A stretch of DNA of 64,000 nt from Desulfosarcina alkanivorans (GTDB lineage Bacteria; Desulfobacterota; Desulfobacteria; Desulfobacterales; Desulfosarcinaceae). The DNA is taken from positions 4,278,001 through 4,342,000 of the forward strand of contig NZ_AP021874.1 in the NCBI RefSeq assembly GCF_009688945.1, written 5' to 3'. Below are positions 1 through 64,000 of this stretch, piece after piece. The position numbers were made by a program, and so were the translations under genes. Under the pieces are notes generated by a model. That model did no database searches, was not told where the DNA came from, and saw only the letters and a program-made list of their open reading frames with translations. Within the stretch, counting starts at the first letter, position 1. Each line of letters starts with the position of its first letter.

Positions 1-594
1 ATCGGTCGAAAATGCCAGATCCCCATTGTCCAGGACGACCAGTTCCTGGCGGATGCGCAACGATTCAAGATGCAGCGGCGGTGTCTCCCTGGACACGAGC
101 ACCAGGCAGCTTGGCGGGGAAATGGCATCGAGAACCCTTTGGACCAACGCCATGCTTTCGGCGTTTCCGGACAGCTGATCGAGCCCGTCCATCACGATAC
201 GAACCGGCGTCCGGGCAATGATCTCGTCTACGAATGCGCCGGCCAGTTCGGCAATGCGGCCTGCACCCGCTTTGGTTCCCAGGGCGATGGCGGGATTTTT
301 CAAAAAAGTGGAGACGTCCCGGCCCCGCCGCGAGGTTTCAAGGGCATGGACCAGCAAACGGAAAAAATTGACCGGGTCGCTGTCCGTGGAATCCAGGTGC
401 ATCCAGGCGCCGGTCGGACCGGGACGCCGGGCAATCTCCGCCGCCAGTGTCGATTTTCCCTGGGCCGCCTGTCCGGTGATCAGGATCACCCGGGCGGCTC
501 TCGAATCGGTCGCACGCTGGACCAGCCGCGGACGCGGGATCGCCCGGGAAAGATCCGGCAGGGTGATTTTGGATATGATTCGCTGGTCGATCAT
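1..594 (-). CDS. MalT-like STAND ATPase regulator, 5' part only
   Basis: The gene runs off the left edge, so only the N-terminal part is visible on the minus strand. The frame is open throughout. It starts MIDQRIISK, followed by a PRPRL motif typical of MalT/LuxR-type ATPases, a Walker A loop (GQAAQGKST, about residues 45-53) and a Walker B-like strand (RIVMDGLDQL). In this family the NTPase is a signal-dependent switch, usually ahead of TPRs and a LuxR DNA-binding domain, but those parts are not visible here. An in-frame ATG at 672 would add 26 residues; neither start has a strong ribosome site. It is divergent from the response regulator gene at 848. The family call is fairly sure; the regulated genes are unknown. 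Confidence 0.75.
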   Translation of the reverse strand, partial: MIDQRIISKITLPDLSRAIPRPRLVQRATDSRAARVILITGQAAQGKSTLAAEIARRPGPTGAWMHLDSTDSDPVNFFRLLVHALETSRRGRDVSTFLKNPAIALGTKAGAGRIAELAGAFVDEIIARTPVRIVMDGLDQLSGNAESMALVQRVLDAISPPSCLVLVSRETPPLHLESLRIRQELVVLDNGDLAFSTD

Positions 595-847
595 GGCTTT
601 TCGGTTCAGCAATGCGGAGCCGGTCGGTTTCGGGGGAAGTCGCAAGGCATAAAATGAAGTCAGGCCCCACATAAGTGCTATACAATAGATTCCATTGCCA
701 GTGCAAACAGGGCCTGGCCATGGGGCGCCCTATAAGGAAATCATTGCAAATATTCAGGTTTTAGGTATCATGAGCGTGTCGGCCAGGACAGCAGCGCGCC
801 GACAGCACCCATGCGACCCAACCCGTTCCCGAAGGAAAGCCCTTGCC

Positions 848-1588
848 ATGGAACCCATGAAAACGGTTCTGGTCATCGATGATGAAACCGCGACCTTGAC
901 CATGTTCCGTCTGTTTTTAAATGCGTACGGCTATTCGGTAATAACCGCGGATAGCGGTGAAACCGGCCTTGAGATGGTCCGGGAGCACCATCCCGGGATC
1001 GTCTTCACCGACCTGAAAATGCCGGGCATGGACGGGTTTGAGGTACTCCGGCAAATCAAGAAAACCGCACCGGCGACCGAGGTGATCGTGATCACCGGTC
1101 ATGGCGACATGGATCAGGTCGTCCGCGCCCTGAACCTCGACGCCACCGATTTTATCAATAAACCCATCGGCCGCAGCGCCCTCGATGCCGCACTCAGACG
1201 GGCGGAAGCGCGCCTGGAGGCCGACCGGCCCGATGGGGTCCCCATCGAGGTGGACATCTCGTCAGGGGTGGCGATCGTTTCTGTTCGCAACACCCTGACC
1301 GCCCGGCACAAAAGCCTGCTGAAGGCATCCCTGCAGCGTGCTCGGGATTCGGGCGCCGACGGCATCGTCATCAACTTCGATGACCATTCAGCCGTCAACG
1401 GAACCGGCATCGCCCTGCTCACCCGGCTGCTCACCGAGGCCAAAGCACAAGGGATGCAGGTCTGCATTGCGGGCCTGTCGGAAAACTTCAACACCATTTT
1501 CGACATGGTGGGCATCACGCGGGTGGCCCCGTGCGTGGACACGGTGGAAGCCGCCATCTCGGTCATCGACAGAAACGAAACGGCATGA
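848..1588 (+). CDS. Response regulator, receiver plus STAS domain
   Basis: A 246-residue protein. An N-terminal receiver domain (about residues 4-120) has the acidic pair D11/D12, the phospho-acceptor D55 in FTDLKMPG and the conserved lysine in INKPIG. A C-terminal STAS (anti-anti-sigma-like) domain spans about residues 135-240, with a Thr (NGTGIALL) near the usual phosphorylation site. It has no DNA-binding domain, so it probably signals through protein partners. The start was chosen at MEPMKTVLVIDDE, with AAGGA 11 bases upstream. It lies just before tmcD. Response regulator genes also flank tmc in Desulfovibrio vulgaris, as I recall, so it may control or sense the redox complex. That link is inference. 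Confidence 0.85.
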   Translation: MEPMKTVLVIDDETATLTMFRLFLNAYGYSVITADSGETGLEMVREHHPGIVFTDLKMPGMDGFEVLRQIKKTAPATEVIVITGHGDMDQVVRALNLDATDFINKPIGRSALDAALRRAEARLEADRPDGVPIEVDISSGVAIVSVRNTLTARHKSLLKASLQRARDSGADGIVINFDDHSAVNGTGIALLTRLLTEAKAQGMQVCIAGLSENFNTIFDMVGITRVAPCVDTVEAAISVIDRNETA

Positions 1589-1681
1589 CCCTCTTTTTTT
1601 TGTGCATGTGGCCAAAAAACGACCTTGCGGTTTCAAATCCGAATCAGTATAAAGCCGCGAATATTTCAACGAGGAGGGACT

Positions 1682-2947
1682 ATGGTTGATTCCCGAAGCT
1701 GGGACTGGAAGACCAGTGAAAAAAAGATTTCTCTGGCCCCTTGGAAAGCGAAATACCAGTGGGTCGAAGAACCTTATGTGAGCCCCGACGGAGAGAAGGT
1801 CGCCGCCATTGTCAACATCGACGAGGGAGAGTTTACCGTCTGCGTCAACGGCTCGGCCTGGGGAGAAACGGTGTTCGATAAAATCTGGCACCTGCGGTTC
1901 TCACCGGACGGGCGGCTCGCCGCCCTGGTTTCCGAAATGGGCGAGTGGACCATGGCCCTGGACGGCCGGGCCTGGGAGAACAAATTCGGCTACATCTGGG
2001 AGCCGCAATTCAGCGCCGACGGCACCGGTATCGCCGCCGCCGTGCAGCAGGACATGCAGTATGCCATGGTGCTCAACGGGACCCCCTGGGAGCAGACATA
2101 CGCCAACATGACCTATTTTGCCCTGAGCGAGGACGGCAGGCACACCGCCGCTGCCGTCCAGGTGGAAGCAGTGGATTCCGGAGAGATCCACAAGTTCCAG
2201 GAAGGCTCCTTCACCGCCGCCCTGGACGGCACGGCATGGGATGCCCGATTTGTCAACGTCTGGAACCTGGCCATCAGCCCGGACAACGGGCATCTGGCCG
2301 CCGAAGTGCGGCTCAATCTTTACGATTACACGATTGCCGTTGACGGCGTACCGTGGGCGACGCGCTACGCCACCGTCTGGGAGCCGTCGTTCAACCCGGC
2401 CACCGGAACGGTCGTGGCCCCGGTAAGGGAAAAGGGCATGTGGACCCTGGCTGAAAACGGGAACATCCTCTGGGACCGCCGCTTCGTCCAGCTCTGGCAC
2501 CAGATGTTCAGTGCCGACGGCAGCCGGCTGGCCGCCATCGTGGCACCCAGCTACGGCCGATGGACCGTTGCCGTGGACGGCGTGCCCTGGCCGGCCACAT
2601 TCACCCAGCTGGTCACCGACGCCACCTTCAGCCCGGACGGGCAGCGTATCGCCGCCCTGGCCAAGGACAAGGAGACCTTCCGCGTCGTAGTTGACGGAAG
2701 CCCCTGGTCAGACACCTGGGACATGGCCTGGAAGCCGGTCTTCAGCCCGGATGGAAAGGACGTGGCCGCCAAGGTGGAGAAAAAGGGCCGCTACACCTAC
2801 ACGGTGAACAACCGGGTCTGGTCCACCGCCTGTGATGCCGCCTGGCCCCCGGTCTTCAGCCCCGAGGGCTCGCATCTGATGCTGCGAACCATCGAGGCGG
2901 GCAGCTACATCCGGCGCATCGTGCCTGTTTCTACCATCACCGGTTAG
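1682..2947 (+). CDS. tmcD: TmcD, tryptophan-rich WD40-like subunit of the Tmc complex
   Basis: A 421-residue soluble protein with no signal peptide, made of about eight or nine repeats of roughly 45 residues. The repeat pattern is G-x-x-W-x3-F-x3-W-x-P-x-FSPDG-x-x-(V/I)AA, as in a beta-propeller, and Trp is unusually frequent. In Desulfovibrio, TmcD is the cytoplasmic Trp-rich partner of the TmcABC membrane redox complex. The identification rests on this repeat pattern plus direct linkage to tmcC, tmcB and tmcA. GAGGAGG at 1671-1677 fixes the start at ATG 1682; an in-frame upstream start lacks a ribosome site. Here tmcD comes first in the operon, whereas in D. vulgaris, as I recall, it is last. 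Confidence 0.82.
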   Translation: MVDSRSWDWKTSEKKISLAPWKAKYQWVEEPYVSPDGEKVAAIVNIDEGEFTVCVNGSAWGETVFDKIWHLRFSPDGRLAALVSEMGEWTMALDGRAWENKFGYIWEPQFSADGTGIAAAVQQDMQYAMVLNGTPWEQTYANMTYFALSEDGRHTAAAVQVEAVDSGEIHKFQEGSFTAALDGTAWDARFVNVWNLAISPDNGHLAAEVRLNLYDYTIAVDGVPWATRYATVWEPSFNPATGTVVAPVREKGMWTLAENGNILWDRRFVQLWHQMFSADGSRLAAIVAPSYGRWTVAVDGVPWPATFTQLVTDATFSPDGQRIAALAKDKETFRVVVDGSPWSDTWDMAWKPVFSPDGKDVAAKVEKKGRYTYTVNNRVWSTACDAAWPPVFSPEGSHLMLRTIEAGSYIRRIVPVSTITG

Positions 2948-2959
2948 GAGAAATAACAC

Positions 2960-3619
2960 ATGCATACCTTCTACAACATCGTCAGTGGGCCGCTGGCATG
3001 GATCGCCTTCATCCTCTTCTTCGGAGGCAGCGTCTACCGCATCGCCCGCATGCTGGTGCTGGTCGCCCAGAAAGAGAAATTCATTTTCACCTACATGAGC
3101 TGGCGCTACAGCCTGCGATCCATCCTGCACTGGGCCATCCCCTTTGCCACGGTGAACTGGCGGCGCCAGCCCGTGCTCACCGTGGTCACGTTCGCCTTTC
3201 ACATCTGCCTGGTGGCCGCGCCCCTGTTCCTGCTCTCCCACGTGATTCTCTGGGACGAGGCCTTTGCCATCAGCTGGTGGACCCTGCCCGATGCCGTGGC
3301 CGATATCATGACCGTCATCGTCATCCTGGGGGCGCTCTACTTTCTCGTACGACGACTCACCCAGCCGGAGGTCAAGTTCGTCACCTCCCCCTCGGACTTC
3401 GTGATCCTGGCCATCGTGGCGGCGCCCTTTGTGACCGGATTCCTGGCCTACCATCAATGGTTCAACTACCCGCTGATGATGGGTCTGCATGTGCTGACCG
3501 GAGACATCATGCTGGCGGCGATTCCATTCACGCGCCTCAGCCACATGCTCTTTTCGCCCTTTACCCGGGCCTACATGGGGTCCGAGTTCGGCAAGGTGAG
3601 GCACGCCCGGGACTGGTAG
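2960..3619 (+). CDS. tmcC: TmcC, membrane cytochrome b subunit
   Basis: A 219-residue integral membrane protein with about five hydrophobic helices (for example residues 8-28, 75-95, 100-125 and 150-170) and several helix-borne histidines suited to haem b. It resembles the NarI/DsrM type of quinone-linked cytochrome b. In the Tmc complex this subunit carries electrons across the membrane between periplasmic TmcA and cytoplasmic TmcB. The start ATG 2960 follows AGGAGA, 12 bases after the tmcD stop, and tmcB follows 74 bases downstream, so the genes are surely one transcript. The call relies on membrane topology plus context. Confidence 0.83.
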   Translation: MHTFYNIVSGPLAWIAFILFFGGSVYRIARMLVLVAQKEKFIFTYMSWRYSLRSILHWAIPFATVNWRRQPVLTVVTFAFHICLVAAPLFLLSHVILWDEAFAISWWTLPDAVADIMTVIVILGALYFLVRRLTQPEVKFVTSPSDFVILAIVAAPFVTGFLAYHQWFNYPLMMGLHVLTGDIMLAAIPFTRLSHMLFSPFTRAYMGSEFGKVRHARDW

Positions 3620-3693
3620 GGACAATCGAGTGAATCAACCAGCGGCCGGAATGCATTTTGCGGCGGCTTAAGTTGAATAAAGGAGTTTTCATC

Positions 3694-5031
3694 ATGGCGG
3701 AACCGTCAAAAAAAGAAGAAGCGAACCGGGTCGTGGATGAAGGTATCGATGTCGGCATCTCCCGGCTGACGGAAGAAAAAATCCAGTCGGTCATCAACAG
3801 TGTTCTTGACAATGAGACCGGCGCCCGGCTGAAGACCTACGTGGAAACCTGCATTCACTGCGGGCTGTGCTCGGAAGCCTGCCACTACTACCTGTCCCAC
3901 GACAAAGACCCGCACTACTCGCCTGTGGGCAAGGTCAAGCAGACCATCTGGGAAATGATCAAAAAAAAGGGGCGCGTGAGCCCTGAATTCATCCGCCGGG
4001 CCGCCATCATCGCCCATACCGAATGCAACCTGTGCAAGCGCTGCGCCCAGTACTGCCCCTTCGGCATCGACATCGCCTACCTGATGAGCGTGGTGCGACG
4101 GATCATCCACCGGCTGGGGGTCACCCCGCTCTACATCCAGGACACGGCCCACAGCCACTCGGTGACCATGAACCAGATGTGGGTCAAGGGCGACGAATGG
4201 CCGGACACCCTCCAATGGCAGGAGGAGGAGGCCCAGGCGGAAATTCCCGACCTGCGCATCCCCCTGGAAAAAGAAGGGGCCGACATCATGTACAGCGTCA
4301 TCGCCCCGGAGCCCAAGTTCCAGGCCCAGCTGATCTACCAGGCCGCCTATATCATGCACGTGGCCGGCGTGGACTGGACCATGCCCGCCTCCGTGGGGTG
4401 GGACAACAGCGACATGGCCATGTTCACCGGGGACAACGAAATCATGGGGCGCATCAAACGCGCCCATTTCGAGACGGCCGCCCGGCTGAAGGTGAAAAAG
4501 ATTGTCATGGGCGAATGCGGCCACGCCTTCCGATCGGTCTACGACATGGGCAACCGCTGGCTGGGATGGTCAATGCCGCCGTTTACCATCGTCCATGCCA
4601 TCGAGTTCTACCACGATCTGATCAAGGAGGGCCGCATCAAGATTGCCAAGAAGTACCAGCCCCCCATCACCCTCCACGACCCGTGCAACGTGGTGCGCGG
4701 CGGCGGGCTGCACGAAAAGGCCCGCTATGTGGCCCACGCCCTGTGCGAGAATGTGATCGAAATGCACCCCAACCGGGAGCATAACTACTGCTGCTGCGCC
4801 GGTGGCGGCGTTATCAACACCGGCCCGCCATTCAAGATGACGCGCATCGAAGGCAACCGGGTCAAGGCCGAGCAGCTCTTCGGGGCCAAGAGCAAGGGGG
4901 CCCAGGTCCTCGTGGCACCGTGCCACAACTGCCACAGCGGCCTGGAAGACATCGTGCATCACTATGAAATCGGTCTGGACATCAAGTTTTTCGGGGATAT
5001 CATCTACGAAGTCATGGAAAAGCCCGAATGA
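3694..5031 (+). CDS. tmcB: TmcB, HdrD-like iron-sulfur subunit
   Basis: A 445-residue cytoplasmic iron-sulfur protein. Two [4Fe-4S] motifs of the form C-x2-C-x2-C-x3-C are at C53/C56/C59/C63 and C111/C114/C117/C121. C-terminal cysteine-rich (CCG-type) segments include HDPCNVV, NYCCCAGGG and APCHNCHSG, as in the HdrD subunit of heterodisulfide reductase, which bind an unusual Fe-S cluster. In Tmc it exchanges electrons with a cytoplasmic partner, still unsettled in the literature. The start MAEPSKKEE was chosen because AAGGAG lies 8 bases upstream; an earlier in-frame start has none. The stop overlaps the beginning of the tmcA leader. Confidence 0.88.
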   Translation: MAEPSKKEEANRVVDEGIDVGISRLTEEKIQSVINSVLDNETGARLKTYVETCIHCGLCSEACHYYLSHDKDPHYSPVGKVKQTIWEMIKKKGRVSPEFIRRAAIIAHTECNLCKRCAQYCPFGIDIAYLMSVVRRIIHRLGVTPLYIQDTAHSHSVTMNQMWVKGDEWPDTLQWQEEEAQAEIPDLRIPLEKEGADIMYSVIAPEPKFQAQLIYQAAYIMHVAGVDWTMPASVGWDNSDMAMFTGDNEIMGRIKRAHFETAARLKVKKIVMGECGHAFRSVYDMGNRWLGWSMPPFTIVHAIEFYHDLIKEGRIKIAKKYQPPITLHDPCNVVRGGGLHEKARYVAHALCENVIEMHPNREHNYCCCAGGGVINTGPPFKMTRIEGNRVKAEQLFGAKSKGAQVLVAPCHNCHSGLEDIVHHYEIGLDIKFFGDIIYEVMEKPE

Positions 5032-5045
5032 GCCCAGGAGGAGAT

Positions 5046-5426
5046 ATGAAAACCATCACGCTGATCGTACTGCCGCTATTGATCGGAATCGTATTGGGCA
5101 TTTCCCCGGTGTGGTCCCAGGAGGACATGACCGTCGTGGATAACGCCGTCTTCGACGCCCCCCAGCGCACGCCGTCGGTGTTCGTCCACGATGAACACAA
5201 CGAAACCGCCGGCATTGACGACTGCGCCGTATGCCACCATGTCTACGAAGACGGCCAGCTGGTGGAAGATGAATCGTCGGAGGACCAGAGCTGCTCGGAC
5301 TGCCACAGCCTGGAAGGGGATGACGGCCAGCCCTCGCTGATCAAGGCGTTTCACACCAACTGCAAAGGCTGCCACCAGGAGCAGGGGAAGGGGCCGATAC
5401 TGTGCGGGGAGTGCCACATCAAGTAA
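5046..5426 (+). CDS. tmcA: TmcA, periplasmic tetrahaem cytochrome c3 (type II)
   Basis: A 126-residue exported cytochrome. A signal peptide (residues 1-24, cleaved near VWSQ) precedes four CxxCH haem sites at C60, C83, C106 and C120. The distal histidines H48, H51, H65 and H103 reproduce the ligand order of cytochrome c3. The mature chain is strikingly acidic, as in type II c3. It receives electrons from periplasmic hydrogenase or type I c3 and feeds the membrane complex. ATG 5046 follows AGGAGG; an alternative ATG at 5028 overlaps the tmcB stop. It is the last tmc gene here, but the first in Desulfovibrio vulgaris as I recall. Confidence 0.92.
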   Translation: MKTITLIVLPLLIGIVLGISPVWSQEDMTVVDNAVFDAPQRTPSVFVHDEHNETAGIDDCAVCHHVYEDGQLVEDESSEDQSCSDCHSLEGDDGQPSLIKAFHTNCKGCHQEQGKGPILCGECHIK

Positions 5427-5442
5427 TGTTGACAGAGAAAGG

Positions 5443-5559
5443 GCATCTTATGCTCCAGGCCGGCGTTCTCACGAAGTTGAAATCCTCGACGTAGCGCTGG
5501 TGCGCCTCCGGTTTCGACATCGCTGCGGCCTTGGCCTGAACCATAATCTACCCTTTCTG
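5443..5559. repeat. Diverged dispersed intergenic repeat, copy A
   Basis: This spacer aligns along its length with 35777-35893. Shared blocks include GCATCTT, GGCCGGCGT, AATCCTCGA, AGCGCTG and CCTGAACCA. On the minus strand a 41-codon frame (5543 down to 5418), preceded by AAAGGG, reads MVQAKAAAMSKPEAHQRY and onward. The second copy encodes a similar string broken by a stop, so the repeat may descend from the 5' end of a gene. No function is assigned. Confidence 0.6.
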
Positions 5560-5606
5560 AGTCAACATCAAAAACCGAATAGAACGAACTGATTGCGACA
5601 TTTTGC

Positions 5607-5628
5607 TGGAGCGGCTTCTATGCGCGAT
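5607..5628. repeat. Degenerate REP-like half element
   Basis: TGGAGCGGCTTC followed by TATGCGCGAT closely resembles one arm of the REP-type palindrome at 31742-31800 (GGAGCGGCTTCCAGCCGCGAT on the minus strand there, with about four differences). It appears to be an eroded single arm. Confidence 0.4.
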
Positions 5629-5690
5629 AGAGAAGGACCCAAAAAATATGCCCAGGTCGTAAACAGCCAGAACACTTCTATCTTTGTCTT

Positions 5691-5706
5691 TCCCGCAACA
5701 GCGGGA
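5691..5706. repeat. Short palindrome TCCCGC-AACA-GCGGGA
   Basis: A perfect 6-base-stem inverted repeat just upstream of the receiver gene. It resembles the common TTCCCGC...GCGGGAATCC dispersed element found in many bacteria. It could fold in the 5' leader of the gene at 5733. Confidence 0.4.
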
Positions 5707-5732
5707 ATCCATTTAAAGTGGAGGTTTCCATC

Positions 5733-6083
5733 ATGCCCAAGAAAATCCTCATCATCGACGACGACCCCATTGTGGTCAGATATCTGGAAGCCGTATTCAG
5801 TGACAACGGTTATGAAACCTGCACCGCCTCCAGCACGATGGAAGGCCTTGAGGTGGTCAAGCAGGAAAAACCCGACCTGATCACCCTGGACCTGCAGATG
5901 CCCGGCGAGTGGGGGCCCCGCTTCTACCGTAAGCTGAGAAAAGACAAAGACCTGCGCGACACCCCGGTCATCGTGGTCAGCGGCATCGACGGCGACCACG
6001 CCATCAAGGACGCCATCGCCTTCGTGAAAAAGCCCTTCGACCCGGAGAAACTTGTGGGAATTGTGAAAAATACCATTGGCTGA
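5733..6083 (+). CDS. Single-domain response regulator (receiver only)
   Basis: A 116-residue stand-alone receiver domain with the acidic pocket D9-D11, the phospho-acceptor D53 in TLDLQMPG, a conserved Ser in VVSG and the Lys in VKKPFD. It has no output domain, so it must act through a partner such as a histidine kinase phosphorelay. ATG 5733 follows GGAGG by 8 bases. It sits 306 bases after tmcA. Together with the STAS response regulator at 848 it brackets the tmc genes, and receiver genes also neighbour tmc in Desulfovibrio as I recall. The function in tmc control is inferred from position only. Confidence 0.85.
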   Translation: MPKKILIIDDDPIVVRYLEAVFSDNGYETCTASSTMEGLEVVKQEKPDLITLDLQMPGEWGPRFYRKLRKDKDLRDTPVIVVSGIDGDHAIKDAIAFVKKPFDPEKLVGIVKNTIG

Positions 6084-6465
6084 CCGGAAACGGCGCTGAA
6101 GGTTCACGCGCCGTCCACCCAGCGTCATCGTCCGTCCCAGTTTGTCGTGGCTGATTTTGGGGGCCGAATTTTCATGTGATGCCCAGCGCTTTTCCGGCCG
6201 TTGCGTCCCCCGCCATTTTTTTCAGTACTGTCGTTCAGGCCATATTCAACCGGCCCAGAACCAATCGGACGCCCACCCATAGCATGGAGCACGCATATCC
6301 GGCCCCGGCAGCGGAAACACGGGCCAGCGTCGCCGCTCCGCAGGCGACGGCACGGATGACCCGGCCCGGTGCCATCTCCTATAATGAATCCACCCATCGA
6401 GCCAGCATGGTTCCCCCTGCAGGGGGGTGACTCAATCTCACGGTGTTGCCCGTAAGGCCCGGCGG
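6084..6465. other. Spacer without a confident gene
   Basis: No open frame here has convincing protein character on either strand. Visible structure: an ACGGCGC/GCGCCGT inverted repeat right after the receiver gene (6090-6114), which lacks a T tract, and a perfect 14-base palindrome CCCCCTGCAGGGGG at 6413-6426. Confidence 0.5.
6235..6375 (-). CDS. Possible 46-residue hydrophobic small protein
   Basis: A minus-strand frame from ATG 6375 encodes a 46-residue Ala/Gly/Val-rich peptide (MAPGRVIRAVACGAATL...) that could form one or two membrane helices. AGGAG lies immediately before the ATG, which is too close for a normal ribosome site. I do not recognise the sequence and it may be chance. Confidence 0.2.
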   Translation of the reverse strand: MAPGRVIRAVACGAATLARVSAAGAGYACSMLWVGVRLVLGRLNMA

Positions 6466-6861
6466 TCAGCCGTCACCCAGATCCGCATCGGCTATGCCTA
6501 AAAACGCAAGGGCCTTTGATCTTTTCTGGAAGACATCCACCTCGATCACCCCGGACAGGAGCAGGTGGCTCATGTTGGCACTTTGAAAGGTCACCGGGTC
6601 TCTGGAATAGATAGCCCATTTCCGGTGAATGTTCGCCTGTTGGAGGGATTCGAAAAAAGACTGGTAGGCACCGAGGCCGCCATCCTTGAAGGACACCGTG
6701 GCATCTTCAAAATCAATGAAGCTGTTGAAGGAGGGATCAAAGTCGGGATGGCCATGCAGATTCATGATCTGACGCATCAGATAGGCAAAGCTGATATCGC
6801 CGGTTCCCAGAAAGTGAATACACCTGGCGTTTTTCAGTATCCTGAATTCGATGTTACCCAT
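6466..6861 (-). CDS. SpoIIAA/STAS-like protein of unknown role
   Basis: A 131-residue soluble protein. Its pattern (I-x-F-x-G-T-G-D-x-S near the start, then LHGHPDFDPSFNSFIDFEDATVSF, then an alpha/beta repeat with WAIYSRD) resembles the SpoIIAA-like (SEC14/STAS-like) family often found as single-copy proteins in Proteobacteria. The start MGNIEFRIL was chosen at 6861; an in-frame start ten codons upstream is possible. It is transcribed alone, with about 300 bases on both sides, so neighbours give no clue. The fold assignment is by pattern only. Confidence 0.6.
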   Translation of the reverse strand: MGNIEFRILKNARCIHFLGTGDISFAYLMRQIMNLHGHPDFDPSFNSFIDFEDATVSFKDGGLGAYQSFFESLQQANIHRKWAIYSRDPVTFQSANMSHLLLSGVIEVDVFQKRSKALAFLGIADADLGDG

Positions 6862-7159
6862 GTCATGCCCCGTCGGTTCAACTGTCAGCACACCGGCGAC
6901 AGCCCCGTTATCGCTGCCGGGCCGTATACTACCACATGCATGGGGTAATGGCTACACCCTGTTCACGGTAAGCCGGGAAGGATACGGGGGCCCCATTGAC
7001 ACGCTGCCGTCCTGCGGCGGCGGCGCGGAGGTACCGGAGGTCCGCGTTCCATTGACCGTCGTTTTCAATTTTGCCGGAGCGTCGATCCGTCGGCAGAACC
7101 CTCTGGGCAAGCACCTCAGATGCGGCGGCCCGGCCATGGCCCGCCGCTTGTGAGAATCA

Positions 7160-8260
7160 TCAAGGCGATGGCGGAATCTTCCGGCAAAAAAAGTGCAGAT
7201 TGAACGGATCGTCGGGAATCTCCATCACCGCCACCTGACCGAATCCGGCCTGGGCGAGCATCTCTTCGGCCCGCTGCCGCCCCCACATCATCCCCAGTCC
7301 GTCACCGCCGTCCACCAGTCCCACCGGCATACAGTGCATCAGGCTGACCGTATACAGAAACGGTCCCATGGGGTGGTCCCGATTGCCACCGATATCGGTG
7401 TCGGCGGCGATGTCGATCATGGAGAAGGCACCGTCGTCCGCGAGAATTTGATGAATCCCCTGCAGCGCCTCCAGCGGCCGCGTCTGATCATGGATGGCAT
7501 CAAAGGCGGTAATGTAATCAAACCGTCCGGACAGGTCTCCGGGGCGGCGCAGGCCGGCTGCATCCCGCCGCTCGAAACAGACGTTGGCCAGGCCCTTTTC
7601 CCGGGCGTCGGCCCGGGCCGTTTCGAGTGCCTCGGTGCTGATGTCGATGCCGGTGAACCGGCTGGCGGGAAAGGCCCGGGCCATCAGGAGGGTGGCAACC
7701 CCCTGGGCACATCCCAGGTCGCATACATCGATACCCCGATGCAGGGCCTCGACCAGCCGCCCGTCGTCCACCGACGGCAGAAAAACGTCGACAAGGGTCT
7801 GGCGGTGCTTGGCGTCTCCCAATTGCGCCATGAAATCATGAAAGTCCGGGTACTGGGTATAAGGGATCCCGTCACCGGTCTCAAAGCCCCGGGACACCGC
7901 CCCCATGGCACATGCCGTCAGCAGCGGGATCTCCTGGGCATAAACCCCCAGGTTCCCGCTGCCGGCACGACGGGCGAGCACATCGCCATGGGCCGCAGGC
8001 AACAGAAACCGGGGTTCACCGTCGTCTTCCCGGACCCATTCCACGATGCCGCCGCAGACCATCACGCCCAGCCACTCCCTCACGTAGCGGTGGTTCAGGC
8101 CGGTATCCCCGCAAATCTCATCCACGGTGCCCGGCCGGCCGATCCTGTCCATGATATCGAAAAGGCCGGCCCGGTACCCCAGCCCCATGGCCAGGTTCAG
8201 GGCCCCATGGTTGAGGATGTCGACCATCTTGTCCTGAAAGGGTTTTTCATCCGTTGGCAT
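7160..8260 (-). CDS. SAM-dependent methyltransferase with N-terminal winged helix
   Basis: A 366-residue protein. Residues 1-110 look like the helical/winged-helix dimerisation part seen in Rv2258c-like and O-methyltransferase-type enzymes (AMGLGYRAGLFDIM ... TGLNHRYVREWLGVMV). The Rossmann core follows with motif I VCDLGCAQGVATLL near residue 180 and the acidic GIDIS that binds SAM ribose. The substrate is not predictable. ATG 8260 follows AGGAA. The start overlaps the end of the upstream pseudouridine synthase gene by 14 bases, so it is the last gene of a minus-strand operon that begins at 12448. Confidence 0.8.
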   Translation of the reverse strand: MPTDEKPFQDKMVDILNHGALNLAMGLGYRAGLFDIMDRIGRPGTVDEICGDTGLNHRYVREWLGVMVCGGIVEWVREDDGEPRFLLPAAHGDVLARRAGSGNLGVYAQEIPLLTACAMGAVSRGFETGDGIPYTQYPDFHDFMAQLGDAKHRQTLVDVFLPSVDDGRLVEALHRGIDVCDLGCAQGVATLLMARAFPASRFTGIDISTEALETARADAREKGLANVCFERRDAAGLRRPGDLSGRFDYITAFDAIHDQTRPLEALQGIHQILADDGAFSMIDIAADTDIGGNRDHPMGPFLYTVSLMHCMPVGLVDGGDGLGMMWGRQRAEEMLAQAGFGQVAVMEIPDDPFNLHFFCRKIPPSP

Positions 8261-9101
8261 TATTTTTCCTTTTTTTAATGGCGTGGCAAACAGGTGCCTG
8301 TCCCTGTCCGGGGTCAGGCGGTAATGCTGTCGGCACCGGTGATGTCCGGTCCTTCTCCAGCAGCAGACGCATCGGATCAGGCAATCCACCGGACTGGAAC
8401 CGGGTGGGGTGGTCATCGCCGGGAAGGGTTAGCGTCAGAGCATGGGCGTGTAATCCCAGCCGGTTGAAATCGAGGTGCCGCCGCAGGTATGACAGGGAAC
8501 GGACCGAACCGTAGCGTCGGTCGCCCGCCACCGGGTTTCCGGCCAGTTTGGCATGCCGGCGGATCTGGTGTTTCCTGCCGGTCAGCGGTTCGCATTCGAT
8601 CAGGGAGAAGTGAGGGCTGTGGGCCAGTGGCCGCCACCGGGTGGTGCAGGGCTTGCGGGGGCCCTTTCCCATTGGATGGTTCCGGCCGGCGGCCCCGGCG
8701 GTCAGGGGCCAGTTCCAGACTGCCCACGCCTGAGTTTCGGGTCGGGCACGGCAGAGCCCATGGACCAGGGCCAGGTAGCGCTTGTGAACGGACCGGGCAC
8801 GGAACTGCCCGCCAAAACAGGCCAGCGTTTTCGAATCACCGGCCAGCAGAACGAGACCGCTGGTGTCCCGGTCGATGCGGTGGGCCGCATGGATGGTGGC
8901 CACCTCAGGGCCCACAAGAGGCAACTGCCCTGCCCGCACGGCAGCCAGGGCCACCGAACACAGGTCGCGGCCCGGGTCGTTGTGGATGCTCATGCCACAC
9001 GGTTTTTCCACCAGCAGCCATCCGCGTCCGCAGGCCACCACCGGGATTCTGGCCGCGCCGTCGGCAATAACGGTTCTGATCTGTCCAGCAGGAAGGGTCA
9101 T
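8247..9101 (-). CDS. RluA-family pseudouridine synthase
   Basis: A 284-residue protein of the RluA/RluC/RluD class, which isomerises uridine to pseudouridine in rRNA or tRNA. The catalytic motif HRIDRDTSGLVLLA (about residues 73-86) contains the essential Asp. Downstream family motifs KRYLALVHG and LTGRKHQIRRHAKLAGNPVAGDRRYG are intact. There is no N-terminal S4 domain. The start MTLPAGQ overlaps the stop of the large ATPase gene as ATGA, showing tight translational coupling. The exact RNA target cannot be told from sequence. Confidence 0.88.
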   Translation of the reverse strand: MTLPAGQIRTVIADGAARIPVVACGRGWLLVEKPCGMSIHNDPGRDLCSVALAAVRAGQLPLVGPEVATIHAAHRIDRDTSGLVLLAGDSKTLACFGGQFRARSVHKRYLALVHGLCRARPETQAWAVWNWPLTAGAAGRNHPMGKGPRKPCTTRWRPLAHSPHFSLIECEPLTGRKHQIRRHAKLAGNPVAGDRRYGSVRSLSYLRRHLDFNRLGLHAHALTLTLPGDDHPTRFQSGGLPDPMRLLLEKDRTSPVPTALPPDPGQGQAPVCHAIKKRKNNANG

Positions 9102-12100
9102 GGGGGAAGCGCCTCCAGCGCCTCCCGGGCTTCGGCAAGCAGCACGTCGGCGCCGCACGCGTCGAGCAGATCGATGCTTCGGGCAAGATAGCGGCGGGCC
9201 TGATGGAATTGTTTTTTATGGGCGTACAACAAGCCAAGATCATGGGTTGCCAGCGCCAATCGCAAGCGTGCGTTGATCTGTGTGCCGATTTCAATGGCCT
9301 CGCGCAGGTATCGCTCGGCCAGGCGGGAGGCGACCGGCAGGGTCCGCACCAGAAATCCGGCATTTTTTAAAAAGGCTTTGAAGCCCAGTGTCCCCTGGCG
9401 TCGGGCCAGGGACAGATAGAACCGGCCCAGCATATGCGTAAAAATCAGGTCGTGGTTGCGTTTGCCCCGCTGCCGATGGCACTGGATCTGTTCATGGATG
9501 AGGCGCACGCCTTTTCTAAGGTTGCCCATGGCCGCCGATACGATACCGTAGAAGGCATTGGCGGAGGTGCCGACATATTCGTAGCCGAACTGTTCGGTGG
9601 CGGCAATGACCGATTCGAGGGTCTGGGCGGCGATGGCGACCTTGCCCTGGGAAAAATAGGCATAGCTGAGAAAGAATCTGGCATTCAGGCTGTAAATGGG
9701 ATCGACCGAGGCCTCGATGGCCCGACCCAGCAGCACTTCGGCCCCGGAAAAATCCCCGGCGGCCATCCGGGCGGTTCCCATCAACAGATAGCCTTCCGAA
9801 AACGTACGCACATCACCCTGTGTTTCACCAAACCGGATCAGTTGCTCTCCGCCTTTCCAGCAGGCATTGATATCGCCGCTGAAAAAATGCAGCAACCCCA
9901 TGCCGGTGAGATTAAAACGGACCAGTTCATGATCCGATGGAATCCGGTCGGCCACTTCAGCCGCCTGCCGCCCGTAGGCCAGGGCTTCATCCATCCGGCC
10001 CAGGTCGGTGCAGGTCCAGCACAGACAGGCGCTGCTGTATGCGATCAGGTTGTCGTCGTCCAGGTCCCGGCCGGTCTTCAAGGCCCGGGTCAGGTAGGTA
10101 TAGGATTCCGAAACCAGTTCCCGGCGCTGCATGGCCCATCCCATGCAGATTTCATACATGCCCGTTCTCAAGGGGTCGCCGAAGGCCTTCACGGCAGCCT
10201 CATGGCTTCTCAGAAGATCCAGCATCTCGCGGAACAGCCCCCGTTTGTTGAAGGCAAAGTACCACTTGATGATCAGGTCGATGAGCATGGCCTGTTCTTG
10301 GGCGGTGGGGACGGCAATCCCGTTGAGAAACCGATAGGCCCTTTCGTAATACCGGTGGGACTCCTCCACCGCATATTTTTCGAGGCTTTTTTCACCGGCG
10401 CGGATCAAATACTCGGCGGCTTTGATCACCCGGGCACTGTTGGCATAGTGCAGGGCCAGGGTCTCCACGGCACTGTCCAGACGACCGGCAAACAGGCTTT
10501 CCAGGATACGGGCGATTTTTTCGTGAGTGGCCCGCCGATCCTTTTTCAACAAGCCTTTGTAGACCACTTCCTGAACGATGGCATGCTTGAAACTGTAGGC
10601 CCTGTCATTCTGATCCGGAATCCGGCGGATCAGATCCGCCCGTTCAATCAAATCGATACAAGATCTGAATGCGTCCGGAAATGCCGTGACCCGTTCCAGC
10701 AGATCCAGGCGAAACACCCGCCCGATGACGGATGCTTCCTGAAGAACGATTTTGGCAGTGCGCCCCAGGCGGTCCAGCCGCCCATGGATGATGCCGTTGA
10801 TCGTCGAAGAGACATCCGAGATATCAAAGGTCTCATCAAGGTACCACTGGTTGTCGAGGCGCTTGAGACGTCGGTTGTCGAGCAGGGAGTTGATCACCTC
10901 TTCCAGGTAGAATGGATTGCCTTCGACATGTTTGAGGATATAGCGGTCAAGGGCCTCTGGGATAACCTGGGTATCCATCAACGACCGCACCATCTCCCTG
11001 GACGAGGGTGCATCCAGATCCTGCAGCCGGATGCTTTCGCGCGCATAGGAAAGGGGCTCTCCGCCCTCGCCATCCGGAAACGCCAGCACCGGCCGGTAGC
11101 TGATCACAAACAGGATGGGAAGGCCCGATTCCTTGAGGATGAACCGAATCAGCGCCAGCGAGGAAGGATCCGCCCAGTGCAGGTCCTCGATGCAGACAAT
11201 CGTGGGTCCCTGGCGGGCAAATGCAGACAGCAGGGTAATGAAGGCATGTTGCAGGCGGGATTTGTATATTTCGGGTCCCGCCGCCAGGGGTTCCAGGGAA
11301 GAGCGCGCATACAATCCTGCCAGGAAGGGAACCACAGCGTCGGGATCATCCACCAGCGGTCCGATGCCGGACCGGATTTTGGTGTCGATGACCGCGTCGG
11401 AATCCTCATCACGGATATCGAAGAGCCGGTTGAGCATATCGATGAACGGGTAATATGGGACACCGCCGCTATAGGCATAGGCATAGCCGTCCAGCCAACG
11501 CAAGGTCTCTGCAACAGGAGAATTTTTGAATTCCGTGATCAGGCGGCTTTTCCCGGTACCGGCGTCCCCGGACACGGTCAGAACCGTGCCCTCTTTTCGC
11601 CGCAGCCGCATGGCGGCGGTTTCCATCTGCGTCAGCTCCCGGTTCCGCCCGATGAGCCGGGCCTTCACGCCGTGTACGCGGCGGACCTTGTCCGGCCGGA
11701 TCACCGCAGCCCGAACCCGGTATACCTTCACCGGCTGCGCCCGGCCTTTGACCGTCACCTGGGTTTGGGGCTGAAAGCTGAAAAAACCGGCCGTGGCTGA
11801 AAAAACACGGCTGCTCACCAGCACTTCTCCGGGCAGCGCCAGGTCCCTGAGCCGGGCGGCCAGATTCACGGTATCCCCGGTAATACCATGCCGCCCGATC
11901 TTTTTTTGGGTCGATCCGGTGACCACCAGGCCTGCCGCAAGGCCGGATCGCATGGCCAACACGATGCCGATGCGATGGGCGTATTGGCGCCCCAATCGCG
12001 AAACCATCCGCTGAATTTCCATGGCCGCCCGGATGGCCCGGATAGAATCGTCCTCATGGGCCTGCGGCATGCCGAACACGGCCAGCACCCCATCCCAGAG

Positions 12101-12448
12101 AATGCGATCCACATGCCCTTCGTAGCGGGCGACGATCTTGACCGTCTCCTCGAAAAGATGGCGGGTCACTTCCCGGAGCTCTTCCGGGTCAACCCGATTG
12201 ATGATTTCCCGGTATCGGCAGATGTCCGAGAACAGGACCGTTACATGCTTGCGCTCACTGGCCAGGGTCTCGCTGAACGGGTCCGGCCCCTGCTCGAGGG
12301 GCGTCCCGCACTGGTCGCAGAAGTTGCTGCCCGGCCGGCTGAGGGTCTGACATTGGCTGCATTTTACGGGCGGTGCCAGAGAAGCGCCGCAATGGCGGCA
12401 CACCACCGCATTATCATCAAGCGCACCGTGGCACTCGGGGCAGATCAT
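9098..12448 (-). CDS. Zinc-ribbon / class III cyclase / AAA ATPase / TPR protein
   Basis: A 1116-residue multidomain signalling protein. Two zinc ribbons (C3/C6/C17/C20 and C30/C33/C44/C47) precede a class III nucleotide cyclase domain (about residues 65-230). A STAND/AAA ATPase with Walker A SGDAGTGKSRL (about 295-305) and Walker B IVCIEDLHWAD follows, then a long helical TPR-like C-terminus. In the cyclase the two metal Asp (FSDIC, WDGVLAVFG) and the GDTVNLAAR motif are kept. The adenine-binding Lys position is Arg (VDRILWDG), so cyclase activity is uncertain. It leads an operon with the pseudouridine synthase and methyltransferase. The domain order is familiar from many environmental bacteria; the signal is unknown. 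Confidence 0.85.
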   Translation of the reverse strand: MICPECHGALDDNAVVCRHCGASLAPPVKCSQCQTLSRPGSNFCDQCGTPLEQGPDPFSETLASERKHVTVLFSDICRYREIINRVDPEELREVTRHLFEETVKIVARYEGHVDRILWDGVLAVFGMPQAHEDDSIRAIRAAMEIQRMVSRLGRQYAHRIGIVLAMRSGLAAGLVVTGSTQKKIGRHGITGDTVNLAARLRDLALPGEVLVSSRVFSATAGFFSFQPQTQVTVKGRAQPVKVYRVRAAVIRPDKVRRVHGVKARLIGRNRELTQMETAAMRLRRKEGTVLTVSGDAGTGKSRLITEFKNSPVAETLRWLDGYAYAYSGGVPYYPFIDMLNRLFDIRDEDSDAVIDTKIRSGIGPLVDDPDAVVPFLAGLYARSSLEPLAAGPEIYKSRLQHAFITLLSAFARQGPTIVCIEDLHWADPSSLALIRFILKESGLPILFVISYRPVLAFPDGEGGEPLSYARESIRLQDLDAPSSREMVRSLMDTQVIPEALDRYILKHVEGNPFYLEEVINSLLDNRRLKRLDNQWYLDETFDISDVSSTINGIIHGRLDRLGRTAKIVLQEASVIGRVFRLDLLERVTAFPDAFRSCIDLIERADLIRRIPDQNDRAYSFKHAIVQEVVYKGLLKKDRRATHEKIARILESLFAGRLDSAVETLALHYANSARVIKAAEYLIRAGEKSLEKYAVEESHRYYERAYRFLNGIAVPTAQEQAMLIDLIIKWYFAFNKRGLFREMLDLLRSHEAAVKAFGDPLRTGMYEICMGWAMQRRELVSESYTYLTRALKTGRDLDDDNLIAYSSACLCWTCTDLGRMDEALAYGRQAAEVADRIPSDHELVRFNLTGMGLLHFFSGDINACWKGGEQLIRFGETQGDVRTFSEGYLLMGTARMAAGDFSGAEVLLGRAIEASVDPIYSLNARFFLSYAYFSQGKVAIAAQTLESVIAATEQFGYEYVGTSANAFYGIVSAAMGNLRKGVRLIHEQIQCHRQRGKRNHDLIFTHMLGRFYLSLARRQGTLGFKAFLKNAGFLVRTLPVASRLAERYLREAIEIGTQINARLRLALATHDLGLLYAHKKQFHQARRYLARSIDLLDACGADVLLAEAREALEALPP

Positions 12449-12593
12449 GAAGGCAGGCCTTTCATGGAAACGATTGGCACGTTCGGAAATTCACCAACAG
12501 ATACCCGACAGGTGAAAACAAGTCAAACTTTTCATTGGCCGTATGCAACGGCAACGGCTGACAGGCCGAAAAGGGATGTATGAAAACCAAAAA

Positions 12594-12622
12594 AGCCGGC
12601 TGCATGAATGCTGCAGGCGGCT
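12594..12622 (-). terminator. Rho-independent terminator after the GAF gene
   Basis: On the minus strand an 11-base stem (AGCCGCCTGCA with AGCCGGCTGCA on the plus side, one mismatch) and a 7-base loop are followed by a run of T. It lies 42 bases beyond the stop at 12664 and would end the phaC2-phaE-phaC1-GAF transcript. Confidence 0.75.
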
Positions 12623-12663
12623 TATGGCTGATAGGAGATTCTCTGCCTTTCCCTTTAGCGCGT

Positions 12664-13710
12664 TCAGAACCAGGAGCGATGGCTCCAGATATCTTCCTCC
12701 AGGTTCTTCTTGTCTTCCTGAAGCTTAAGGTACATGGATGCGTTCTGGATGGCCAGGCCGCCCTGATGCGCCAGGGCTTCCACCATGACCATTAATTCCG
12801 ACGGGAACTCCCGCTGGACGCCGCTGTAGAGCCGCATGACGCCGATCACCTGATCCCGCGCCAGGATGGGCGTGACGATCATGGAAACGATGCCCTCTTT
12901 TTTCATGGCCTCTTTGAACCGGATGCGTTTGTCGGTGGTGGCGTCGTTGATGACGATGGTTTCGCCTTTCAGGGCGCGTGTCGCCGTTTCCGTGGTGGTG
13001 AGGCTGCCGATTTCGAGAAATTCATCGCTGAGGCCCTGGCTGGCCACCAGTTTCAACGATCCGGTGTCTTCGTCCAGCAGACGTATGAGAACGCCTTTCA
13101 TTCCCAGGGTATCGCAGATGTTTTCTGTCAGGTTGCTGAGGACTTCTTGAATATCCAGAGAAGAGTTGATGCTGGAAGCCAAGTCCAGAAACAGCATGGA
13201 CAATTTCTGCAGGCGGTTGACCAGGCGGGTTTTCTCAATGGCGATACCGCCATGTTCGGCCAGCGCCCGCAGGAAATCGATCTCATCGGGCTCGAATTCA
13301 TGTTGGGTTCCCGTATAGAGGGACAGCACCCCGATGGTGCGATTCTTGACGATAACGGGAACGGTCAGCAGGGAAGCGATCCCTTCGGCCCGCTTGGCCT
13401 CGTGATTTTCAAGACGGGGATCGGTGGCGGCATCCGGGAATGCCAGGAAGCCTTCCTTCTCCAATGCCGCAACCACGTCCCTGGCCTTGAGGGGATTGGC
13501 ATGCAGGTAGGCGTCCGAGAGGCCCTGCTGGGCCATGGGCACGAAAACATCCTGCTTCTCGTCCCGCAAAAACAAGCAGGCCGCCTTGCCCGCCATGGCA
13601 TCGATGGCACTGATCACAATCAGGTCCAGAAGCTCCTGTTTGGTGATGGCCGTACTGAAGGCCTTGCTGATTTTACAGAACGTTTTGAAATAATCTGTAT
13701 CTCTGGTCAT
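12664..13710 (-). CDS. Tandem GAF-domain sensor protein
   Basis: A 348-residue soluble protein built of two GAF domains (about residues 20-165 and 185-325). Each carries the LFLRDE / VLIRLLDEDTG strands and the ...VPVIVKNRTIGVLSLYTG / VTPILARDQVIGVMRLYSG signature. No kinase, cyclase or DNA-binding output domain is present, so it probably works by binding a partner. Its ATG overlaps the phaC stop (ATGA), which ties it to the PHA synthase operon. A metabolic or redox sensor for the storage system is a reasonable guess but not shown. Confidence 0.8.
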   Translation of the reverse strand: MTRDTDYFKTFCKISKAFSTAITKQELLDLIVISAIDAMAGKAACLFLRDEKQDVFVPMAQQGLSDAYLHANPLKARDVVAALEKEGFLAFPDAATDPRLENHEAKRAEGIASLLTVPVIVKNRTIGVLSLYTGTQHEFEPDEIDFLRALAEHGGIAIEKTRLVNRLQKLSMLFLDLASSINSSLDIQEVLSNLTENICDTLGMKGVLIRLLDEDTGSLKLVASQGLSDEFLEIGSLTTTETATRALKGETIVINDATTDKRIRFKEAMKKEGIVSMIVTPILARDQVIGVMRLYSGVQREFPSELMVMVEALAHQGGLAIQNASMYLKLQEDKKNLEEDIWSHRSWF

Positions 13711-14987
13711 CGCTTACCTCCTCGTGGGGTGGTCGGCCCACGTTTCCGTTTATTCGCTCCAGACGCAGCTTCCGATTGGGATCTATTGGGCGCAGCTTTC
13801 TTCGATGCACGTTTAGCGGTGGCCTTCTTGCCCGGCACCTTTTTTTTCGATGCAGCAGCCGAGCGGGTTCCAGGGGACTTCTTCCGGTGTTTGCTTTTAT
13901 TTTCAGGCAACGCGTCGCGTTCTTTTAACCAGGCGGCAATTTTGGGTGCAAACGCTTGCTGGAATTTTGAACTGACATAGATGCCGATATGCCCGGTCTT
14001 CAAACAGATGTCTTCGGTGTCCTGGCTGCCTACGTGCTTGACCAACTGGTCACAGGCCTCCGGCGGCACCAGGTGATCGTATTGCCCGTATATATTGAGA
14101 AGGGGCATGGTCAGTTTTTTCAAGTCGACGCGCCGGCCGCCGACCTCGAGTTTGCTCTGGATGAGCTTGTTGCCCTGATAGCATTCCTTGATGAATTGAC
14201 GAAACACTTCTCCGGGTAGATCGGGGCTGTCGAAAATCCATTTATCCATGCGCACAAAATTCTCGACGAACTTCTTGTTGTCGGAGTTCTCCATGAAAGC
14301 TACGTATTTATCGATCATCAAGCGGGCGGGGTTGAGAAGGAGAAATCCGAAATTCATTATATCGGCCGGCAAATTGCCGAATGTGTCCACCACCCGGTCC
14401 ACGTCGACATTTTTCATCCAGATATGCAGCAACCCCTTCCTGGTGTCGAAATTGGTGGGCGTGACCGTGGTGACCAGGTTTTTAATCTTTTCCGGGTGCA
14501 GGGCCGAGTAAATGACGCTGAAGGTCCCCCCCATACAGATTCCCATGAGGTTGATCTTTTCGATGCGGTGTTTGGCGCGGATGAAATCGACAACATTGTC
14601 CATGTAGCCGTTGATGTGATCGTCAAAGCCCTGGAAACGGTCTTTGCGCGTGGGATACCCCCATTCGATCATGTACAGGTCGATGCCGGCATCCAGAAAC
14701 CGTTCGACGACACTCAGACCGGGCTGCAGATCGAGCATGGTCTCTCGGTTGATCAAGGCATACACAACCAGCAGCGGGGTGTTATAGCTCGCTTGTCTGT
14801 GCGGTAGGTAATGCTTCAGTTTGATCCGGTCTTCCCGGTAGACCACCTCATACGCTGTCTTGGCCAGGTCGGTGTCCAGATCACCCAGCAGCACTTCCGA
14901 TGCTTTGCGGACGCGGGATTGCGCCTTTTCGGTATTCTCTGCCATTTTCGACAGAATCAGATCTACTGGAATTTTGGCTTGTGGCAT
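13707..14987 (-). CDS. phaC: Class III PHA synthase subunit PhaC with basic C-terminal tail
   Basis: A 426-residue alpha/beta-hydrolase that polymerises (R)-3-hydroxyacyl-CoA together with PhaE. The nucleophile is Cys151 in the lipase-like box GICMGG, with D304 (GQYDHLVPP) and H333 (KTGHIGIYVSS) completing the triad. The catalytic core fills residues 1-360, the normal length of class III PhaC. Residues 361-426 form an added Lys/Arg/Ala/Ser-rich tail resembling histone H1-type sequences. The start MPQAKIPVD follows an AAGGGGGA ribosome site. phaE lies 168 bases upstream and a TGC-N3-GCA site is at 15027. The function is well supported; the role of the tail is open. Confidence 0.93.
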   Translation of the reverse strand: MPQAKIPVDLILSKMAENTEKAQSRVRKASEVLLGDLDTDLAKTAYEVVYREDRIKLKHYLPHRQASYNTPLLVVYALINRETMLDLQPGLSVVERFLDAGIDLYMIEWGYPTRKDRFQGFDDHINGYMDNVVDFIRAKHRIEKINLMGICMGGTFSVIYSALHPEKIKNLVTTVTPTNFDTRKGLLHIWMKNVDVDRVVDTFGNLPADIMNFGFLLLNPARLMIDKYVAFMENSDNKKFVENFVRMDKWIFDSPDLPGEVFRQFIKECYQGNKLIQSKLEVGGRRVDLKKLTMPLLNIYGQYDHLVPPEACDQLVKHVGSQDTEDICLKTGHIGIYVSSKFQQAFAPKIAAWLKERDALPENKSKHRKKSPGTRSAAASKKKVPGKKATAKRASKKAAPNRSQSEAASGANKRKRGPTTPRGGKR

Positions 14988-15026
14988 GCCATCCCCCTTA
15001 GAAGAACCGGGTTGTTGGGCGGATCA

Positions 15027-15035
15027 TGCGGTGCA
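15027..15035 (-). promoter_or_regulatory. Candidate PhaR operator upstream of phaC
   Basis: TGC-ACC-GCA (minus strand) lies within the larger palindrome ATGC-ACC-GCAT at 15026-15036, centred 44 bases before the phaC start. The same TGC-N3-GCA form occurs upstream of phaC2 and two phasin genes. It fits the published PhaR target CTGC-N3/4-GCAG. Binding is inferred. Confidence 0.45.
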
Positions 15036-15155
15036 TAAGGCCCAATGTCTCTGCAGGTAATGGACTCACTGCCCGCTTCAACGATACAGCAGCGGTTCAG
15101 GTAACGAATCGGTGGAACACACTCAGCCAAAGGGCAACGGGTTCGTCAATACCAG

Positions 15156-16034
15156 TCAACGGGTTGTTTTTTGCAACTTTTCAAGCTTTTTCAAACGTTT
15201 TTTCAATTCATAAAGTTCCTGGGCCATCTCGTCCATATCGGTCTTTTTAGCGACCGGCAGCAGGCTCAGGGCATCCTCAATGGCTGCATCCCGGGCAGCC
15301 GCAAAATCAGCCAGGGAGTTGACCGTGCGCGTCAGCGTATCCACATATTCCGGGGTTTGAAAAAGGGTCATGAAATGCCCCTCCAACACTTTGACCCACA
15401 TGTTGTAGTACATTTTTGGATCATCAGGAAGTTCGTCGGATTCGGCCATCTCATTTATTTTTTCCTGCATGACCTGCACCGTGCGGGTGAAGGGCATGCC
15501 GAGCAAACTCAAAAACTCGGACAGTGTGGACTGATACAGGTTGTACTTATCGGCCACCTGGCTGGCCTTTTCCTGATAGGTGCGCATCAGGCCCAGTTGC
15601 GGGATCTGGAAAAATTGGCGGAACTCTTTTTCGTAAATATCGGCCCAGATCCGGTTGATGTTTTCATCAATATCCTGAAATTGATATGCTTTAACCGATT
15701 CCCCCATCCGGCCAAGACGCTCGAACATATTCTTTTGCAGCTCGACCAGACTGCTCATGGTACTCTGGGCAAGGCCAAGCAGCACCTCCGGGACGGCACC
15801 GCTGCCTTTGAACAGTGCGGTCATGGACTCCGGTGTCGCCATGGCATCGGCCGACTTCTGCCAATTTTTAAACGCCGCCGCCATGGCTTCCTGGGTTTTC
15901 GATGGCGCCGGCTGCGGTTCCGTCTGAGCCGCAGCCGGTTTTCCGTCCAAGGAACCCCAAAAAGTGTTCATGGATTTCATCCAGGAGGAAAACATCGATG
16001 TCATTCCAAAAGGGTCTTCTGTTTTTTCTGACAT
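15156..16034 (-). CDS. phaE: Class III PHA synthase subunit PhaE
   Basis: A 292-residue, mostly helical protein that matches PhaE, the non-catalytic partner required by class III PhaC. Features are the N-terminal MTSMFSSWMKSMNTFWG, the central FLSLLGMPFTRTVQVMQEKINEMAE block and a C-terminal coiled-coil heptad segment (MAQELYELKKRLKKLEKLQK, about residues 265-290). It begins 29 bases after the second PhaC-like gene and is followed by phaC, so the three are one operon. PhaE is usually encoded next to phaC, which supports the call. Confidence 0.88.
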   Translation of the reverse strand: MSEKTEDPFGMTSMFSSWMKSMNTFWGSLDGKPAAAQTEPQPAPSKTQEAMAAAFKNWQKSADAMATPESMTALFKGSGAVPEVLLGLAQSTMSSLVELQKNMFERLGRMGESVKAYQFQDIDENINRIWADIYEKEFRQFFQIPQLGLMRTYQEKASQVADKYNLYQSTLSEFLSLLGMPFTRTVQVMQEKINEMAESDELPDDPKMYYNMWVKVLEGHFMTLFQTPEYVDTLTRTVNSLADFAAARDAAIEDALSLLPVAKKTDMDEMAQELYELKKRLKKLEKLQKTTR

Positions 16035-16063
16035 GAACGGTATTCTTATTTTTGGGTGAACAT

Positions 16064-17899
16064 TTACTCAATCGCTTGTTTAGACGTCCTGCGACCGCTT
16101 GAATCGGCCGGCTTGACGCGCGCCGCCTTGGGCTTGGATTTCCTGGCAGGCGCCGCCGCGGCTGTTGGTTTGGGCTTCCCCTTTCTTGACGGTGCCGGTC
16201 TGGATGGTGTCCGACCGGCAGGCTCGCCTGCTTTCGGGGATGGTTTGCGAATCCGTGTTGGCTTGCCAGCCGCTTTTTTTGCCGACGGTGAGGCGGCTTG
16301 CATGGATGCTGCCGGAAGCGGCTTGGAGGCCCGGGCAGATCGCTGCCGGGCATCATCCAGAGCGGCGTCCAGATCCATATGATAACGCACCGGACCGCGA
16401 TAGTCGCCATCGCCGAAGCGCGTATGCAGGGCGCATGCAGATTGCGGAGAAGACCAGGAGGTGGCGATGGCCACATGCCCCTTGGGAAAAGGGGCGACCT
16501 CGGCATCGATAAAGTCCAGCGGGGCCAGGGCGGTTTCTTTTTCCACCAGATCGTCATGAATGCCGTAGCAGATCAGCCAGGGAATCTTTTTTTCCTTGAG
16601 CCGTTTCAGATTCAACTTTCTGCCGAACAGACGCACCGGCAGGATGCCGTCTGCATCGATGGGCGTGTTGTAGGAAGCAAAGCTGATGCGCGTCATTTCC
16701 AATGGCAGATCGTATCGTTCGTTCTGCAGCCAATAGTTCAGTGCGGCCGCGGTTTTGCTGATCTGGCGATCCCCGTTTTTCTCGCGGGCAAACATCATCA
16801 AATCCCGATAAAAAGCCGCCGCGGGGATCTCCTGCTCGATGCTTTTGAGTTTATACACCCACCCCATGAGTTGGCCGTCGGCCACCTGGTTGCCGTTGGG
16901 CAGGGTTTTGGTGCCATAGGCCAGATCGTTGAAGCGTTGGGGCAGCCGCGCCAGAAAGCGGGCCAACCCTTTGCTGCGGGTGCCGTCCATGGGGGACACG
17001 CAGGTAATGAAAGCGTCCACCAAGCCGTCCAGTTCCCCGCTGAGAAGGTTGCACAGGGCATTATACCCACCCTGGCAATACCCGTTCAGCGTCACCAACT
17101 TGCCATGGGTATTTTTGATGGTCTCGCAAAAGCGGCGGGTATCGTTGGCATCGTCATCCCCATCCATGGTTTGCAGGGCCGGATGTGCATCGATCACCTT
17201 GAGGATACGGATATAGGTGGGAAAACCCTGGTTGGCAAAACAGTGGGCATAACTGCGCTGTTCACCGGGCAGAAACCCCAGAATATTTGCTCCGAGCACA
17301 TAAGGCGGTATGATGAGAATCGGTTTGGCGCCTGCACGCGTTTCTGCATTGGGGATCGAGGGAGCCACCCGATAGAGGTAAAAACGGTCGGTTTCATCCG
17401 CCAAAACATGCTCACCACGCTCGAAATGGAAACCGTATTCGGGGGCGATGGCATCAATGGCCTTCGGGTAGACGTTGGCCACCAGGTCCAGCAATTCGGC
17501 CTGCCGGGAAGTGAATTGAGCCAGTTTGGCCGGATTGCCTTTCAAAATTGCCTCTTGCAGGGCTTCGACCAGACCATCGGCTTCGTTGCGGGAGAATGTC
17601 TCCATCAAAGCGGCGCTGCCTTCGAGACTGCGCGTCATCAATTCGATGTTGTTCTCCAGCAGACCGAGGTAGGCGTCCAAACTTTCCGCCGGTGGCCGTT
17701 CCAGCAAACGCAGGGATTCGACCCGCTGGAAATACTGGGTCGCAAGCAGATAGGGGACATAGAAACTGGCGGTATACCGCGAGATTCCGTTTAGGCCGGA
17801 TTGAATGGCGCCAAACAGGTTTTGCAAAACAGAAAGCCCATCATAAAACGGATCATCCTTGGCGGTGGCGTGATTACGGGCGGGGTCTGATTCCGGCAT
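16064..17899 (-). CDS. PhaC-like alpha/beta hydrolase with long basic tail (PhaC2)
   Basis: A 611-residue PHA synthase-like protein. An N-terminal helical region (residues 1-160) resembles the class I PhaC N-domain. The hydrolase core has Cys275 in LNGYCQGG as nucleophile, an Asp in YGIHDDLVEKETA and a His in PKGHVAIATS. Residues from about 515 to 611 form a Lys/Arg/Pro/Ala-rich, probably disordered tail. It could be a true synthase, a depolymerase/thiolase-like relative or a granule-bound paralogue; sequence alone does not decide. It is first in the phaE-phaC-GAF operon and has a candidate promoter/operator at 18080-18118. Confidence 0.8.
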   Translation of the reverse strand: MPESDPARNHATAKDDPFYDGLSVLQNLFGAIQSGLNGISRYTASFYVPYLLATQYFQRVESLRLLERPPAESLDAYLGLLENNIELMTRSLEGSAALMETFSRNEADGLVEALQEAILKGNPAKLAQFTSRQAELLDLVANVYPKAIDAIAPEYGFHFERGEHVLADETDRFYLYRVAPSIPNAETRAGAKPILIIPPYVLGANILGFLPGEQRSYAHCFANQGFPTYIRILKVIDAHPALQTMDGDDDANDTRRFCETIKNTHGKLVTLNGYCQGGYNALCNLLSGELDGLVDAFITCVSPMDGTRSKGLARFLARLPQRFNDLAYGTKTLPNGNQVADGQLMGWVYKLKSIEQEIPAAAFYRDLMMFAREKNGDRQISKTAAALNYWLQNERYDLPLEMTRISFASYNTPIDADGILPVRLFGRKLNLKRLKEKKIPWLICYGIHDDLVEKETALAPLDFIDAEVAPFPKGHVAIATSWSSPQSACALHTRFGDGDYRGPVRYHMDLDAALDDARQRSARASKPLPAASMQAASPSAKKAAGKPTRIRKPSPKAGEPAGRTPSRPAPSRKGKPKPTAAAAPARKSKPKAARVKPADSSGRRTSKQAIE

Positions 17900-18079
17900 A
17901 TTGTTCTCCTTCTGGCCGCCCTATGGGGAGGCCGGTTCGGATGACCAACTGGCGTCTTTGCCGATGCCAACTGCTGGTGTTGTCGGCATGGGGTTCCCCC
18001 CATGCATGCGATCATCTCTTCCGTATCGAACACATATCGAAGCGATTCCAGGCTCCCGATTGCGGGGCGGGAGTACAGT

Positions 18080-18118
18080 AACATAATCACTCCATCGCGA
18101 TTGTCATAATGCGATGCA
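18080..18118 (-). promoter_or_regulatory. Candidate promoter and PhaR site for the phaC2 operon
   Basis: On the minus strand TGC-ATC-GCA (18110-18118) sits two bases ahead of a -35-like ATGACA (18102-18107). A 16-base spacer and a -10-like TATGTT (18080-18085) follow. The order operator, -35, -10 repeats that of the two phasin promoters. A CATCGC...GCGATG inverted repeat also covers 18093-18116. Confidence 0.5.
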
Positions 18119-18366
18119 ACATTAAATCGAACCGGGATACGCCGATGCCGGCCATCGGCCGGCAGCTCGGTTTCGAGCGTTATGGATCAGCAGGCGATCG
18201 TACGCGTTCCCTTGCCAAGTATCCCAGGGGGATCCCTTTAGGAAGGCCATTGGGCACGGGAAGGCGACAACGGTGAGCATGGAAAACGGATACGATCGGG
18301 GGGTCGCCCTGTCAATAGAAAAATTTTGCGGCGCACAAAAAAAAGCCGGCCCAAGTGTGATGCGCC
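18119..18366. other. Spacer without a confident gene
   Basis: A 158-codon minus-strand frame crosses this stretch but has no protein character (mixed composition and many Cys/Trp/Pro in no pattern). It overlaps the better small gene at 18414. An inverted pair CGGCGCA / TGCGCCG encloses an A/T run near 18332-18366. Confidence 0.4.
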
Positions 18367-18393
18367 GTACCCGCGATGACGGATCGCGGGTAC
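18367..18393 (-). terminator. Perfect 11-base hairpin after the 59-residue ORF
   Basis: GTACCCGCGAT-GACGG-ATCGCGGGTAC is a perfect 11-base stem with a 5-base loop, 21 bases past the stop at 18414. The T run comes only about 25 bases later on the minus strand (complement of 18339-18346). It is a likely but not classic terminator. Confidence 0.45.
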
Positions 18394-18413
18394 GGGTAAC
18401 CAGGGGGCACCTG

Positions 18414-18593
18414 TCAACTGATGCTGGTGTCTCTCCGTCGCAGGCTTTCACGGCGATCCATCCATCCGACCATCTCGATATAGCAATACCCCTCGCATGA
18501 CTTTTTGCGTCGATCTTCCTGGCGCCGCTCGCTTTCCAAGGCGGCCCGGGCACCATTTGTGCGCACGTGTTGTTCCTCCCGCTGATCGTCCAT
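18414..18593 (-). CDS. Small Arg-rich protein of unknown function
   Basis: A 59-residue very basic protein starting MDDQREEQHVR. Its core reads RRQEDRRKK, then CEGYCYIEMVGWMDRRES, then LRRR. The start was chosen at ATG 18593, with AAGGGG 7 bases upstream. From memory, short proteins with an RRxxDRR block followed by a Gly-Trp and a second RR pair recur in related sulfate reducers, but I cannot name a family. Two Cys (CEGYC) could bind a metal. It stands alone between the phaC2 promoter and the phasin promoter. Real-gene status is likely, not certain. Confidence 0.5.
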   Translation of the reverse strand: MDDQREEQHVRTNGARAALESERRQEDRRKKSCEGYCYIEMVGWMDRRESLRRRDTSIS

Positions 18594-18983
18594 TTCACAC
18601 CCCTTGCGCAGAAAGGCTTCCGGTGATCCAGCTCGTTGCCGGCAACCCTTTGTTAATGCCGATCGACGGCCATCTATCCTCCCGGAGAACACTGCCTATC
18701 TGCAGCCGAATTGGCCGCCTAAAGCGACCTTGATAACAACTGCGCCACCGGCCGAAAGACGGTTAAACCGCAGGTTCAGATGGAGTTCGCTCATTGCAGG
18801 AGCGGGGCGACAGGGCGGATTCACAGGAAAGACAGAAAACGGATTGTACCGCAAATCGGTCAGCGCAGAACGATATTCTTTTATTTTAGCGCTGCGGGGT
18901 TTGCCACGCAAGCACAAATTTCCGGATCTGTATGGATTCGATCGTCGGGCGCCGAGGCCTCCCGATCGCCCCGTCTTTTATGT
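18594..18983. other. Spacer before the phasin promoter
   Basis: No convincing gene is visible. Open frames on both strands lack recognisable protein pattern or ribosome sites. The right end becomes AT-rich and leads into the promoter at 18984-19030. Confidence 0.4.
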
Positions 18984-19030
18984 TGCAATGCAAAATTTTT
19001 GCTTGACATCTTTTCCTGCGCGTATAGATT
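18984..19030 (+). promoter_or_regulatory. Promoter with PhaR-type operator for the phasin pair
   Basis: TGC-AAT-GCA (18984-18992) overlaps a second perfect palindrome GCAAAA-T-TTTTGC (18990-19002). The latter abuts a -35 box TTGACA (19003-19008). A 16-base spacer leads to the -10-like TAGATT (19025-19030), 80 bases before the phasin start. This arrangement suits repression by PhaR, which is encoded at 22606. The boxes are seen; binding is inferred. Confidence 0.6.
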
Positions 19031-19109
19031 ACTATATTATAGCATGTGTTCGAATATAATGCGCAGCACAAACTAACCAACTTATTGTCAGGGTCAGGAG
19101 GGAAGTCAG

Positions 19110-19421
19110 ATGGATGCCATGAAGGTCAACCAACAGATGCTTGCTTTTCAAAAAGAGTCTTTTGCCGCTTTTCAGAACCTCTGGGAACTCACCCAAAACC
19201 AAGCCTCGGACTCGGTCAGCCAGATGATGGATCAGTCTCCATGGATGCCCGAGAAAGGCCGCCAGGCCATGGAAAAATGGCTCACGTTAATGAACCGGGA
19301 GCGCAAACGTTACACGGCTTATGTCGAACGGGGTTTTGCCATTTACGACCAAATGTTCTCCCCACCCAAGGCCGCGACAGCACCCAAGACAAAAACCAAA
19401 AGAACCGCCACCGCCGAATAA
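19110..19421 (+). CDS. Phasin-like granule protein 1
   Basis: A 103-residue helical amphipathic protein. It shares with the next gene and with the gene at 22859 the pattern MxxNK...F..LF/W...Q.Q......M..Q..WMP..GR.A...W......R..Y...V..GF. This marks a local phasin family that coats PHA granules. It ends in a basic KTKTKRTATAE tail, reminiscent of the tails on the two PhaC proteins. A strong AGGAGGGA site precedes ATG 19110. The second phasin gene follows 10 bases later in the same operon. Family assignment is by shared pattern and by context. Confidence 0.75.
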   Translation: MDAMKVNQQMLAFQKESFAAFQNLWELTQNQASDSVSQMMDQSPWMPEKGRQAMEKWLTLMNRERKRYTAYVERGFAIYDQMFSPPKAATAPKTKTKRTATAE

Positions 19422-19431
19422 GGAGGGCCGC

Positions 19432-19686
19432 ATGGAAATGAACAATTTCGTCAACCAAATGATCAAATTCAATCAGTCGCTTTTCGACAGCACCTTTGAA
19501 ACCAGCGTACAATTTCAGGATCAGGTCGAGAAGGCTGCCAACACCATGATGGACCAGGCCGAATGGCTGCCCGGCGAAGGGCGTAAAATTTACGACACCG
19601 CCGTGGAGGCCTACAAGGCGGGTCGCAGCAATTTCAAAACCTACATCGATGATGGCTTTCAACAGGCCGGTAATCTTTTCAAATAG
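19432..19686 (+). CDS. Phasin-like granule protein 2
   Basis: An 84-residue helical protein starting MEMNNFVNQMIKFNQSLFD, with the shared block MMDQAEWLPGEGRKIYDTAVEAYKAGRSNFKTYIDDGF. It is clearly paralogous to the phasin-like genes at 19110 and 22859. AAGGAGGG precedes ATG 19432; a longer in-frame reading from 19321 overlaps the first phasin gene and is rejected. It probably coats PHA granules and limits their size. The transcript ends at the hairpin at 19777. Confidence 0.75.
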   Translation: MEMNNFVNQMIKFNQSLFDSTFETSVQFQDQVEKAANTMMDQAEWLPGEGRKIYDTAVEAYKAGRSNFKTYIDDGFQQAGNLFK

Positions 19687-19776
19687 ATCAATCGCATAGT
19701 CCCTGTTCGCTCTGTGCCCGATCCCGCCGATGATCGCGACGAATCCGCTGCAGCCAATTCTTGATCCGCATTGTCG

Positions 19777-19820
19777 CCCGGGGGACGGCTTCGTTCCCCG
19801 GGACGATTCTTGTTTTATCT
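19777..19820 (+). terminator. Rho-independent terminator after the phasin pair
   Basis: CCCGGGG (19777-19783) pairs with CCCCGGG (19796-19802) around a 12-base loop, and a T-rich tract (TTCTTGTTTTATCTTT) follows. It separates the plus-strand phasin operon from the convergent DUF3141 gene ending at 19846. Confidence 0.65.
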
Positions 19821-19845
19821 TTATCTAACCGCGCATCTTTGGGTG

Positions 19846-22005
19846 TTAATCGGGCTTACACCCCAAAAGGTCGGCAATAGCAGCATGCGCCTTCATCATC
19901 TTGACATCGGCGGATGTTGTTCCGATCAACAAATCCGCGGCAATGGCCAGGGCTTTTTTGCGATCGGCCTTATCGGGAAGCATGCGGGTCAAGGACGAGC
20001 GTGCACCTCCCCGGTCACAAGTCACGATACAGGACTGCCGCCAGATCATCTCGCGCAAGGCGCCCCCCTCAAGCGCCTTCAGCCGGTCGTCCTGATCGGC
20101 AAGGCTCTTATACGCCGTCAGGTTTTGCCGGCAGGTGACGCAATCGTCACCCGCTAAAAGAACCATGATACGCACCACCGCCTCGGGGAAACCGCCCTTG
20201 TCAATACGGTCCAGCCATTGCGGCCGGCATTCGGTCGGCGTCGCCCTGCTCTCCAGGTATCCGTCCGGTGACATGGCGCGAACCCACGGATTATCGAAAA
20301 CCGCAAAAAACCATGATTCCAGGATCCCGTCCCGAAAATCGCGATACAGGTTCAGGCCGCGGGAGATGGCATCGGAAACCAGCGTTTCCATGGCAAGAAA
20401 GGGATTGTCCGGAGAGACCGGTTGTCGCTGGGCCTTCACGCCTCTGGCCGCCTGCTTTAGCGGCGCCATCCACGGGTTCAAATCGGAGAGGCCGTAACGG
20501 GAGATGCGCAGCGGATGCAGCTGGCGCAGTGCCTCTGCATTGGCTTCGTTCACCCAGGCCTTCACCCATGGCCGTGCCAACATGCGGTAGGCGCTGTCGT
20601 TGAAACGGGACAGGGCGTCTGCCGGCATGAAGGCCGCCTCATCCTCATTGCCGTCGTCCAGGGCCATGATGTCACCCATCTCCCTGGGCTCGAACCGCAC
20701 CTGCCGGAGGCCGTCTGCGTCTTCATCGGAAATGATCATTTCATAAAGCCCCGGAGCGAGGTAGCCGATCAGGTCGATGCTGGCAATGATCTCCCGATGC
20801 TCCTTTCTCGATACCCCCGCGGAGACAAAAATGCCCAGGTGCCCGATGGTGTCGTGGAGCATGTAAACGATGGTCTGCCCGCGCCGACAGACTTCTTCCA
20901 CACTGCCCCACCGGGCCGGGATCCAGTTCAAGGCCTGTTGAGGCGGGGTGATGTTGTCGCCATGGGAGGCAAAAACTACGATAGGGCCTTTGAGCGACAT
21001 CAGGTCTACCGGTTGGGCATTCATCATCAGCCGCCCCTGCTGGGCGCGGTTGCCCACGAACAACTGGTCCACAATGAAGTGGATCTCTTCGGCAGTCAGC
21101 ATGAAGAATCCACCCCACCAGCGCTCGAAATCCAGGTAGCGATCCGCCTCGGTGTCCACGCGGGACCACAAATAGTAGTGCTTGTCCCAGATCGTGTTGG
21201 CCGGGTTGAGATCTTCGAAACCGGCCACCAGGTGAGCGCCGTCGAACATGCCGTTGCCCAGGTCCCCCCACAGTGAAGCCTGCCATACGCCACCCGTCAG
21301 GCCCCCTTTGTAGCGCATGGGATTTTTCCCTTTCACCCCGGCCCAATAGGAGAGCGGTGCGCCGTTCAACACGATGGGGCCGGTGATGTCGGGCCTTACG
21401 GCCCCCAAAAGCGCGGAAGCCCAACCGGCCTGGCAGTTGCCGATAATGGCTGGATTGCCCGCCTGGGGATGACGATCGCGCACCGCCTCAACGAAACGGG
21501 CCATGGCCTGTTGGACGCGGTCCAATGTCTGCCCGGCAACGGGCCAGGTGTTGAAAAGGATCACATACACCGGGAAGCCCTGGTCCAGGGCCATGCCGAT
21601 CTCCGAATCACGTTTGGAACCCCCGATTCCGGGGCCGTGGCCGGCCCGGGGATCAATGATGACAAAGGGACGCCTGGAGGCATCGGGGCTTTCTTGGAGC
21701 AACGCCTTGTGCCGTTTCTCTTCGAAATCGGCAGAATGAGAACCGGGCGGCGACCGCCTGTCCTTGATCTGGGCCAGGTAGTAGTTGGTCGGCGGGTCCA
21801 TGTGGCGGCCATCCAGCAGGATTTCGTAGTCAAAGGTTAAAACCGGCGGCTGGCCCCGCCGCAAATGGTCGAGATACTGATTGCCCCTGCGCCGGAGGAT
21901 GTCGGCAAACAGGACCGACCGCTGGAAAAAATCCCTTGTGTATTCAAACGCATGGGCCTGCCAGGAAATGGGCGTCGCGGGCATTTGGATCAAATTCGTA
22001 TTCAT
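19846..22005 (-). CDS. DUF3141 protein, PHA synthase-related hydrolase
   Basis: A 719-residue protein of the DUF3141 family, which is annotated near PHA genes and resembles PhaC in its alpha/beta-hydrolase core. The nucleophile-elbow is GNCQAG with Cys191; later segments SHGDNITPPQQALNW and DTIGHLGIFVSAGVSRKEHREI supply the Asp and His positions. A long C-terminal helical domain follows (residues 420-719). The start was set at MNTNLIQMP with GAGGTG upstream; the preceding Met codon is equally possible. It lies 85 bases after phaR on the same strand, so the two are probably co-transcribed. The biochemical activity is not established. Confidence 0.8.
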   Translation of the reverse strand: MNTNLIQMPATPISWQAHAFEYTRDFFQRSVLFADILRRRGNQYLDHLRRGQPPVLTFDYEILLDGRHMDPPTNYYLAQIKDRRSPPGSHSADFEEKRHKALLQESPDASRRPFVIIDPRAGHGPGIGGSKRDSEIGMALDQGFPVYVILFNTWPVAGQTLDRVQQAMARFVEAVRDRHPQAGNPAIIGNCQAGWASALLGAVRPDITGPIVLNGAPLSYWAGVKGKNPMRYKGGLTGGVWQASLWGDLGNGMFDGAHLVAGFEDLNPANTIWDKHYYLWSRVDTEADRYLDFERWWGGFFMLTAEEIHFIVDQLFVGNRAQQGRLMMNAQPVDLMSLKGPIVVFASHGDNITPPQQALNWIPARWGSVEEVCRRGQTIVYMLHDTIGHLGIFVSAGVSRKEHREIIASIDLIGYLAPGLYEMIISDEDADGLRQVRFEPREMGDIMALDDGNEDEAAFMPADALSRFNDSAYRMLARPWVKAWVNEANAEALRQLHPLRISRYGLSDLNPWMAPLKQAARGVKAQRQPVSPDNPFLAMETLVSDAISRGLNLYRDFRDGILESWFFAVFDNPWVRAMSPDGYLESRATPTECRPQWLDRIDKGGFPEAVVRIMVLLAGDDCVTCRQNLTAYKSLADQDDRLKALEGGALREMIWRQSCIVTCDRGGARSSLTRMLPDKADRKKALAIAADLLIGTTSADVKMMKAHAAIADLLGCKPD

Positions 22006-22090
22006 CATGGCACCTCGGATCTGTTTGACAAACGGAAGAAGGACTGAGCAACGCGGCAGCAAACGCACATCGGCGGATAAAGCCGGATGG

Positions 22091-22606
22091 CTATGCACCG
22101 GATTCATTTTCGTCACTGGTGTCCTGCGCGTCCCGATCCTTCCGCTCTTTTTGGGCGGCGGGCGCACCGGACAAGCCGAACATTTCCATCATGGCGTTGA
22201 CGGGAGCACCGCCGGGCATCATCTCCGGCATGCGCCGGGACATATCCAGCCCCATATCCAGCCATTGGCCGAACTGTTCGTCAAAAGCCTTCTTGGTCTG
22301 CAGGTAGTTTTGGATGGTTTTTTGAAAGTATTTGTCGAAAAACTCCCCCAGAGCATTGTCGCCATAGCGGATGATCAGATGCAAAACCGGAACCGGCAAC
22401 AGACTATTTTTGCGCTTGGCCACCTCCAAGACAATCTGGGTAAGAATGAAGGCGGTCACATCCTCTTTGGTGCCGGCGTCCTGAATCTGCACCTCTTCAC
22501 CCGAGCGGATCATCCCGGCCACATCTTCCAGGGTGACATAGCAGCTCTTGCGGGTGTCGTATAAGCGTCGGTTGCTGTATTTTTTTAATATCAAAGGGTT
22601 AGACAT
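22091..22606 (-). CDS. phaR: PhaR, PHA synthesis repressor
   Basis: A 171-residue regulator. The N-terminal PHB_acc_N domain (ILKKYSNRRLYDTRKSCYVTL, then DVAGMIRSGEEVQIQDAGTKEDVT) is the DNA- and polymer-binding module. A helical PHB_acc domain follows (about residues 65-130). PhaR represses phasin and synthase genes until polymer titrates it off DNA. The start at 22606 follows GAGGAGG. A 10-base perfect inverted repeat lies 41 bases upstream, and TGC-N3-GCA sites occur in front of at least four genes in this locus, consistent with a local regulon. Confidence 0.93.
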   Translation of the reverse strand: MSNPLILKKYSNRRLYDTRKSCYVTLEDVAGMIRSGEEVQIQDAGTKEDVTAFILTQIVLEVAKRKNSLLPVPVLHLIIRYGDNALGEFFDKYFQKTIQNYLQTKKAFDEQFGQWLDMGLDMSRRMPEMMPGGAPVNAMMEMFGLSGAPAAQKERKDRDAQDTSDENESGA

Positions 22607-22646
22607 GGTTGCTTTCTGCCTCCTCTTTCGGCTCGGTTGCACCATC

Positions 22647-22672
22647 GTTTTTTTGCTACACTGCAAAAAAAC
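22647..22672 (-). promoter_or_regulatory. Perfect inverted repeat upstream of phaR
   Basis: GTTTTTTTGC-TACACT-GCAAAAAAAC has perfect 10-base arms and a TGC-N6-GCA core, 41 bases before the phaR start. It may be an autoregulatory PhaR operator, although the spacing differs from the TGC-N3-GCA sites at the target genes. A transcription terminator is the other reading. Confidence 0.5.
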
Positions 22673-22753
22673 AAATGACCGCCATCGTCGATTACGGCCT
22701 ACGTTGTAATATATGCAATATCGGCAAAGATACAACCTGAATTAACAGTTTTT

Positions 22754-22802
22754 GTGCATCGCACCATTTTTCCATTGACATTGTCCACCGGGGACCTATA
22801 TT
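22754..22802 (+). promoter_or_regulatory. Promoter with PhaR-type operator for phasin 3 and phaJ
   Basis: The palindrome GTGC-ATC-GCAC (22754-22764) lies 10 bases ahead of a -35 box TTGACA (22775-22780). A 16-base spacer and the -10 box TATATT (22797-22802) follow. The operator core TGCATCGCA is identical to that of the phaC2 promoter on the other strand. Confidence 0.65.
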
Positions 22803-22858
22803 GAATTCACGAAAAAAGAAACCCACGAATTCACAAACCACAAATAGGGAGTACAATC

Positions 22859-23110
22859 ATGGATCAAAAACAAATTTTCAGACAGATGGTCGACTTCAAC
22901 AAGGGCGCTTTCAACAATGCATTCAACGCCATGGTCATGGTCCAGGACCAGACCGAAACCCTGGCCAATTCGATGCTGAACCAGGCCACCTGGATGCCCG
23001 AAGAAGGCCGCAAAGCGATCAAGGAGTGGGTGGAGGCCTTTAAAAAGGGGCGCGAAACCTACAAGCAGAGCGTGGATGAGGCCTTCAAGAAAGTGGAGGA
23101 GTTCGTTTAA
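22859..23110 (+). CDS. Phasin-like granule protein 3
   Basis: An 83-residue helical protein starting MDQKQIFRQMVDFNKGAFN. It shares the WMPEEGRKAIKEWVEAFKKGRETYKQSVDEAF block with the phasins at 19110 and 19432. GGGAG precedes the ATG. It is the first gene after a well-formed promoter carrying a TGC-N3-GCA site and is followed 23 bases later by phaJ. The role in granule coating is inferred from paralogy and location; no membrane or signal segment is present. Confidence 0.78.
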   Translation: MDQKQIFRQMVDFNKGAFNNAFNAMVMVQDQTETLANSMLNQATWMPEEGRKAIKEWVEAFKKGRETYKQSVDEAFKKVEEFV

Positions 23111-23133
23111 CTGAATCCAACAAGGATGGCACC

Positions 23134-23565
23134 ATGACTGGCAGAACCTTCGATCAGCTTACCGTCGGAGATGCGGACCGGTTCACGAAAACCGTGACCG
23201 ATGCCGACGTCTACCTGTTTGCCGGCGTCACCGGAGACCTCAACCCCGCGCACGTCGATGAAACTTACGCGCAAGGTACATTTTTCAAAACACGCATCGC
23301 CCACGGCATGCTGTCTGCCGGGTTTATCTCCGCGGTGATCGGTATGCGCCTGCCGGGTCCGGGGACGGTGTACATGCGGCAGGAGCTGAATTTTGTGGCA
23401 CCGGTACGCATCGGGGATACGGTTACCGCAACGGTGGAGGTCATCGAAAAGCTGGGAGAGAAAAAACGGGTGCGCCTGAAAACCACCTGCGTGAATCAGG
23501 ACGGAACCACGGTCCTGGAGGGAGAGGCCCTGGTGAGCCCTCCCCGGCCACCGAAGACCGCCTGA
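23134..23565 (+). CDS. phaJ: PhaJ-type (R)-specific enoyl-CoA hydratase (MaoC family)
   Basis: A 143-residue single hot-dog-fold protein. The hydratase 2 motif FAGVTGDLNPAHVDETYA (about residues 29-46) carries the catalytic Asp and His. It hydrates trans-2-enoyl-CoA to (R)-3-hydroxyacyl-CoA, the monomer for PhaEC. This would link fatty acid oxidation to polymer synthesis, which matters because no phaA or phaB is present in the window. It is co-transcribed with phasin 3. A related MaoC enzyme with another substrate remains possible. Confidence 0.85.
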   Translation: MTGRTFDQLTVGDADRFTKTVTDADVYLFAGVTGDLNPAHVDETYAQGTFFKTRIAHGMLSAGFISAVIGMRLPGPGTVYMRQELNFVAPVRIGDTVTATVEVIEKLGEKKRVRLKTTCVNQDGTTVLEGEALVSPPRPPKTA

Positions 23566-23766
23566 TCGCCGGCTTGTCCACACAGGCGTGTCACACGGAC
23601 ATGCAAGAAATCGCGATTCACAAGGCGCCGCACAAGAGCCGGGACAGCGAGCCTCAGCCGGCGAGCGGAAAAAATCGTCGCCTCCGTAAATGGTCCATCA
23701 TGCGCCATCCCGGGAATGCCGCAATCGCGGGTGCCGCAGGCAGCGTACACATGCTGGCCCACGGCA

Positions 23767-23796
23767 ACGAGGGATGAGGCGTAACGCCGATATCGG
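23767..23796. repeat. Diverged dispersed repeat, family 2, copy A
   Basis: This 30-base block matches 34601-34630 at 25 of 30 positions (shared ACGAGGG, TGA, GCGTAACGC and TCGG). Weaker similarity, including CCATCCCG, extends upstream to about 23706 here and 34561 there. Both lie in gene-free spacers. Confidence 0.5.
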
Positions 23797-23813
23797 ATTT
23801 TGCCGGCGCCTTC

Positions 23814-24281
23814 TTACTTGGATTCGGGCCGCCAGCACCAGTTCTCGTAGTAATCCCACCCGACCATGGAGTTGAGTTGTTTGAGCTCCTCATCCTTTTC
23901 CTGGATGGATGCCTTCATGACATCCCCGCCGGAAATCATGCCGATGGTCTCGCCGTTCTTTTCGATGAGCAGGTGTCGCACGCGCAGCCCCAGGAACTTG
24001 TCCATGAGATTGTAGACGGTATCGGTGTGCGCGGCAAAGATCAGACTTCTGGTCATCACCTCCTCGATGCGGGTGGTCGCGGGATCGAAGGCCTCATCGA
24101 GGATGTTTCGCATGAGGTCCCGCTCCGTCCAGATACCGGTCGGCTTGCCGTCACGGGTAACCAGAATGGCCCCCACCTTGCGCGCATTCATCTTTGTCAG
24201 CGCCTCCAGGACAGCGGTTCCCTCCGGTACACAGAGAATATCACTTCCCTTCTCCTCGAGCATGTCGTTGGCTGTCTTCAT
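23814..24281 (-). CDS. CBS-domain pair protein
   Basis: A 155-residue protein made of two CBS motifs (residues 10-65 and 72-130), with the typical GAILVTRDGKPTGIWTERDLMRNI and RHLLIEKNGETIGMISGGDVMKA strands. Such Bateman modules bind adenine nucleotides or SAM and regulate partner enzymes or channels. There is no fused catalytic domain. A Trp/Tyr-rich end (SMVGWDYYENWCWRPESK) is unusual. It is transcribed alone, divergent from the cyclase gene at 24544. Partner and ligand are unknown. Confidence 0.85.
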   Translation of the reverse strand: MKTANDMLEEKGSDILCVPEGTAVLEALTKMNARKVGAILVTRDGKPTGIWTERDLMRNILDEAFDPATTRIEEVMTRSLIFAAHTDTVYNLMDKFLGLRVRHLLIEKNGETIGMISGGDVMKASIQEKDEELKQLNSMVGWDYYENWCWRPESK

Positions 24282-24543
24282 CTTTCACCGCCTTTTTCGA
24301 AGGGGTTGCATACAACCGCTGAAGCCGGTGCCTGACCGTTGTCTCCGGATTCTGGATCAAGGAAGGCCCAACCCGACTGGCGGCGTGATCGTTTGAAAAT
24401 AAGATAGCCTTCCGGCCCCGGGCTGTCAACGATACCCAAGCTGTGTGTTGACACCGGCCGACCCTCCCCATTATAGTTCTGCACAGTTCGGTGCCGGCCG
24501 ACATCCATACGGCACCCCGACCCTCCACACGAGCGGCGCAGCC

Positions 24544-26268
24544 ATGCAGCGGACTCCCAAAACCCTTTTTTCCGGCATCCAGCATCTTTTCCGGCGGCGA
24601 TCCCCGGGCGATGTCCAACTGGGCCAGGTATTGGTGGATCGAGGCATGCTTACCGAAGAAGAGCTGGCCGCCGCCCTGGCCGCCCAGCGCCAGCGGCTGA
24701 TCGAAACCGGCCAGGCCGTTCGCCTGGGGCACATGATTACCGAGCTGGGACTGGCCTCCGAGGCTGCGGTTGTCGATGCCATCAATGAAAATTTCAGGAT
24801 CTCCGTCGCCTCCCTGTCGGACAACATCCGGGAACTCATCCTTCACCAGCGCGGCCCGCTGGCCGAACGTCTGCCCGCCCCGGCCATTCCCATCTGGCTC
24901 AAGCTGTGCATCGGCGCACTGCTCATCGTCACCGTCACCATCTTCTCTTTCAGTTATTTTATCATCAACCGGCAGAAGGCCCAGCTTTTCGACCAGACGG
25001 TGACCGTTGGGACGGTAAGCCTCAACTATTTCGCCAACAACGCGCGCATTCCGCTTATCGACGACGATATCCTGAGCCTCAACACCCTGATCAAGGAGGC
25101 CACCGGAACCGAAGGACTGCGCTATGCCGTGGTTGCCAACACCCGGGGGGTGATCCGGGCGCACACCGATGTGGATCGGATCGGCACCCCACTGGCCGCC
25201 CCCACCCCGGCAGCACCGCCGGTATCCCGGGGAAACCTCTCTTATTTTTCTTACACGGCCGATTCGGGCGAGCAGATACTGGACCTGACCCGGGAAGTGG
25301 TCTTTCAGGACAAAATCCTGGGGACGGTCCACGTGGGCGTCTCGCTGGATTTTATCGAGCAACTGGTGGACCGGGAAAAAGGATCGATCCTGGTGATGAC
25401 ACTGGTCATGCTGATTGTCGGCCTGGCCATCGCCGTCTTCCTGGGCGTCCGCTTTTCCCGGCCCATTTCTCAACTGGTCGCCGCCACCGAAGCCATCGGG
25501 AAAGGGGATTACCGCTATCGGGTGGAACTCGACCGCCAGGACGAGCTGGGCAACCTGGCCACCGCCTTCAACCAGATGGGCGAAGAGCTTTTCCGGCACA
25601 CGCTGACCCGCCAGTCGTTCGGCAAATATGTGGGCGAGGAGGTGCTGGAAATGATTCTCGCCGATCCGGAGAAAACATGGCTCAAGGGGCACAAAAATGA
25701 TGCCACGATTCTCTTTGCCGACATCCGTGGTTTTACCGCCTATGCCGAAGAGCGGGAACCCGAAGCGGTAGTGGAGATGCTCAACACCTATTTCGACCTC
25801 GCCACCCGCGCCATCCTCGATTACGGGGGCTACGTGGATAAATTTATCGGCGACTGTGTGCTGGGGGTGTTCGGGGTGCCGGTGTTCAGAAAGGATCACG
25901 TGGAGCGCACGGTGCGGGCCGCCGTGGATCTCATGGATCGATTGCGCCATCAGAGCATCCATGGTAATCCATTGCTGGCATCGGTGGGCGTCGGCATCCA
26001 CACCGGCCCCATCGTTTCAGGCAACCTTGGATCCCAGGCAAAAATGGAATACACCGTTATCGGCGACACGGTGAACCTGGCCTCCCGGCTCAGCGGGCTG
26101 GCCGCCCCCGGTGAAGTGCTGGTGACGGACACCGTTTTCGACCGCCTGCGCGGCCTGGTCGGCGTGGAGCCGGCCGGCACCCGCACCATCAAGGGCAAGA
26201 CGGCACCCGTGGAGACCTTTCGCGTGACGTCCATCAAACAGAGGGCCCATGTCAAATCAGCCGAATAA
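24544..26268 (+). CDS. Membrane adenylate cyclase with MshEN-like N-domain and HAMP
   Basis: A 574-residue protein. Residues 20-100 resemble the GspE/MshEN N-domain (QLGQVLVDRGMLTEEELAAALAAQ ... LGHMITELGLASEAAVVDAI). TM1 (about 117-140), a periplasmic sensor region, TM2 (about 282-303), a HAMP linker and a class III cyclase domain (about 375-560) follow. The cyclase keeps both metal Asp (FADIRGFT, VDKFIGDCVLGVFG), the Lys and the GDTVNLASRL motif, so it is probably active and makes cAMP. The start MQRTPKTLF was chosen as the first Met before the N-domain. It overlaps the next gene by 20 bases. The MshEN module may bind c-di-GMP, which would link two second messengers; that is inference. Confidence 0.85.
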   Translation: MQRTPKTLFSGIQHLFRRRSPGDVQLGQVLVDRGMLTEEELAAALAAQRQRLIETGQAVRLGHMITELGLASEAAVVDAINENFRISVASLSDNIRELILHQRGPLAERLPAPAIPIWLKLCIGALLIVTVTIFSFSYFIINRQKAQLFDQTVTVGTVSLNYFANNARIPLIDDDILSLNTLIKEATGTEGLRYAVVANTRGVIRAHTDVDRIGTPLAAPTPAAPPVSRGNLSYFSYTADSGEQILDLTREVVFQDKILGTVHVGVSLDFIEQLVDREKGSILVMTLVMLIVGLAIAVFLGVRFSRPISQLVAATEAIGKGDYRYRVELDRQDELGNLATAFNQMGEELFRHTLTRQSFGKYVGEEVLEMILADPEKTWLKGHKNDATILFADIRGFTAYAEEREPEAVVEMLNTYFDLATRAILDYGGYVDKFIGDCVLGVFGVPVFRKDHVERTVRAAVDLMDRLRHQSIHGNPLLASVGVGIHTGPIVSGNLGSQAKMEYTVIGDTVNLASRLSGLAAPGEVLVTDTVFDRLRGLVGVEPAGTRTIKGKTAPVETFRVTSIKQRAHVKSAE

Positions 26269-27298
26269 TCCGTCCGGGAATCCGCGACGGCAGGCAGCGG
26301 GTGCCATAGCACGCACCCTATTGCAGGTGACGGCCTGCCTGCTGACCCTTGCAACCGGCCTGCCGCCCTCCTCCCTTCATGCCGAAACGACCGGGGAGCC
26401 CCCGGCCCCGGACCGGCCCCTCCTGGTCAGGCCCCGCCAGGGAGACACCCCGGCCAGCATCGCCCGGCGCTATCTGAACGATGCCGCCAGAGGCTGGATG
26501 ATCGAAGAATACAACGACAGTGACACCCTGTCCGGGGGCGGGGCGGTCATCGCCCCCGTGGCCCCGTTCCGACTCGGCGGCCTGACGCCCGACGGCTACC
26601 AGACGGTTCCGGTTTTGGCCTATACGGATGTCGGCGACACCCCGAACAACGGCCGGCAGGTGTCCCGGTCGGCATTCGGGCGTCAGATGAACTGGTTGAA
26701 AACCGAAGGGTTCACGGCCATCACACCGGGTCAGCTGGTCAATTTCATGGAATTTACCGACCAGCTGCCCCGCCGGTCGGTGTTGATCACCTTCGACACG
26801 GCCTCCCGGCGCCTTTACGAGATCGGCATTCCCATACTCAATGAACACGGCTTTACGGCAACGGTTTTCCTGGCCACCAGTGAAGTGGGGGCAAAGGGCG
26901 CCATGAGCTGGGAGCAGGTAAAACAGCTGGCGGACAAGGGGTTCACCATCGCATGCCGGGGCCGAAGCGGGCGATCATTGACCCGCAGGCCCCAGGGGCA
27001 GTCATTCGCAGCCTATTTCAAATCGGTGGAAACGGAACTGCGCCTGGCACGCGAGGCGATCGAAGCCCGCCTGGGCACCCCCTGCCGCTTCCTGGCCTAT
27101 CCCCACGGCCGCACCAGCCGCCTGGTCTCCGCCATGGCCGCCAAGATCGGATTTTCGGCAGCCTTCAGCCGGCAACCGGGGGACAACCCCTTTTTTTCCG
27201 ATCGGTTTGGCATCCATCGAACCGTCATCGACAGCCGGACCAGCCCGGAGCAGTTCGGGAAAAAACTTACCACCCTCATCAAGGCGGATCTCAACTGA
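26249..27298 (+). CDS. Exported LysM / degenerate polysaccharide deacetylase-like protein
   Basis: A 349-residue exported protein: signal segment (about residues 22-45), LysM-like module (RPRQGDTPASIARRYLND, about 62-105) and a NodB-type polysaccharide deacetylase fold (about 120-345). The usual catalytic TFDDG is ITFDTAS, and the metal-binding HxxxH-type motif reads IACRGRSGRSL without His. Hydrolysis is therefore doubtful, and a carbohydrate-binding or scaffold role is more likely. It overlaps the cyclase upstream, and its stop overlaps the next ATG (TGATG), so all three genes form one operon. Confidence 0.75.
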   Translation: MSNQPNNPSGNPRRQAAGAIARTLLQVTACLLTLATGLPPSSLHAETTGEPPAPDRPLLVRPRQGDTPASIARRYLNDAARGWMIEEYNDSDTLSGGGAVIAPVAPFRLGGLTPDGYQTVPVLAYTDVGDTPNNGRQVSRSAFGRQMNWLKTEGFTAITPGQLVNFMEFTDQLPRRSVLITFDTASRRLYEIGIPILNEHGFTATVFLATSEVGAKGAMSWEQVKQLADKGFTIACRGRSGRSLTRRPQGQSFAAYFKSVETELRLAREAIEARLGTPCRFLAYPHGRTSRLVSAMAAKIGFSAAFSRQPGDNPFFSDRFGIHRTVIDSRTSPEQFGKKLTTLIKADLN

Positions 27299-28605
27299 TG
27301 CGGCGATGGCTGCCAACCATCGCCTTAACGGCCACCGTGCTTCTCTGCGGCTGCGCCGGCACACTGAATTCGGTGTCGGATTATTTGCGTGCCGGCCCCT
27401 GGTGGTCGGCGGCACAAGCCGGCAATATCCGTGGGCGGGCCCGCAACCTGGAAGCGCAGGGTGAACTGGCCATGGCACTGGATCATTGGCGTCTGGTCCG
27501 TCGGATATCAATGGATCGGACAGAAGCCGGCCGCGAAATCACCCGCCTGGAAGAAAAAATTGCGCGGGCGGTAAACGCCCATTATCAAAAGGGCCTGGCG
27601 AGTCTGAAAGCGAAGCGGCCCACGGCGGCCCGCAACCATTTTCTGGCGGCGCTCCGCCTGGACCCCGACTTCCAACCGGCCCTGAAACAGATCAGGGCCC
27701 GCTATTCTCCCTTTCCCATTGCCGTTCATCTGTCGGCACCCGGCGACCGGCCCGCCACCGTGGCCCAAAAAGTCTTCGGCGATGGGGAAAAAGCCTTTGT
27801 CGTGGCCTGGTTCAACGATCTTCCGGAAGACGCGGCCCTGCCGCCCGGGACCCTGCTGATTCTGCCCAAACTGGGCAAGCTCCCCGCCAAAAAGGTCCGC
27901 AAAAAAAAGCCCTCCAGCCGACTGGCCGAAGCCGGCACACGGCTGGCCGAAAATGACCTCGATGGTGCGCTGGCCCTGGCCAGAAAGGCGAACCCGTCCG
28001 ATCCCGGCGTCCAGGCCCTGATCCACACCATCCATCTGAAAAAAGCCCGGACCCAGATCGAATCCGGACGCCTCGATGAGGCCCGGCAATCCCTGTCTGC
28101 GGTTCCGGACGGATTCACGGGCAAGGCCGACGCCCGGGAAAAACTGGAGGCCGCCCGCCAGGGAATGCAGGCCACCCTCGACCTGGCTGCCGCCCGCAAT
28201 CATTTTGATCAGGGGCGCTATCAGGAGAGCCTCGACCTGGCCGAAGGCGTGCTGGCCAGCGCACCGGGCAACGACAAGGCCCGCGAACTGGCTGCCGAAG
28301 CGCGCTACCGGCTGGCCCTGGACCACTTCGACCACAGGCGTTTTTTCAAGGCACGGGAAGTGCTGGCCCGGACCGATGAGGGTCACGAGGCCGGCATGGC
28401 CTTGAAGGAAACGGTCCACACCCGATTGCGTGCCCTGGCCCAGATTCACTACCGCAATGGCGTCAAAGATTTCATCAACGAAGATCTCCAGTCAGCCATC
28501 GCCGAATGGGAGATGGCCCTGGCCTGCGACCCGGACCACGCCAAAGCCCGGGAAAACATCGACAACGCCCGCCGGCTGCTCGACAAGATCGAGACCCTGC
28601 CCTGA
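27298..28605 (+). CDS. TPR lipoprotein with LysM-like domain
   Basis: A 435-residue putative lipoprotein: a short hydrophobic leader ends in LLCGC with the lipid-bearing Cys19. TPR-type helices (about residues 45-125) precede a LysM-like insert (LSAPGDRPATVAQKVFGDGEKAFVVAWFNDL, about 143-190), followed by more TPR helices to the C-terminus (GIKDFINEDLQ-type pairs). It is the last gene of the cyclase/deacetylase-like operon, coupled by TGATG. It probably sits in the envelope with its neighbour and binds cell-wall glycan. A longer upstream in-frame reading from 26953 overlaps the previous gene and is rejected. Confidence 0.78.
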   Translation: MRRWLPTIALTATVLLCGCAGTLNSVSDYLRAGPWWSAAQAGNIRGRARNLEAQGELAMALDHWRLVRRISMDRTEAGREITRLEEKIARAVNAHYQKGLASLKAKRPTAARNHFLAALRLDPDFQPALKQIRARYSPFPIAVHLSAPGDRPATVAQKVFGDGEKAFVVAWFNDLPEDAALPPGTLLILPKLGKLPAKKVRKKKPSSRLAEAGTRLAENDLDGALALARKANPSDPGVQALIHTIHLKKARTQIESGRLDEARQSLSAVPDGFTGKADAREKLEAARQGMQATLDLAAARNHFDQGRYQESLDLAEGVLASAPGNDKARELAAEARYRLALDHFDHRRFFKAREVLARTDEGHEAGMALKETVHTRLRALAQIHYRNGVKDFINEDLQSAIAEWEMALACDPDHAKARENIDNARRLLDKIETLP

Positions 28606-28667
28606 CAAACGGTCAAAACTCCGACCGCGCCATCACGTTGGGCATTACCTTCATCAGTGTATCTGTT

Positions 28668-29107
28668 TCAGAACCCATACTGATCGCCAATGCGGCGCAA
28701 CCACTCCTCCTGGCGTTCATAATCAGGTGCGGCGCGCTTCAACCTGTCGTAAGAAGCCGGGCTGTGGTTGTGCCCGTGAAGATGCACCAGTTCATGCAAA
28801 ATCAAATAATCGATCCGCTCGGGAGGGAGAAGAATCAACCGCCAGTGGAAGAGGAGTTTTCCTTTGCTGGCACATGATCCCCAGCGGAACCCCAGGTCAC
28901 GAATCTCAATGGATTCTGGCTCAATTCCCACACGCTCCTGCAGCAGCCGAAGCCGCCGGGGAACCCATTCAGTGGCAGGAGGTCATGCTCGACGATTCGG
29001 CGGTCAAGATATCGGGATAACACAGCAGGAGTTTTTCCTGTCTGACCATTTTTGAAAGATAGTGGTTTTTCAAGGTTTCGATACTGCGCTTTAAAATCTG
29101 GGAAAGC
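28668..29107 (-). pseudogene. Broken YgjP-like (DUF45) metallopeptidase
   Basis: The C-terminal 87 residues read cleanly from 28931: RDLGFRWGSCASKGKL, then LILLPPERIDYLILHELVHLHGHNHSP with the HExxH-like HELVH zinc motif, then PDYERQEEWLRR. Upstream homology (SRYLDRRIVEHDLLP) continues in another frame, with a frameshift near 28985. That frame hits a stop at 29108-29110 and no start codon or N-terminal domain remains. YgjP-like proteins are about 230 residues, so this is a decayed gene missing its front. Confidence 0.65.
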
Positions 29108-29163
29108 TCACTTTCATTTTATGGCTACCTGCCAAGCCAAAGTTTCAACAAAATGGTTTCCGT

Positions 29164-29817
29164 GTGACCGTATCTGTCACACGCTGTGGCTATAATGTCC
29201 TATACGTCAACAAAGAAGGCCACCATGACCGGCAGGTCGCCGAGGAGAAAGCATCCCTGAAAAAAGAACGTCAGCGGGAAAAGGAGGAGTACGAGTATAT
29301 CTTTACCCGTGAGAAAGAGCAGCGTAAGAATGCCCTGGAAGACGAACTGCATGCCCTTGCAAAAGAGATAGCCGACAAACGCGGCGACTTCGACCACAGC
29401 GTTCAGGAGCGAACCGCAGCCCTCGATCTCCGTGAGGAAGCGGTTGCCGCCCGCGAAAAAGATATTGATGCTCTGCGAAAAGAGGTGGATGGGTTTCCCA
29501 AACGACTGGAAACGGCCGTTCAGTCCGCGTTGGCGGACGCCACCAAGCAGCTGACCCGGGATTTTGAAAGTGAAAAGGCCCTTATGCAGGCACGCTTTGA
29601 CGGTGAAAAGAATGTGCTGACCGGGAAAATCGAGGCCCTGGAAAAGATGGTGGGGTCCCAGGAAGCCCAGATCCGGGATCTTTCCAAAAAGAGCGAACAG
29701 GCCTATGAGAAAGTCCAGGACATCGCCAACAAGGCCGTCAGCGCCTCCCGCCGGGAAAGCTATGCACCGCCGTCGTCACGCAGCGGGATTCCCGTTCGCG
29801 ACGAGGACCAGGGGTGA
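29164..29817 (+). CDS. Coiled-coil protein, probably 5'-truncated
   Basis: A frame of 217 codons encodes an almost continuous charged coiled coil (residues 21-190, rich in Glu, Lys, Ala, Arg). It ends SRRESYAPPSSRSGIPVRDEDQG. The first 20 residues (MTVSVTRCGYNVLYV) are unlike the rest, the only start is a GTG, and no ribosome site is seen. The coding homology probably begins near 29222, and the true N-terminus has been lost. I do not recognise a family. It abuts the broken metallopeptidase and the group II intron. Confidence 0.45.
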   Translation: MTVSVTRCGYNVLYVNKEGHHDRQVAEEKASLKKERQREKEEYEYIFTREKEQRKNALEDELHALAKEIADKRGDFDHSVQERTAALDLREEAVAAREKDIDALRKEVDGFPKRLETAVQSALADATKQLTRDFESEKALMQARFDGEKNVLTGKIEALEKMVGSQEAQIRDLSKKSEQAYEKVQDIANKAVSASRRESYAPPSSRSGIPVRDEDQG

Positions 29818-29919
29818 CGAACCGGTAAGAAGCTTTTTGATGCCACCTGTGGCAAACATTCCAAAGAAAGTGGTGGATTCGATAGGGGTCGGGAAGGGCC
29901 GTCGCCCTCCCCGCCCTCC

Positions 29920-29952
29920 GAACCGTGCGTGCGGTTCTCCCGCACACGGCTC
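29920..29952 (-). ncRNA. Group II intron domain V
   Basis: On the minus strand GAGCCGTGTGCGG-GAGA-CCGCACGCACGGTTC (written with the GAGA/GAAC loop region simplified) forms the catalytic domain V hairpin. It has the conserved GAGCCG...CGGTTC ends and a GA-rich terminal loop. A G-rich domain VI stem follows to 29882. Confidence 0.8.
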
Positions 29953-29966
29953 TCCAGTCGGTGGTT

Positions 29967-31307
29967 TCAACATCGTGATTGGCTTGCCAGTGCATGGGCT
30001 TCGGTCATGGTGAAAAGCCCACGCTCAGCAAAGAAAGCATTCGGCCAGCGGGTATGGTCTTTACGGCATTGACCCATTCCAGGACGCTTCTGCTGTTTCC
30101 GTAGCACCGATCGAAGCCGACGACGGATAAATCCATCGACCGATTTGAACTCATTGGAATTCGCATGTTTGAAATAACCAAACCACCCACGCAGCATCGG
30201 GTTCAGGTCCTCAATAATGTGTTTGAGGCTGTTTCCTCGCGTGCGCCGGGTCTTGGTCCGAATGCGATCCCGCAAGGCGTTCAAACTTTTGCGGCGGACC
30301 CATCGTCTTCCAGCCTCGAACCGATATCCCAGAAACTCGAAGCCTTGCCCCGGTACCGTGCAATCCCCCACGTGGGTTTTGTCCGGATGCAAGGTCAGAC
30401 CGTTTGCCGCTACCCAGGCGTTTATAACGGCCAGCGCCGATTGAGCCGTCTCCGGGCTCGGGCACATCACGACAAAGTCATCGGCATAACGCACCATGCG
30501 GTACCCTTTGGACCGCATCAGACGGTCCAGCGGATGCAGGTACAGGTTCGCCAACAGCGGGCTGATAACCGCACCTTGCGGCGTGCCACCAATCGGCGTC
30601 CATCGCTTGAGCTCGCTGATGATATCCTGTTTGAGATACCCGTGAATCAGGTCGAGAACCCGCCCGTCGCTGATGCGCGTTTCCACCAGCGCCATCAACC
30701 GGTCATGGGCAATGGTGTCGAAGTAGCTCGCCAGGTCCGCATCCACGACATGGGTGCAGCCATTCTTAATCAGGCGGTCCACCTCTCGAAGGGCGCTCTT
30801 GCAACCGCGCCCCGGTCGGAAGCCAAAGCTCGTCTCCTCGAATTCCTTTTCGAAAATCGGTTCTATCACCAACTTCAACGCCGTCTGCACGATGCGGTCC
30901 TTGACCACCGGAATTCCCAGTGGGCGGGTCTTACCCGGTCCCTTGGGAATCTCCACGCGCTTGACCGGCTGGGGGCGATAGGTTCCCGATTTCAACGACT
31001 CCGACAATTCCTCAAGGTAAGCCGACGCCTTGTACCCAAACCGTTCGATACTCTGGCCGTCCACACCTGCCGACCCCTTGTTTGCGGCGACCTTCTGCCA
31101 CGCGATTTCAAGGGTTCGCTGACGGGCAACCTTGTCGATCAGGCTGAACCATGTGCCTCCTTTGACGCCGTTTTCCAGCGCCGCCAACATGCGCTCTGTC
31201 CAGATCGAGGCTTCCACCCAACTTCGGGTTTCTGTGCCTTGTTTAGTCCCGCCGCGACGGGACACTGGCGACACGTAGCTTGTGCATTGCCTGTTACTGG
31301 ATTTCAC
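29967..31307 (-). CDS. ltrA: Group II intron reverse transcriptase/maturase
   Basis: A 446-residue intron-encoded protein. Reverse transcriptase motifs are intact: AGVDGQSIERF, RPLGIPVVKDRIVQ, FGFRPGRGC, the palm motif with VDADLASYFDTI, GTPQGAVISPLLANLYLHPLD and the catalytic MVRYADDFVV. Maturase domain X follows (LNPMLRGWFGYFKHAN). No clear HNH endonuclease domain is present at the C-terminus. The start GTG 31307 (VKSSNRQCTSYVSPVSRRGG) was chosen because AAGGTGG precedes it and because related proteins begin here; an ATG at 31409 would add 34 residues. It splices and remobilises the surrounding intron. Confidence 0.9.
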   Translation of the reverse strand: MKSSNRQCTSYVSPVSRRGGTKQGTETRSWVEASIWTERMLAALENGVKGGTWFSLIDKVARQRTLEIAWQKVAANKGSAGVDGQSIERFGYKASAYLEELSESLKSGTYRPQPVKRVEIPKGPGKTRPLGIPVVKDRIVQTALKLVIEPIFEKEFEETSFGFRPGRGCKSALREVDRLIKNGCTHVVDADLASYFDTIAHDRLMALVETRISDGRVLDLIHGYLKQDIISELKRWTPIGGTPQGAVISPLLANLYLHPLDRLMRSKGYRMVRYADDFVVMCPSPETAQSALAVINAWVAANGLTLHPDKTHVGDCTVPGQGFEFLGYRFEAGRRWVRRKSLNALRDRIRTKTRRTRGNSLKHIIEDLNPMLRGWFGYFKHANSNEFKSVDGFIRRRLRSVLRKQQKRPGMGQCRKDHTRWPNAFFAERGLFTMTEAHALASQSRC

Positions 31308-31741
31308 ACATCCACCTTCCTGCCTCCCTTCCCTCGGCACGGGTTTGCTCTCCGCGCTTCTCACGACAGTCGCCGCTGCAGTACTATGAAGGCTCTGACT
31401 CCTGTCCACATCACCCCACAGACAGGTCTCCCCGCTTTACCCACGACGCCTTCCGACCATTCCATCTCCAACCACCTGACGTCCCCCTGTCCCAGCTTTA
31501 ACACGCTACCCCTTAGCTCGGCAGGTCCCCTTTCTTCGGGTAGAGGCTTCGCCATTCTCCAAGCAGGCTCGCCGGCAACGCCCGGCCGAATCGAGTTCGT
31601 CATCCTACGGACTGGTCGTTCACCTCCGGTTGCTTCCCACCCCGCCTCACGGCGACGCAGTTACCTTCGGTTACAGGCCCGGAGAGCGATAGGCCTGAAG
31701 AGAACTTGCACCTCTTTGACATCGTGCGCTCACGGGCGCAC

Positions 31742-31800
31742 TTGGAGCGGCGTCCTCGCCGCGACTGTCCAGATTGCATCGCGGCTGGAAGCCGCTCCAA
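31742..31800. repeat. REP doublet (BIME-like palindrome)
   Basis: Terminal 10-base inverted arms TTGGAGCGGC / GCCGCTCCAA enclose two inner hairpins, GCGGCG-TCCT-CGCCGC and GCGGCT-GGA-AGCCGC. This is the build of a REP pair. The group II intron starts on the adjacent base. An eroded arm is also seen at 5607-5628. Confidence 0.75.
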
Positions 31801-31836
31801 CGAAAAAATAGCCCCCGGCAGCTGCCACTTCCTTTT

Positions 31837-32544
31837 TCAACACTCCCCCGCCAGGTCGGCAATAACCCCACGCACCCAATCCCGCAGCTGCTCCGGCGTC
31901 ATCCCGGCGCAGACCGAAAAGGGGATCGGCGGGCCAATCGCGACCTGAACCGGTTTGGGGTTCAGGTGAAAGGCGCCCTTGGCATTGTATTCGAACAATC
32001 CGCTGATGGCGAAGGGCAGGATATCGGCCCCCGCCTGGCGGGCCAGGTGAAAGGGCCCTTTCTTGAATTCCCCCATCCGGCCGGTAAGGGTGCGGTGCCC
32101 CTCGGGCAGGATAATTAGGGAAATTCCCTCCCGCAGGCGCTGTCGGGCGATATCGAGGCTCTCTTTGGCTTTTTCCAGGTTCCGGCGATGGATGGGGATG
32201 CACCCCCAGCGGGCTATCAGGCTGCCCCACAGGGGGATGGAAAAGTGATAGGCCGCCTCCACAGCCGTATAGACGCCCGGAAGGGCCGCCGGAATCACGA
32301 ACAGATCGAACAGGCTCTGGTGATTTCCCATGATCAGGTAGGTTTTCGTCCGGTCCAGGTGTTCGAGACCGGTCACATTCAGCCGGATTCCCATGAGCCG
32401 CGTCTGGATGGAAAAGAGAAACCGGGCCAGGGCAAAGACCCGTTCCCGGGAAAGCATGAACAGGCCCACGGATAGAATCACGAAGGTAAAGGCAAAAAAG
32501 GCCGTACCCGCGGTCCACAGCATCGTCGAACGCACCATTTTCAT
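31837..32544 (-). CDS. plsC: 1-acyl-sn-glycerol-3-phosphate acyltransferase (PlsC family)
   Basis: A 235-residue membrane-anchored acyltransferase. An N-terminal hydrophobic segment (about residues 8-30) is followed by the catalytic NHQSLFD box (HxxxxD) near residue 75 and the substrate motif LPEGHRT (usually EGTR) near 145. It adds the second acyl chain in phosphatidic acid synthesis. ATG 32544 overlaps the stop of the lipid-kinase gene (ATGA), so they are coupled; an in-frame Met six codons upstream is possible. The His within PEGHR is a mild variation. Confidence 0.85.
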   Translation of the reverse strand: MKMVRSTMLWTAGTAFFAFTFVILSVGLFMLSRERVFALARFLFSIQTRLMGIRLNVTGLEHLDRTKTYLIMGNHQSLFDLFVIPAALPGVYTAVEAAYHFSIPLWGSLIARWGCIPIHRRNLEKAKESLDIARQRLREGISLIILPEGHRTLTGRMGEFKKGPFHLARQAGADILPFAISGLFEYNAKGAFHLNPKPVQVAIGPPIPFSVCAGMTPEQLRDWVRGVIADLAGEC

Positions 32545-33428
32545 GAGAAGTACCTGACCCATTGGGGATGAATGGCAACCCGCGTCGGTGTCGACCCGAA
32601 AAGTTCACCATCGGGCAGCAGGGGTTTGGGTGGATCGGTTCGCACCGAAGCCGTTCGGGCACGATAAAACCGGACCGCCGGATGCTGCCCGTGGGTGCCG
32701 CTGAATATTTTGGGGAAGGTTGCCATCAATGCCCCCCGGCTAATGGGCCCCGCGACCACCACATCGAACCATCCATCGTCAATCTTCGCATGCGGTGCCA
32801 TAAGCATTTTACCCCCTGTGTATCGGGAATTGCAGAATTCTACGAAACAATTGTCCCCGTTGATTCGCCGGCCGTCGATCTCCAGTTCCATATGGTGAAA
32901 CCGCAAATTCAGCATCCGGTGGAACACCCCCATTACATAACTGAAGTCGCCGACCCGTTTCAAATGGTGGGCCGTCTGGGCCACATCGGTCACAAATCCG
33001 AATCCGGCAAGATTGACGAAATACCAGGGCTGTCCTCCCCGGTCAAAGCTGCAGACATCCACCGGCCGCGTCCGTCCCCGGATCAATGCCCGGAGGCCGT
33101 CTTTCGTGGTGCGGATGTTCAGATCGCGGGCAAAGGAGTTGCCGCTGCCCACGGGGATGATGCCCAGGGGCGGCAACCGGTCCGGATCATGGTATTTCAA
33201 GAGGCCGTTGAGCAAATGGAAGTTGGTTCCGTCGCCGCCTATGGACACGATGCCATCGTAATTCGCGGGTGTCAGCCGCCTGGCAATATCCAAGGCATGG
33301 GCATGCTGCTGGGTGATGAAAATACGGTAGTCCAGCCCGTATAGGCGCAACCGTTTCTCCACCTGGGGGATGACTCGGGCTCCCTTGCGGCCTCCGGCGC
33401 TTGGGTTGGCGATCAGTGCGAGGGTCAT
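32541..33428 (-). CDS. Diacylglycerol/lipid kinase family protein
   Basis: A 295-residue protein of the DAGK catalytic family. The N-terminal NPSAGG loop, the nucleotide motif IVSIGGDGTNFHLLNGL (about residues 60-76) and the PVGSGNSFARDL segment are typical of YegS/DgkB-like soluble lipid kinases. It phosphorylates diacylglycerol or a related lipid. It is first in a two-gene operon with plsC, consistent with phospholipid recycling. The precise lipid substrate is not known. Confidence 0.87.
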   Translation of the reverse strand: MTLALIANPSAGGRKGARVIPQVEKRLRLYGLDYRIFITQQHAHALDIARRLTPANYDGIVSIGGDGTNFHLLNGLLKYHDPDRLPPLGIIPVGSGNSFARDLNIRTTKDGLRALIRGRTRPVDVCSFDRGGQPWYFVNLAGFGFVTDVAQTAHHLKRVGDFSYVMGVFHRMLNLRFHHMELEIDGRRINGDNCFVEFCNSRYTGGKMLMAPHAKIDDGWFDVVVAGPISRGALMATFPKIFSGTHGQHPAVRFYRARTASVRTDPPKPLLPDGELFGSTPTRVAIHPQWVRYFS

Positions 33429-33599
33429 GGAGGGTATCGGAAAATCCTTTCCAAATCAGTTCCAAAGCGACGGCGCGTCGGGTCTGTCGGCCTTGTGAAA
33501 ACAGCGGCGAAGGTCATCCCTGATCGGCGTCTGACGGATAATTGGGAAACACACAGGGATCCATCGATGGTACAGACACAATTCCTATTGCACAAATTT

Positions 33600-33658
33600 A
33601 ATATATTATCAATATATTATAGGCGTTTAATAACGATTCATAAAAAATATACTTGACA
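33600..33658 (+). promoter_or_regulatory. AT-rich control region with direct repeat and -35 box
   Basis: Two exact copies of AATATATTAT (33600-33609 and 33611-33620) lie one helical turn apart (period 11). A -35 box TTGACA is at 33653-33658; no good -10 follows. The AT-rich tract stands out from the GC-rich surroundings. It is a candidate operator for the GntR regulator encoded at 33722. Confidence 0.4.
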
Positions 33659-33721
33659 TATATTTGAAATACACACAGAAATAGGTCACATATCCGCTAA
33701 CCATCATCGAACCGGTGCCCC

Positions 33722-34441
33722 ATGCCCCTGCCTGGCAGTTATACGTCGACAAACCTCAAAAAGTCCGCGGGAAGCGGTCGGCAGTCCCTGGCCGCCAATG
33801 CATACCAAACCCTGTACCGCCATATCATCAGCCTGGCCTACGAGCCGGGGCAGCGGCTGGAAGAGAACCAGTTGGTGGAGCAGCTGGGCATCGGCCGGAC
33901 ACCTGTCCGGGAAGCCCTTTTGCGCCTGGCCGCCGATCTGCTGGTCGAATCCTCCCCCGGCAAGGGCTACACGGTGCGCCCCATCACGATCCAGAACACC
34001 AAGGCCGCATTCGATGCCCTGTTGATCATGGAACTGGGGGTGGCCCACCTGGCGGTCAGGCAGGATACGGCCCGTTTTCTGACGATGATGGAAGCGGCCA
34101 ACGACGACGTGGCAGGGGCGATGAAAAACATGGACATCCTGGAATTGGTGGAAGCCAACGGGGTCTTCCACAGTCACTATGCCGCCTGTTCCCGAAACCT
34201 GTACCTAATGCAGGCGCTCCAGAAAGTGAGATGCGAGACCAACCGCCTGGCCTACCTGTCCTATGGTAACGAAATCGAACTGCAGCGGTCGCTGAAGGAG
34301 CACTACACCTCCGTGGTCGAGCAGCATCAACAGATCATCGAACTGATCCGGGACCGGGACGAAAGCGGTCTCAAAGCGGTCATCCAGGCGCATATCCGGA
34401 TCTTTAAAAACCGGATGATTCAATACCTGATCGACTCGTAA
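33722..34441 (+). CDS. GntR/FCD-family transcriptional regulator
   Basis: A 239-residue regulator. The N-terminal winged helix-turn-helix (about residues 20-85; LYRHIISLAYEPGQRLEENQLVEQLGIGRTPVREALLRLA) is followed by an FCD all-helical effector domain (about 95-230) with His/Asp metal-site candidates (FHSHYAACS, EHYTSVVEQH, AHIRIFKNR). It probably controls the downstream TRAP transporter and amidohydrolase genes in response to their substrate. ATG 33722 has a weak ribosome site, so the start is less sure than the family. Confidence 0.87.
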   Translation: MPLPGSYTSTNLKKSAGSGRQSLAANAYQTLYRHIISLAYEPGQRLEENQLVEQLGIGRTPVREALLRLAADLLVESSPGKGYTVRPITIQNTKAAFDALLIMELGVAHLAVRQDTARFLTMMEAANDDVAGAMKNMDILELVEANGVFHSHYAACSRNLYLMQALQKVRCETNRLAYLSYGNEIELQRSLKEHYTSVVEQHQQIIELIRDRDESGLKAVIQAHIRIFKNRMIQYLIDS

Positions 34442-34768
34442 AAAAACGCAATTTCGACGGATTCGTTAAAACGCCCGGATCAAGGTTTGCGGGCCGCCAA
34501 ACCGAGCTTGTGCGAGCGAACAGCAAATCGGCCTTCATCCTTACGGCAAACATTCATGTTCCATCCCGAGAAATGGGCTTGCTCACAGTACGGCGCAGTG
34601 ACGAGGGGTGAAGCGTAACGCAGACCTCGGCGTTTTTACGAATCCGTCAAGATCTGGCCGACCGAGCCGGGACAGTTCGCATACCACCGGTTGTATCCAT
34701 GGTGCCAGCCGCCGGGCTGGGCCACCACCGTGTTCGAATAACCCGCCAGCGTTAAAGGAGGAAGAAAA
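34442..34768. other. Spacer between gntR and dctP
   Basis: No gene is visible. It contains the family-2 repeat copy at 34601-34630, with weaker similarity back to about 34561. The region is likely to carry the transporter promoter, but no clear -35/-10 pair stands out. Confidence 0.4.
34601..34630. repeat. Diverged dispersed repeat, family 2, copy B
   Basis: This partner of 23767-23796 matches at 25 of 30 bases (ACGAGGGGTGAAGCGTAACG and the following CAGACCTCGG). It lies between the GntR gene and dctP. Confidence 0.5.
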
Positions 34769-35758
34769 ATGAAAAGAGCCCTGTTAATCCTGTTCTGTGT
34801 CGTTCTCGCCGTTTTTGTTGTCTCCGATGGTTTTGCCAAAACCAAGTGGGACATGCACCTGAATTACCCGGCCGGCAATTTCCACTCCCAGGGAGCCCAG
34901 CGCTTTGCCGACAGGGTGGCGGAGGCCACCGGCAGTGAACTCACCATCGTACTGCACCCCGGCGCGGCCCTGGGCTTCAAGGGGCCCGAGCTGCTGCGCG
35001 CCGTGGCCGAAGGCCAGCTGGCTGTGGCCGAAGTCCCCACCGGCATGGTCGAAGGCGACGCCCCGGTGCTGGCCCTGACCGCCCAGCCGTTCATCTCCAC
35101 CAATGCCTTCGAGCAGCGCCTGCTCTACCAGCTGTCCAAGCCCACCTACGCCAAGGTGCTCAAAAAATTCAACCAGTTCACCCTCTACACCTCGGTATGG
35201 CCCTTTTCCGGCATCTACACCCAGCGGGCCATCGGTTCCGCCGCCGATCTCAAGGGCTTGAAAATGCGCGTGTATGACGGAACCGGCCTGGCATTCGGCA
35301 AGGCCACCGGCATTGCCGCCCGCAAAATGCCCTTCTCCGAGGTCTACCCGGCCATGAAGGCGGGCCTGCTGGATTCCATGTACACCTCGTCCGTCTCGGG
35401 TGTGGATGCCAAATCCTGGGAGGTCCTCAAGTATTTCACCCCGATCAACATTGTGGGGCCGGTGAACATGGTCAACGTCAACCAGGCCGCATGGGACAGG
35501 CTCCCCGCGGATATTCAGGCAAAAGTGCTGGAAATTGCCGCCGACATGGAAGATGAGATGTGGAACCTGGCCGGCGACATGGATCGCAAAAGCCGGGCCA
35601 CCCTCGTTGAAAACGGCATGCGCGTATCACCGGTCAGCCAGGCATTCCGCAAGGAGATGGACGCCATCGGCAACCAGCTGCGCGGTGAATGGGCTAAAAA
35701 AGCCGGCGCGGACGCCCAGGCGATATTGGACCAGTATGCCCGGATCACCGGCAAATGA
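34769..35758 (+). CDS. dctP: TRAP transporter substrate-binding protein (DctP)
   Basis: A 329-residue periplasmic binding protein with a signal peptide (residues 1-23, cleaved near GFA-K). The DctP fold is shown by AGNFHSQGAQRFADRVAEATGSELTIVLHPGAALG, by LKGLKMRVYDGTGLAFGKATG, which contains the arginine that usually salt-bridges a carboxylate, and by PFSEVYPAMKAGLLDSM. AAAGGAGGA precedes ATG 34769. It captures an organic anion for the DctQM permease downstream. A repeat copy at 35777 separates it from dctQ. Confidence 0.9.
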   Translation: MKRALLILFCVVLAVFVVSDGFAKTKWDMHLNYPAGNFHSQGAQRFADRVAEATGSELTIVLHPGAALGFKGPELLRAVAEGQLAVAEVPTGMVEGDAPVLALTAQPFISTNAFEQRLLYQLSKPTYAKVLKKFNQFTLYTSVWPFSGIYTQRAIGSAADLKGLKMRVYDGTGLAFGKATGIAARKMPFSEVYPAMKAGLLDSMYTSSVSGVDAKSWEVLKYFTPINIVGPVNMVNVNQAAWDRLPADIQAKVLEIAADMEDEMWNLAGDMDRKSRATLVENGMRVSPVSQAFRKEMDAIGNQLRGEWAKKAGADAQAILDQYARITGK

Positions 35759-35776
35759 AGTGATCTTCCAGAGATA

Positions 35777-35893
35777 GCATCTTGCAGCCCGGGCCGGCGT
35801 ACTTACGTTGGCGCAATCCTCGATGAAGCGCTGCTACGCCTGTGGTTGTGCCAACGCTGCGGTCCCGACCTGAACCACAAGCACCCATTTCTG
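35777..35893. repeat. Diverged dispersed intergenic repeat, copy B
   Basis: This partner of 5443-5559 shares GCATCTT, GGCCGGCGT, AATCCTCGA, AGCGCTG, CGCTGCGG, CCTGAACCA and a final TTTCTG. On the minus strand it encodes a peptide string similar to that of copy A (VVQVGTAALAQPQA, then a stop, then QRFIED). It sits inside the TRAP operon, between dctP and dctQ. Confidence 0.6.
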
Positions 35894-35927
35894 GAAAATT
35901 ACGTGTCAGCATCATTGGTTATGCAAT

Positions 35928-36452
35928 ATGTCCGGGGTTGAAAACGCAATGAACCGAATCGTAGGCCTTACCGAAACGCTCAGCGACTGGATGGCCGGCA
36001 TTTCCGCCGTCATGCTGGCCCTGATGACCCTGTTGATCCTCGTTGAGATCCTGCTTTGGAACACGTTGAGCAAGACCACGTTAATTGCCGATGAATACAG
36101 CGCCTACGGCCTGGCGGCCATCATTTTCATGGGGGCCGGCTACTGCCTGAAGGAAAAGGGTCACATCCGCATCACCCTGATCCTGAGTTTGTTGCCCCGG
36201 CGACTGGCCGCAACGATCACCTTCGCGGCCACGGCTGTCACCACCGCATTCATGGGCTACCTGTGGTGGTACCTGTTCAAGATGGTCCAGTCCACCATCC
36301 GCTACGGGTCCACCTCCGGCACGCTGACCCAGACACCCTTGTGGATTCCCCAGACCCTCATGCTGGCCGGTGCGGCCTGCTTTCTGATCCAGCTGGCCGG
36401 CACCACCGTGAAAACCTTTGCGGCCATCGGGACCGGAGAGGAGGTGGTCTGA
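35928..36452 (+). CDS. dctQ: TRAP transporter small permease (DctQ)
   Basis: A 174-residue membrane protein with four helices (about residues 20-45, 55-75, 93-115 and 137-158), the layout of DctQ. The family segment ADEYSAYGLAAIIFMGAGYCLKEKGHIRITL is present. It pairs with DctM to form the sodium-driven TRAP permease. The start is either ATG 35928 or ATG 35949; neither has a strong ribosome site. The stop overlaps the dctM start (TGATG). Confidence 0.87.
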   Translation: MSGVENAMNRIVGLTETLSDWMAGISAVMLALMTLLILVEILLWNTLSKTTLIADEYSAYGLAAIIFMGAGYCLKEKGHIRITLILSLLPRRLAATITFAATAVTTAFMGYLWWYLFKMVQSTIRYGSTSGTLTQTPLWIPQTLMLAGAACFLIQLAGTTVKTFAAIGTGEEVV

Positions 36453-37762
36453 TGGAAGCCGGTATGGCCAGCATGTCCCTCGTCGTTTTCGGCGTCCTGT
36501 TTCTCGCCCTGGGTGCCGGCATCTGGGTGGGTTTTTCCCTGTTTATCGTCGGCTTCGTGGGCATGACCCTGTTTTCCGGCCTGCCCGCGGGAAACAACAT
36601 GGCCTCGTCGGTGTGGGCCACCATCGAAAAATGGGAGTACGTGGCCCTGCCCATGTTCATTCTCATGGGCGAGATCCTCTACCGGTCGGGCATCTCCGAA
36701 CGGCTGTTCCGGGCCCTGGTGCCCTGGCTGTACCGGCTGCCCGGTGGACTGCTGCTGATGAACATCATCTCGTGCACCCTATTTGCCGCCGTTTCCGGCT
36801 CCAGCGCCGCCACCACGGCCACCGTGGGCCGCATCACCCTGGCCGAGCTGCAGAAACTGGGCTACGACCGCTCCATCGCCCAGGGCTCCCTGGCCGGCGC
36901 CGGCACCCTGGGATTTCTGATCCCACCGTCGCTGATCATGATCGTCTACGCCATCCTGGCCGAAGTTTCCATCGGCAAGATGTTCATGGCCGGCATCCTG
37001 CCGGGGGTCCTGCTTTCCGGGATTTACGCTTCCTACATCATCTACCGGGGCATCCGTAACCCGGAGATCGCCCCGCGGATGCAGGCCACCTATTCGTGGA
37101 TGGAGCGCATCCGGGCGTTAAAGGATCTGGCCCCCACGCTTATCCTCATTCTGATGGTGCTGGGCAGCATCTACGCGGGCGTTGCCACGCCAACCGAAGC
37201 GGCCGCACTGGGTGTCCTGGGCGCCACCATCTTCGCCTTTCTCAACCGCCAGATGAACATCCAGATCCTGTTCGACTGCCTGGTGGGGGCCGTGAAAACC
37301 AACGCCATGATCATGCTGATCGTGGTGGGTGCGGGTTTTCTTTCCCGGGTGATGGGTTTTCTGGGCATTCCGGCGGCCATCACCCAGGCCATCACCGGAA
37401 TGGACCTGTCGCCCTATACCCTGATGGTACTGCTGGGCCTGGTCTACGTGGTGCTGGGCTGCCTGCTGGATGGCTTTTCCATCGTGGTGATGACCCTGCC
37501 CATCGCCCTGCCCATGGTGGTCGCCGCCGGATTCGATCCCATCTGGTTCGGCATCTACCTGATCCTGATGGTGGAGGTCAGCCAGATTACCCCGCCCGTG
37601 GGGTTCAACCTCTTCGTCATCCAGGGCCTCACCGGCGATCCCATCACACGCATCGCCCGCCACGCCCTGCCGTTCTTTTTTCTCATGTTGCTGACCACGG
37701 CCATCATCACCCTGTTTCCGGAGATCGCCCTCTATCTTCCCCGGTTGATGACTGCCAAATAG
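36452..37762 (+). CDS. dctM: TRAP transporter large permease (DctM)
   Basis: A 436-residue membrane protein with about twelve hydrophobic segments and DctM motifs: PLFILMGEILYRSGI-type PMFILMGEIL, SGSSAATTATVG, GAGTLGFLIPPSLIMIVYA and LGCLLDGFSIVVMTLPIALP, ending with VEVSQITPPVGFNLFVIQG. ATG 36452 overlaps the dctQ stop and follows GGAGGTGG. It carries out sodium-coupled uptake of the ligand delivered by DctP. The substrate cannot be read from sequence; the downstream enzymes suggest a cyclic amide or lactam acid. Confidence 0.92.
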   Translation: MEAGMASMSLVVFGVLFLALGAGIWVGFSLFIVGFVGMTLFSGLPAGNNMASSVWATIEKWEYVALPMFILMGEILYRSGISERLFRALVPWLYRLPGGLLLMNIISCTLFAAVSGSSAATTATVGRITLAELQKLGYDRSIAQGSLAGAGTLGFLIPPSLIMIVYAILAEVSIGKMFMAGILPGVLLSGIYASYIIYRGIRNPEIAPRMQATYSWMERIRALKDLAPTLILILMVLGSIYAGVATPTEAAALGVLGATIFAFLNRQMNIQILFDCLVGAVKTNAMIMLIVVGAGFLSRVMGFLGIPAAITQAITGMDLSPYTLMVLLGLVYVVLGCLLDGFSIVVMTLPIALPMVVAAGFDPIWFGIYLILMVEVSQITPPVGFNLFVIQGLTGDPITRIARHALPFFFLMLLTTAIITLFPEIALYLPRLMTAK

Positions 37763-37831
37763 TGCCTGCCTGGAAGTGAACATTTCGGGCAGCAGAACCG
37801 GTTTCGGACGGACACTGAACAGGAGCGACCC

Positions 37832-38605
37832 ATGAAAGCGATCAACCTCGAGCGATTATCCTGGAAAGCGGTGGCGGCCTACCTGGCCTCGGACAGCCGC
37901 ATCATTCTGCCCGTGGGCAGCACCGAGCAACACGGCCGGTTTGCCCCGCTGGGGACGGACACCTATGTGGCCACGGCCGTTGCCGAAGGGGCGGCACAGA
38001 CGACCGGCGTCCTGGTGGCACCGCCCCTGTGGTTCGGCTGGAGCCCCCACCACCTTGTCAAGCCGGGCACCATCTCCATCCGCGCAGAGATCCTCGTCGA
38101 GGTGCTCAGCGATGCCATCGGGTCGCTGGCCGAACATGGTTTTAAAAACTTCGTGGTGGTCAACGGCCACCGCATCGTCAACATCCCCTGGATGCAGATC
38201 GCTGCCGAGCGGGTCCAGCGCACATTAGGGGTCAAGGTGGTGCTGTTCGATCCCGCCTACATGTCCAAGGAGGTGGCCGGCACACTGGGGTTCGGACCCA
38301 TCGGCCATGGGGAAGAGATCGAAATTTCGCACATGTGCCACTGCCACCCTGACCTGGTTCGCCTGGACGAAGCCGCGGACAACCCTCATTCGGAAACACC
38401 CCTCTACCACCTGGACCCGCAGGATCCCCGGGACACCCTGTGCTACGTCCCGGCCACACGGGAAGGTCTGCAGCAAACGTTCGAGCACACCGGCGACACC
38501 ATTACCGGCTGTCCCAGCAAGGCCACAGCCGAAAAGGGCAGGGCCTACCATGATCATCTGGTTGGCCGCCTGGTCCAGGTGCTGGAGATGCTGAAAGGGG
38601 ATTAG
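37832..38605 (+). CDS. Creatininase-family amidohydrolase
   Basis: A 257-residue cytoplasmic hydrolase of the creatininase fold. Metal ligands are visible at E32 and H34 (GSTEQHG), D43 (LGTDTYVA) and later at His/Glu positions in VVNGHRIVN and IGHGEEIEISHM. The usual NGHGGN loop is altered to NGHRIVN, so the substrate may differ from creatinine. Members open cyclic amides or formamides. It lies 69 bases after dctM and before the 5-oxoprolinase-like gene, which suggests a shared pathway. Confidence 0.83.
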   Translation: MKAINLERLSWKAVAAYLASDSRIILPVGSTEQHGRFAPLGTDTYVATAVAEGAAQTTGVLVAPPLWFGWSPHHLVKPGTISIRAEILVEVLSDAIGSLAEHGFKNFVVVNGHRIVNIPWMQIAAERVQRTLGVKVVLFDPAYMSKEVAGTLGFGPIGHGEEIEISHMCHCHPDLVRLDEAADNPHSETPLYHLDPQDPRDTLCYVPATREGLQQTFEHTGDTITGCPSKATAEKGRAYHDHLVGRLVQVLEMLKGD

Positions 38606-38823
38606 GCGTTATTAACCCGCGAAAACGATTTTCCCTGAGTCTTTGGAGTCTTTTGTAACCCAACAGCCCGGAATTAAGGAGTCAGGAGCCTGAATCCAGT
38701 AGAAAAGCGGCGGTTAAATCGATCATTCTTATCCGACAGCGACAACGCCGAAGGCGAATCCTTCTTCTGGATTCTTTTTCCATTTATCCGATTTTACCCG
38801 TTAATCCAATAAAGTGACCCACC

Positions 38824-41800
38824 ATGACCGATTTAAAAAAATATCGATTTTCCATCGACCGCGGCGGCACCTTTACCGACATCTACGCCGAAGTGCCCGG
38901 TGAACCCGGGTTCCGGGTGGTCAAGCTGCTCTCAGAAGATCCCCAGAATTACGACGACGCCCCCCGGGAAGGCATCCGTCGCATCCTGGCCGAGACCACC
39001 GGCATCGACCTGCCCAAGGACAGCGTGCCGGCGGATGCCGTCGAGTGGATCCGCATGGGCACCACGGTGGCCACCAATGCCCTGCTGGAACGCAAAGGTG
39101 CCCGCTGCGCCCTGCTGGTCACCCGGGGATTCCGGGATATCCTGCAGATCGGCAATCAGGACCGCCCGGCCATCTTCGACCTGGAGATCAAAAAGCCGGA
39201 TCTGCTCTACGAAACGGTCCTGGAGGTGGACGAGCGGGTACGCATGCTCAGGGACGATGAAGCGACACCGGCCGAACCGGTCGTACAGGGGATCACCGGT
39301 GAACGCATGGTGGTGCTGGAGGCCCTGGATGTCGAGGCCCTGCGCCCCCGGCTGCAGGCCATTCTGGACCGGGGCATCCGCAGCCTGGCCGTGGTATTCA
39401 TGCACGCCTATGCCTGGCCGCAACACGAACTGGAAGTGGGTCGGTTGGCCGGGAAAATGGGCTTTACCCAGATCTCCCTCTCCTCCGGGGTGATGCCCAT
39501 GGTCAAGCTGGTGGCCCGGGGCGACACCACCATGACCGACGCCTACCTCAACCCCCACATCCAGGCCTACCTGAACAGCTTCCGCCGGGGCTTTGCCGGC
39601 GGACTCAAGGAAAAAGGCCTGCAGTTCATGCAGTCGGACGGTGGTCTGGCCCGGGCAGACGACTTCACCGGCAGCCGCGCCATCCTCTCGGGACCGGCCG
39701 GCGGCGTGGTGGGCTATGCCATGACCACCTACAGCAGCAGGGACCGGCAACCGGTAATCGGCTTCGACATGGGGGGCACCTCCACCGACGTCTCCCGCTT
39801 CGGCGGCGATTACGAACTGGTGTTTGAAACAGAAACCGCCGGGGTGCGTATCCAGGCGCCCCAGCTGCAGATCAAGACCGTGGCCGCCGGCGGCGGCAGC
39901 CGCCTGTTTTTCGACAACGGCATGTTCATGGTGGGCCCGGAGTCCGCCGGTGCCCACCCCGGCCCGGTCTGCTACCGCAAAGACGGCCACCTGGCCGTCA
40001 CCGACGCCAACCTGGTCCTCGGCCGTCTCCAGCCCGATTATTTTCCCCGTATTTTCGGTCCCGGCGAAGACCAGCCCCTGGACCTCCGGGCCGCCCGGGC
40101 CGCCATGGCGGATCTGACACGGGCGATCAACGACAGCACCCATCAGGACGGCCAGTCCGCCATGTCCGTTGAACAGGTGGCCATGGGCTTCATCCGGGTG
40201 GCCAACGAAACCATGGTGCGGCCCATCCGTGAAATTTCGGTCATGCGCGGGTTCGACATCAAGGAACACACCCTGGCCACCTTCGGCGGGGCCGGCGCCC
40301 AGCATGCCTGCGCCATCGCCCGGGCATTGGGCATCTCTAAAATTTTCATCCACCGCTTTTCCGGCATCCTGTCGGCCTACGGCATCGGCCTGGCCGACGT
40401 CGTGGCTGAACGCCAGCAGCCGGCCGCCGAGGTGTTCACCAGGGCCAAACGTCATCAACTGATGAAGCGCCTCAAGGGCATCCGGGCCGACGCGCAGAAA
40501 GAGTTGGAGCGCCAGGGGTTTTCGCCCGGACAGATCCGCTGCACAAGCTATCTGAACATGCGCTACCAGGGCACGGATACGGCCCTGATGATCCCCGGAC
40601 CCGAAAACGGCGATTTCAAGGCGGCTTTCAAGGCCACCTACCGCCGTGAATTCGGGTTTGATCTCAAGGACCGCGACATTCTCGTGGACGACTTGCGGGT
40701 GCGCGCCCGCGGAGAAGCCTCTACCCTGCGCAAAGTGTCCATCGAAACCGCTGACGCCCCGGCGGTCCGGGTGGATCGCAAACCCTGCTATTTCGAGGAC
40801 GGCTGGCTGGAAACGGCCGTCTATCGCATGACCGATCTGAAGGCCGGCCATGCCATCGACGGCCCGGCCATCATCATCCAGGATACGGCCACCATCGTGG
40901 TGGAGCCGGACTGCCGTGCGACGGTCAACCGCTATGGGGACATCGAGATCCGGGTGGGTGAAAACAGCAGCCGCCGGTTGAGCACCCGGGTCGATCCGGT
41001 CCAGCTATCGATCTTCAGCAATCTGTTCATGTCCATTGCCGAACAGATGGGCCGCATGCTGCAAAAAACGGCCATCTCCACCAACATCAAGGAGCGCCTG
41101 GATTTTTCCTGCGCCCTGTTCGGCCCCGACGGTGCCCTGGTGGCCAACGCCCCCCACCTGCCCGTTCACCTGGGCGCCATGAGCGCGGCCGTCAAGGAGC
41201 AGATCCGCCGCCAGGGCAATACCCTGGCGCCGGGCGACGTGCTGGTGACCAACCACCCGGCGGCCGGCGGCAGCCACCTTCCGGACATTACCGTCGTCAC
41301 GCCGGTGTTCCGCAAAGGGGCGATCATTTTCTGGGTGGCCAGCCGCGGGCACCACGCGGACATCGGAGGCATATCACCCGGCTCCATGCCCCCCAACTCA
41401 CGGTGCATCGAGGAAGAGGGCGCCTGCATCATGTCCTTCAAGCTGGTGGCCGACGGTATCTTTCAGGAAGCCGGCATCGCCGACCTGCTGACGGCCCCGG
41501 GCCGGCTCACTCCCCAGCCGGGCCGCCCGGCCATCTCCGGCACCCGCCTGCTGGCGGACAATATTTCGGACCTCAAGGCCCAGGTGGCCGCCAACCGGAA
41601 AGGCATCGAACTGGTGCTGGAGATGGTTGACCACTATGGGCTTGATGTCGTGCAGGCCTACATGGGCCATGTCCAGGACGCCGCCGAAACGGCGGTGCGA
41701 AACCGGCTGAAGGAACTGTCCCGTTCCAAGGGCATGCAGGCCAGGGACACGGTGCAGGCCGTGGACTATCTGGACGACGGCAGCCCCATCGCACTGGCCC

Positions 41801-42579
41801 TGACCATCGACCGCACGGACGGCAGCGCCGCCTTCGATTTTACGGGAACGGGCCCCGAGATCTGGGGAAACTGCAATGCCCCGTCCGCGGTGGCCCGGTC
41901 CGCCATCCTCTACAGCCTGCGGTGCCTGATCGAAAAGGATCTGCCCCTCAACGACGGCTGCCTGATTCCCATCACCATTCACATCCCTCCGGGCAGCCTG
42001 CTGGCCCCGTCCGCCGGGGCCGCCGTGGTGGGCGGCAACGTGCTCACCTCCCAGCGGGTGGTGGACGTTATCTTAAAGGCCTTTGGCGTGGCCGCGGCCT
42101 CCCAGGGGTGCATGAACAATTTCACCTTCGGCAACGACCGCTTCGGCTACTACGAAACCATCGGCGGCGGCGCCGGCGCCGGCCCCACCTGGCACGGCCA
42201 GACCGGTGTGCACACCCACATGACCAACACCCGCATCACCGACCCGGAAATCCTGGAGCGGCGCTACCCGCTGCTGCTCAGGGAATTTTCCATTCGGGGC
42301 GGCTCCGGCGGAGAGGGCAGACACCACGGCGGAGACGGCCTGGTCCGTGAAGTCGAATTTCTGGAACCGCTGAACATGGCCATCCTTTCCGAACGCCGGG
42401 TGTTCGCACCCTATGGCCTCGAGGGTGGCCGGCCGGGCAAACGGGGTGAGAACATCTTTATCCACCGGGACGGACGCCGGTTGAACCTGGGAGCAAAAAA
42501 TGAAATTCTCGCCGGCCCCGGGGATCGCTTCCGCATCCTCACCCCCGGAGGCGGGGGGTTCGGGGAAAAGGGCTCCTGA
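38824..42579 (+). CDS. Single-chain hydantoinase/5-oxoprolinase-like enzyme
   Basis: A 1251-residue protein that joins HyuA- and HyuB-type halves, as in the one-chain 5-oxoprolinase of eukaryotes. The HyuA half (about residues 1-700) has the phosphate-binding [16 protein letters not shown], then [14 protein letters not shown] and [16 protein letters not shown]. The HyuB half (about 715-1250) has [29 protein letters not shown] and [20 protein letters not shown]. It hydrolyses a cyclic amide bond with ATP. Candidate substrates are 5-oxoproline, hydantoins or a related lactam. It ends the regulator-transporter-amidohydrolase island. Confidence 0.87.
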
Positions 42580-42813
42580 CCGCCCCCTGCCGGCCCCGTG
42601 GCAAGGGTTGCGGGCCCGGCTATTTTTCCTATATTATCCAAAAGGTTACAAAATTCAACCGACCAAACGACATCGATCCTAAGATCTTGACAAGCACCGA
42701 TTCCTTATTTATTTTGCCGTTGATTCAGCCATCTGATTCAACCATGCAGGCGCGACGGCACCATCTTCGCGTCCCTGGGGCATCGATATGAAAACGGGCA
42801 AAAGGAGACTGCC

Positions 42814-43794
<981 letters not shown>

Positions 43795-43835
43795 GTTCAC
43801 GGTTCACGGTTCACGGTTCACGGTTCACGGTTCAC
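43795..43835. repeat. Tandem 7-base repeat (GTTCACG x 5.9)
   Basis: Six back-to-back copies of GTTCACG, the last missing its final G, begin on the second base after the moxR stop codon and end in an A run. The array lies in the spacer between moxR and the DUF58 gene and could change length by slippage. Confidence 0.9.
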
Positions 43836-43916
43836 AAAAAATATCCTGACGGTCTCGTTTGGCAAACGGCAATTTGACAAAACCTCAAGATTATGTAGCA
43901 ACTGAAGTCGAAGCCC

Positions 43917-44807
43917 ATGCTCTCCCCCGACATCATCAGAAAAATAAAAAAAGTTCACATCAAGACCGGCCGCATGGTCAACACGCTGATGGCCGGACAG
44001 TACCGGTCGGTCTTCAGGGGGGCGGGCATCGAGTTTGAAGAGGTGCGCGAGTATACTGCCGGCGACGACGTCAAGAGCATCGACTGGAAGGTGTCGGCCC
44101 GCATGGGCAAACCCTTCATCAAACGCTACCGGGAGGAGCGGGAGCAGGTGGTCATGCTCCTGGTGGACATGAGCGCGTCCGGCCGCTTCGGCACCACGGA
44201 AAGCATCAAGCGGGAAACCGCCGCGGAGATCGCCGCCATCCTGGCCTTCAATGCCATCCGCAACAATGACAAGGCCGGCGCCATCCTGTTCACCGACCAG
44301 GTGGAGCGCTACATTCCCCCCAAAAAAGGATCGGCCCACGTGTGGCGGCTCATTCGCGAAATTTTCGCATTCCAGCCCGAGCACCCGGGAACCGACATCG
44401 TCGCGGCCGTGGATTTTCTGGCACGGGTGTGCCGCAAACGCACGGTGGCCTTCCTGGTTTCCGATTTTCTCACCGAAGATTTCGGCCGGGCCACCAGCCT
44501 GCGAATCCGTTCGGCTGCCAGGAAACATGAGCTGATCAGCGTGCTGGTCACCGATCCCGGAGAGTTTCGACTGCCCGACGGCGGCATCGTTGCCTTCAAG
44601 GACCTGGAAACCGGCACGGTACGCCACCTGGACGCGTCGGACCGGGTCACCCGCGAACGGTATCGAGCCGGCCGGCAGGCGATTCACGAGCGGATCCTGC
44701 AAACCCACAAGGCCATGGACATGGACTGCATCGAAATGCCCACGGACGGTGATGCGGCCGAGGCCCTGGCCGGGTATTTCAGATACCGGGAGCGACGGCG
44801 GCGATGA
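43917..44807 (+). CDS. DUF58 protein (Bat operon)
   Basis: A 296-residue cytoplasmic protein with the DUF58 signature RSVFRGAGIEFEEVREYTAGDDVKSIDWKVSARMGKPFIKRYREEREQVVMLLVDMSASG (residues about 29-87). The last part begins a VWA-like fold. DUF58 proteins pair with MoxR and VWA proteins in envelope stress or aerotolerance systems. Its end overlaps the next ATG by four bases. Function by family is known only in outline. Confidence 0.88.
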   Translation: MLSPDIIRKIKKVHIKTGRMVNTLMAGQYRSVFRGAGIEFEEVREYTAGDDVKSIDWKVSARMGKPFIKRYREEREQVVMLLVDMSASGRFGTTESIKRETAAEIAAILAFNAIRNNDKAGAILFTDQVERYIPPKKGSAHVWRLIREIFAFQPEHPGTDIVAAVDFLARVCRKRTVAFLVSDFLTEDFGRATSLRIRSAARKHELISVLVTDPGEFRLPDGGIVAFKDLETGTVRHLDASDRVTRERYRAGRQAIHERILQTHKAMDMDCIEMPTDGDAAEALAGYFRYRERRRR

Positions 44808-45622
44808 AGACGATAGGCGTCACGAGAATGGTTTTGGACCTCGTTATCGGTCGTTGCGATATTGGTGATACAGCGTCCTCCCGCCGGCCCTGCCAAACCC
44901 GTTCTCGTGTCATCTATACCACGGGAGTTATTCTTTGTTTGCTCACTTTTCTTCAGGCGGGCCAGGTCATGGGAGAGGAAGCCGCGGCTCCTGCCGGCCC
45001 GGCGGCAGCATCTGAATCGCCAGCTCCACATGCCCCGGCACCCATGACCGATATCCACGACATCCTGCCGCCGGTGCCGGTGGGCATCGATGCCCCCTGG
45101 CTGGTCCCCGTGCTCCTGGCCCTGGCCGCAGCGGCCATTCTGGCGGCGGCATGGTGGTGGTGGAAAAAACGCAGGAAGGCCCGAGCCATCGAGACCCTCG
45201 TTCCCGAGCTGCCCCCGGAAATGACGGCCATGCAGGCCCTGAAGGAAATTGCCGATGTCCGCCGCCTGGACGGAAAGACCTTTTACTTCCGCCTGTCGGC
45301 CATCCTGCGGCAATACGTGTTCGGCCGCTTCGCCGTGGGCGCGCCGGAGATGACCACCGAAGAGTTCCTGCCCTGTATCGACCGGCTGCCGGTCGACAGC
45401 GACCTGGCCCGGGGGCTGAGAAGCCTGTGCCGGGCCATGGACCCGGTGAAATTCGGCGGCGAGACGGTGGTGGAAAAACAGATGGAAACGGACCTCTTCT
45501 TCGCCCGGGAGTTTGTGCAAAAAACCACGTTGGCGGACGAAGCGGAAAATAAGGGAGAACAACATATTGTGCTCCCCCCAGACGATGGAAATTCCAAAAA
45601 ACAAATTCCAAACCGCAAATAA
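44804..45622 (+). CDS. DUF4381-like membrane protein (Bat operon)
   Basis: A 272-residue protein with a hydrophobic N-terminal segment (about residues 36-56, VIYTTGVILCLLTFLQAG), a Pro/Ala-rich linker and a transmembrane helix (about 98-118). A soluble helical domain follows (FYFRLSAILRQYVFGRFAVGAPEMTTEEFLP), matching the DUF4381 type that follows DUF58 in Bat loci. The true start could be one of several Met codons; ATG 44804 overlaps the DUF58 stop. It probably anchors or scaffolds the VWA proteins. Confidence 0.75.
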   Translation: MKTIGVTRMVLDLVIGRCDIGDTASSRRPCQTRSRVIYTTGVILCLLTFLQAGQVMGEEAAAPAGPAAASESPAPHAPAPMTDIHDILPPVPVGIDAPWLVPVLLALAAAAILAAAWWWWKKRRKARAIETLVPELPPEMTAMQALKEIADVRRLDGKTFYFRLSAILRQYVFGRFAVGAPEMTTEEFLPCIDRLPVDSDLARGLRSLCRAMDPVKFGGETVVEKQMETDLFFAREFVQKTTLADEAENKGEQHIVLPPDDGNSKKQIPNRK

Positions 45623-45732
45623 TATCCAATTTCAAATATCAAAACGGGAACCGCAAATATTGTACGATCTGTTTGGGATTTGAAGTTTGGCCTTTGTGAT
45701 TTGTCTTTTGATTATTGTGATTTAAAATAATT
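45623..45732. other. AT-rich simple-sequence spacer in the bat operon
   Basis: This spacer is built of short A- and T-rich motifs. The first half is full of CAAAT/TTCCAAAT-like units and the second half of their complements (TTTGGGATTTG, TTTGTGATTTG), so the two halves can pair. It contrasts with the GC-rich genes on either side and directly precedes batA without a clear Shine-Dalgarno site. Confidence 0.5.
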
Positions 45733-46731
45733 ATGTTTCGTTTCGCATCTCCCTATTTTCTCTTTCTCCTGCTGCTCCTGCCGGCCTTGTTCTGGTATCG
45801 CCACCGGCGGCACCGCTCCCCCGCCATGGCCAGCAGCGCCCTGTTTCCGGCGGCAGCGATCCCGGCTTCGCCGGCCCTGAGGCTGCGCCGGCTGGTACCG
45901 GCCGTCAAATTTGTGGTGCTCTGCCTGATGGTGGTGGCCCTGGCGCGGCCGCAGTGGGGCACCGAACGGACCGAAGTGCTCACCGAAGGCATCAACATCG
46001 TACTGGCCATGGACCTGTCCGAGAGCATGGCCGCCCTCGATTTCAAGAAGAAAGGGCGCGTCGTCAACCGCCTTGAGGCGGTCAAGGGGGTGGTTGAGGA
46101 GTTTGTGGCCGGACGCAGCGGCGATCGCATCGGCATGGTGGTTTTCGGCACCCACGCCTACACCCAGCTTCCCCTGACGCGCGATTACAACACCATGGTC
46201 AGCATTCTCGACCGGCTGGAAATCGGGGCCGCGGGAAAAAGTACCGCCATCGGCGATGCCATCGGCATCGCCCTGAAGCGGCTGGCCGACATCGAGAGCT
46301 CCTCCAACATCATCATCCTGCTCACCGACGGGGTGAGCAACGCCGGCGAACTCTCGCCGGACACGGCCGGTGAAATCGCCGTACAGAAGGGGGTCAGGAT
46401 ATACACCATCGGCGTGGGCACCCGGGGCAAAGCGCCCTTCCTGGTCAAGGATCCCCTGTTCGGCGAACGCTATGTCTACCAGCAGGTCAATATCGACGAA
46501 GCGACCCTGCGGGCCATTGCCGACCGGACCGGCGGGCTGTATTTCCGGGCCGAAGACCTGGAGGGGCTGCAGCAGATCTATGACACCATCGACGCCATGG
46601 AGACCACCGAGGTGAAGGTGGACATCTATGCCGAATACAGCGAGGTCTACCCCTGGCTCCTGATCCCGGCCCTGGTCCTGCTGCCCGTTTACGTTATCTT
46701 GCGCAACACGAGGTACCTGGTCATCCCATGA
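45733..46731 (+). CDS. batA: BatA-like VWA-domain membrane protein
   Basis: A 332-residue protein: TM helices near residues 5-21 and 57-73, a VWA domain (about 92-285) with the MIDAS motif AMDLSESMAALD, a Thr near LPLTRDYNT and an Asp in LLTDGVSNAGE, and a C-terminal TM helix (about 302-322). The VWA domain faces the periplasm and binds metal and partner proteins. Its end overlaps the next gene as ATGA. BatA is named for Bacteroides aerotolerance, so a role in envelope or oxygen stress is inferred. Confidence 0.88.
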   Translation: MFRFASPYFLFLLLLLPALFWYRHRRHRSPAMASSALFPAAAIPASPALRLRRLVPAVKFVVLCLMVVALARPQWGTERTEVLTEGINIVLAMDLSESMAALDFKKKGRVVNRLEAVKGVVEEFVAGRSGDRIGMVVFGTHAYTQLPLTRDYNTMVSILDRLEIGAAGKSTAIGDAIGIALKRLADIESSSNIIILLTDGVSNAGELSPDTAGEIAVQKGVRIYTIGVGTRGKAPFLVKDPLFGERYVYQQVNIDEATLRAIADRTGGLYFRAEDLEGLQQIYDTIDAMETTEVKVDIYAEYSEVYPWLLIPALVLLPVYVILRNTRYLVIP

Positions 46732-48530
46732 CGTTTTTCAGAATCGAAATGCTGTTTTTCATCTGGACCGTGCCGCTGTTGCTGCTGGTGATCGTCTACG
46801 GCATGCGGCGGCGGCGTGATATTCTGAACCGGTTTTCCTCCGGCCACGGCCTCGGCGTCATCGCTCCGGACACGGTCGGCGGCCGGCGGTGGATCAAGGG
46901 GGCGCTGCTCATGGGCGCGGTGCTCTTTGGCGCCGTGGCCCTGGCCGGCCCCCGATACGGCTACCGCTGGCAGGAAATCCGTCAGCAGGGGGTCGACATC
47001 ATCATCGCCCTGGACTGCTCCCGCTCCATGACCGCCGCCGACATCCAGCCCGACCGCCTGGAACGCGCCAAGCGGGAGGTCTTCGACCTGCTGGCCATGC
47101 TGGAGGGCGACCGGGTGGGGCTGGTGGCCTTTGCCGGCACCGCGTTTCTGCAATGTCCCCTGACCCTGGACTACGATGCCTTCAACCTGTTTCTGGGCGC
47201 CCTCTCGCCCGATTATCTGCCGGTGGGGGGTACCGATATCACCGGCGCCCTGGAAACGGCATTGACCAGCTTCGACCCCAAGAGCGCTTCGGACAAGGCC
47301 GTGATCCTGATCACCGACGGTGAAAACACCGGTGACGGCGATCCCGTCAAGGCTGCAGAGGCATTGAAAAAAGAGGACATCAAGTTGTTTTGCATCGGGG
47401 TGGGCGGCAGCGCCGGGGTGCCGATTCCCGAAGCGGCCGGCGGCTTCAAAAAAGACCGCTCCGGACAGATCGTGCTCTCGCGGCTGGATGAAACCACGCT
47501 GAAAAAAATAGCCATGGTCACCGGCGGCACCTATGTCCGTTCGGTGGCCGGAGACATGGACCTGGATGCCATCTACACCGATGAAATCCGCCGGAAGATG
47601 GAGGCCGAAACCCTCGCTTCGGGTCGCCGGCAGGTGTGGGAGGACCGCTTCCAGTGGCCCCTGGCCCTGGCCCTGCTCTGCCTCGTGGCGGAGCTGATGC
47701 TGCCGGTCACCCGTAAAGGCCTGGTTGCCGGGCTGCTGGCTGCGCTGATCCTTTCCCCGCTGCCGCCGGCCGAGGCCAGCGACACCCGCGAGGGTATCGC
47801 CGCCTACGAAAGGGAAGATTTCGAACAGGCCCTCAAACACTTCACCGACGCTCAGCTGGATGCCCCTGACCGCCCTGAAATGCTTTACAATGTGGCAGAT
47901 GCCTACTATAAAACCGGCAATTTCGAGGCCGCCGCCGACCATTACCGGCAAGCGCTGGAAACCGATGATGCCGGACTGAAACAAAAAGCCCTCTATAACC
48001 TGGGCAACACCGAATTCCGAAGGGGCAACGCCAGGGAGGCCATCGGCCACTACGAGGCGGCCCTGTCCCTCGATCCTGAGGACAGCCGGACCAAAGAGAA
48101 CCTGGAATTTGTGAAAAAGGTTCTGGAGCAGCAAAAACAGCAGCAGCAGTCGGGCGACAGTCAGAAGAACGGGGACCCAAAAGATCAGGAGGACCAGGAG
48201 CAGAAATCCCAATCCGACGGGGCCCGGGATTCGAAATCGGACCAAGACCCGCAGCAACAGGAGGGTTCCCGGGACAGCCGGCCGGAAGGCGACGGGGAAC
48301 CGCAACGCCCCGAATTTGGAGACGAGATGGACCCGCAGCAGGCCCAACAGGCGGCCGGGGACAAGCCGCCGGACGATGGGCCGCCCGACCAGACGCCCCG
48401 GGCGGACCGGCAGGGCGGGCAGACCGGCGACCCCGGACAGGCCGAGCGGATGCTGAACCGCCTGCAGGATCAACCGGGCCGGGCGCTCATGCCCGCCGGG
48501 GGCAGACGGACGGTGGAGAAGGACTGGTGA
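46728..48530 (+). CDS. BatB-BatC fusion: VWA plus TPR protein
   Basis: A 600-residue fusion. Residues 1-330 are BatB-like: two N-terminal TM helices, then a VWA domain with IALDCSRSMTAAD as MIDAS and LITDGENTGDG, then a TM segment near 315-350. Residues about 355-460 hold TPR repeats (GIAAYEREDFEQALKHFTDAQL, YNVADAYYKTGNFEAAADHYRQAL, YNLGNTEFRRGNAREAIGHYEAAL), as in BatC. The last 140 residues are a Gln/Asp/Pro/Gly-rich disordered region. In many species BatB and BatC are separate proteins. It is coupled to batA and batD by overlaps. Confidence 0.88.
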   Translation: MTFFRIEMLFFIWTVPLLLLVIVYGMRRRRDILNRFSSGHGLGVIAPDTVGGRRWIKGALLMGAVLFGAVALAGPRYGYRWQEIRQQGVDIIIALDCSRSMTAADIQPDRLERAKREVFDLLAMLEGDRVGLVAFAGTAFLQCPLTLDYDAFNLFLGALSPDYLPVGGTDITGALETALTSFDPKSASDKAVILITDGENTGDGDPVKAAEALKKEDIKLFCIGVGGSAGVPIPEAAGGFKKDRSGQIVLSRLDETTLKKIAMVTGGTYVRSVAGDMDLDAIYTDEIRRKMEAETLASGRRQVWEDRFQWPLALALLCLVAELMLPVTRKGLVAGLLAALILSPLPPAEASDTREGIAAYEREDFEQALKHFTDAQLDAPDRPEMLYNVADAYYKTGNFEAAADHYRQALETDDAGLKQKALYNLGNTEFRRGNAREAIGHYEAALSLDPEDSRTKENLEFVKKVLEQQKQQQQSGDSQKNGDPKDQEDQEQKSQSDGARDSKSDQDPQQQEGSRDSRPEGDGEPQRPEFGDEMDPQQAQQAAGDKPPDDGPPDQTPRADRQGGQTGDPGQAERMLNRLQDQPGRALMPAGGRRTVEKDW

Positions 48531-50254
48531 TGGTCAGACAACTGGTCATGGCGATGGTAGCGTGTCTGCTGGCGGCGGCAACGGCCGACGCGGCGAGCGT
48601 GCGTGCCGTGGTAGACCGCAACCAGGCCACGGTCGGGGAGTCCATCGCCATGCAGGTCACCATCGAGGACGGCAAAGGAACGGTCGATCTTTCCGGGATC
48701 ACCGGTTTCAAAACCATCTCCCGGGGAACCAGCAGCAGTTTTAACATGATCAATGGCCGGACCTCCCGGCAGCTGGTCCATAATTATGTGTTGATTCCCC
48801 TGAAAGCCGGCAGCCTGACGATCCCGGCCATACCGGTGACCATCGACGGCAAGGCCCATTTCACGGCCCCCATCCGCGTCACGGTCTCGGAAGAACCGCC
48901 GGTCGACAGCGGAAAGCGCGATGTGTATGTGACCGCCGCCGTCTCGGAAACCTCACCATGGCTTGGCCAGCAGATCATTTACACCTTCCGCCTGTTCAAC
49001 GCCGTCCAGATTGCAGACGCCAAATTCCAGGCCCCTGAATTTGATGGATTCAATGCCGAGGAACTGGAGGACCGCCACTCCTTCCGCACGGTGGTCAATG
49101 GCCGGGAATTCATCGTCACCGAGGTGACCTTCATCCTGGTTCCCGTGAAAACCGGCACCCTCCAGATTGAACCGGCCGTGCTTCAGGCGGGCCTTGTGCA
49201 GCGCAACCGCCGGCCGAGGCCCTTCGCCGGCATGGACGCTTTTTTCGGTCGAAGGGAATTGACCACCCGCGTCCTTGACACCGACCCCATTTCGGTCCGG
49301 GTGCGGGCTCTGCCGGATGCACCGCCGGGCACCGCCTTCTCCGGCCTGGTCGGCCGGTTCGAGATTTCAGCCAGCCTGGAAAAAACGGACATCCAGGTGG
49401 GCGACTCCACCACGCTGGCCGTGACCATCAACGGCAGCGGCAACATCATGGACGCACCGGCACCGGTCATTCCCGCGCCGGAGGAGTTCAAGGTCTACGC
49501 CGACAACCCCGAGGTGCAGGTCCAGCCGGGGACCGACGGCTACACGGGAAGCAAAACCTTCCGGACGGCCCTGGTTCCCGTCAAACCGGGCCAGTACCGT
49601 ATCGATCCCATCGTCCTAACCTATTTTGACGCCGGCGCCGGTCGCTACCGCACCCTGTCCAGCCCGGCATTTGATCTGACCGCCTCGCCGTCCGATACGA
49701 CAGCGGCCGACATCGAGGTGTTCCGGGCCGCGCCCGGGCAGCCCCCGTCTTCGAAACGACGTGTGGAGTTTACCGATCGGGATATCCTCCCGTTGAAGGC
49801 GGGACTGGAAGCCCTGAAGACCCGTCGTTCGATGACGCCCCTGTGGTTCGGGATCTTTCTGGCCCTACCGGTGCTGGGGTTTGCGGCAGCCAGGGCGGTG
49901 GTGAAGATGATGCTGAAAGAGGACGACCCCGGCAGGATCATGGCCGACCGGGCCCGGCAGTCCCTGAAAACAGCCGCCGGCGACTGCGCGGATGCCGATT
50001 TTCTCACGGCCCTTTACCGGGCGCTGGTGTCGGCCATCCAGGGCCGTAAAGGAATCATGGGAACCTCCCTCACCTGGTCGGAGGCCAGACATCAACTGAC
50101 CGACATCGGGTGGGATGACGACGAAGCCGCCGCCACCGCAGGCCTGCTGGAAACGATCGAGTCCCTCAATTATTCCGGCAGCCCCCTGGACGGGAACAAG
50201 CGGACGGAACTGCTCGACCGGACCCGGCAGGCCGTACGGAGACTGACCCGATGA
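48530..50254 (+). CDS. batD: BatD-like exported protein
   Basis: A 574-residue protein: signal peptide (residues 1-21), then repeated beta-sandwich modules (VDRNQATVGESIAMQVTIEDGKG; ISASLEKTDIQVGDSTTLAVTINGSGN) typical of the BatD (oxygen tolerance) family. A single TM helix (about 440-460) and a cytoplasmic tail follow. ATG 48530 overlaps the upstream stop; a GTG one codon earlier is possible. It probably binds the VWA domains in the periplasm. The stop overlaps the batE start. Confidence 0.87.
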   Translation: MVRQLVMAMVACLLAAATADAASVRAVVDRNQATVGESIAMQVTIEDGKGTVDLSGITGFKTISRGTSSSFNMINGRTSRQLVHNYVLIPLKAGSLTIPAIPVTIDGKAHFTAPIRVTVSEEPPVDSGKRDVYVTAAVSETSPWLGQQIIYTFRLFNAVQIADAKFQAPEFDGFNAEELEDRHSFRTVVNGREFIVTEVTFILVPVKTGTLQIEPAVLQAGLVQRNRRPRPFAGMDAFFGRRELTTRVLDTDPISVRVRALPDAPPGTAFSGLVGRFEISASLEKTDIQVGDSTTLAVTINGSGNIMDAPAPVIPAPEEFKVYADNPEVQVQPGTDGYTGSKTFRTALVPVKPGQYRIDPIVLTYFDAGAGRYRTLSSPAFDLTASPSDTTAADIEVFRAAPGQPPSSKRRVEFTDRDILPLKAGLEALKTRRSMTPLWFGIFLALPVLGFAAARAVVKMMLKEDDPGRIMADRARQSLKTAAGDCADADFLTALYRALVSAIQGRKGIMGTSLTWSEARHQLTDIGWDDDEAAATAGLLETIESLNYSGSPLDGNKRTELLDRTRQAVRRLTR

Positions 50255-51000
50255 AACGACGGACGCTCACCTTCGGATGCATCATGCTGCTCCTGGCGCT
50301 GGCCACAGCTTCGGCATCGGAGCCCGCCCGCACCTTCATGGACGGCACCGAAGCCTACCGAAATGGAGATTGGCCGGCGGCCATCGCCGCATTCGAAAGC
50401 CTGGCCGACGGCGGGGTAGACAACGGCAGGCTCTTTTATAACCTGGGCAATGCCCATTTAAAAAACGATGACCTGGGCCACGCCCTGCTGTGGTATGAGC
50501 GGGCACTGCAACATATCCCGGACGACCCGGATCTGCGCTTCAACCACGACTATGCCCTGACCCTGACCAAAGATGAACGCGGCGAGCGGGAGTCCCCCCT
50601 GCTGCGCATCCTGTTTTTCTGGAAATACCAGCTGAGCCATGCCACCGTCCGCTGGACGGCCATCCTGCTCAATGCGGCCCTGTGGACGGCCTTGTCGGTC
50701 CTGGCCGCCCGCAAAAAACGCCTCCTGCGGCCTTCCGTCATTCTGACCGCCGCCGCCACGATTGTCTTCAGCGCTACAGCGGCCTATAACTATGTCGAGG
50801 CCCGACAAGTCCGGTATGCCGTGATCCTGACCGAACAGACCGCCGTGCGCTCCGGTTTCAGCGACACCGCCACCCAGCTTTTCATCCTGCATGCCGGCAC
50901 CCGCGTCCGGGTCGAACGTCAAACCGACACCCACCTGCTGGTCCGCTACACCGAGGACAAGATCGGCTGGGTCAGGCAAACCGATGCCGGGATAATCTGA
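50251..51000 (+). CDS. batE: BatE-like TPR/SH3 protein
   Basis: A 249-residue protein: signal peptide (1-23), TPR-like helices (about 28-105; FYNLGNAHLKNDDLGHALLWYERALQHIPDDPD), two TM helices (about 130-150 and 163-182) and a C-terminal bacterial SH3-like domain (about 188-247; AVRSGFSDTATQLFILHAGTRVRVERQ...). This is the standard BatE layout. It closes the operon and converges on the minus-strand dehydrogenase gene 32 bases away. Confidence 0.87.
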   Translation: MKRRTLTFGCIMLLLALATASASEPARTFMDGTEAYRNGDWPAAIAAFESLADGGVDNGRLFYNLGNAHLKNDDLGHALLWYERALQHIPDDPDLRFNHDYALTLTKDERGERESPLLRILFFWKYQLSHATVRWTAILLNAALWTALSVLAARKKRLLRPSVILTAAATIVFSATAAYNYVEARQVRYAVILTEQTAVRSGFSDTATQLFILHAGTRVRVERQTDTHLLVRYTEDKIGWVRQTDAGII

Positions 51001-51032
51001 TCGCCACCCGGCGGGGAATGGGCTGCCGGCGC

Positions 51033-53297
51033 TCAATCACCCGACAGCAGAAGCAGCCGAACGGCATCCAGGGACGGTCTCTTTATCTGGGCAATCCATT
51101 GGCGCAGAAGGGCGATGGCGTCCTGGTCAACCCGGGATGTTGCCAGAGGCGGCATCTGAAAGAGACCGTCCCGCAGTGTCATCCGAAGAAGCAAAACGGA
51201 ATCATCCACCCGACCGGTTGAAATGATCAATGCGCCGTCTAAGTTGAAATCGCCGTTTCCCGGAGGCACATCGACAGCGTTCATCCTTGAATTCACCACC
51301 TCCCACCGCAGATCAATATGGGTGGGGGCGGGGCCGCCCGGCTGGTGGCACATGGAACAATTGGATGCCAGATAGGCCCGTGCCCGTCGCTGCAGGGAGG
51401 CAGACGTGTCCGCAGGGTCCGGCATGCGGGGAAGCAGATCAGGATCAGCCGGCAGGGATGGCGTGAAAAGGCCGATATGATCCAATGTCCGCAACTGGTT
51501 GTCGGTAACCTGTGAGGCCGGATATAGATAGTCCACATTTAACTGCGCGGTTGTCAGGCCGAGCACCCCGTTGGCGACGCGGGTATGACATTGAATGCAC
51601 TGACTGCGGCTGGGGTATAGGTAGGAGAGGATAACCGGCAGGCCGTTTTTATCCGTGATGTTGAAGGTCTTGGTCTTGCCGGTCAAAAGCAGTCGGGCAT
51701 CTGACCCGCTGTCATCCCATTCGTAGGAAAATCCATGCCACAGGCCATTTTTCCTGTAGAGCAAACGCGTTTCTGCCCTTTTGGCGGATCCCGCGGGATC
51801 CCGTTCATCCAGTGGAATAACAAAATTTTTAATCAGAATGCTGTTTTCGGGAAAATCCCAGCCCCCCCTGTTTTGATAGCCGGCCGGTTCCAGTTCGGGA
51901 AGGGCCATGAACCGTTCTTTTAATGCGCCGTCGGACCACAGGGCGGCGCTCGGTTTATAGGGAATGATGCCCAGGTGGGTCTGATCGACGCCACGACCGG
52001 CGGCAAGCAGGGCCGGGATATCACTGAGCCTCGAGGGGAAGCCGCCGCCACCGGAGGATTGATCCAGCACATAGACACCGCCGCCATGATAATCCAGTAC
52101 ATACACCTCGCCGGAAGCATCCTGGCCGAATCCGGAGATATTCAAACCCGAATTGCTCACCAGCACATGAGGACCGTGAACGGTGGCACCGGTATACCCG
52201 AGGCTCCATATTTTCCCGCTGGCAAAATCACCGTAGACATACTGCCCATAAAGCGCGGAGACCTCACTGCCATAATAGACATACCCGCCGGTCACCGAAC
52301 TGCCCTCCGACCGGCCATAGTCGGCCAGGGGGAGAACCAGGCCCGCGGGATCGCAGGTCGGTGGGTCATAGCACCCGGAGCCCTCCATAATCCGCCAGCC
52401 AAAATTACCTCCCGGCGTAATGGAATCAATCTCTTCCCGCGCAGCTTGTCCCACATCGCCGGCAAGCAGGTACCCGTTTAAGGAATCGAAGCTGAACCGC
52501 CAGGGATTTCTCAACCCATAGGCGTATATCTCTTTTCGGGTTGAAGGGCCATCCGGCCCGCCGCTGTAAAAAGGGTTGTCGGTCGGGATCCTATAGTTCA
52601 AGCCAGGGTCGGTTTCATCGCTGCGCACATCAATTCTCAGGATACTCCCCAGCAAGGTGGTCGTATCCTGCCCGGAGTTCAAAGGATCGCCGCCGGATCC
52701 GCCATCTCCCAGACCGACATACAGCATCTCGTCCGGACCAAAGGCAATCATCCCGCCGTTGTGATTGGTATAGGGTTGTGACACCTCAAGAACAATTTCC
52801 TGAGAGGACGGATCTACAGTGTTGTCTGCAGGATTGTCATTGGTAAACCGTGATATACGGGACGTTCCGGGGTCGGTTCCGTTCCATGAATAGTAGACAT
52901 AAAATTCGCCGCTGGAGGCATAATCCGGGTCAAAAGCCAACCCGAGCAACCCCTGTTCACCGGCATCCAGAACCTGGTCGCTGATATTCAAAAAAGACGA
53001 GACATCCTCCGAAGCAGGATTCACCGTTTTCGGAAAAATCCGGATAAGGCCGTTTTTCCGGACGACGCAAAGACGATTGGAGGCGTCGGGGACGTCGACG
53101 ATAAGTACCGGATTGGAAAAGCTGAGGCCGGGGAAAACCCGACGGGTCTGCATGGTTCCCGGAAGTTCGGACGGAAGTTCATCGATCAGCAGTGCGGTAT
53201 TGGGCACACGGGTTTCGATGCCATAGGGATGGGCAGCCCCGCTTGAAAAAAGGGTCAAAGCGATGGCCGCGGAGATAACCGAAAAATACGTTACCAT
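51033..53297 (-). CDS. Exported sugar-dehydrogenase-like propeller fused to two-haem cytochrome c domain
   Basis: A 754-residue exported protein. A signal segment (1-21) is followed by a glucose/sorbosone dehydrogenase-type beta-propeller (about 45-395; GLLGLAFDPDYASSGEFYVYYS, NHNGGMIAFGPDEMLYVGLGDGG, YAYGLRNPWRFSFD, GGNFGWRIMEGSGCYD). The C-terminal half carries two CxxCH haem sites, CIQCH and CSMCH, of the SO2930-like kind. It probably oxidises a sugar or alcohol with PQQ and passes electrons to its own haems. ATG 53297 with GGTGA upstream was preferred to a GTG three codons earlier. Cofactor use in an anaerobe is untested. Confidence 0.82.
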   Translation of the reverse strand: MVTYFSVISAAIALTLFSSGAAHPYGIETRVPNTALLIDELPSELPGTMQTRRVFPGLSFSNPVLIVDVPDASNRLCVVRKNGLIRIFPKTVNPASEDVSSFLNISDQVLDAGEQGLLGLAFDPDYASSGEFYVYYSWNGTDPGTSRISRFTNDNPADNTVDPSSQEIVLEVSQPYTNHNGGMIAFGPDEMLYVGLGDGGSGGDPLNSGQDTTTLLGSILRIDVRSDETDPGLNYRIPTDNPFYSGGPDGPSTRKEIYAYGLRNPWRFSFDSLNGYLLAGDVGQAAREEIDSITPGGNFGWRIMEGSGCYDPPTCDPAGLVLPLADYGRSEGSSVTGGYVYYGSEVSALYGQYVYGDFASGKIWSLGYTGATVHGPHVLVSNSGLNISGFGQDASGEVYVLDYHGGGVYVLDQSSGGGGFPSRLSDIPALLAAGRGVDQTHLGIIPYKPSAALWSDGALKERFMALPELEPAGYQNRGGWDFPENSILIKNFVIPLDERDPAGSAKRAETRLLYRKNGLWHGFSYEWDDSGSDARLLLTGKTKTFNITDKNGLPVILSYLYPSRSQCIQCHTRVANGVLGLTTAQLNVDYLYPASQVTDNQLRTLDHIGLFTPSLPADPDLLPRMPDPADTSASLQRRARAYLASNCSMCHQPGGPAPTHIDLRWEVVNSRMNAVDVPPGNGDFNLDGALIISTGRVDDSVLLLRMTLRDGLFQMPPLATSRVDQDAIALLRQWIAQIKRPSLDAVRLLLLSGD

Positions 53298-53398
53298 GAA
53301 AGTCACCGATGGCCGGATCTTTTTGGAAAATGGATGCGGATGATTTTTAGGTCGCTCGTTCCTTTCGGGAGCGTTCCATTTGTGGGGCGCTGATTTTT

Positions 53399-53450
53399 TG
53401 ATACCATGATGAAAGATATTCCCACCCGTTTTTTGGCCACCATGGTATCA
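53399..53450. promoter_or_regulatory. Inverted repeat TGATACCATG / CATGGTATCA
   Basis: Perfect 10-base arms (53399-53408 and 53441-53450) are separated by 32 bases in the divergent spacer between the dehydrogenase and znuA. Spacing and location suit a looped or paired operator site, but no known regulator motif is recognised. Confidence 0.4.
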
Positions 53451-53477
53451 TATCAGTCTATTTTTTTAACTTCTGCC

Positions 53478-53513
53478 TTGTCAACCCACTTCCTATGCAA
53501 TAAATTTGCATAG
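53478..53513 (+). promoter_or_regulatory. znu promoter with Zur-type palindromic operator
   Basis: A -35 box TTGTCA (53478-53483), a 17-base spacer and a -10 box TAAATT (53501-53506) are covered by the palindrome CTATGCAA-N5-TTGCATAG (53493-53513, perfect 8-base arms). Its position over the -10 fits zinc-dependent repression by the Fur-family protein encoded three genes downstream. Zur binding is inferred. Confidence 0.65.
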
Positions 53514-53564
53514 CGTCATCAGGCGCTCAACGCAAAAAACCAGCAACTGACCGGGAGATACAAG

Positions 53565-54455
53565 ATGGCCCATTCCAAAATATCGTTTTGGATTGTTTTT
53601 TGGATATTAACCGGGTTAACGCCCTGGGCGGGGGCCGGCGAGCGCCTGCCCGTCTTCGTCAGCATCCCCCCCCAGGCTTACTTCGTGCAACAAATTGGCG
53701 GGGATCGGGTCGACGTGCAGGTGATGGTGGAACCCGGAGCCGACCCGCACACCTACGAACCCAAGCCGCAGCAGATGGTGGCCCTGTCCAGGGCGGTGCT
53801 CTATTTTGCCGTCGGCATCGAGTTTGAAACCGCCAAACTGGACAAACTGACGGCCATCAACCCCGGGATGAAGGTGATTCACACCGATCATGGCATCATG
53901 AAGCGGCCCATGGCAACCCATGACGGCCACCAGGCGGACGATGCGCATGGACACGGGCACCACCCGGACACGCTCGATCCCCACATCTGGTTGTCACCGC
54001 CCCTGGTCATGCTGCAGGCACGATCGATACTGACGGCGCTTCGGGCCGCCGACCCGGCCGATGGGCCGGTCTATGAAACCCGTTATCGGGAATTTATTCT
54101 TGAACTCGTGGACCTGGACGCCGACCTGAGAACCGCGTTCGACGGGTTGAAGGGCTCACCCTTCATGGTGTTTCACCCCTCATGGGGAACATTTGCCCAC
54201 ACCTATGGACTGAACCAGGTGCCCATCGAAATCGAAGGGAAAAGCCCCAAACCGGCTCAGCTCAAAACACTGATCGAGCATGCACGATCCAACCGGATCC
54301 AGGTGGTTTTCGTGCAGCCCCAGTTTTCGTCCAGAAGCGCCCGGCAGATCTCCAGGGCGATCGACGGCCGGGTGGTCGCTGTCGACCCGCTGGCCCGGGA
54401 CTGGGCAACCAATTTGCGCCATGTCGCCGAGGAATTTAAAAATGCGTTCAACTAA
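53565..54455 (+). CDS. znuA: ZnuA-like zinc-binding periplasmic protein
   Basis: A 296-residue cluster A-1 binding protein: signal peptide (1-25), metal-site motifs VEPGADPHTYEPKPQQM, LDPHIWLSP and FHPSWGTFAHTYGL, and a His/Asp-rich loop (HDGHQADDAHGHGHHPD, about 118-136) typical of zinc-specific members. It delivers zinc, or possibly manganese, to the ZnuBC transporter. The ATG follows GGGAGATACAAG. The gene overlaps znuC by 14 bases. Confidence 0.9.
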   Translation: MAHSKISFWIVFWILTGLTPWAGAGERLPVFVSIPPQAYFVQQIGGDRVDVQVMVEPGADPHTYEPKPQQMVALSRAVLYFAVGIEFETAKLDKLTAINPGMKVIHTDHGIMKRPMATHDGHQADDAHGHGHHPDTLDPHIWLSPPLVMLQARSILTALRAADPADGPVYETRYREFILELVDLDADLRTAFDGLKGSPFMVFHPSWGTFAHTYGLNQVPIEIEGKSPKPAQLKTLIEHARSNRIQVVFVQPQFSSRSARQISRAIDGRVVAVDPLARDWATNLRHVAEEFKNAFN

Positions 54456-55242
54456 TCACACCGCCAGCGATCCGATCATCCAGGTCACGGATCTCGATTT
54501 TACCTACAACGGGCAGCGGGTGCTCGAAGACGTCAACCTGGAGGTCGGGGAGGGGGATTTCATCGCCATGATCGGACCCAACGGCGGGGGCAAGACCACG
54601 CTCCTCAAGCTGATGCTGGGGCTGCTCAAACCGCAACGGGGACGAATCCGGGTCATGGGCGAGCCGGCCGTGCGCGTTTCCCATCATATCGGCTATGTGC
54701 CCCAGGATGTGCACATCAACCGACGTTTTCCCATTACCGCCCTGGACGTGGTGCTCATGGGAAAGCTGGCCCCCGGCAAAAGATGGTCTGCGAACAAAGC
54801 GCAGGACCGCCGGGATGCCATGGATGCCCTGGACCGGATCGACATGGCCGATTTGGCCCAGCGCCGGATCGGCGAGCTGTCCGGCGGCCAGCGCCAGCGG
54901 GTGTTCATCGCCCGGGCCCTGGTGACCCGCCCCCGGCTGCTGCTGCTGGACGAACCCACGGCCAGCATCGATTCCAGGGGCCAGACGGAGTTCTACCAAT
55001 TGCTCAAACGGCTGAACCGGGACGTCACGATTGTGGTGGTCAGCCACGACCTGCTGGTGATTTCCACCTATGTGAAGTCCGTGGCCTGCGTCAACCGCCG
55101 CCTGCACTACCATCGGCAGGCCGAAATCACCGGCGACATGCTGGAGACCATGTACCCGTGCACCGTGGAGGAGGTCTGCCCCGTGGAACTCGTGACCCAC
55201 GGCCACCTTCCCCACCGGGTGCTGCAGCACCACGAGGAGTGA
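54442..55242 (+). CDS. znuC: ZnuC-like metal ABC transporter ATPase
   Basis: A 266-residue ABC ATPase: Walker A GPNGGGKTTLLKL (about residues 41-53), signature LSGGQRQRVFIARAL, Walker B RLLLLDEPTASID and the switch His in VVSHD. The start MRSTNHTASDP was chosen at ATG 54442, behind GAGG and overlapping znuA. Longer in-frame readings run through znuA and are rejected. It powers the ZnuB permease encoded 3 bases downstream. A His-rich C-terminus (THGHLPHRVLQHHEE) could sense metal. Confidence 0.9.
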   Translation: MRSTNHTASDPIIQVTDLDFTYNGQRVLEDVNLEVGEGDFIAMIGPNGGGKTTLLKLMLGLLKPQRGRIRVMGEPAVRVSHHIGYVPQDVHINRRFPITALDVVLMGKLAPGKRWSANKAQDRRDAMDALDRIDMADLAQRRIGELSGGQRQRVFIARALVTRPRLLLLDEPTASIDSRGQTEFYQLLKRLNRDVTIVVVSHDLLVISTYVKSVACVNRRLHYHRQAEITGDMLETMYPCTVEEVCPVELVTHGHLPHRVLQHHEE

Positions 55243-55245
55243 CCC

Positions 55246-56115
55246 ATGATTGATGCGCTTCAATTCGAGTTCATGCGCAATGCCCTGGCCGCCGGCCTGC
55301 TGGCCAGCATCATCTGCGGCATCATGGGCACACTGGTGGTGGTGAACCGCATCGTTTTTCTCTCCGGGGGAATCGCCCACGCGGCCTACGGCGGCATCGG
55401 CCTGGCCTTTTATTTCGGCTGGCCCTACCTTGCCGGCACCCTGGGTTTTTCCATGGGCGCGGCCATGCTCATGGCCGCCGTCACCCTGAAAGCCCGGCAC
55501 CGGGCCGATACCATCATCGGGGTCATCTGGGCACTGGGCATGGCCTGCGGTATCATCCTGATCGACCTGAGCCCAGGCTATAACGTGGACCTCATGAGCT
55601 ACCTGTTCGGCAGCATCCTGACCGTACCGGACGCCGACCTGTGGATCATGGTCGTCATGGGACTGTTTATCGTCGGCCTGGTGGCGGTCTATTACAAGGA
55701 TCTGCTGGCCCTCTCCTACGACGAGGAGTTTGCCCGCATTCGGGGCGTACCGGTGACCGCCCTCTACTTTATGCTCATCGGCATGCTGGCCGTCACCGTG
55801 GTGATGGTCATCCAGGTGGTGGGCCTTATCCTGGTGATCGCGCTGCTGACCATTCCGCCCTTTATCATGGAAAAGCATGCCAACTCCCTGCTGCAGATGA
55901 TGGTCGGCTCCAGTGTACTGGGCGTCGTGTTTACGGTGGCCGGGCTGTGGATCTCCTACGCATTCGACCTCACCTCGGGGGCATCGATCATCATGGTGGC
56001 CGGCCTCTTCTTTTTTTTAAACCTGATGGTCGAGCGATTGAGCCCCGTTCGACGCGAGACCGCACCATCCTGGAACCGGAAGGAAAACACCGCCGTGGAT
56101 TCGCAAAGGAGCTGA
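55246..56115 (+). CDS. znuB: ZnuB-like metal ABC transporter permease
   Basis: A 289-residue membrane protein with about eight helices, of the ABC-3 family. Recognisable parts are NRIVFLSGGIAHAAYGGIGLAFY, ALGMACGIILIDLSPGYNVDLMSYLFGSIL, DEEFARIRGVPV and VVGLILVIALLTIPP. It forms the zinc channel with ZnuC. RBS and start are tight behind znuC, and the Fur-family gene begins 2 bases after the stop. Confidence 0.9.
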   Translation: MIDALQFEFMRNALAAGLLASIICGIMGTLVVVNRIVFLSGGIAHAAYGGIGLAFYFGWPYLAGTLGFSMGAAMLMAAVTLKARHRADTIIGVIWALGMACGIILIDLSPGYNVDLMSYLFGSILTVPDADLWIMVVMGLFIVGLVAVYYKDLLALSYDEEFARIRGVPVTALYFMLIGMLAVTVVMVIQVVGLILVIALLTIPPFIMEKHANSLLQMMVGSSVLGVVFTVAGLWISYAFDLTSGASIIMVAGLFFFLNLMVERLSPVRRETAPSWNRKENTAVDSQRS

Positions 56116-56117
56116 TC

Positions 56118-56546
56118 ATGTGCGATCGATGCGACTACGAACACCTGCTGAATAGGGCCGGCCTGGATGTCACCGACAACCGGGTGCGTGTGCTCGAAGT
56201 GGTCGGTAACAACAACTATCCCCTGTCCGCCGGCGATATTTACCAGACGCTGGAGCGAACCTGCAGCATCAACCGGGTCACGGTCTACCGCATCCTGGAT
56301 CTGCTGGTGTCCCGGGGACTGGTGGATCGCATCAGTACCGGCGGCAGGGCGTTTTACTATGGCATGGCGCCCAATGAAAACCATCGCCCCCATCCCCACT
56401 TCTACTGCAAACGCTGCGGCCAGATGGACTGTTTGACGCCGGAAAGCCTGAACGTGAATAGCGACACACTGCGTAAAACCTTTCCCGGCCGCATCGACAA
56501 AGTGGAAATCCGGGTGGACGGCCTCTGCAAGAACTGCATGAAATAA
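56118..56546 (+). CDS. zur: Fur-family regulator, probably Zur
   Basis: A 142-residue Fur-fold regulator: winged-helix DNA-binding domain (about residues 10-80; NYPLSAGDIYQTLERTCSINRVTVYRILDLLVSRGLV), metal-binding HPHFYCKRCGQMDCL and a C-terminal CKNC that with CKRC forms the structural zinc site. Its place in the znu operon argues for Zur over Fur. AAGGAG precedes ATG 56118; a longer in-frame reading from 55641 runs through znuB and is rejected. It probably binds the palindrome at 53493-53513, giving autoregulation. Confidence 0.88.
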   Translation: MCDRCDYEHLLNRAGLDVTDNRVRVLEVVGNNNYPLSAGDIYQTLERTCSINRVTVYRILDLLVSRGLVDRISTGGRAFYYGMAPNENHRPHPHFYCKRCGQMDCLTPESLNVNSDTLRKTFPGRIDKVEIRVDGLCKNCMK

Positions 56547-57602
56547 ATGAGCCCCCCGATCCCGGCCGAGCCGACAGCCCATCCGACGCACCACCACCCG
56601 CCGCCCGGGGAAACGGGCTCCCGGTTTTTCATCGTCGCCCAATTCGGGTCTGTGGCCGCCCTGGTCGGCCTGATTGTTTTTTTCCGCCGCACGCCTGGAT
56701 TCGCCACCCTGAGCATCACCTTCGTCTCCATTTTTCTCGAAGCGCTGCCCTTCATGCTGCTGGGCGCGGCCATCGGCGGATTCATCGAGGTCTTCGTCTC
56801 TAAAACGGCGATCACACGCATCGTTCCGGCACGCCCCCTGCCGGCGATTCTGCTGGCCGCCGGCCTGGGCCTGGTGTTTCCGGTATGCGAATGCGCCATC
56901 GTGCCGGTGGTGCGCCGGCTTTTCCAAAAGGGCCTGCCCCTGGGCGCCGGCATCGCATTTCTGCTGGGCGGCCCCATCGTCAACCCGCTGGTGGCCCTGT
57001 CCACGGCAGTGGCCTACGGCAACGATCTCCTGATCGCCGGGTATCGGCTGGCCGCCGGCTACCTGATCGCCGTGGCCATGGGACTGCTGATCGACCGCCT
57101 CTTCTCACGGAAAAGCGCACTGCTGGCGGGAACCATGGCAAGCCTCCCGGAATCGGGAGGCGGGCTTGAGCGGCCGGCCATCCCACTTCGGGCCCGGGTT
57201 AAAATGCTGCAGGCACTGGGCCACGGCGCGTCCGATTTTCTCGATACCGGCCGTTTTCTGGTTGTGGGAGCCCTCGTGGCCGGCCTTCTGCAGACCCTGG
57301 TGGCGCGGGGTGACCTGGCCGCTGTTTCCGGATCCCCGTCCCTTTCCATCCTGGCCATGATGATCCTGGCCATCGTCCTGAGCCTTTGCAGCGAAGCCGA
57401 TGCGTTTGTGGCGGCCTCCTTTCGCACCTCCCTGCCCCTTGGCGCCCAGATGGCCTTTATGGTGCTGGGCCCCATGCTGGACCTTAAACTGCTGGCCATG
57501 TATTTCCGGATCTTCAGAAAACGCCTGATTCTGGTCTTATCCGTTTCGACGGGCATCATCGTTTTTCTGAGCATGATGGCCGGCACATGGATGGGCCAAT
57601 GA
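56547..57602 (+). CDS. YcgR/DUF318-type permease
   Basis: A 351-residue membrane protein with about eight helices and the DUF318 permease motifs FLEALPFMLLGAAIGGFIE, GLVFPVCECAIVPVVRRL and FLLGGPIVNPLV, then LCSEADAFVAASF in the second half. A His/Pro-rich N-terminus (TAHPTHHHPPPGE) may bind metal. In Bacillus the YcgR-YcgQ pair is Zur-regulated and linked to zinc homeostasis. Here it begins directly after zur (TAAATG) and overlaps the YcgQ-like gene, which matches. Transport substrate is unproven. Confidence 0.83.
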   Translation: MSPPIPAEPTAHPTHHHPPPGETGSRFFIVAQFGSVAALVGLIVFFRRTPGFATLSITFVSIFLEALPFMLLGAAIGGFIEVFVSKTAITRIVPARPLPAILLAAGLGLVFPVCECAIVPVVRRLFQKGLPLGAGIAFLLGGPIVNPLVALSTAVAYGNDLLIAGYRLAAGYLIAVAMGLLIDRLFSRKSALLAGTMASLPESGGGLERPAIPLRARVKMLQALGHGASDFLDTGRFLVVGALVAGLLQTLVARGDLAAVSGSPSLSILAMMILAIVLSLCSEADAFVAASFRTSLPLGAQMAFMVLGPMLDLKLLAMYFRIFRKRLILVLSVSTGIIVFLSMMAGTWMGQ

Positions 57603-58339
57603 CCCGGACGGCCAAAACCATCGCCGCCTTCGTCTGCCGCTACCTCGATGCGCTTTTGTATGCCCTCTGGCTGGGCGTCCTGTGCTGGCTGCTGCTCACC
57701 GGCAGCGACAGCGCCTTTCTTCATCCCCGGTTCCGGTTCTTCCTGGCGGGTGGCGCCATGCTGCTGGCGGCATTCATGGTGGTGACCCTTTCCGGCCCGA
57801 AGCCAGTCGGCACCGGCTGGTCATTGGCCGCGACAACCGCCCGGGCACTCCTGCTCATGACGCCGCTGCTTTTCCTGACCACGGTGACCGGTCAGGGCAT
57901 GGGCGCCCATGCCCTGACCCGAAAATTTACCGGGATGGAGCAGCAGACCCTTTCACGCCTGCTGGAACGCGGAAACGAACCATCCAGAGGGGCGGACCGG
58001 GACCCGGAGGTGTCACTTCTGGACATCGCCCGGCGGATGAAACGAATGGAGGGCCGGCAGGTGGTCACCGAAGGGCTGGTCTACCGCCCGGCCATCATGC
58101 CGGAAAACTATCTGACCCTGTTCCGCTTCGCTATCTTCTGCTGCGCGGCAGACGCGCTGCCGGTGTGGGTCTTCGTGGAAAACACCGGCGTGGAGGCCTT
58201 TGAGGACGAGAACTGGATTCGCGTGGCGGGTACGGTCCGGATCGTCAATTTCAACGGAACCGATGTGCCGGTGATCGAAGCCGACACCATCGTAAAAAAA
58301 GCGGCCCCGTCACCGGCCGAGCAATACCTGTTCTTCTAG
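57599..58339 (+). CDS. YcgQ/TIGR03943-family protein
   Basis: A 246-residue protein with two or three N-terminal helices (about 15-35, 42-62 and 72-97) and a soluble C-terminal domain (EGLVYRPAIMPENYLTLFRFAIFCCAADALPVWVFV ... DENWIRVAGTVRI) typical of TIGR03943 (YcgQ). It works with the DUF318 permease, probably as a CobW-pathway-type zinc-stress component. ATG 57599 overlaps the permease stop (ATGA). It is the last gene of the six-gene zinc operon. Confidence 0.83.
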   Translation: MTRTAKTIAAFVCRYLDALLYALWLGVLCWLLLTGSDSAFLHPRFRFFLAGGAMLLAAFMVVTLSGPKPVGTGWSLAATTARALLLMTPLLFLTTVTGQGMGAHALTRKFTGMEQQTLSRLLERGNEPSRGADRDPEVSLLDIARRMKRMEGRQVVTEGLVYRPAIMPENYLTLFRFAIFCCAADALPVWVFVENTGVEAFEDENWIRVAGTVRIVNFNGTDVPVIEADTIVKKAAPSPAEQYLFF

Positions 58340-58895
58340 CCACGGGTCGGGACATCCGGCCTGACAATCGCGCAAAGCAGGATCTACCTGACCTGCCAGC
58401 ATCGGGAAACGGCAAGTGTTCACAGGGTGAACGCATATGCGTCGTTACCGGGCATTTGAAGCACAAATAGTACGTCTGCATGCCCGAAGCCCTGCATCTG
58501 CGGCGCCCTGTAAACGCCTACAGTTCAGTCATTGTTAAAAATTGATCGTTTCAACCCCGTGTGCGCTTACGGGAAACGATATCTGAATTTGACGGAACCG
58601 GCTATTACTCAATACCTCTCAAGTGGCCACATTTCTGGGATAGCTTCTTTTCCCCCAATGCAATCTGCAAGGGCTTGGCAATTCAGGCGTCCCCAGATAT
58701 CGTGGTGCTTGGGATGGGCCCACGATCCACCCAATCGACAACCTATGGCTATCTGTCGTTACGTCAAGGGCAGATAGCTTTGGTTTTCAAGATCTATTCT
58801 GAATCGATTGGTCCCGGCTCTTATCATTTTTCAATACCCAATCCAGCCCTCCCGGAGTCAACACATCCTGCAACTGCTGTCAGCATATGACATCC
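58340..58895. other. Spacer with unrecognised plus-strand frames
   Basis: A GTG-started frame of 109 codons (58561-58890) encodes MRLRETISEFDGTGYYSIPLK and onward. It has no ribosome site and I do not recognise it; a second frame overlaps it. The stretch looks less GC-rich than the zinc operon. It may be the relic of a gene at a transfer boundary. Confidence 0.35.
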
Positions 58896-59759
58896 TCATC
58901 GTTTAGGAATGGCTTCATTGCCTTCTCCCCAAACATTCGCGCTGCGGGTTACCTTTTTGCGCACAGTTGTCCATTCTCCATCCACGCTGAACATGGATTC
59001 CGGCAAGGCCGCTAACATTTTCTTATACAGAGACCAGGGGACCGTAAAGGTTAACTCATCGGTTTTCATATATTTCCTGGCCGAAGGGTCAAACCCGCCA
59101 AGTATGGCCTTCTCGATCCCTTGCTCTTTATAGAAAAGTGGCCAAGCGATTATGTTGGTACATCCTGCTCCAAAGGGGGAGGCGACACAATCCACATCGC
59201 CAGTGGTGAACGTCGTTTGGATGAAAAGACCGGTCAACACTTCGGGCCTTGCGAAAAAGATTACGAACTCTGGCACCTCGCTGTCAGTAAACAAAGAAAG
59301 CGGCTTAAAAATACAGTATTTTCCAGGAGCTTTGCGGGGGTTGACTTTGTCAAGAAATTTCCTCATGGCCTCAGGCGAAGGCAAAAACCGCTCGCCATGC
59401 AGGGGAGTACCACTAAAGCCCGTGGTCACATAATGCTCAATGAATCTAACATTGGGTTTCATCATGGAGCAGTAGAACACGCCTCCCGGACATCCATACT
59501 CTTCCGTGGAAATATAGGCGGCACGATGCTTTTTCCTTGCTAGCCAAATGTTGCCGATGACGCAGGAAAAGTGCTTAAAAACCTCTTGCATATCTACTTC
59601 TCCCTGCTCTTCCAGCTCGCGCGACAAGGGTATGCCAGGCTTTGGCCCGAACGCATTTTCGGGTTTGATGTTATCGTAATACACTCCGAATGGCTCTTCG
59701 ATCAAACCGAGATGGTCCAGAAATTTATTGGTTTCTTCGAGTACCGATTTCATGGTCAT
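58896..59759 (-). CDS. DUF169 protein
   Basis: A 287-residue cytoplasmic protein of the DUF169 family: N-terminal LGLIEEPFGVYYDN, central FSCVIGNIWLARKKHRAAYISTEEYGCPGGVFYCSM with paired Cys, and ASPFGAGCTNIIAWPLFYKEQGIEKAILGGFDPSARKYMKTDELTFTVPWSLYKKM. DUF169 proteins are common in anaerobes; their chemistry is unknown, and conserved Cys suggest a metal or redox centre. GGAGG lies 9 bases before ATG 59759. It is followed upstream by the AraC regulator on the same strand, which may regulate it. Confidence 0.82.
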   Translation of the reverse strand: MTMKSVLEETNKFLDHLGLIEEPFGVYYDNIKPENAFGPKPGIPLSRELEEQGEVDMQEVFKHFSCVIGNIWLARKKHRAAYISTEEYGCPGGVFYCSMMKPNVRFIEHYVTTGFSGTPLHGERFLPSPEAMRKFLDKVNPRKAPGKYCIFKPLSLFTDSEVPEFVIFFARPEVLTGLFIQTTFTTGDVDCVASPFGAGCTNIIAWPLFYKEQGIEKAILGGFDPSARKYMKTDELTFTVPWSLYKKMLAALPESMFSVDGEWTTVRKKVTRSANVWGEGNEAIPKR

Positions 59760-59808
59760 GGTATCTTTCCTCCCTTTTTAGGTGAAACTTTCGGGGTCGC
59801 ACGCGATA

Positions 59809-60693
59809 TTAAGCAGCCCGCATCTCGCGCACCATCTCAGCAGGACTTTGACCAAAGTAGCGCTTGAATTCGCGACTGAACTGAGAAGGACTTTCATATC
59901 CCACCTTTTCAGCGGCAATGTATGCTTTCAGGTTTTCCTGTATCATTAAATCCCTTGCTCTGGTCAACCGGATCTTCTTCAAATACTGCATGGGAGAATC
60001 CGATGTAATTTCCTTGAAGGCCCGGTGAAAGGCAGAGGCGCTCATGCGCGCCTTATCGGCCAATTGTTCCACGTCGAGTTTTCCCGCATAGTCGCTTTGC
60101 ATGATCTGTAGTACACGCGCCACCTGGGAGAACGCGCCGCTATGCATGGCCAGCGAATAAAGGACCGGCGCCTGGGCGCCGCACAGCGCCCGATAGAGTA
60201 TTTCCCGCACCAGACCTGGACCCAGGATTTGGGCTTCCGCTTCTGACTGCAGGCACTTGACCAGTCGCGTCGTTGCCTCCGCCATATCTTCATCCATGGC
60301 AGCCGGACCGATCCCGCAGGGCAAGCCCTTTTCACTGGCAATGCCAATCTCTGCCTGAAGCCCCAATCGGCCGATCAGGTCGTGCAGCTGGGCCATATCA
60401 ATATCGATGTAGAGACCACGCAACGGTTCCTCGGGGCTCGCAAAAGACTCGCATTCGAACGGCATGGTCACCGAAGTCACCAGGTAATGGCTGGCGTCGT
60501 ATCGAAACTTCTGGCCGCCCAGGTAGCCAATCTTGTGGCCTTGGGCAACGATGCAGATGCCGGGGTTATAAACCATCGGTCTTCGGGGGATGGGCTGGGT
60601 CTCCTTAAAGAAGAGCACTCCTTGGAGCCGCGATTCAAATGCTCCGTCATTAATGTTCGGAAAGCGTTTTAACAGTTCCGCCATTTTTGACAT
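59809..60693 (-). CDS. AraC-family regulator (YqhC-like)
   Basis: A 294-residue activator. The N-terminal AraC_N domain (residues about 25-185; MVYNPGICIVAQGHKIGYLGGQKFRYDASHYLVTSVTMPFECE) precedes a double helix-turn-helix AraC domain (about 195-292; KLDVEQLADKARMSASAFHRAFKEIT, SPSQFSREFKRYFGQSP). In E. coli YqhC activates the divergent alcohol dehydrogenase gene yqhD in response to aldehydes. The same divergent layout is seen here, so a role as aldehyde-responsive activator is likely. Confidence 0.88.
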   Translation of the reverse strand: MSKMAELLKRFPNINDGAFESRLQGVLFFKETQPIPRRPMVYNPGICIVAQGHKIGYLGGQKFRYDASHYLVTSVTMPFECESFASPEEPLRGLYIDIDMAQLHDLIGRLGLQAEIGIASEKGLPCGIGPAAMDEDMAEATTRLVKCLQSEAEAQILGPGLVREILYRALCGAQAPVLYSLAMHSGAFSQVARVLQIMQSDYAGKLDVEQLADKARMSASAFHRAFKEITSDSPMQYLKKIRLTRARDLMIQENLKAYIAAEKVGYESPSQFSREFKRYFGQSPAEMVREMRAA

Positions 60694-60725
60694 GGTCGAT
60701 CCCTCCTTCTTCGCATGTCAGATTT

Positions 60726-60788
60726 AGACAATATTCCAAATTATTAATCAACCAAAAATAAAGATATAAGCAGGAATAGGCAATATTC
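60726..60788. promoter_or_regulatory. Direct repeat AG(A/G)CAATATTC in the araC-adh spacer
   Basis: AGACAATATTC (60726-60736) and AGGCAATATTC (60778-60788) are direct repeats 52 bases apart, close to five helical turns. They lie between the divergent AraC and alcohol dehydrogenase genes. Direct half-sites in phase suit an AraC-type activator. Binding is inferred. Confidence 0.5.
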
Positions 60789-60873
60789 TGAGAGGATCGG
60801 ATATTTCCTGTCGGTCGGCCTCGCATTACTATCCATTCAAAACCATCAACAAGCCAAACGAAGGAGGCCTTTC

Positions 60874-62064
60874 ATGAATTTCGAATTTTACAACCCAACC
60901 CATCTGATCTTCGGTGCCGGAACCTTGTCAAAACTCGGTGAAGTGGTCAGCAAGCATGGCAGCAAAGCGTTGATCGTCACCGGTGGCGGCAGCGTCAAAC
61001 GCCATGGCGTTTTTGACAAGGCGGTCTCCAGCCTGGACACCGCTGGCGTTGCCTATGCGGAATGCGCCGGAATTGACCCCAACCCGAGAATCACATCTGT
61101 GAAGCGCGGCGCGGATATCGTCCGGGAACAAGGCTGCAATGTGATCGTTGCTTTGGGCGGTGGCAGCACAATGGACGCCGCCAAGGTGATCGCAGCGGCA
61201 GCTTTGTATGATGGCGATCCCTGGGACCTGATTGGACATGGGCAGGAGAACTGGGTGATCCCAACAGAAACCCTTCCCATTGTCACGGTTCCAACTCTGG
61301 CAGCCACCGGCTCGGAGATGAACTGCGGCGCGGTCATCAGCAACCATGAAACAAAGGTAAAATCCTTTGTACAAACGGAGGCTCTATTTCCAAAGATCGC
61401 CCTGGTCGATCCGGAACTGACCCTGAGCGTGCCCAAAGATCAAACCGCCTATGGTGTCTGCGACATTATCACCCACGTGACCGAAGGATATTTCAACGGC
61501 GCCGACGGCACACCGATCCAGGATCGATTCGCCGAAGGCACGATTATCAACGCCATCGCGTGGGGTAAAAAAGCGGTGGCCAATGGCAGCGATCTCGAGG
61601 CGCGAACCCAGGTGCAATGGGCTTCCATCGTGGCGCTGAACGGTTTCGTGCAGGCCGGGGCAAATCCGGCAGGATTTCCGGTACACATGATCGAGCATGC
61701 ACTATCCGCCCATCATGACATCACCCATGGCGCCGGCCTGGCAATTGTCAACCCGGCCTGGATGCGGTTTGCCGCCAAGGCCCGTCCTGACAAATTTGTG
61801 CAGTTTGCCGAGCGTATCTACGGCCTCAAGCCCGAGCGCAGCGATGACCTGGAATGCGCCCTTGAAGGCATCAACCGTTTGGAAGCGTTCCTCCGGTCCA
61901 TTGGCTGTCCTACCCGTCTGTCGGAACTTGGCATCGGCGAGGAGTTGTTTTCCAAATATGCCGAAGATGCAGCGCTGGTTCTCCGAGATGAGGACGGCAA
62001 TCTCCTCGGTCGTCCTGCCATGAGCAAGGAGGATATCGCTGAGGTGCTGAAAACCGCTCTGTAA
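60874..62064 (+). CDS. Iron-containing alcohol dehydrogenase (YqhD/BDH type)
   Basis: A 396-residue type III alcohol dehydrogenase reducing aldehydes, probably with NADPH. Motifs: NPTHLIFGAGTL, nucleotide loop ALGGGSTMDAAK (about residues 91-102), metal ligands in DIITHVTEGYF, HMIEHALSAHHDITHGAGLA (His pair) and the family block VPTLAATGSEMN. GGAGGC precedes ATG 60874. It is controlled in all likelihood by the divergent AraC regulator. The physiological substrate could be a toxic aldehyde or butanol/propanediol-type alcohol. Confidence 0.92.
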   Translation: MNFEFYNPTHLIFGAGTLSKLGEVVSKHGSKALIVTGGGSVKRHGVFDKAVSSLDTAGVAYAECAGIDPNPRITSVKRGADIVREQGCNVIVALGGGSTMDAAKVIAAAALYDGDPWDLIGHGQENWVIPTETLPIVTVPTLAATGSEMNCGAVISNHETKVKSFVQTEALFPKIALVDPELTLSVPKDQTAYGVCDIITHVTEGYFNGADGTPIQDRFAEGTIINAIAWGKKAVANGSDLEARTQVQWASIVALNGFVQAGANPAGFPVHMIEHALSAHHDITHGAGLAIVNPAWMRFAAKARPDKFVQFAERIYGLKPERSDDLECALEGINRLEAFLRSIGCPTRLSELGIGEELFSKYAEDAALVLRDEDGNLLGRPAMSKEDIAEVLKTAL

Positions 62065-62162
62065 GCGTCACTCCGATGGCGCCCGCCGGTAAACGACAGC
62101 TTTCAGTGGTCACGAGGTGCGGCGCCCGCTTTAAAAATGGCACCAAGATAGGAGCATCAACC

Positions 62163-62278
62163 GTGGAAATAAAGAAAAACGGTTCTCAGCCATCGATGCA
62201 AGGACCCGCCGAATGGCTTACCGGTAGCGTTCGCATCGATCCGCTCTTTCTGATGGCCAACGATCCATCTCGTGCTCA
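62163..62278 (+). pseudogene. 5' fragment of a cupin-domain gene
   Basis: GTG 62163, with TAGGAG upstream, opens a frame reading MEIKKNGSQPSMQGPAEWLTG then SVRIDPLF. This is the N-terminus of small cupin proteins of the RmlC/YhhW-like or mandelonitrile-lyase-like type. Similarity stops after about 38 codons at NDPSRA. From there the DNA belongs to the opposite-strand P-type ATPase fragment. The rest of the cupin is missing. Confidence 0.6.
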
Positions 62279-62803
62279 TCAACTGCCGATAACCCGGACA
62301 GTATGCGGGTATCTACCGGTATTCGCTCTCCGGGCTTGATCAGGATTTTGTCCGACCCCCACCTTCTCAATCGGGACAGTCTTTTCTTCATCGCCGCTTA
62401 TTACCGTGGCGGTTTCCGGTGTTATGTGCACCAGTGACGTGATGGCCTTGCGTGCCGATTCGCTGGTGACCTGTTCAATCAGCCCGCCCATGGTCATCAC
62501 AAAACTGACAACGGCGGCGGTTAGAAATTCGCCCTGGATGAGACTGGCGATGATCGCCAGGCTGACCAATTCATCTACGTTGACTTCGCGCTCGAGTAGC
62601 CCCTTCACTGCGCCCCAAACAATGGGGGCACCATTTATGACTACGGATATGATGGCCAGGATGTTTCCCAAGAGGCTGGTATTTGGGCTGCCATAATCAA
62701 TGAGGAAACTAAACAGTGCCAGTACCGCCGCTGCGAAAGCCAGGTAGAAATCTCTCAATCTGAACAATTCCTGATACACACCCAGTTTGGAAAAAACGCC
62801 CAA
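62279..62803 (-). pseudogene. 5' fragment of a heavy-metal P-type ATPase gene
   Basis: A frame from ATG 62803 encodes the first membrane helices of a P1B-type ATPase (LRDFYLAFAAAVLALFSFLIDYG; NILAIISVVINGAPIVWGAVKGLLEREVNVDELVSLAIIASL) and the start of the actuator domain. Near 62350 a one-base frameshift breaks VGVGQ; the other frame continues ILIKPGERIPVDTRILSGLSAVDE. Homology then ends at about 62279. The phosphorylation and ATP-binding domains are absent, so it is a non-functional remnant. Confidence 0.7.
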
Positions 62804-62865
62804 TTATTGATTCAATCCTGTCCAATTAAGGTTACCATGCAATTGAAGTGATAATAATCAATTTA

Positions 62866-63927
62866 CTATCCGTTTACAGCCATACCGGCTTCAAAGAGAA
62901 TGATCTCATCTACCTGTGGCCTGATACCAATCTTCTGACCAATCGAGTGATTATGATGGCTTGATACCAACGCAAGCACCTCCTCATCACTTTGTAGTTG
63001 CAACGAATAAAGAATGTTTGCGCCTCGAAATCTCTTTCTGATTACTTTGGCTTTAAATGGGCTGCTGTCATCGTGGATGATATCGTCCGGCCGAATCAGC
63101 ACATCGGCGGGGCAGCCATTTCTGCATGGATAGGAAAAACGACCTTTTAGAGTGCCAAGACTAGTCTGAACTTCGTCCGCCGATGTGACTTGCCCTTGAA
63201 CCAGCACCCCTTCGCCGACAAAGTCTGCTACATATTGGCTTTTGGGTCGGTGATAGAGGTTATAGGCCGTGTCCCACTGTTCTAGCGCCCCTTCTCTCAT
63301 CACGCCAATGATATCTGCCATGGCAAAGGCTTCATGCTGATTGTGGGTAACAAGCAGGGCACTGATGCCGATATCCTTGAGGATGTTTCGTACATCGATG
63401 CAAAGCCGTTCCCGCAATGCGACATCTAAATTCGAAAAGGGTTCGTCCAATAGCAGCAATTCCGGATTGGGTGCCAGCGCCCTGGCCAAGGCAACGCGTT
63501 GCTGCTGGCCGCCGGACAGTTCATGGGGGTATTTTTTGGCGTCGTTTTCCAAACCAACCAGCTCAAGCATATTGCCTACGCGCCTCCTCCGGTCTTTTGA
63601 AGGTCGGTTTCCGATACCAAATGCAATATTCTTTTCAATCGTTAAATGGGGAAACAGTGCATAGTCTTGAAATACCATTCCCAGCCGTCTGTCTTCAGGA
63701 GGCACATGCCTGGATAAGCTTGATACCAACGTCCCGTCTATCCGGATCGTACCCGATGGAATGGTTTCGAATCCGGCGATACAACGTAATGCAGTGGTTT
63801 TACCGCACCCGCTTTCTCCCAACAGACAACCAATATGACCCCTTTTAAGATCAAGTGATAACGCGCTGATGACGCATTTGTCATTAAACGCTTTTGAAAT
63901 TGAATCTATGTGTAGCGCACTCGACAT
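62866..63927 (-). CDS. ABC transporter ATPase, ferric iron type (FbpC-like)
   Basis: A 353-residue ABC ATPase of the CUT1/Fe(III)/polyamine group: Walker A LLGESGCGKTTALRC (about residues 35-49), Q-loop VFQDYALFPHLT, signature LSGGQQQRVALARAL, Walker B ELLLLDEPFSNLD and His in VTHNQHEAFAMADIIGVM. A C-terminal TOBE-like domain follows (about 240-350). The upstream minus-strand frame ends as a permease, so this is the last gene of an importer operon. Iron is the best guess by similarity; thiamine, sulfate or polyamines are alternatives. Confidence 0.85.
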   Translation of the reverse strand: MSSALHIDSISKAFNDKCVISALSLDLKRGHIGCLLGESGCGKTTALRCIAGFETIPSGTIRIDGTLVSSLSRHVPPEDRRLGMVFQDYALFPHLTIEKNIAFGIGNRPSKDRRRRVGNMLELVGLENDAKKYPHELSGGQQQRVALARALAPNPELLLLDEPFSNLDVALRERLCIDVRNILKDIGISALLVTHNQHEAFAMADIIGVMREGALEQWDTAYNLYHRPKSQYVADFVGEGVLVQGQVTSADEVQTSLGTLKGRFSYPCRNGCPADVLIRPDDIIHDDSSPFKAKVIRKRFRGANILYSLQLQSDEEVLALVSSHHNHSIGQKIGIRPQVDEIILFEAGMAVNG

Positions 63928-63943
63928 TATTAATATCCTGAAA

Positions 63944-64000
63944 TTATAAAGTTGATCCTTCCGCTTTTTTGTTCAGCAGCATCAATGGTAACAAGCCAGC
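63944..64000 (-). CDS. 3' end of an ABC permease gene (partial)
   Basis: The minus-strand frame entering at the right edge ends AGLLPLMLLNKKAEGSTL before a TAA at 63944-63946. That fits the cytoplasmic C-terminus of a binding-protein-dependent permease. It lies 16 bases ahead of the ATPase gene, so it is almost surely its partner. Only 18 residues are visible. Confidence 0.55.
   Translation of the reverse strand, partial: AGLLPLMLLNKKAEGSTL

Follow-up and report, generated by a model that had tools for sequence, protein, structure and literature searches.

The PHA gene cluster considered here lies in a window of 64,000 nucleotides (the whole stretch of DNA that was analysed) and contains a small set of palindromic sites that, judged from sequence, are very probably operators of the PHA-sensing regulator PhaR encoded in the same cluster, through which it would repress phasin genes until polymer forms. 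Three lines of evidence support a local PhaR regulon, as proposed in the first-pass annotation: the sites carry the PhaR motif known from the literature, the full motif is rare genome-wide, and it is conserved order-wide. The switch is of a known kind and well supported; PhaR binding, repression and release by polymer would be expected here by analogy with the PhaR proteins of Alpha- and Betaproteobacteria. In this scheme a PhaR oligomer would recognise TNN-TGC-RNY-GCA-NNA, a palindrome of 15 bp whose arms are AT-rich, the operator standing roughly one helical turn ahead of TTGACA at phasin1-2 (18984), phasin3-phaJ (22755) and phaC2 (18327). Without polymer, free PhaR would sit on these sites and keep phasin transcription low; once granules form, the polymer would draw PhaR to itself, opening the phasin operons. 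A weaker, one-mismatch copy in the phaR leader suggests that the regulator may also control itself.

As regards the genes themselves (Table 1), the phaR product is the only PF07879 hit in the genome. Against the TIGR01848 equivalog model it scores 98.3 bits, with the model fully covered (2-107/107) but the cut-off of 109.45 not reached, and for this reason the name is kept at the level of PhaR-family rather than that of a certified equivalog. Only PHB_acc_N was matched in Pfam (E up to 10), no polymer-binding domain being found in PhaR by this search, nor was any solved structure found that matches it. PhaC accompanied by a PhaE subunit (which itself scores 58.6 against TIGR01834, below the cut-off of 154.95) identifies a class III PHA synthase. 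The phaC2-like product reaches only 22.4 bits with the curated PhaC model TIGR01836, against a cut-off of 365.3, and has no Pfam match; its homologues adjoin phasins in relatives. None of the three phasin-like proteins of the window matches a curated phasin family (PF05597 or TIGR01837), and weak PF05597 matches were seen in two of 20 aligned homologues (best E 2.1e-4), the label phasin-like being given on the grounds of size, gene company and operator.

Table 1 Genes, candidate operators and promoters of the PHA cluster, in order of position within the window.
Feature	Position	Strand	Details
phaC, class III PHA synthase	13707..14987	-	TIGR01836 426.3 bits, cut-off 365.3
Site upstream of phaC	15024..15038, core 15027-15035	-	core TGCACCGCA on minus; 15-mer match, doubtful
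phaE, class III PHA synthase subunit	15156..16034	-	PF09712 80.2 bits, cut-off 25.7
phaC2-like gene, remote PHA-synthase relative	16064..17899	-	611 aa; TIGR01836 22.4 bits only
phaC2 site of the first-pass annotation	18107..18121, core 18110-18118	-	core TGCATCGCA on minus; full motif match
phaC2-facing PhaR operator (candidate), newly listed	18324..18338, core 18327-18335	-	11 bp before TTGACA (18315-18310)
phasin1-phasin2 PhaR operator (candidate)	18981..18995, core 18984-18992	+	core TGCAATGCA; 10 bp before TTGACA
phasin1-phasin2 sigma-70-like promoter	19003..19030	+	TTGACA-N16-TAGATT, 10/12 matches
Phasin-like gene 1	19110..19421	+	103 aa
Phasin-like gene 2	19432..19686	+	84 aa
DUF3141 protein (PF11339) beside phaR	19846..22008	-	746.2 bits; start codon uncertain
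phaR, PhaR-family regulator	22091..22606	-	171 aa; PHB_acc_N domain, PF07879 91.8 bits, cut-off 25
One-mismatch PhaR site in phaR leader	22654..22668	-	TTTTGCAGTGTAGCA; inside inverted repeat 22647-22672
phasin3-phaJ PhaR operator (candidate)	22752..22766, core 22755-22763	+	core TGCATCGCA; 15-mer TNNTGCRNYGCANNA, 11 bp before TTGACA
phasin3-phaJ sigma-70-like promoter	22775..22802	+	TTGACA-N16-TATATT, 11/12 matches
Phasin-like gene 3	22859..23110	+	83 aa; 40% and 31% identical to the other two phasin-like proteins
phaJ, MaoC-type (R)-enoyl-CoA hydratase	23134..23565	+	PF01575 86.8 bits

The four TGC-N3-GCA sites originally pointed out upstream of PHA genes (15027, 18110, 18984 and 22755) are all present, and all conform to TGCRNYGCA, the consensus derived for PhaR by footprinting in Bradyrhizobium (PMC6201568); this, or YTKNTGCRNYGCANMAR, is a better rendering of the published target than the form CTGC-N3/4-GCAG that had been quoted. 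The bare word TGC-N3-GCA was dropped as evidence, since a pattern search finds 2396 copies of it genome-wide, and the window as a whole shows no enrichment (19 copies against 25.2 expected from shuffles). These are the figures one would cite in arguing that the four sites are simply chance copies of a common word, picked from many, as may well be true of 15027 and of two extra matches, at 18902 and 19060, that do not fit the RNY centre. Enrichment is found, however, in the three PHA spacers, where 1630 bp hold seven copies (the matches beyond the original four being 18327, 18902 and 19060) against 0.53 expected at the genome rate, a number reached in 0 of 2000 dinucleotide shuffles. The 15-mer TNNTGCRNYGCANNA is matched by 18327 as well as by the original four, the cluster holding five of the 27 matches in the genome, and the flanked motif WNWTNNTGCRNYGCANNAWNW, with its AT arms, occurs just four times in 7.32 Mb, always in the PHA cluster (18107..18121, 18324..18338, 18981..18995 and 22752..22766; reversed control 0), which puts 18327 in the genome's top four. 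These genome-wide counts come from pattern searches and cover exact matches to the motifs. A crude longest-ORF caller puts 20 of the 22 other 15-mer sites, and 12 of the 13 other armed sites, within ORFs, and none of these 22 + 13 sites outside the cluster meets both the 15-mer and the arm criteria. Given also the order-wide conservation described below, chance is scarcely credible as an account of the set; it is already refuted for 18327, 18984 and 22755, and stands for 15027.

At three of the four original sites a -35-like hexamer does lie 2 to 11 bp away, as had been reported, the distances being 2 bp (18107), 10 bp (19003) and 11 bp (22775). The comparison of promoters in relatives that had been suggested also came out in favour of the regulon: within the genus, the 22755 site is aligned and kept in G189, while the 18984 site, and likewise the 18327 site together with its -35, are aligned and kept in G209. 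The promoter at 18327 has a poor -10 (the hexamer 17 bp on is TATCCG) and is absent from the computed promoter list. The proposal of 18110 as the phaC2 site met with a divided result: it matches the full motif, but its core is broken in G209, where the previously unlisted 18327 is kept, and it lies 2 bp before ATGACA (18107, minus) rather than 9-12 bp before TTGAC. It is possible that 18110 is a second site for phaC2; tandem sites 65-146 bp apart are seen at L251, L255 and L256. Membership of 15027 in the regulon was not borne out, none of the 15 other phaC loci in the family having a counterpart; this site has no AT-rich arms, does not appear among the armed-motif sites, and is probably not part of the PhaR operator set.

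Of the 76 loci with this PhaR type across the order, 61 have TGCRNYGCA within 350 bp upstream of phaR (68 sites in all), and 54 of the 68 sites are followed, 9-12 bp on, by a TTGAC facing away from phaR; the 15 loci where no such site was found include L091, which comes without upstream sequence. When 832 palindromes were scanned without prejudice upstream of 75 phaR genes, TGC-N3-GCA ranked first (62/75, against 6.2 expected), and the 15-mer is found upstream of 56 of 64 first-in-operon phasin genes but in only 152 of 10000 windows of 300 bp taken at random. Since the element is kept upstream both of phaR and of first-in-operon phasins, usually 9-12 bp before a TTGAC that faces the phasin, it is read here as a phasin-promoter operator. 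Full-motif sites number 1-9 per genome (20 genomes). The site accompanies phaR at 54 of 56 loci having a divergent phasin and at seven of 20 where no divergent phasin was detected. This last figure, and the fact that PhaR binding is itself a prediction here, could be taken to favour another regulator that shares the palindrome and the PHA genes by coincidence, but such a coincidence is very unlikely, seeing that the motif equals published PhaR motifs (PMC6201568, PMC3206438, PMC12849132) and goes with PhaR type A (61/75), not with type B (1/42).

The likeness to PhaR systems described elsewhere is close. For Ralstonia eutropha H16 the motif given for the phaP1 and phaP3 sites, YTKNTGCRNYGCANMAR, is the same palindrome as that found here, down to the T at -3 and the A at +11 (PMC12849132), while the Herbaspirillum seropedicae PhbF motif, TG[N]TGC[N]3GCAA, has the same core and again T at -3, PhbF repressing a phasin gene as well as itself (PMC3206438). 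In Bradyrhizobium diazoefficiens, where the motif is given as TGCRNYGCASMA, phasin promoters are the main targets, as here, and at phaP1 a site lies 6 bp ahead of the -35; the five 15-mer sites of the present cluster fit TGCRNYGCA with the final A (PMC6201568). The AniA/PhaR motif of Sinorhizobium meliloti, WNWD2NYGCRNYGCRNH2WNW, has AT-rich arms in common with the sites here (PMC12542648). In layout there are differences: two sites flank the -35 in B. diazoefficiens, with a wide regulon (PMC6201568), as opposed to one site 9-12 bp upstream and the few full-motif sites per genome seen here; two copies also flank it at phaP1 and phaP2 of S. meliloti, unlike here (PMC12542648); and at R. eutropha phaP1 a further region lies around the start site (PMC12849132), whereas a search of 54 promoters here found no second operator, either downstream of the -35 or over the promoter. 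No papers on PhaR operators in sulfate reducers were found in the open-licence PMC literature.

These 54 promoters follow a TTGACA-N16-TATAAT pattern (at least five of six matches at the -10 in 40 of the 54), and the operator's core is centred 14-17 bp ahead of the start of the -35. By itself, a lone site so placed would not separate repression from activation. One might suppose that PhaR binds the sites but acts there as an activator; a single operator near -50 whose arms are AT-rich could bring it beside the RNA polymerase alpha subunit at the phasin promoters. The fixed spacing and the lack of a second site over the promoter would suit such a role, and in R. eutropha activation of phaP3 by PhaR, bound at an upstream site, has been reported (PMC12849132). 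Activation is nevertheless rather unlikely here, the promoters having -35 and -10 boxes so near to consensus that an activator should not be needed, and published arrangements pointing the other way: in B. diazoefficiens, loss of phaR raises phaP1, which has sites 6 bp on either side of the -35, about 50-fold (PMC6201568), and at R. eutropha phaP1 the site BS1, directly upstream of the -35, takes part in repression (PMC12849132). Repression by PhaR is the reading retained.

Upstream of phaR, the segment 22647-22672 does consist of perfect inverted 10-base arms, as first described, around a loop of 6 bases, but the TGC-N6-GCA core then read into it does less well than TGC-N3-GTA, a putative PhaR site with one mismatch, which fits better. 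Before phaR, TGC-N6-GCA occurs at eight of 76 loci, and perfect repeat arms of at least 9 occur within the last 110 bp at three of 76, so the long repeat is not general. Within the last 123 bp, one-mismatch sites are present at 17 of 75 loci, against 0.4 expected, and perfect sites at ten of 75, some of these being the phasin operator itself (e.g. L022, L031, L047). The element had appeared unconserved owing to a gap in a two-sequence alignment with G189, a view that was dropped because the raw sequences show TGCARTGTR upstream of phaR in G189, as also in G208 and G209; none was seen in the stretches inspected from G204 and G207. No phaR-facing promoter at a constant place was found. The phaR region of S. 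meliloti has only sub-threshold, weakly bound sites, and in this resembles the one-mismatch site here (PMC12542648), whereas the H. seropedicae phbF site, downstream of a putative sigma-70 promoter, has a full core where the phaR-leader site has one degenerate half (PMC3206438).

The polymer-sensing regulon known from Alpha- and Betaproteobacteria is hereby extended to an order carrying dissimilatory sulfite reductase (dsrA exceeds its cut-off in the present genome and in 19 of the 21 genomes examined). The defined operator, its fixed promoter position and the short target list lend themselves to direct bench work, and the operator offers a handle for finding phasin genes missed by every family model. 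More tentatively, and with the balance tilted slightly against it, the PhaR family of the order might be split into two operator specificities of one geometry, PhaR proper reading TNN-TGC-RNY-GCA-NNA at phasin promoters and a paralogous group (about 195 aa, KKYANRKLYDT) reading TRA-CGC-RNY-GCG-TYA, in which the outer base pair of each half-site is changed; the latter would control neutral-lipid storage, a second programme involving phasin-domain proteins and genes for wax ester synthase/DGAT and patatin, the present genome having only the first type. With a paralogous group whose operator is shifted, how PhaR picks its DNA could become testable by comparison. As a separate observation, a distinct palindrome, TRACGCRNYGCGTYA, goes with the paralogous PhaR group.

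The putative operator core TGCRNYGCA is conserved upstream of phaR, the gene for the PHA-responsive regulator, well beyond the window. Of 194 genomes in the order, 96 have a match to the PhaR domain PF07879, and 102 loci with a PhaR-type gene, the window among them, were examined; a profile built in this analysis splits them by score, with a gap from 130.6 to 119.9, into group A (76 loci, the type of the window) and a paralogous group B (26 loci). The core occurs within 350 bp upstream of phaR at 61 of the 76 group A loci (68 sites; one locus, L091, has no upstream sequence) and at 0 of 26 group B loci. Taking all 106 usable matches, a few of them repeated, 70 sites are seen as against 1.44 from mononucleotide shuffles and 2 for the reversed control. 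In an unprejudiced scan of 832 trinucleotide palindromes (gaps 0–12), TGC-N3-GCA ranks first in group A, being present at 62 of 75 loci where dinucleotide shuffles predict 6.2.

At 54 of the 68 sites a TTGAC follows 9–12 bp after the core, pointing away from phaR; phaR-facing TTGAC matches are scattered singles. The consensus of these 54 promoters is TTGACA-N16-TATAAT (at least five of six −10 positions match in 40), the core centre lies 14–17 bp upstream of the −35 start, and none has a second site downstream of the −35. With the window included, a 15-mer derived from relatives, TNNTGCRNYGCANNA, lies within 300 bp of 56 of 64 first-in-operon phasin-like genes, versus 152 of 10000 random 300-bp windows; the corresponding figures, taken over all genes of each type, are 1/18 for phaC, 0/25 for phaE, 0/18 for phaJ and 1/10 for DUF3141 genes, and for phaC2 the figure is 2/40. 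A phaR gene with a divergent phasin has the site in 54 of 56 cases, one without in 7 of 20. Because of this promoter facing, the gene-class counts and the divergent-phasin contrast, the operator is assigned to the phasin promoters, of which, judged from sequence, the TGCRNYGCA site is a feature. Away from phaR the sites show a similar pattern: 20 regions of relatives, chosen by eye from genome motif matches, hold 23 full-motif sites; 11 have TTGAC 8–12 bp on, all facing a phasin (10) or phaC2 (1), and of the remaining 12, five adjoin PHA genes and seven have no PHA match in the region.

By analogy with other PhaR proteins, for which the available excerpts of PMC12542648 and PMC12849132 report repression and polymer release, we infer PhaR binding, repression and release at these sites: free PhaR would keep phasin operons down, and nascent polymer would draw it off them. 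A lone operator in an upstream position would also be compatible with PhaR activating the phasin promoters instead; the near-consensus promoter boxes favour repression, as does the precedent of B. diazoefficiens phaP1, which has a site 6 bp ahead of its −35 and rises roughly 50-fold without phaR (excerpts of PMC6201568).

Footprinted Bradyrhizobium PhaR sites give TGCRNYGCASMA (PMC6201568, in part), and the S. meliloti motif has AT-rich arms in addition (PMC12542648, in part). In the D. alkanivorans genome, WNWDNNTGCRNYGCANNHWNW, with S. meliloti-like arms, has 17 sites, four in the PHA cluster (reversed control 5); the 15-mer, which is not wholly independent in that one of the 68 sites used to refine it is the window's own, has 27, five in the cluster (control 7); and the combination of the two, WNWTNNTGCRNYGCANNAWNW, has four, all in the cluster (control 0). 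The published R. eutropha motif YTKNTGCRNYGCANMAR, compared only after the 15-mer had been set, likewise has a T at position −3 and an A at +11 (PMC12849132, in part).

The four TGC-N3-GCA sites listed in the first-pass annotation are present, with the claimed distances to −35-like hexamers, and all fit TGCRNYGCA. The bare word is common (2396 copies in the 7.32-Mb genome) and not enriched in the window as a whole (19 seen versus 25.2 from shuffles), but the three PHA spacers (1630 bp in total) contain seven copies against 0.53 expected at the genome rate, a count matched by 0 of 2000 dinucleotide shuffles; three of the seven were absent from the original list.

Operator matches and neighbouring features of the window
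Feature	Position	15-mer match at	Combined match at
Site before phaC	15027	15024	
Site before phaC2, first-pass list	18110	18107	18104
phaC2-facing site, newly listed	18327	18324	18321
−35 (TTGACA) of that site	18315-18310		
Spacer match, newly listed	18902		
Site before phasins 1-2	18984	18981	18978
Spacer match, newly listed	19060		
Site before phasin 3-phaJ	22755	22752	22749
Stretch conserved with G209	18440-18520		
Small reading frame (minus)	18414-18692		
DUF3141 gene (minus)	19846-22008		
One-mismatch site TTTTGCAGTGTAGCA	22654-22668		
Perfect inverted repeat	22647-22672		

Alignment shows site 22755 kept in the same-genus genome G189, and sites 18984 and 18327 kept, −35 included, in a second such genome, G209. 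The −10 of the 18327 promoter, TATCCG, is poor, and this promoter is not in the list from the window promoter scan. In G209 a phasin-like reading frame (L184, 2441–2665) lies between the phaC2-facing operator and phaC2; none was found at the corresponding place in the window (17900–18310), which may have lost it. The strongly conserved stretch, which lies between the sites that face phaC2 and phasin 1, falls in the small minus-strand frame, possibly a small protein gene. Site 18110, proposed for phaC2, matches the full motif, but its core is broken in G209 and it falls outside the 9–12 bp rule because ATGACA is only 2 bp away; since tandem sites exist in relatives (L251, L255, L256), it could be a genuine accessory site. 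The site claimed for phaC, 15027, is probably a chance or private site: it is absent from the phaC upstream spacer at all 15 other family phaC loci, lacks AT arms and lies too near the phaC start for the usual operator geometry.

Before phaR itself the inverted repeat is perfect, as reported, but the TGC-N6-GCA core seen in it is better read as a PhaR site that departs from the 15-mer at a single base (C to T). Within the 123 bp preceding phaR, one-mismatch sites occur at 17 of 75 group A loci versus 0.4 from shuffles, and perfect sites at 10 versus 0.0 expected, several of these near-phaR sites being the phasin operator itself where it is close to phaR. TGCARTGTR is also present in G189, G208 and G209. 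On the simplest reading, the element would be a weakened self-operator; in S. meliloti, too, the excerpts of PMC12542648 describe only sub-threshold, weakly shifted sites for the phaR region. At 15 of the 17 loci with a one-mismatch site, it is the half nearer phaR that carries the mismatch.

Group B genes, whose products are about 195 aa long and are marked by KKYANRKLYDT, and none of which was found in the D. alkanivorans genome, may have a palindrome of their own, TRACGCRNYGCGTYA, offered here as a lead rather than a result. Upstream of them ACG-N5-CGT ranks first of the 832 palindromes (12 of 26 loci, 1.3 expected); in an enlarged set TRACGCRNYGCGTYA lies upstream of 14/42 B genes and 0/75 A genes, and TGCRNYGCA upstream of 1/42 and 61/75 respectively. 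Loci with TRACGCRNYGCGTYA upstream of group B PF07879 genes include L104, L110, L112, L117, L124, L148, L149, L155, L161 and L164. Among 17 genomes it has 0–3 copies each and is present in 12 (reversed control, 4 matches in all), being missing from G000, G117, G054 and G168; G035, a genome that does carry B-type genes, lacks it too. Further sites adjoin wax ester synthase/DGAT genes (L224, L239), patatin genes (L225, L232, L239), an AMP-binding gene (L224) and phasin-domain genes (34.3 bits in L239; 27.7 in L224, just under the cut-off of 28.8); others (e.g. L223) lie inside an unrelated ORF.

As to protein identities, the window PhaR passes PF07879 (91.8, cut-off 25) and scores 98.3 for the equivalog TIGR01848, under its cut-off of 109.45. 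The window's phasin-like proteins gave no family match, and 2 of 20 homologues a weak PF05597 match; the sole family match of the phaC2-like protein is TIGR01836, at 22.4 bits. dsrA is over cut-off in 19 of the 21 genomes examined, D. alkanivorans included. Directly downstream of phaR lies the gene for a DUF3141 protein (PF11339, 746 bits); such a gene also adjoins phaR in L045, L063 and L064, and L252 has a DUF3141 gene preceded by a full-motif site at a distance of 61 bp.
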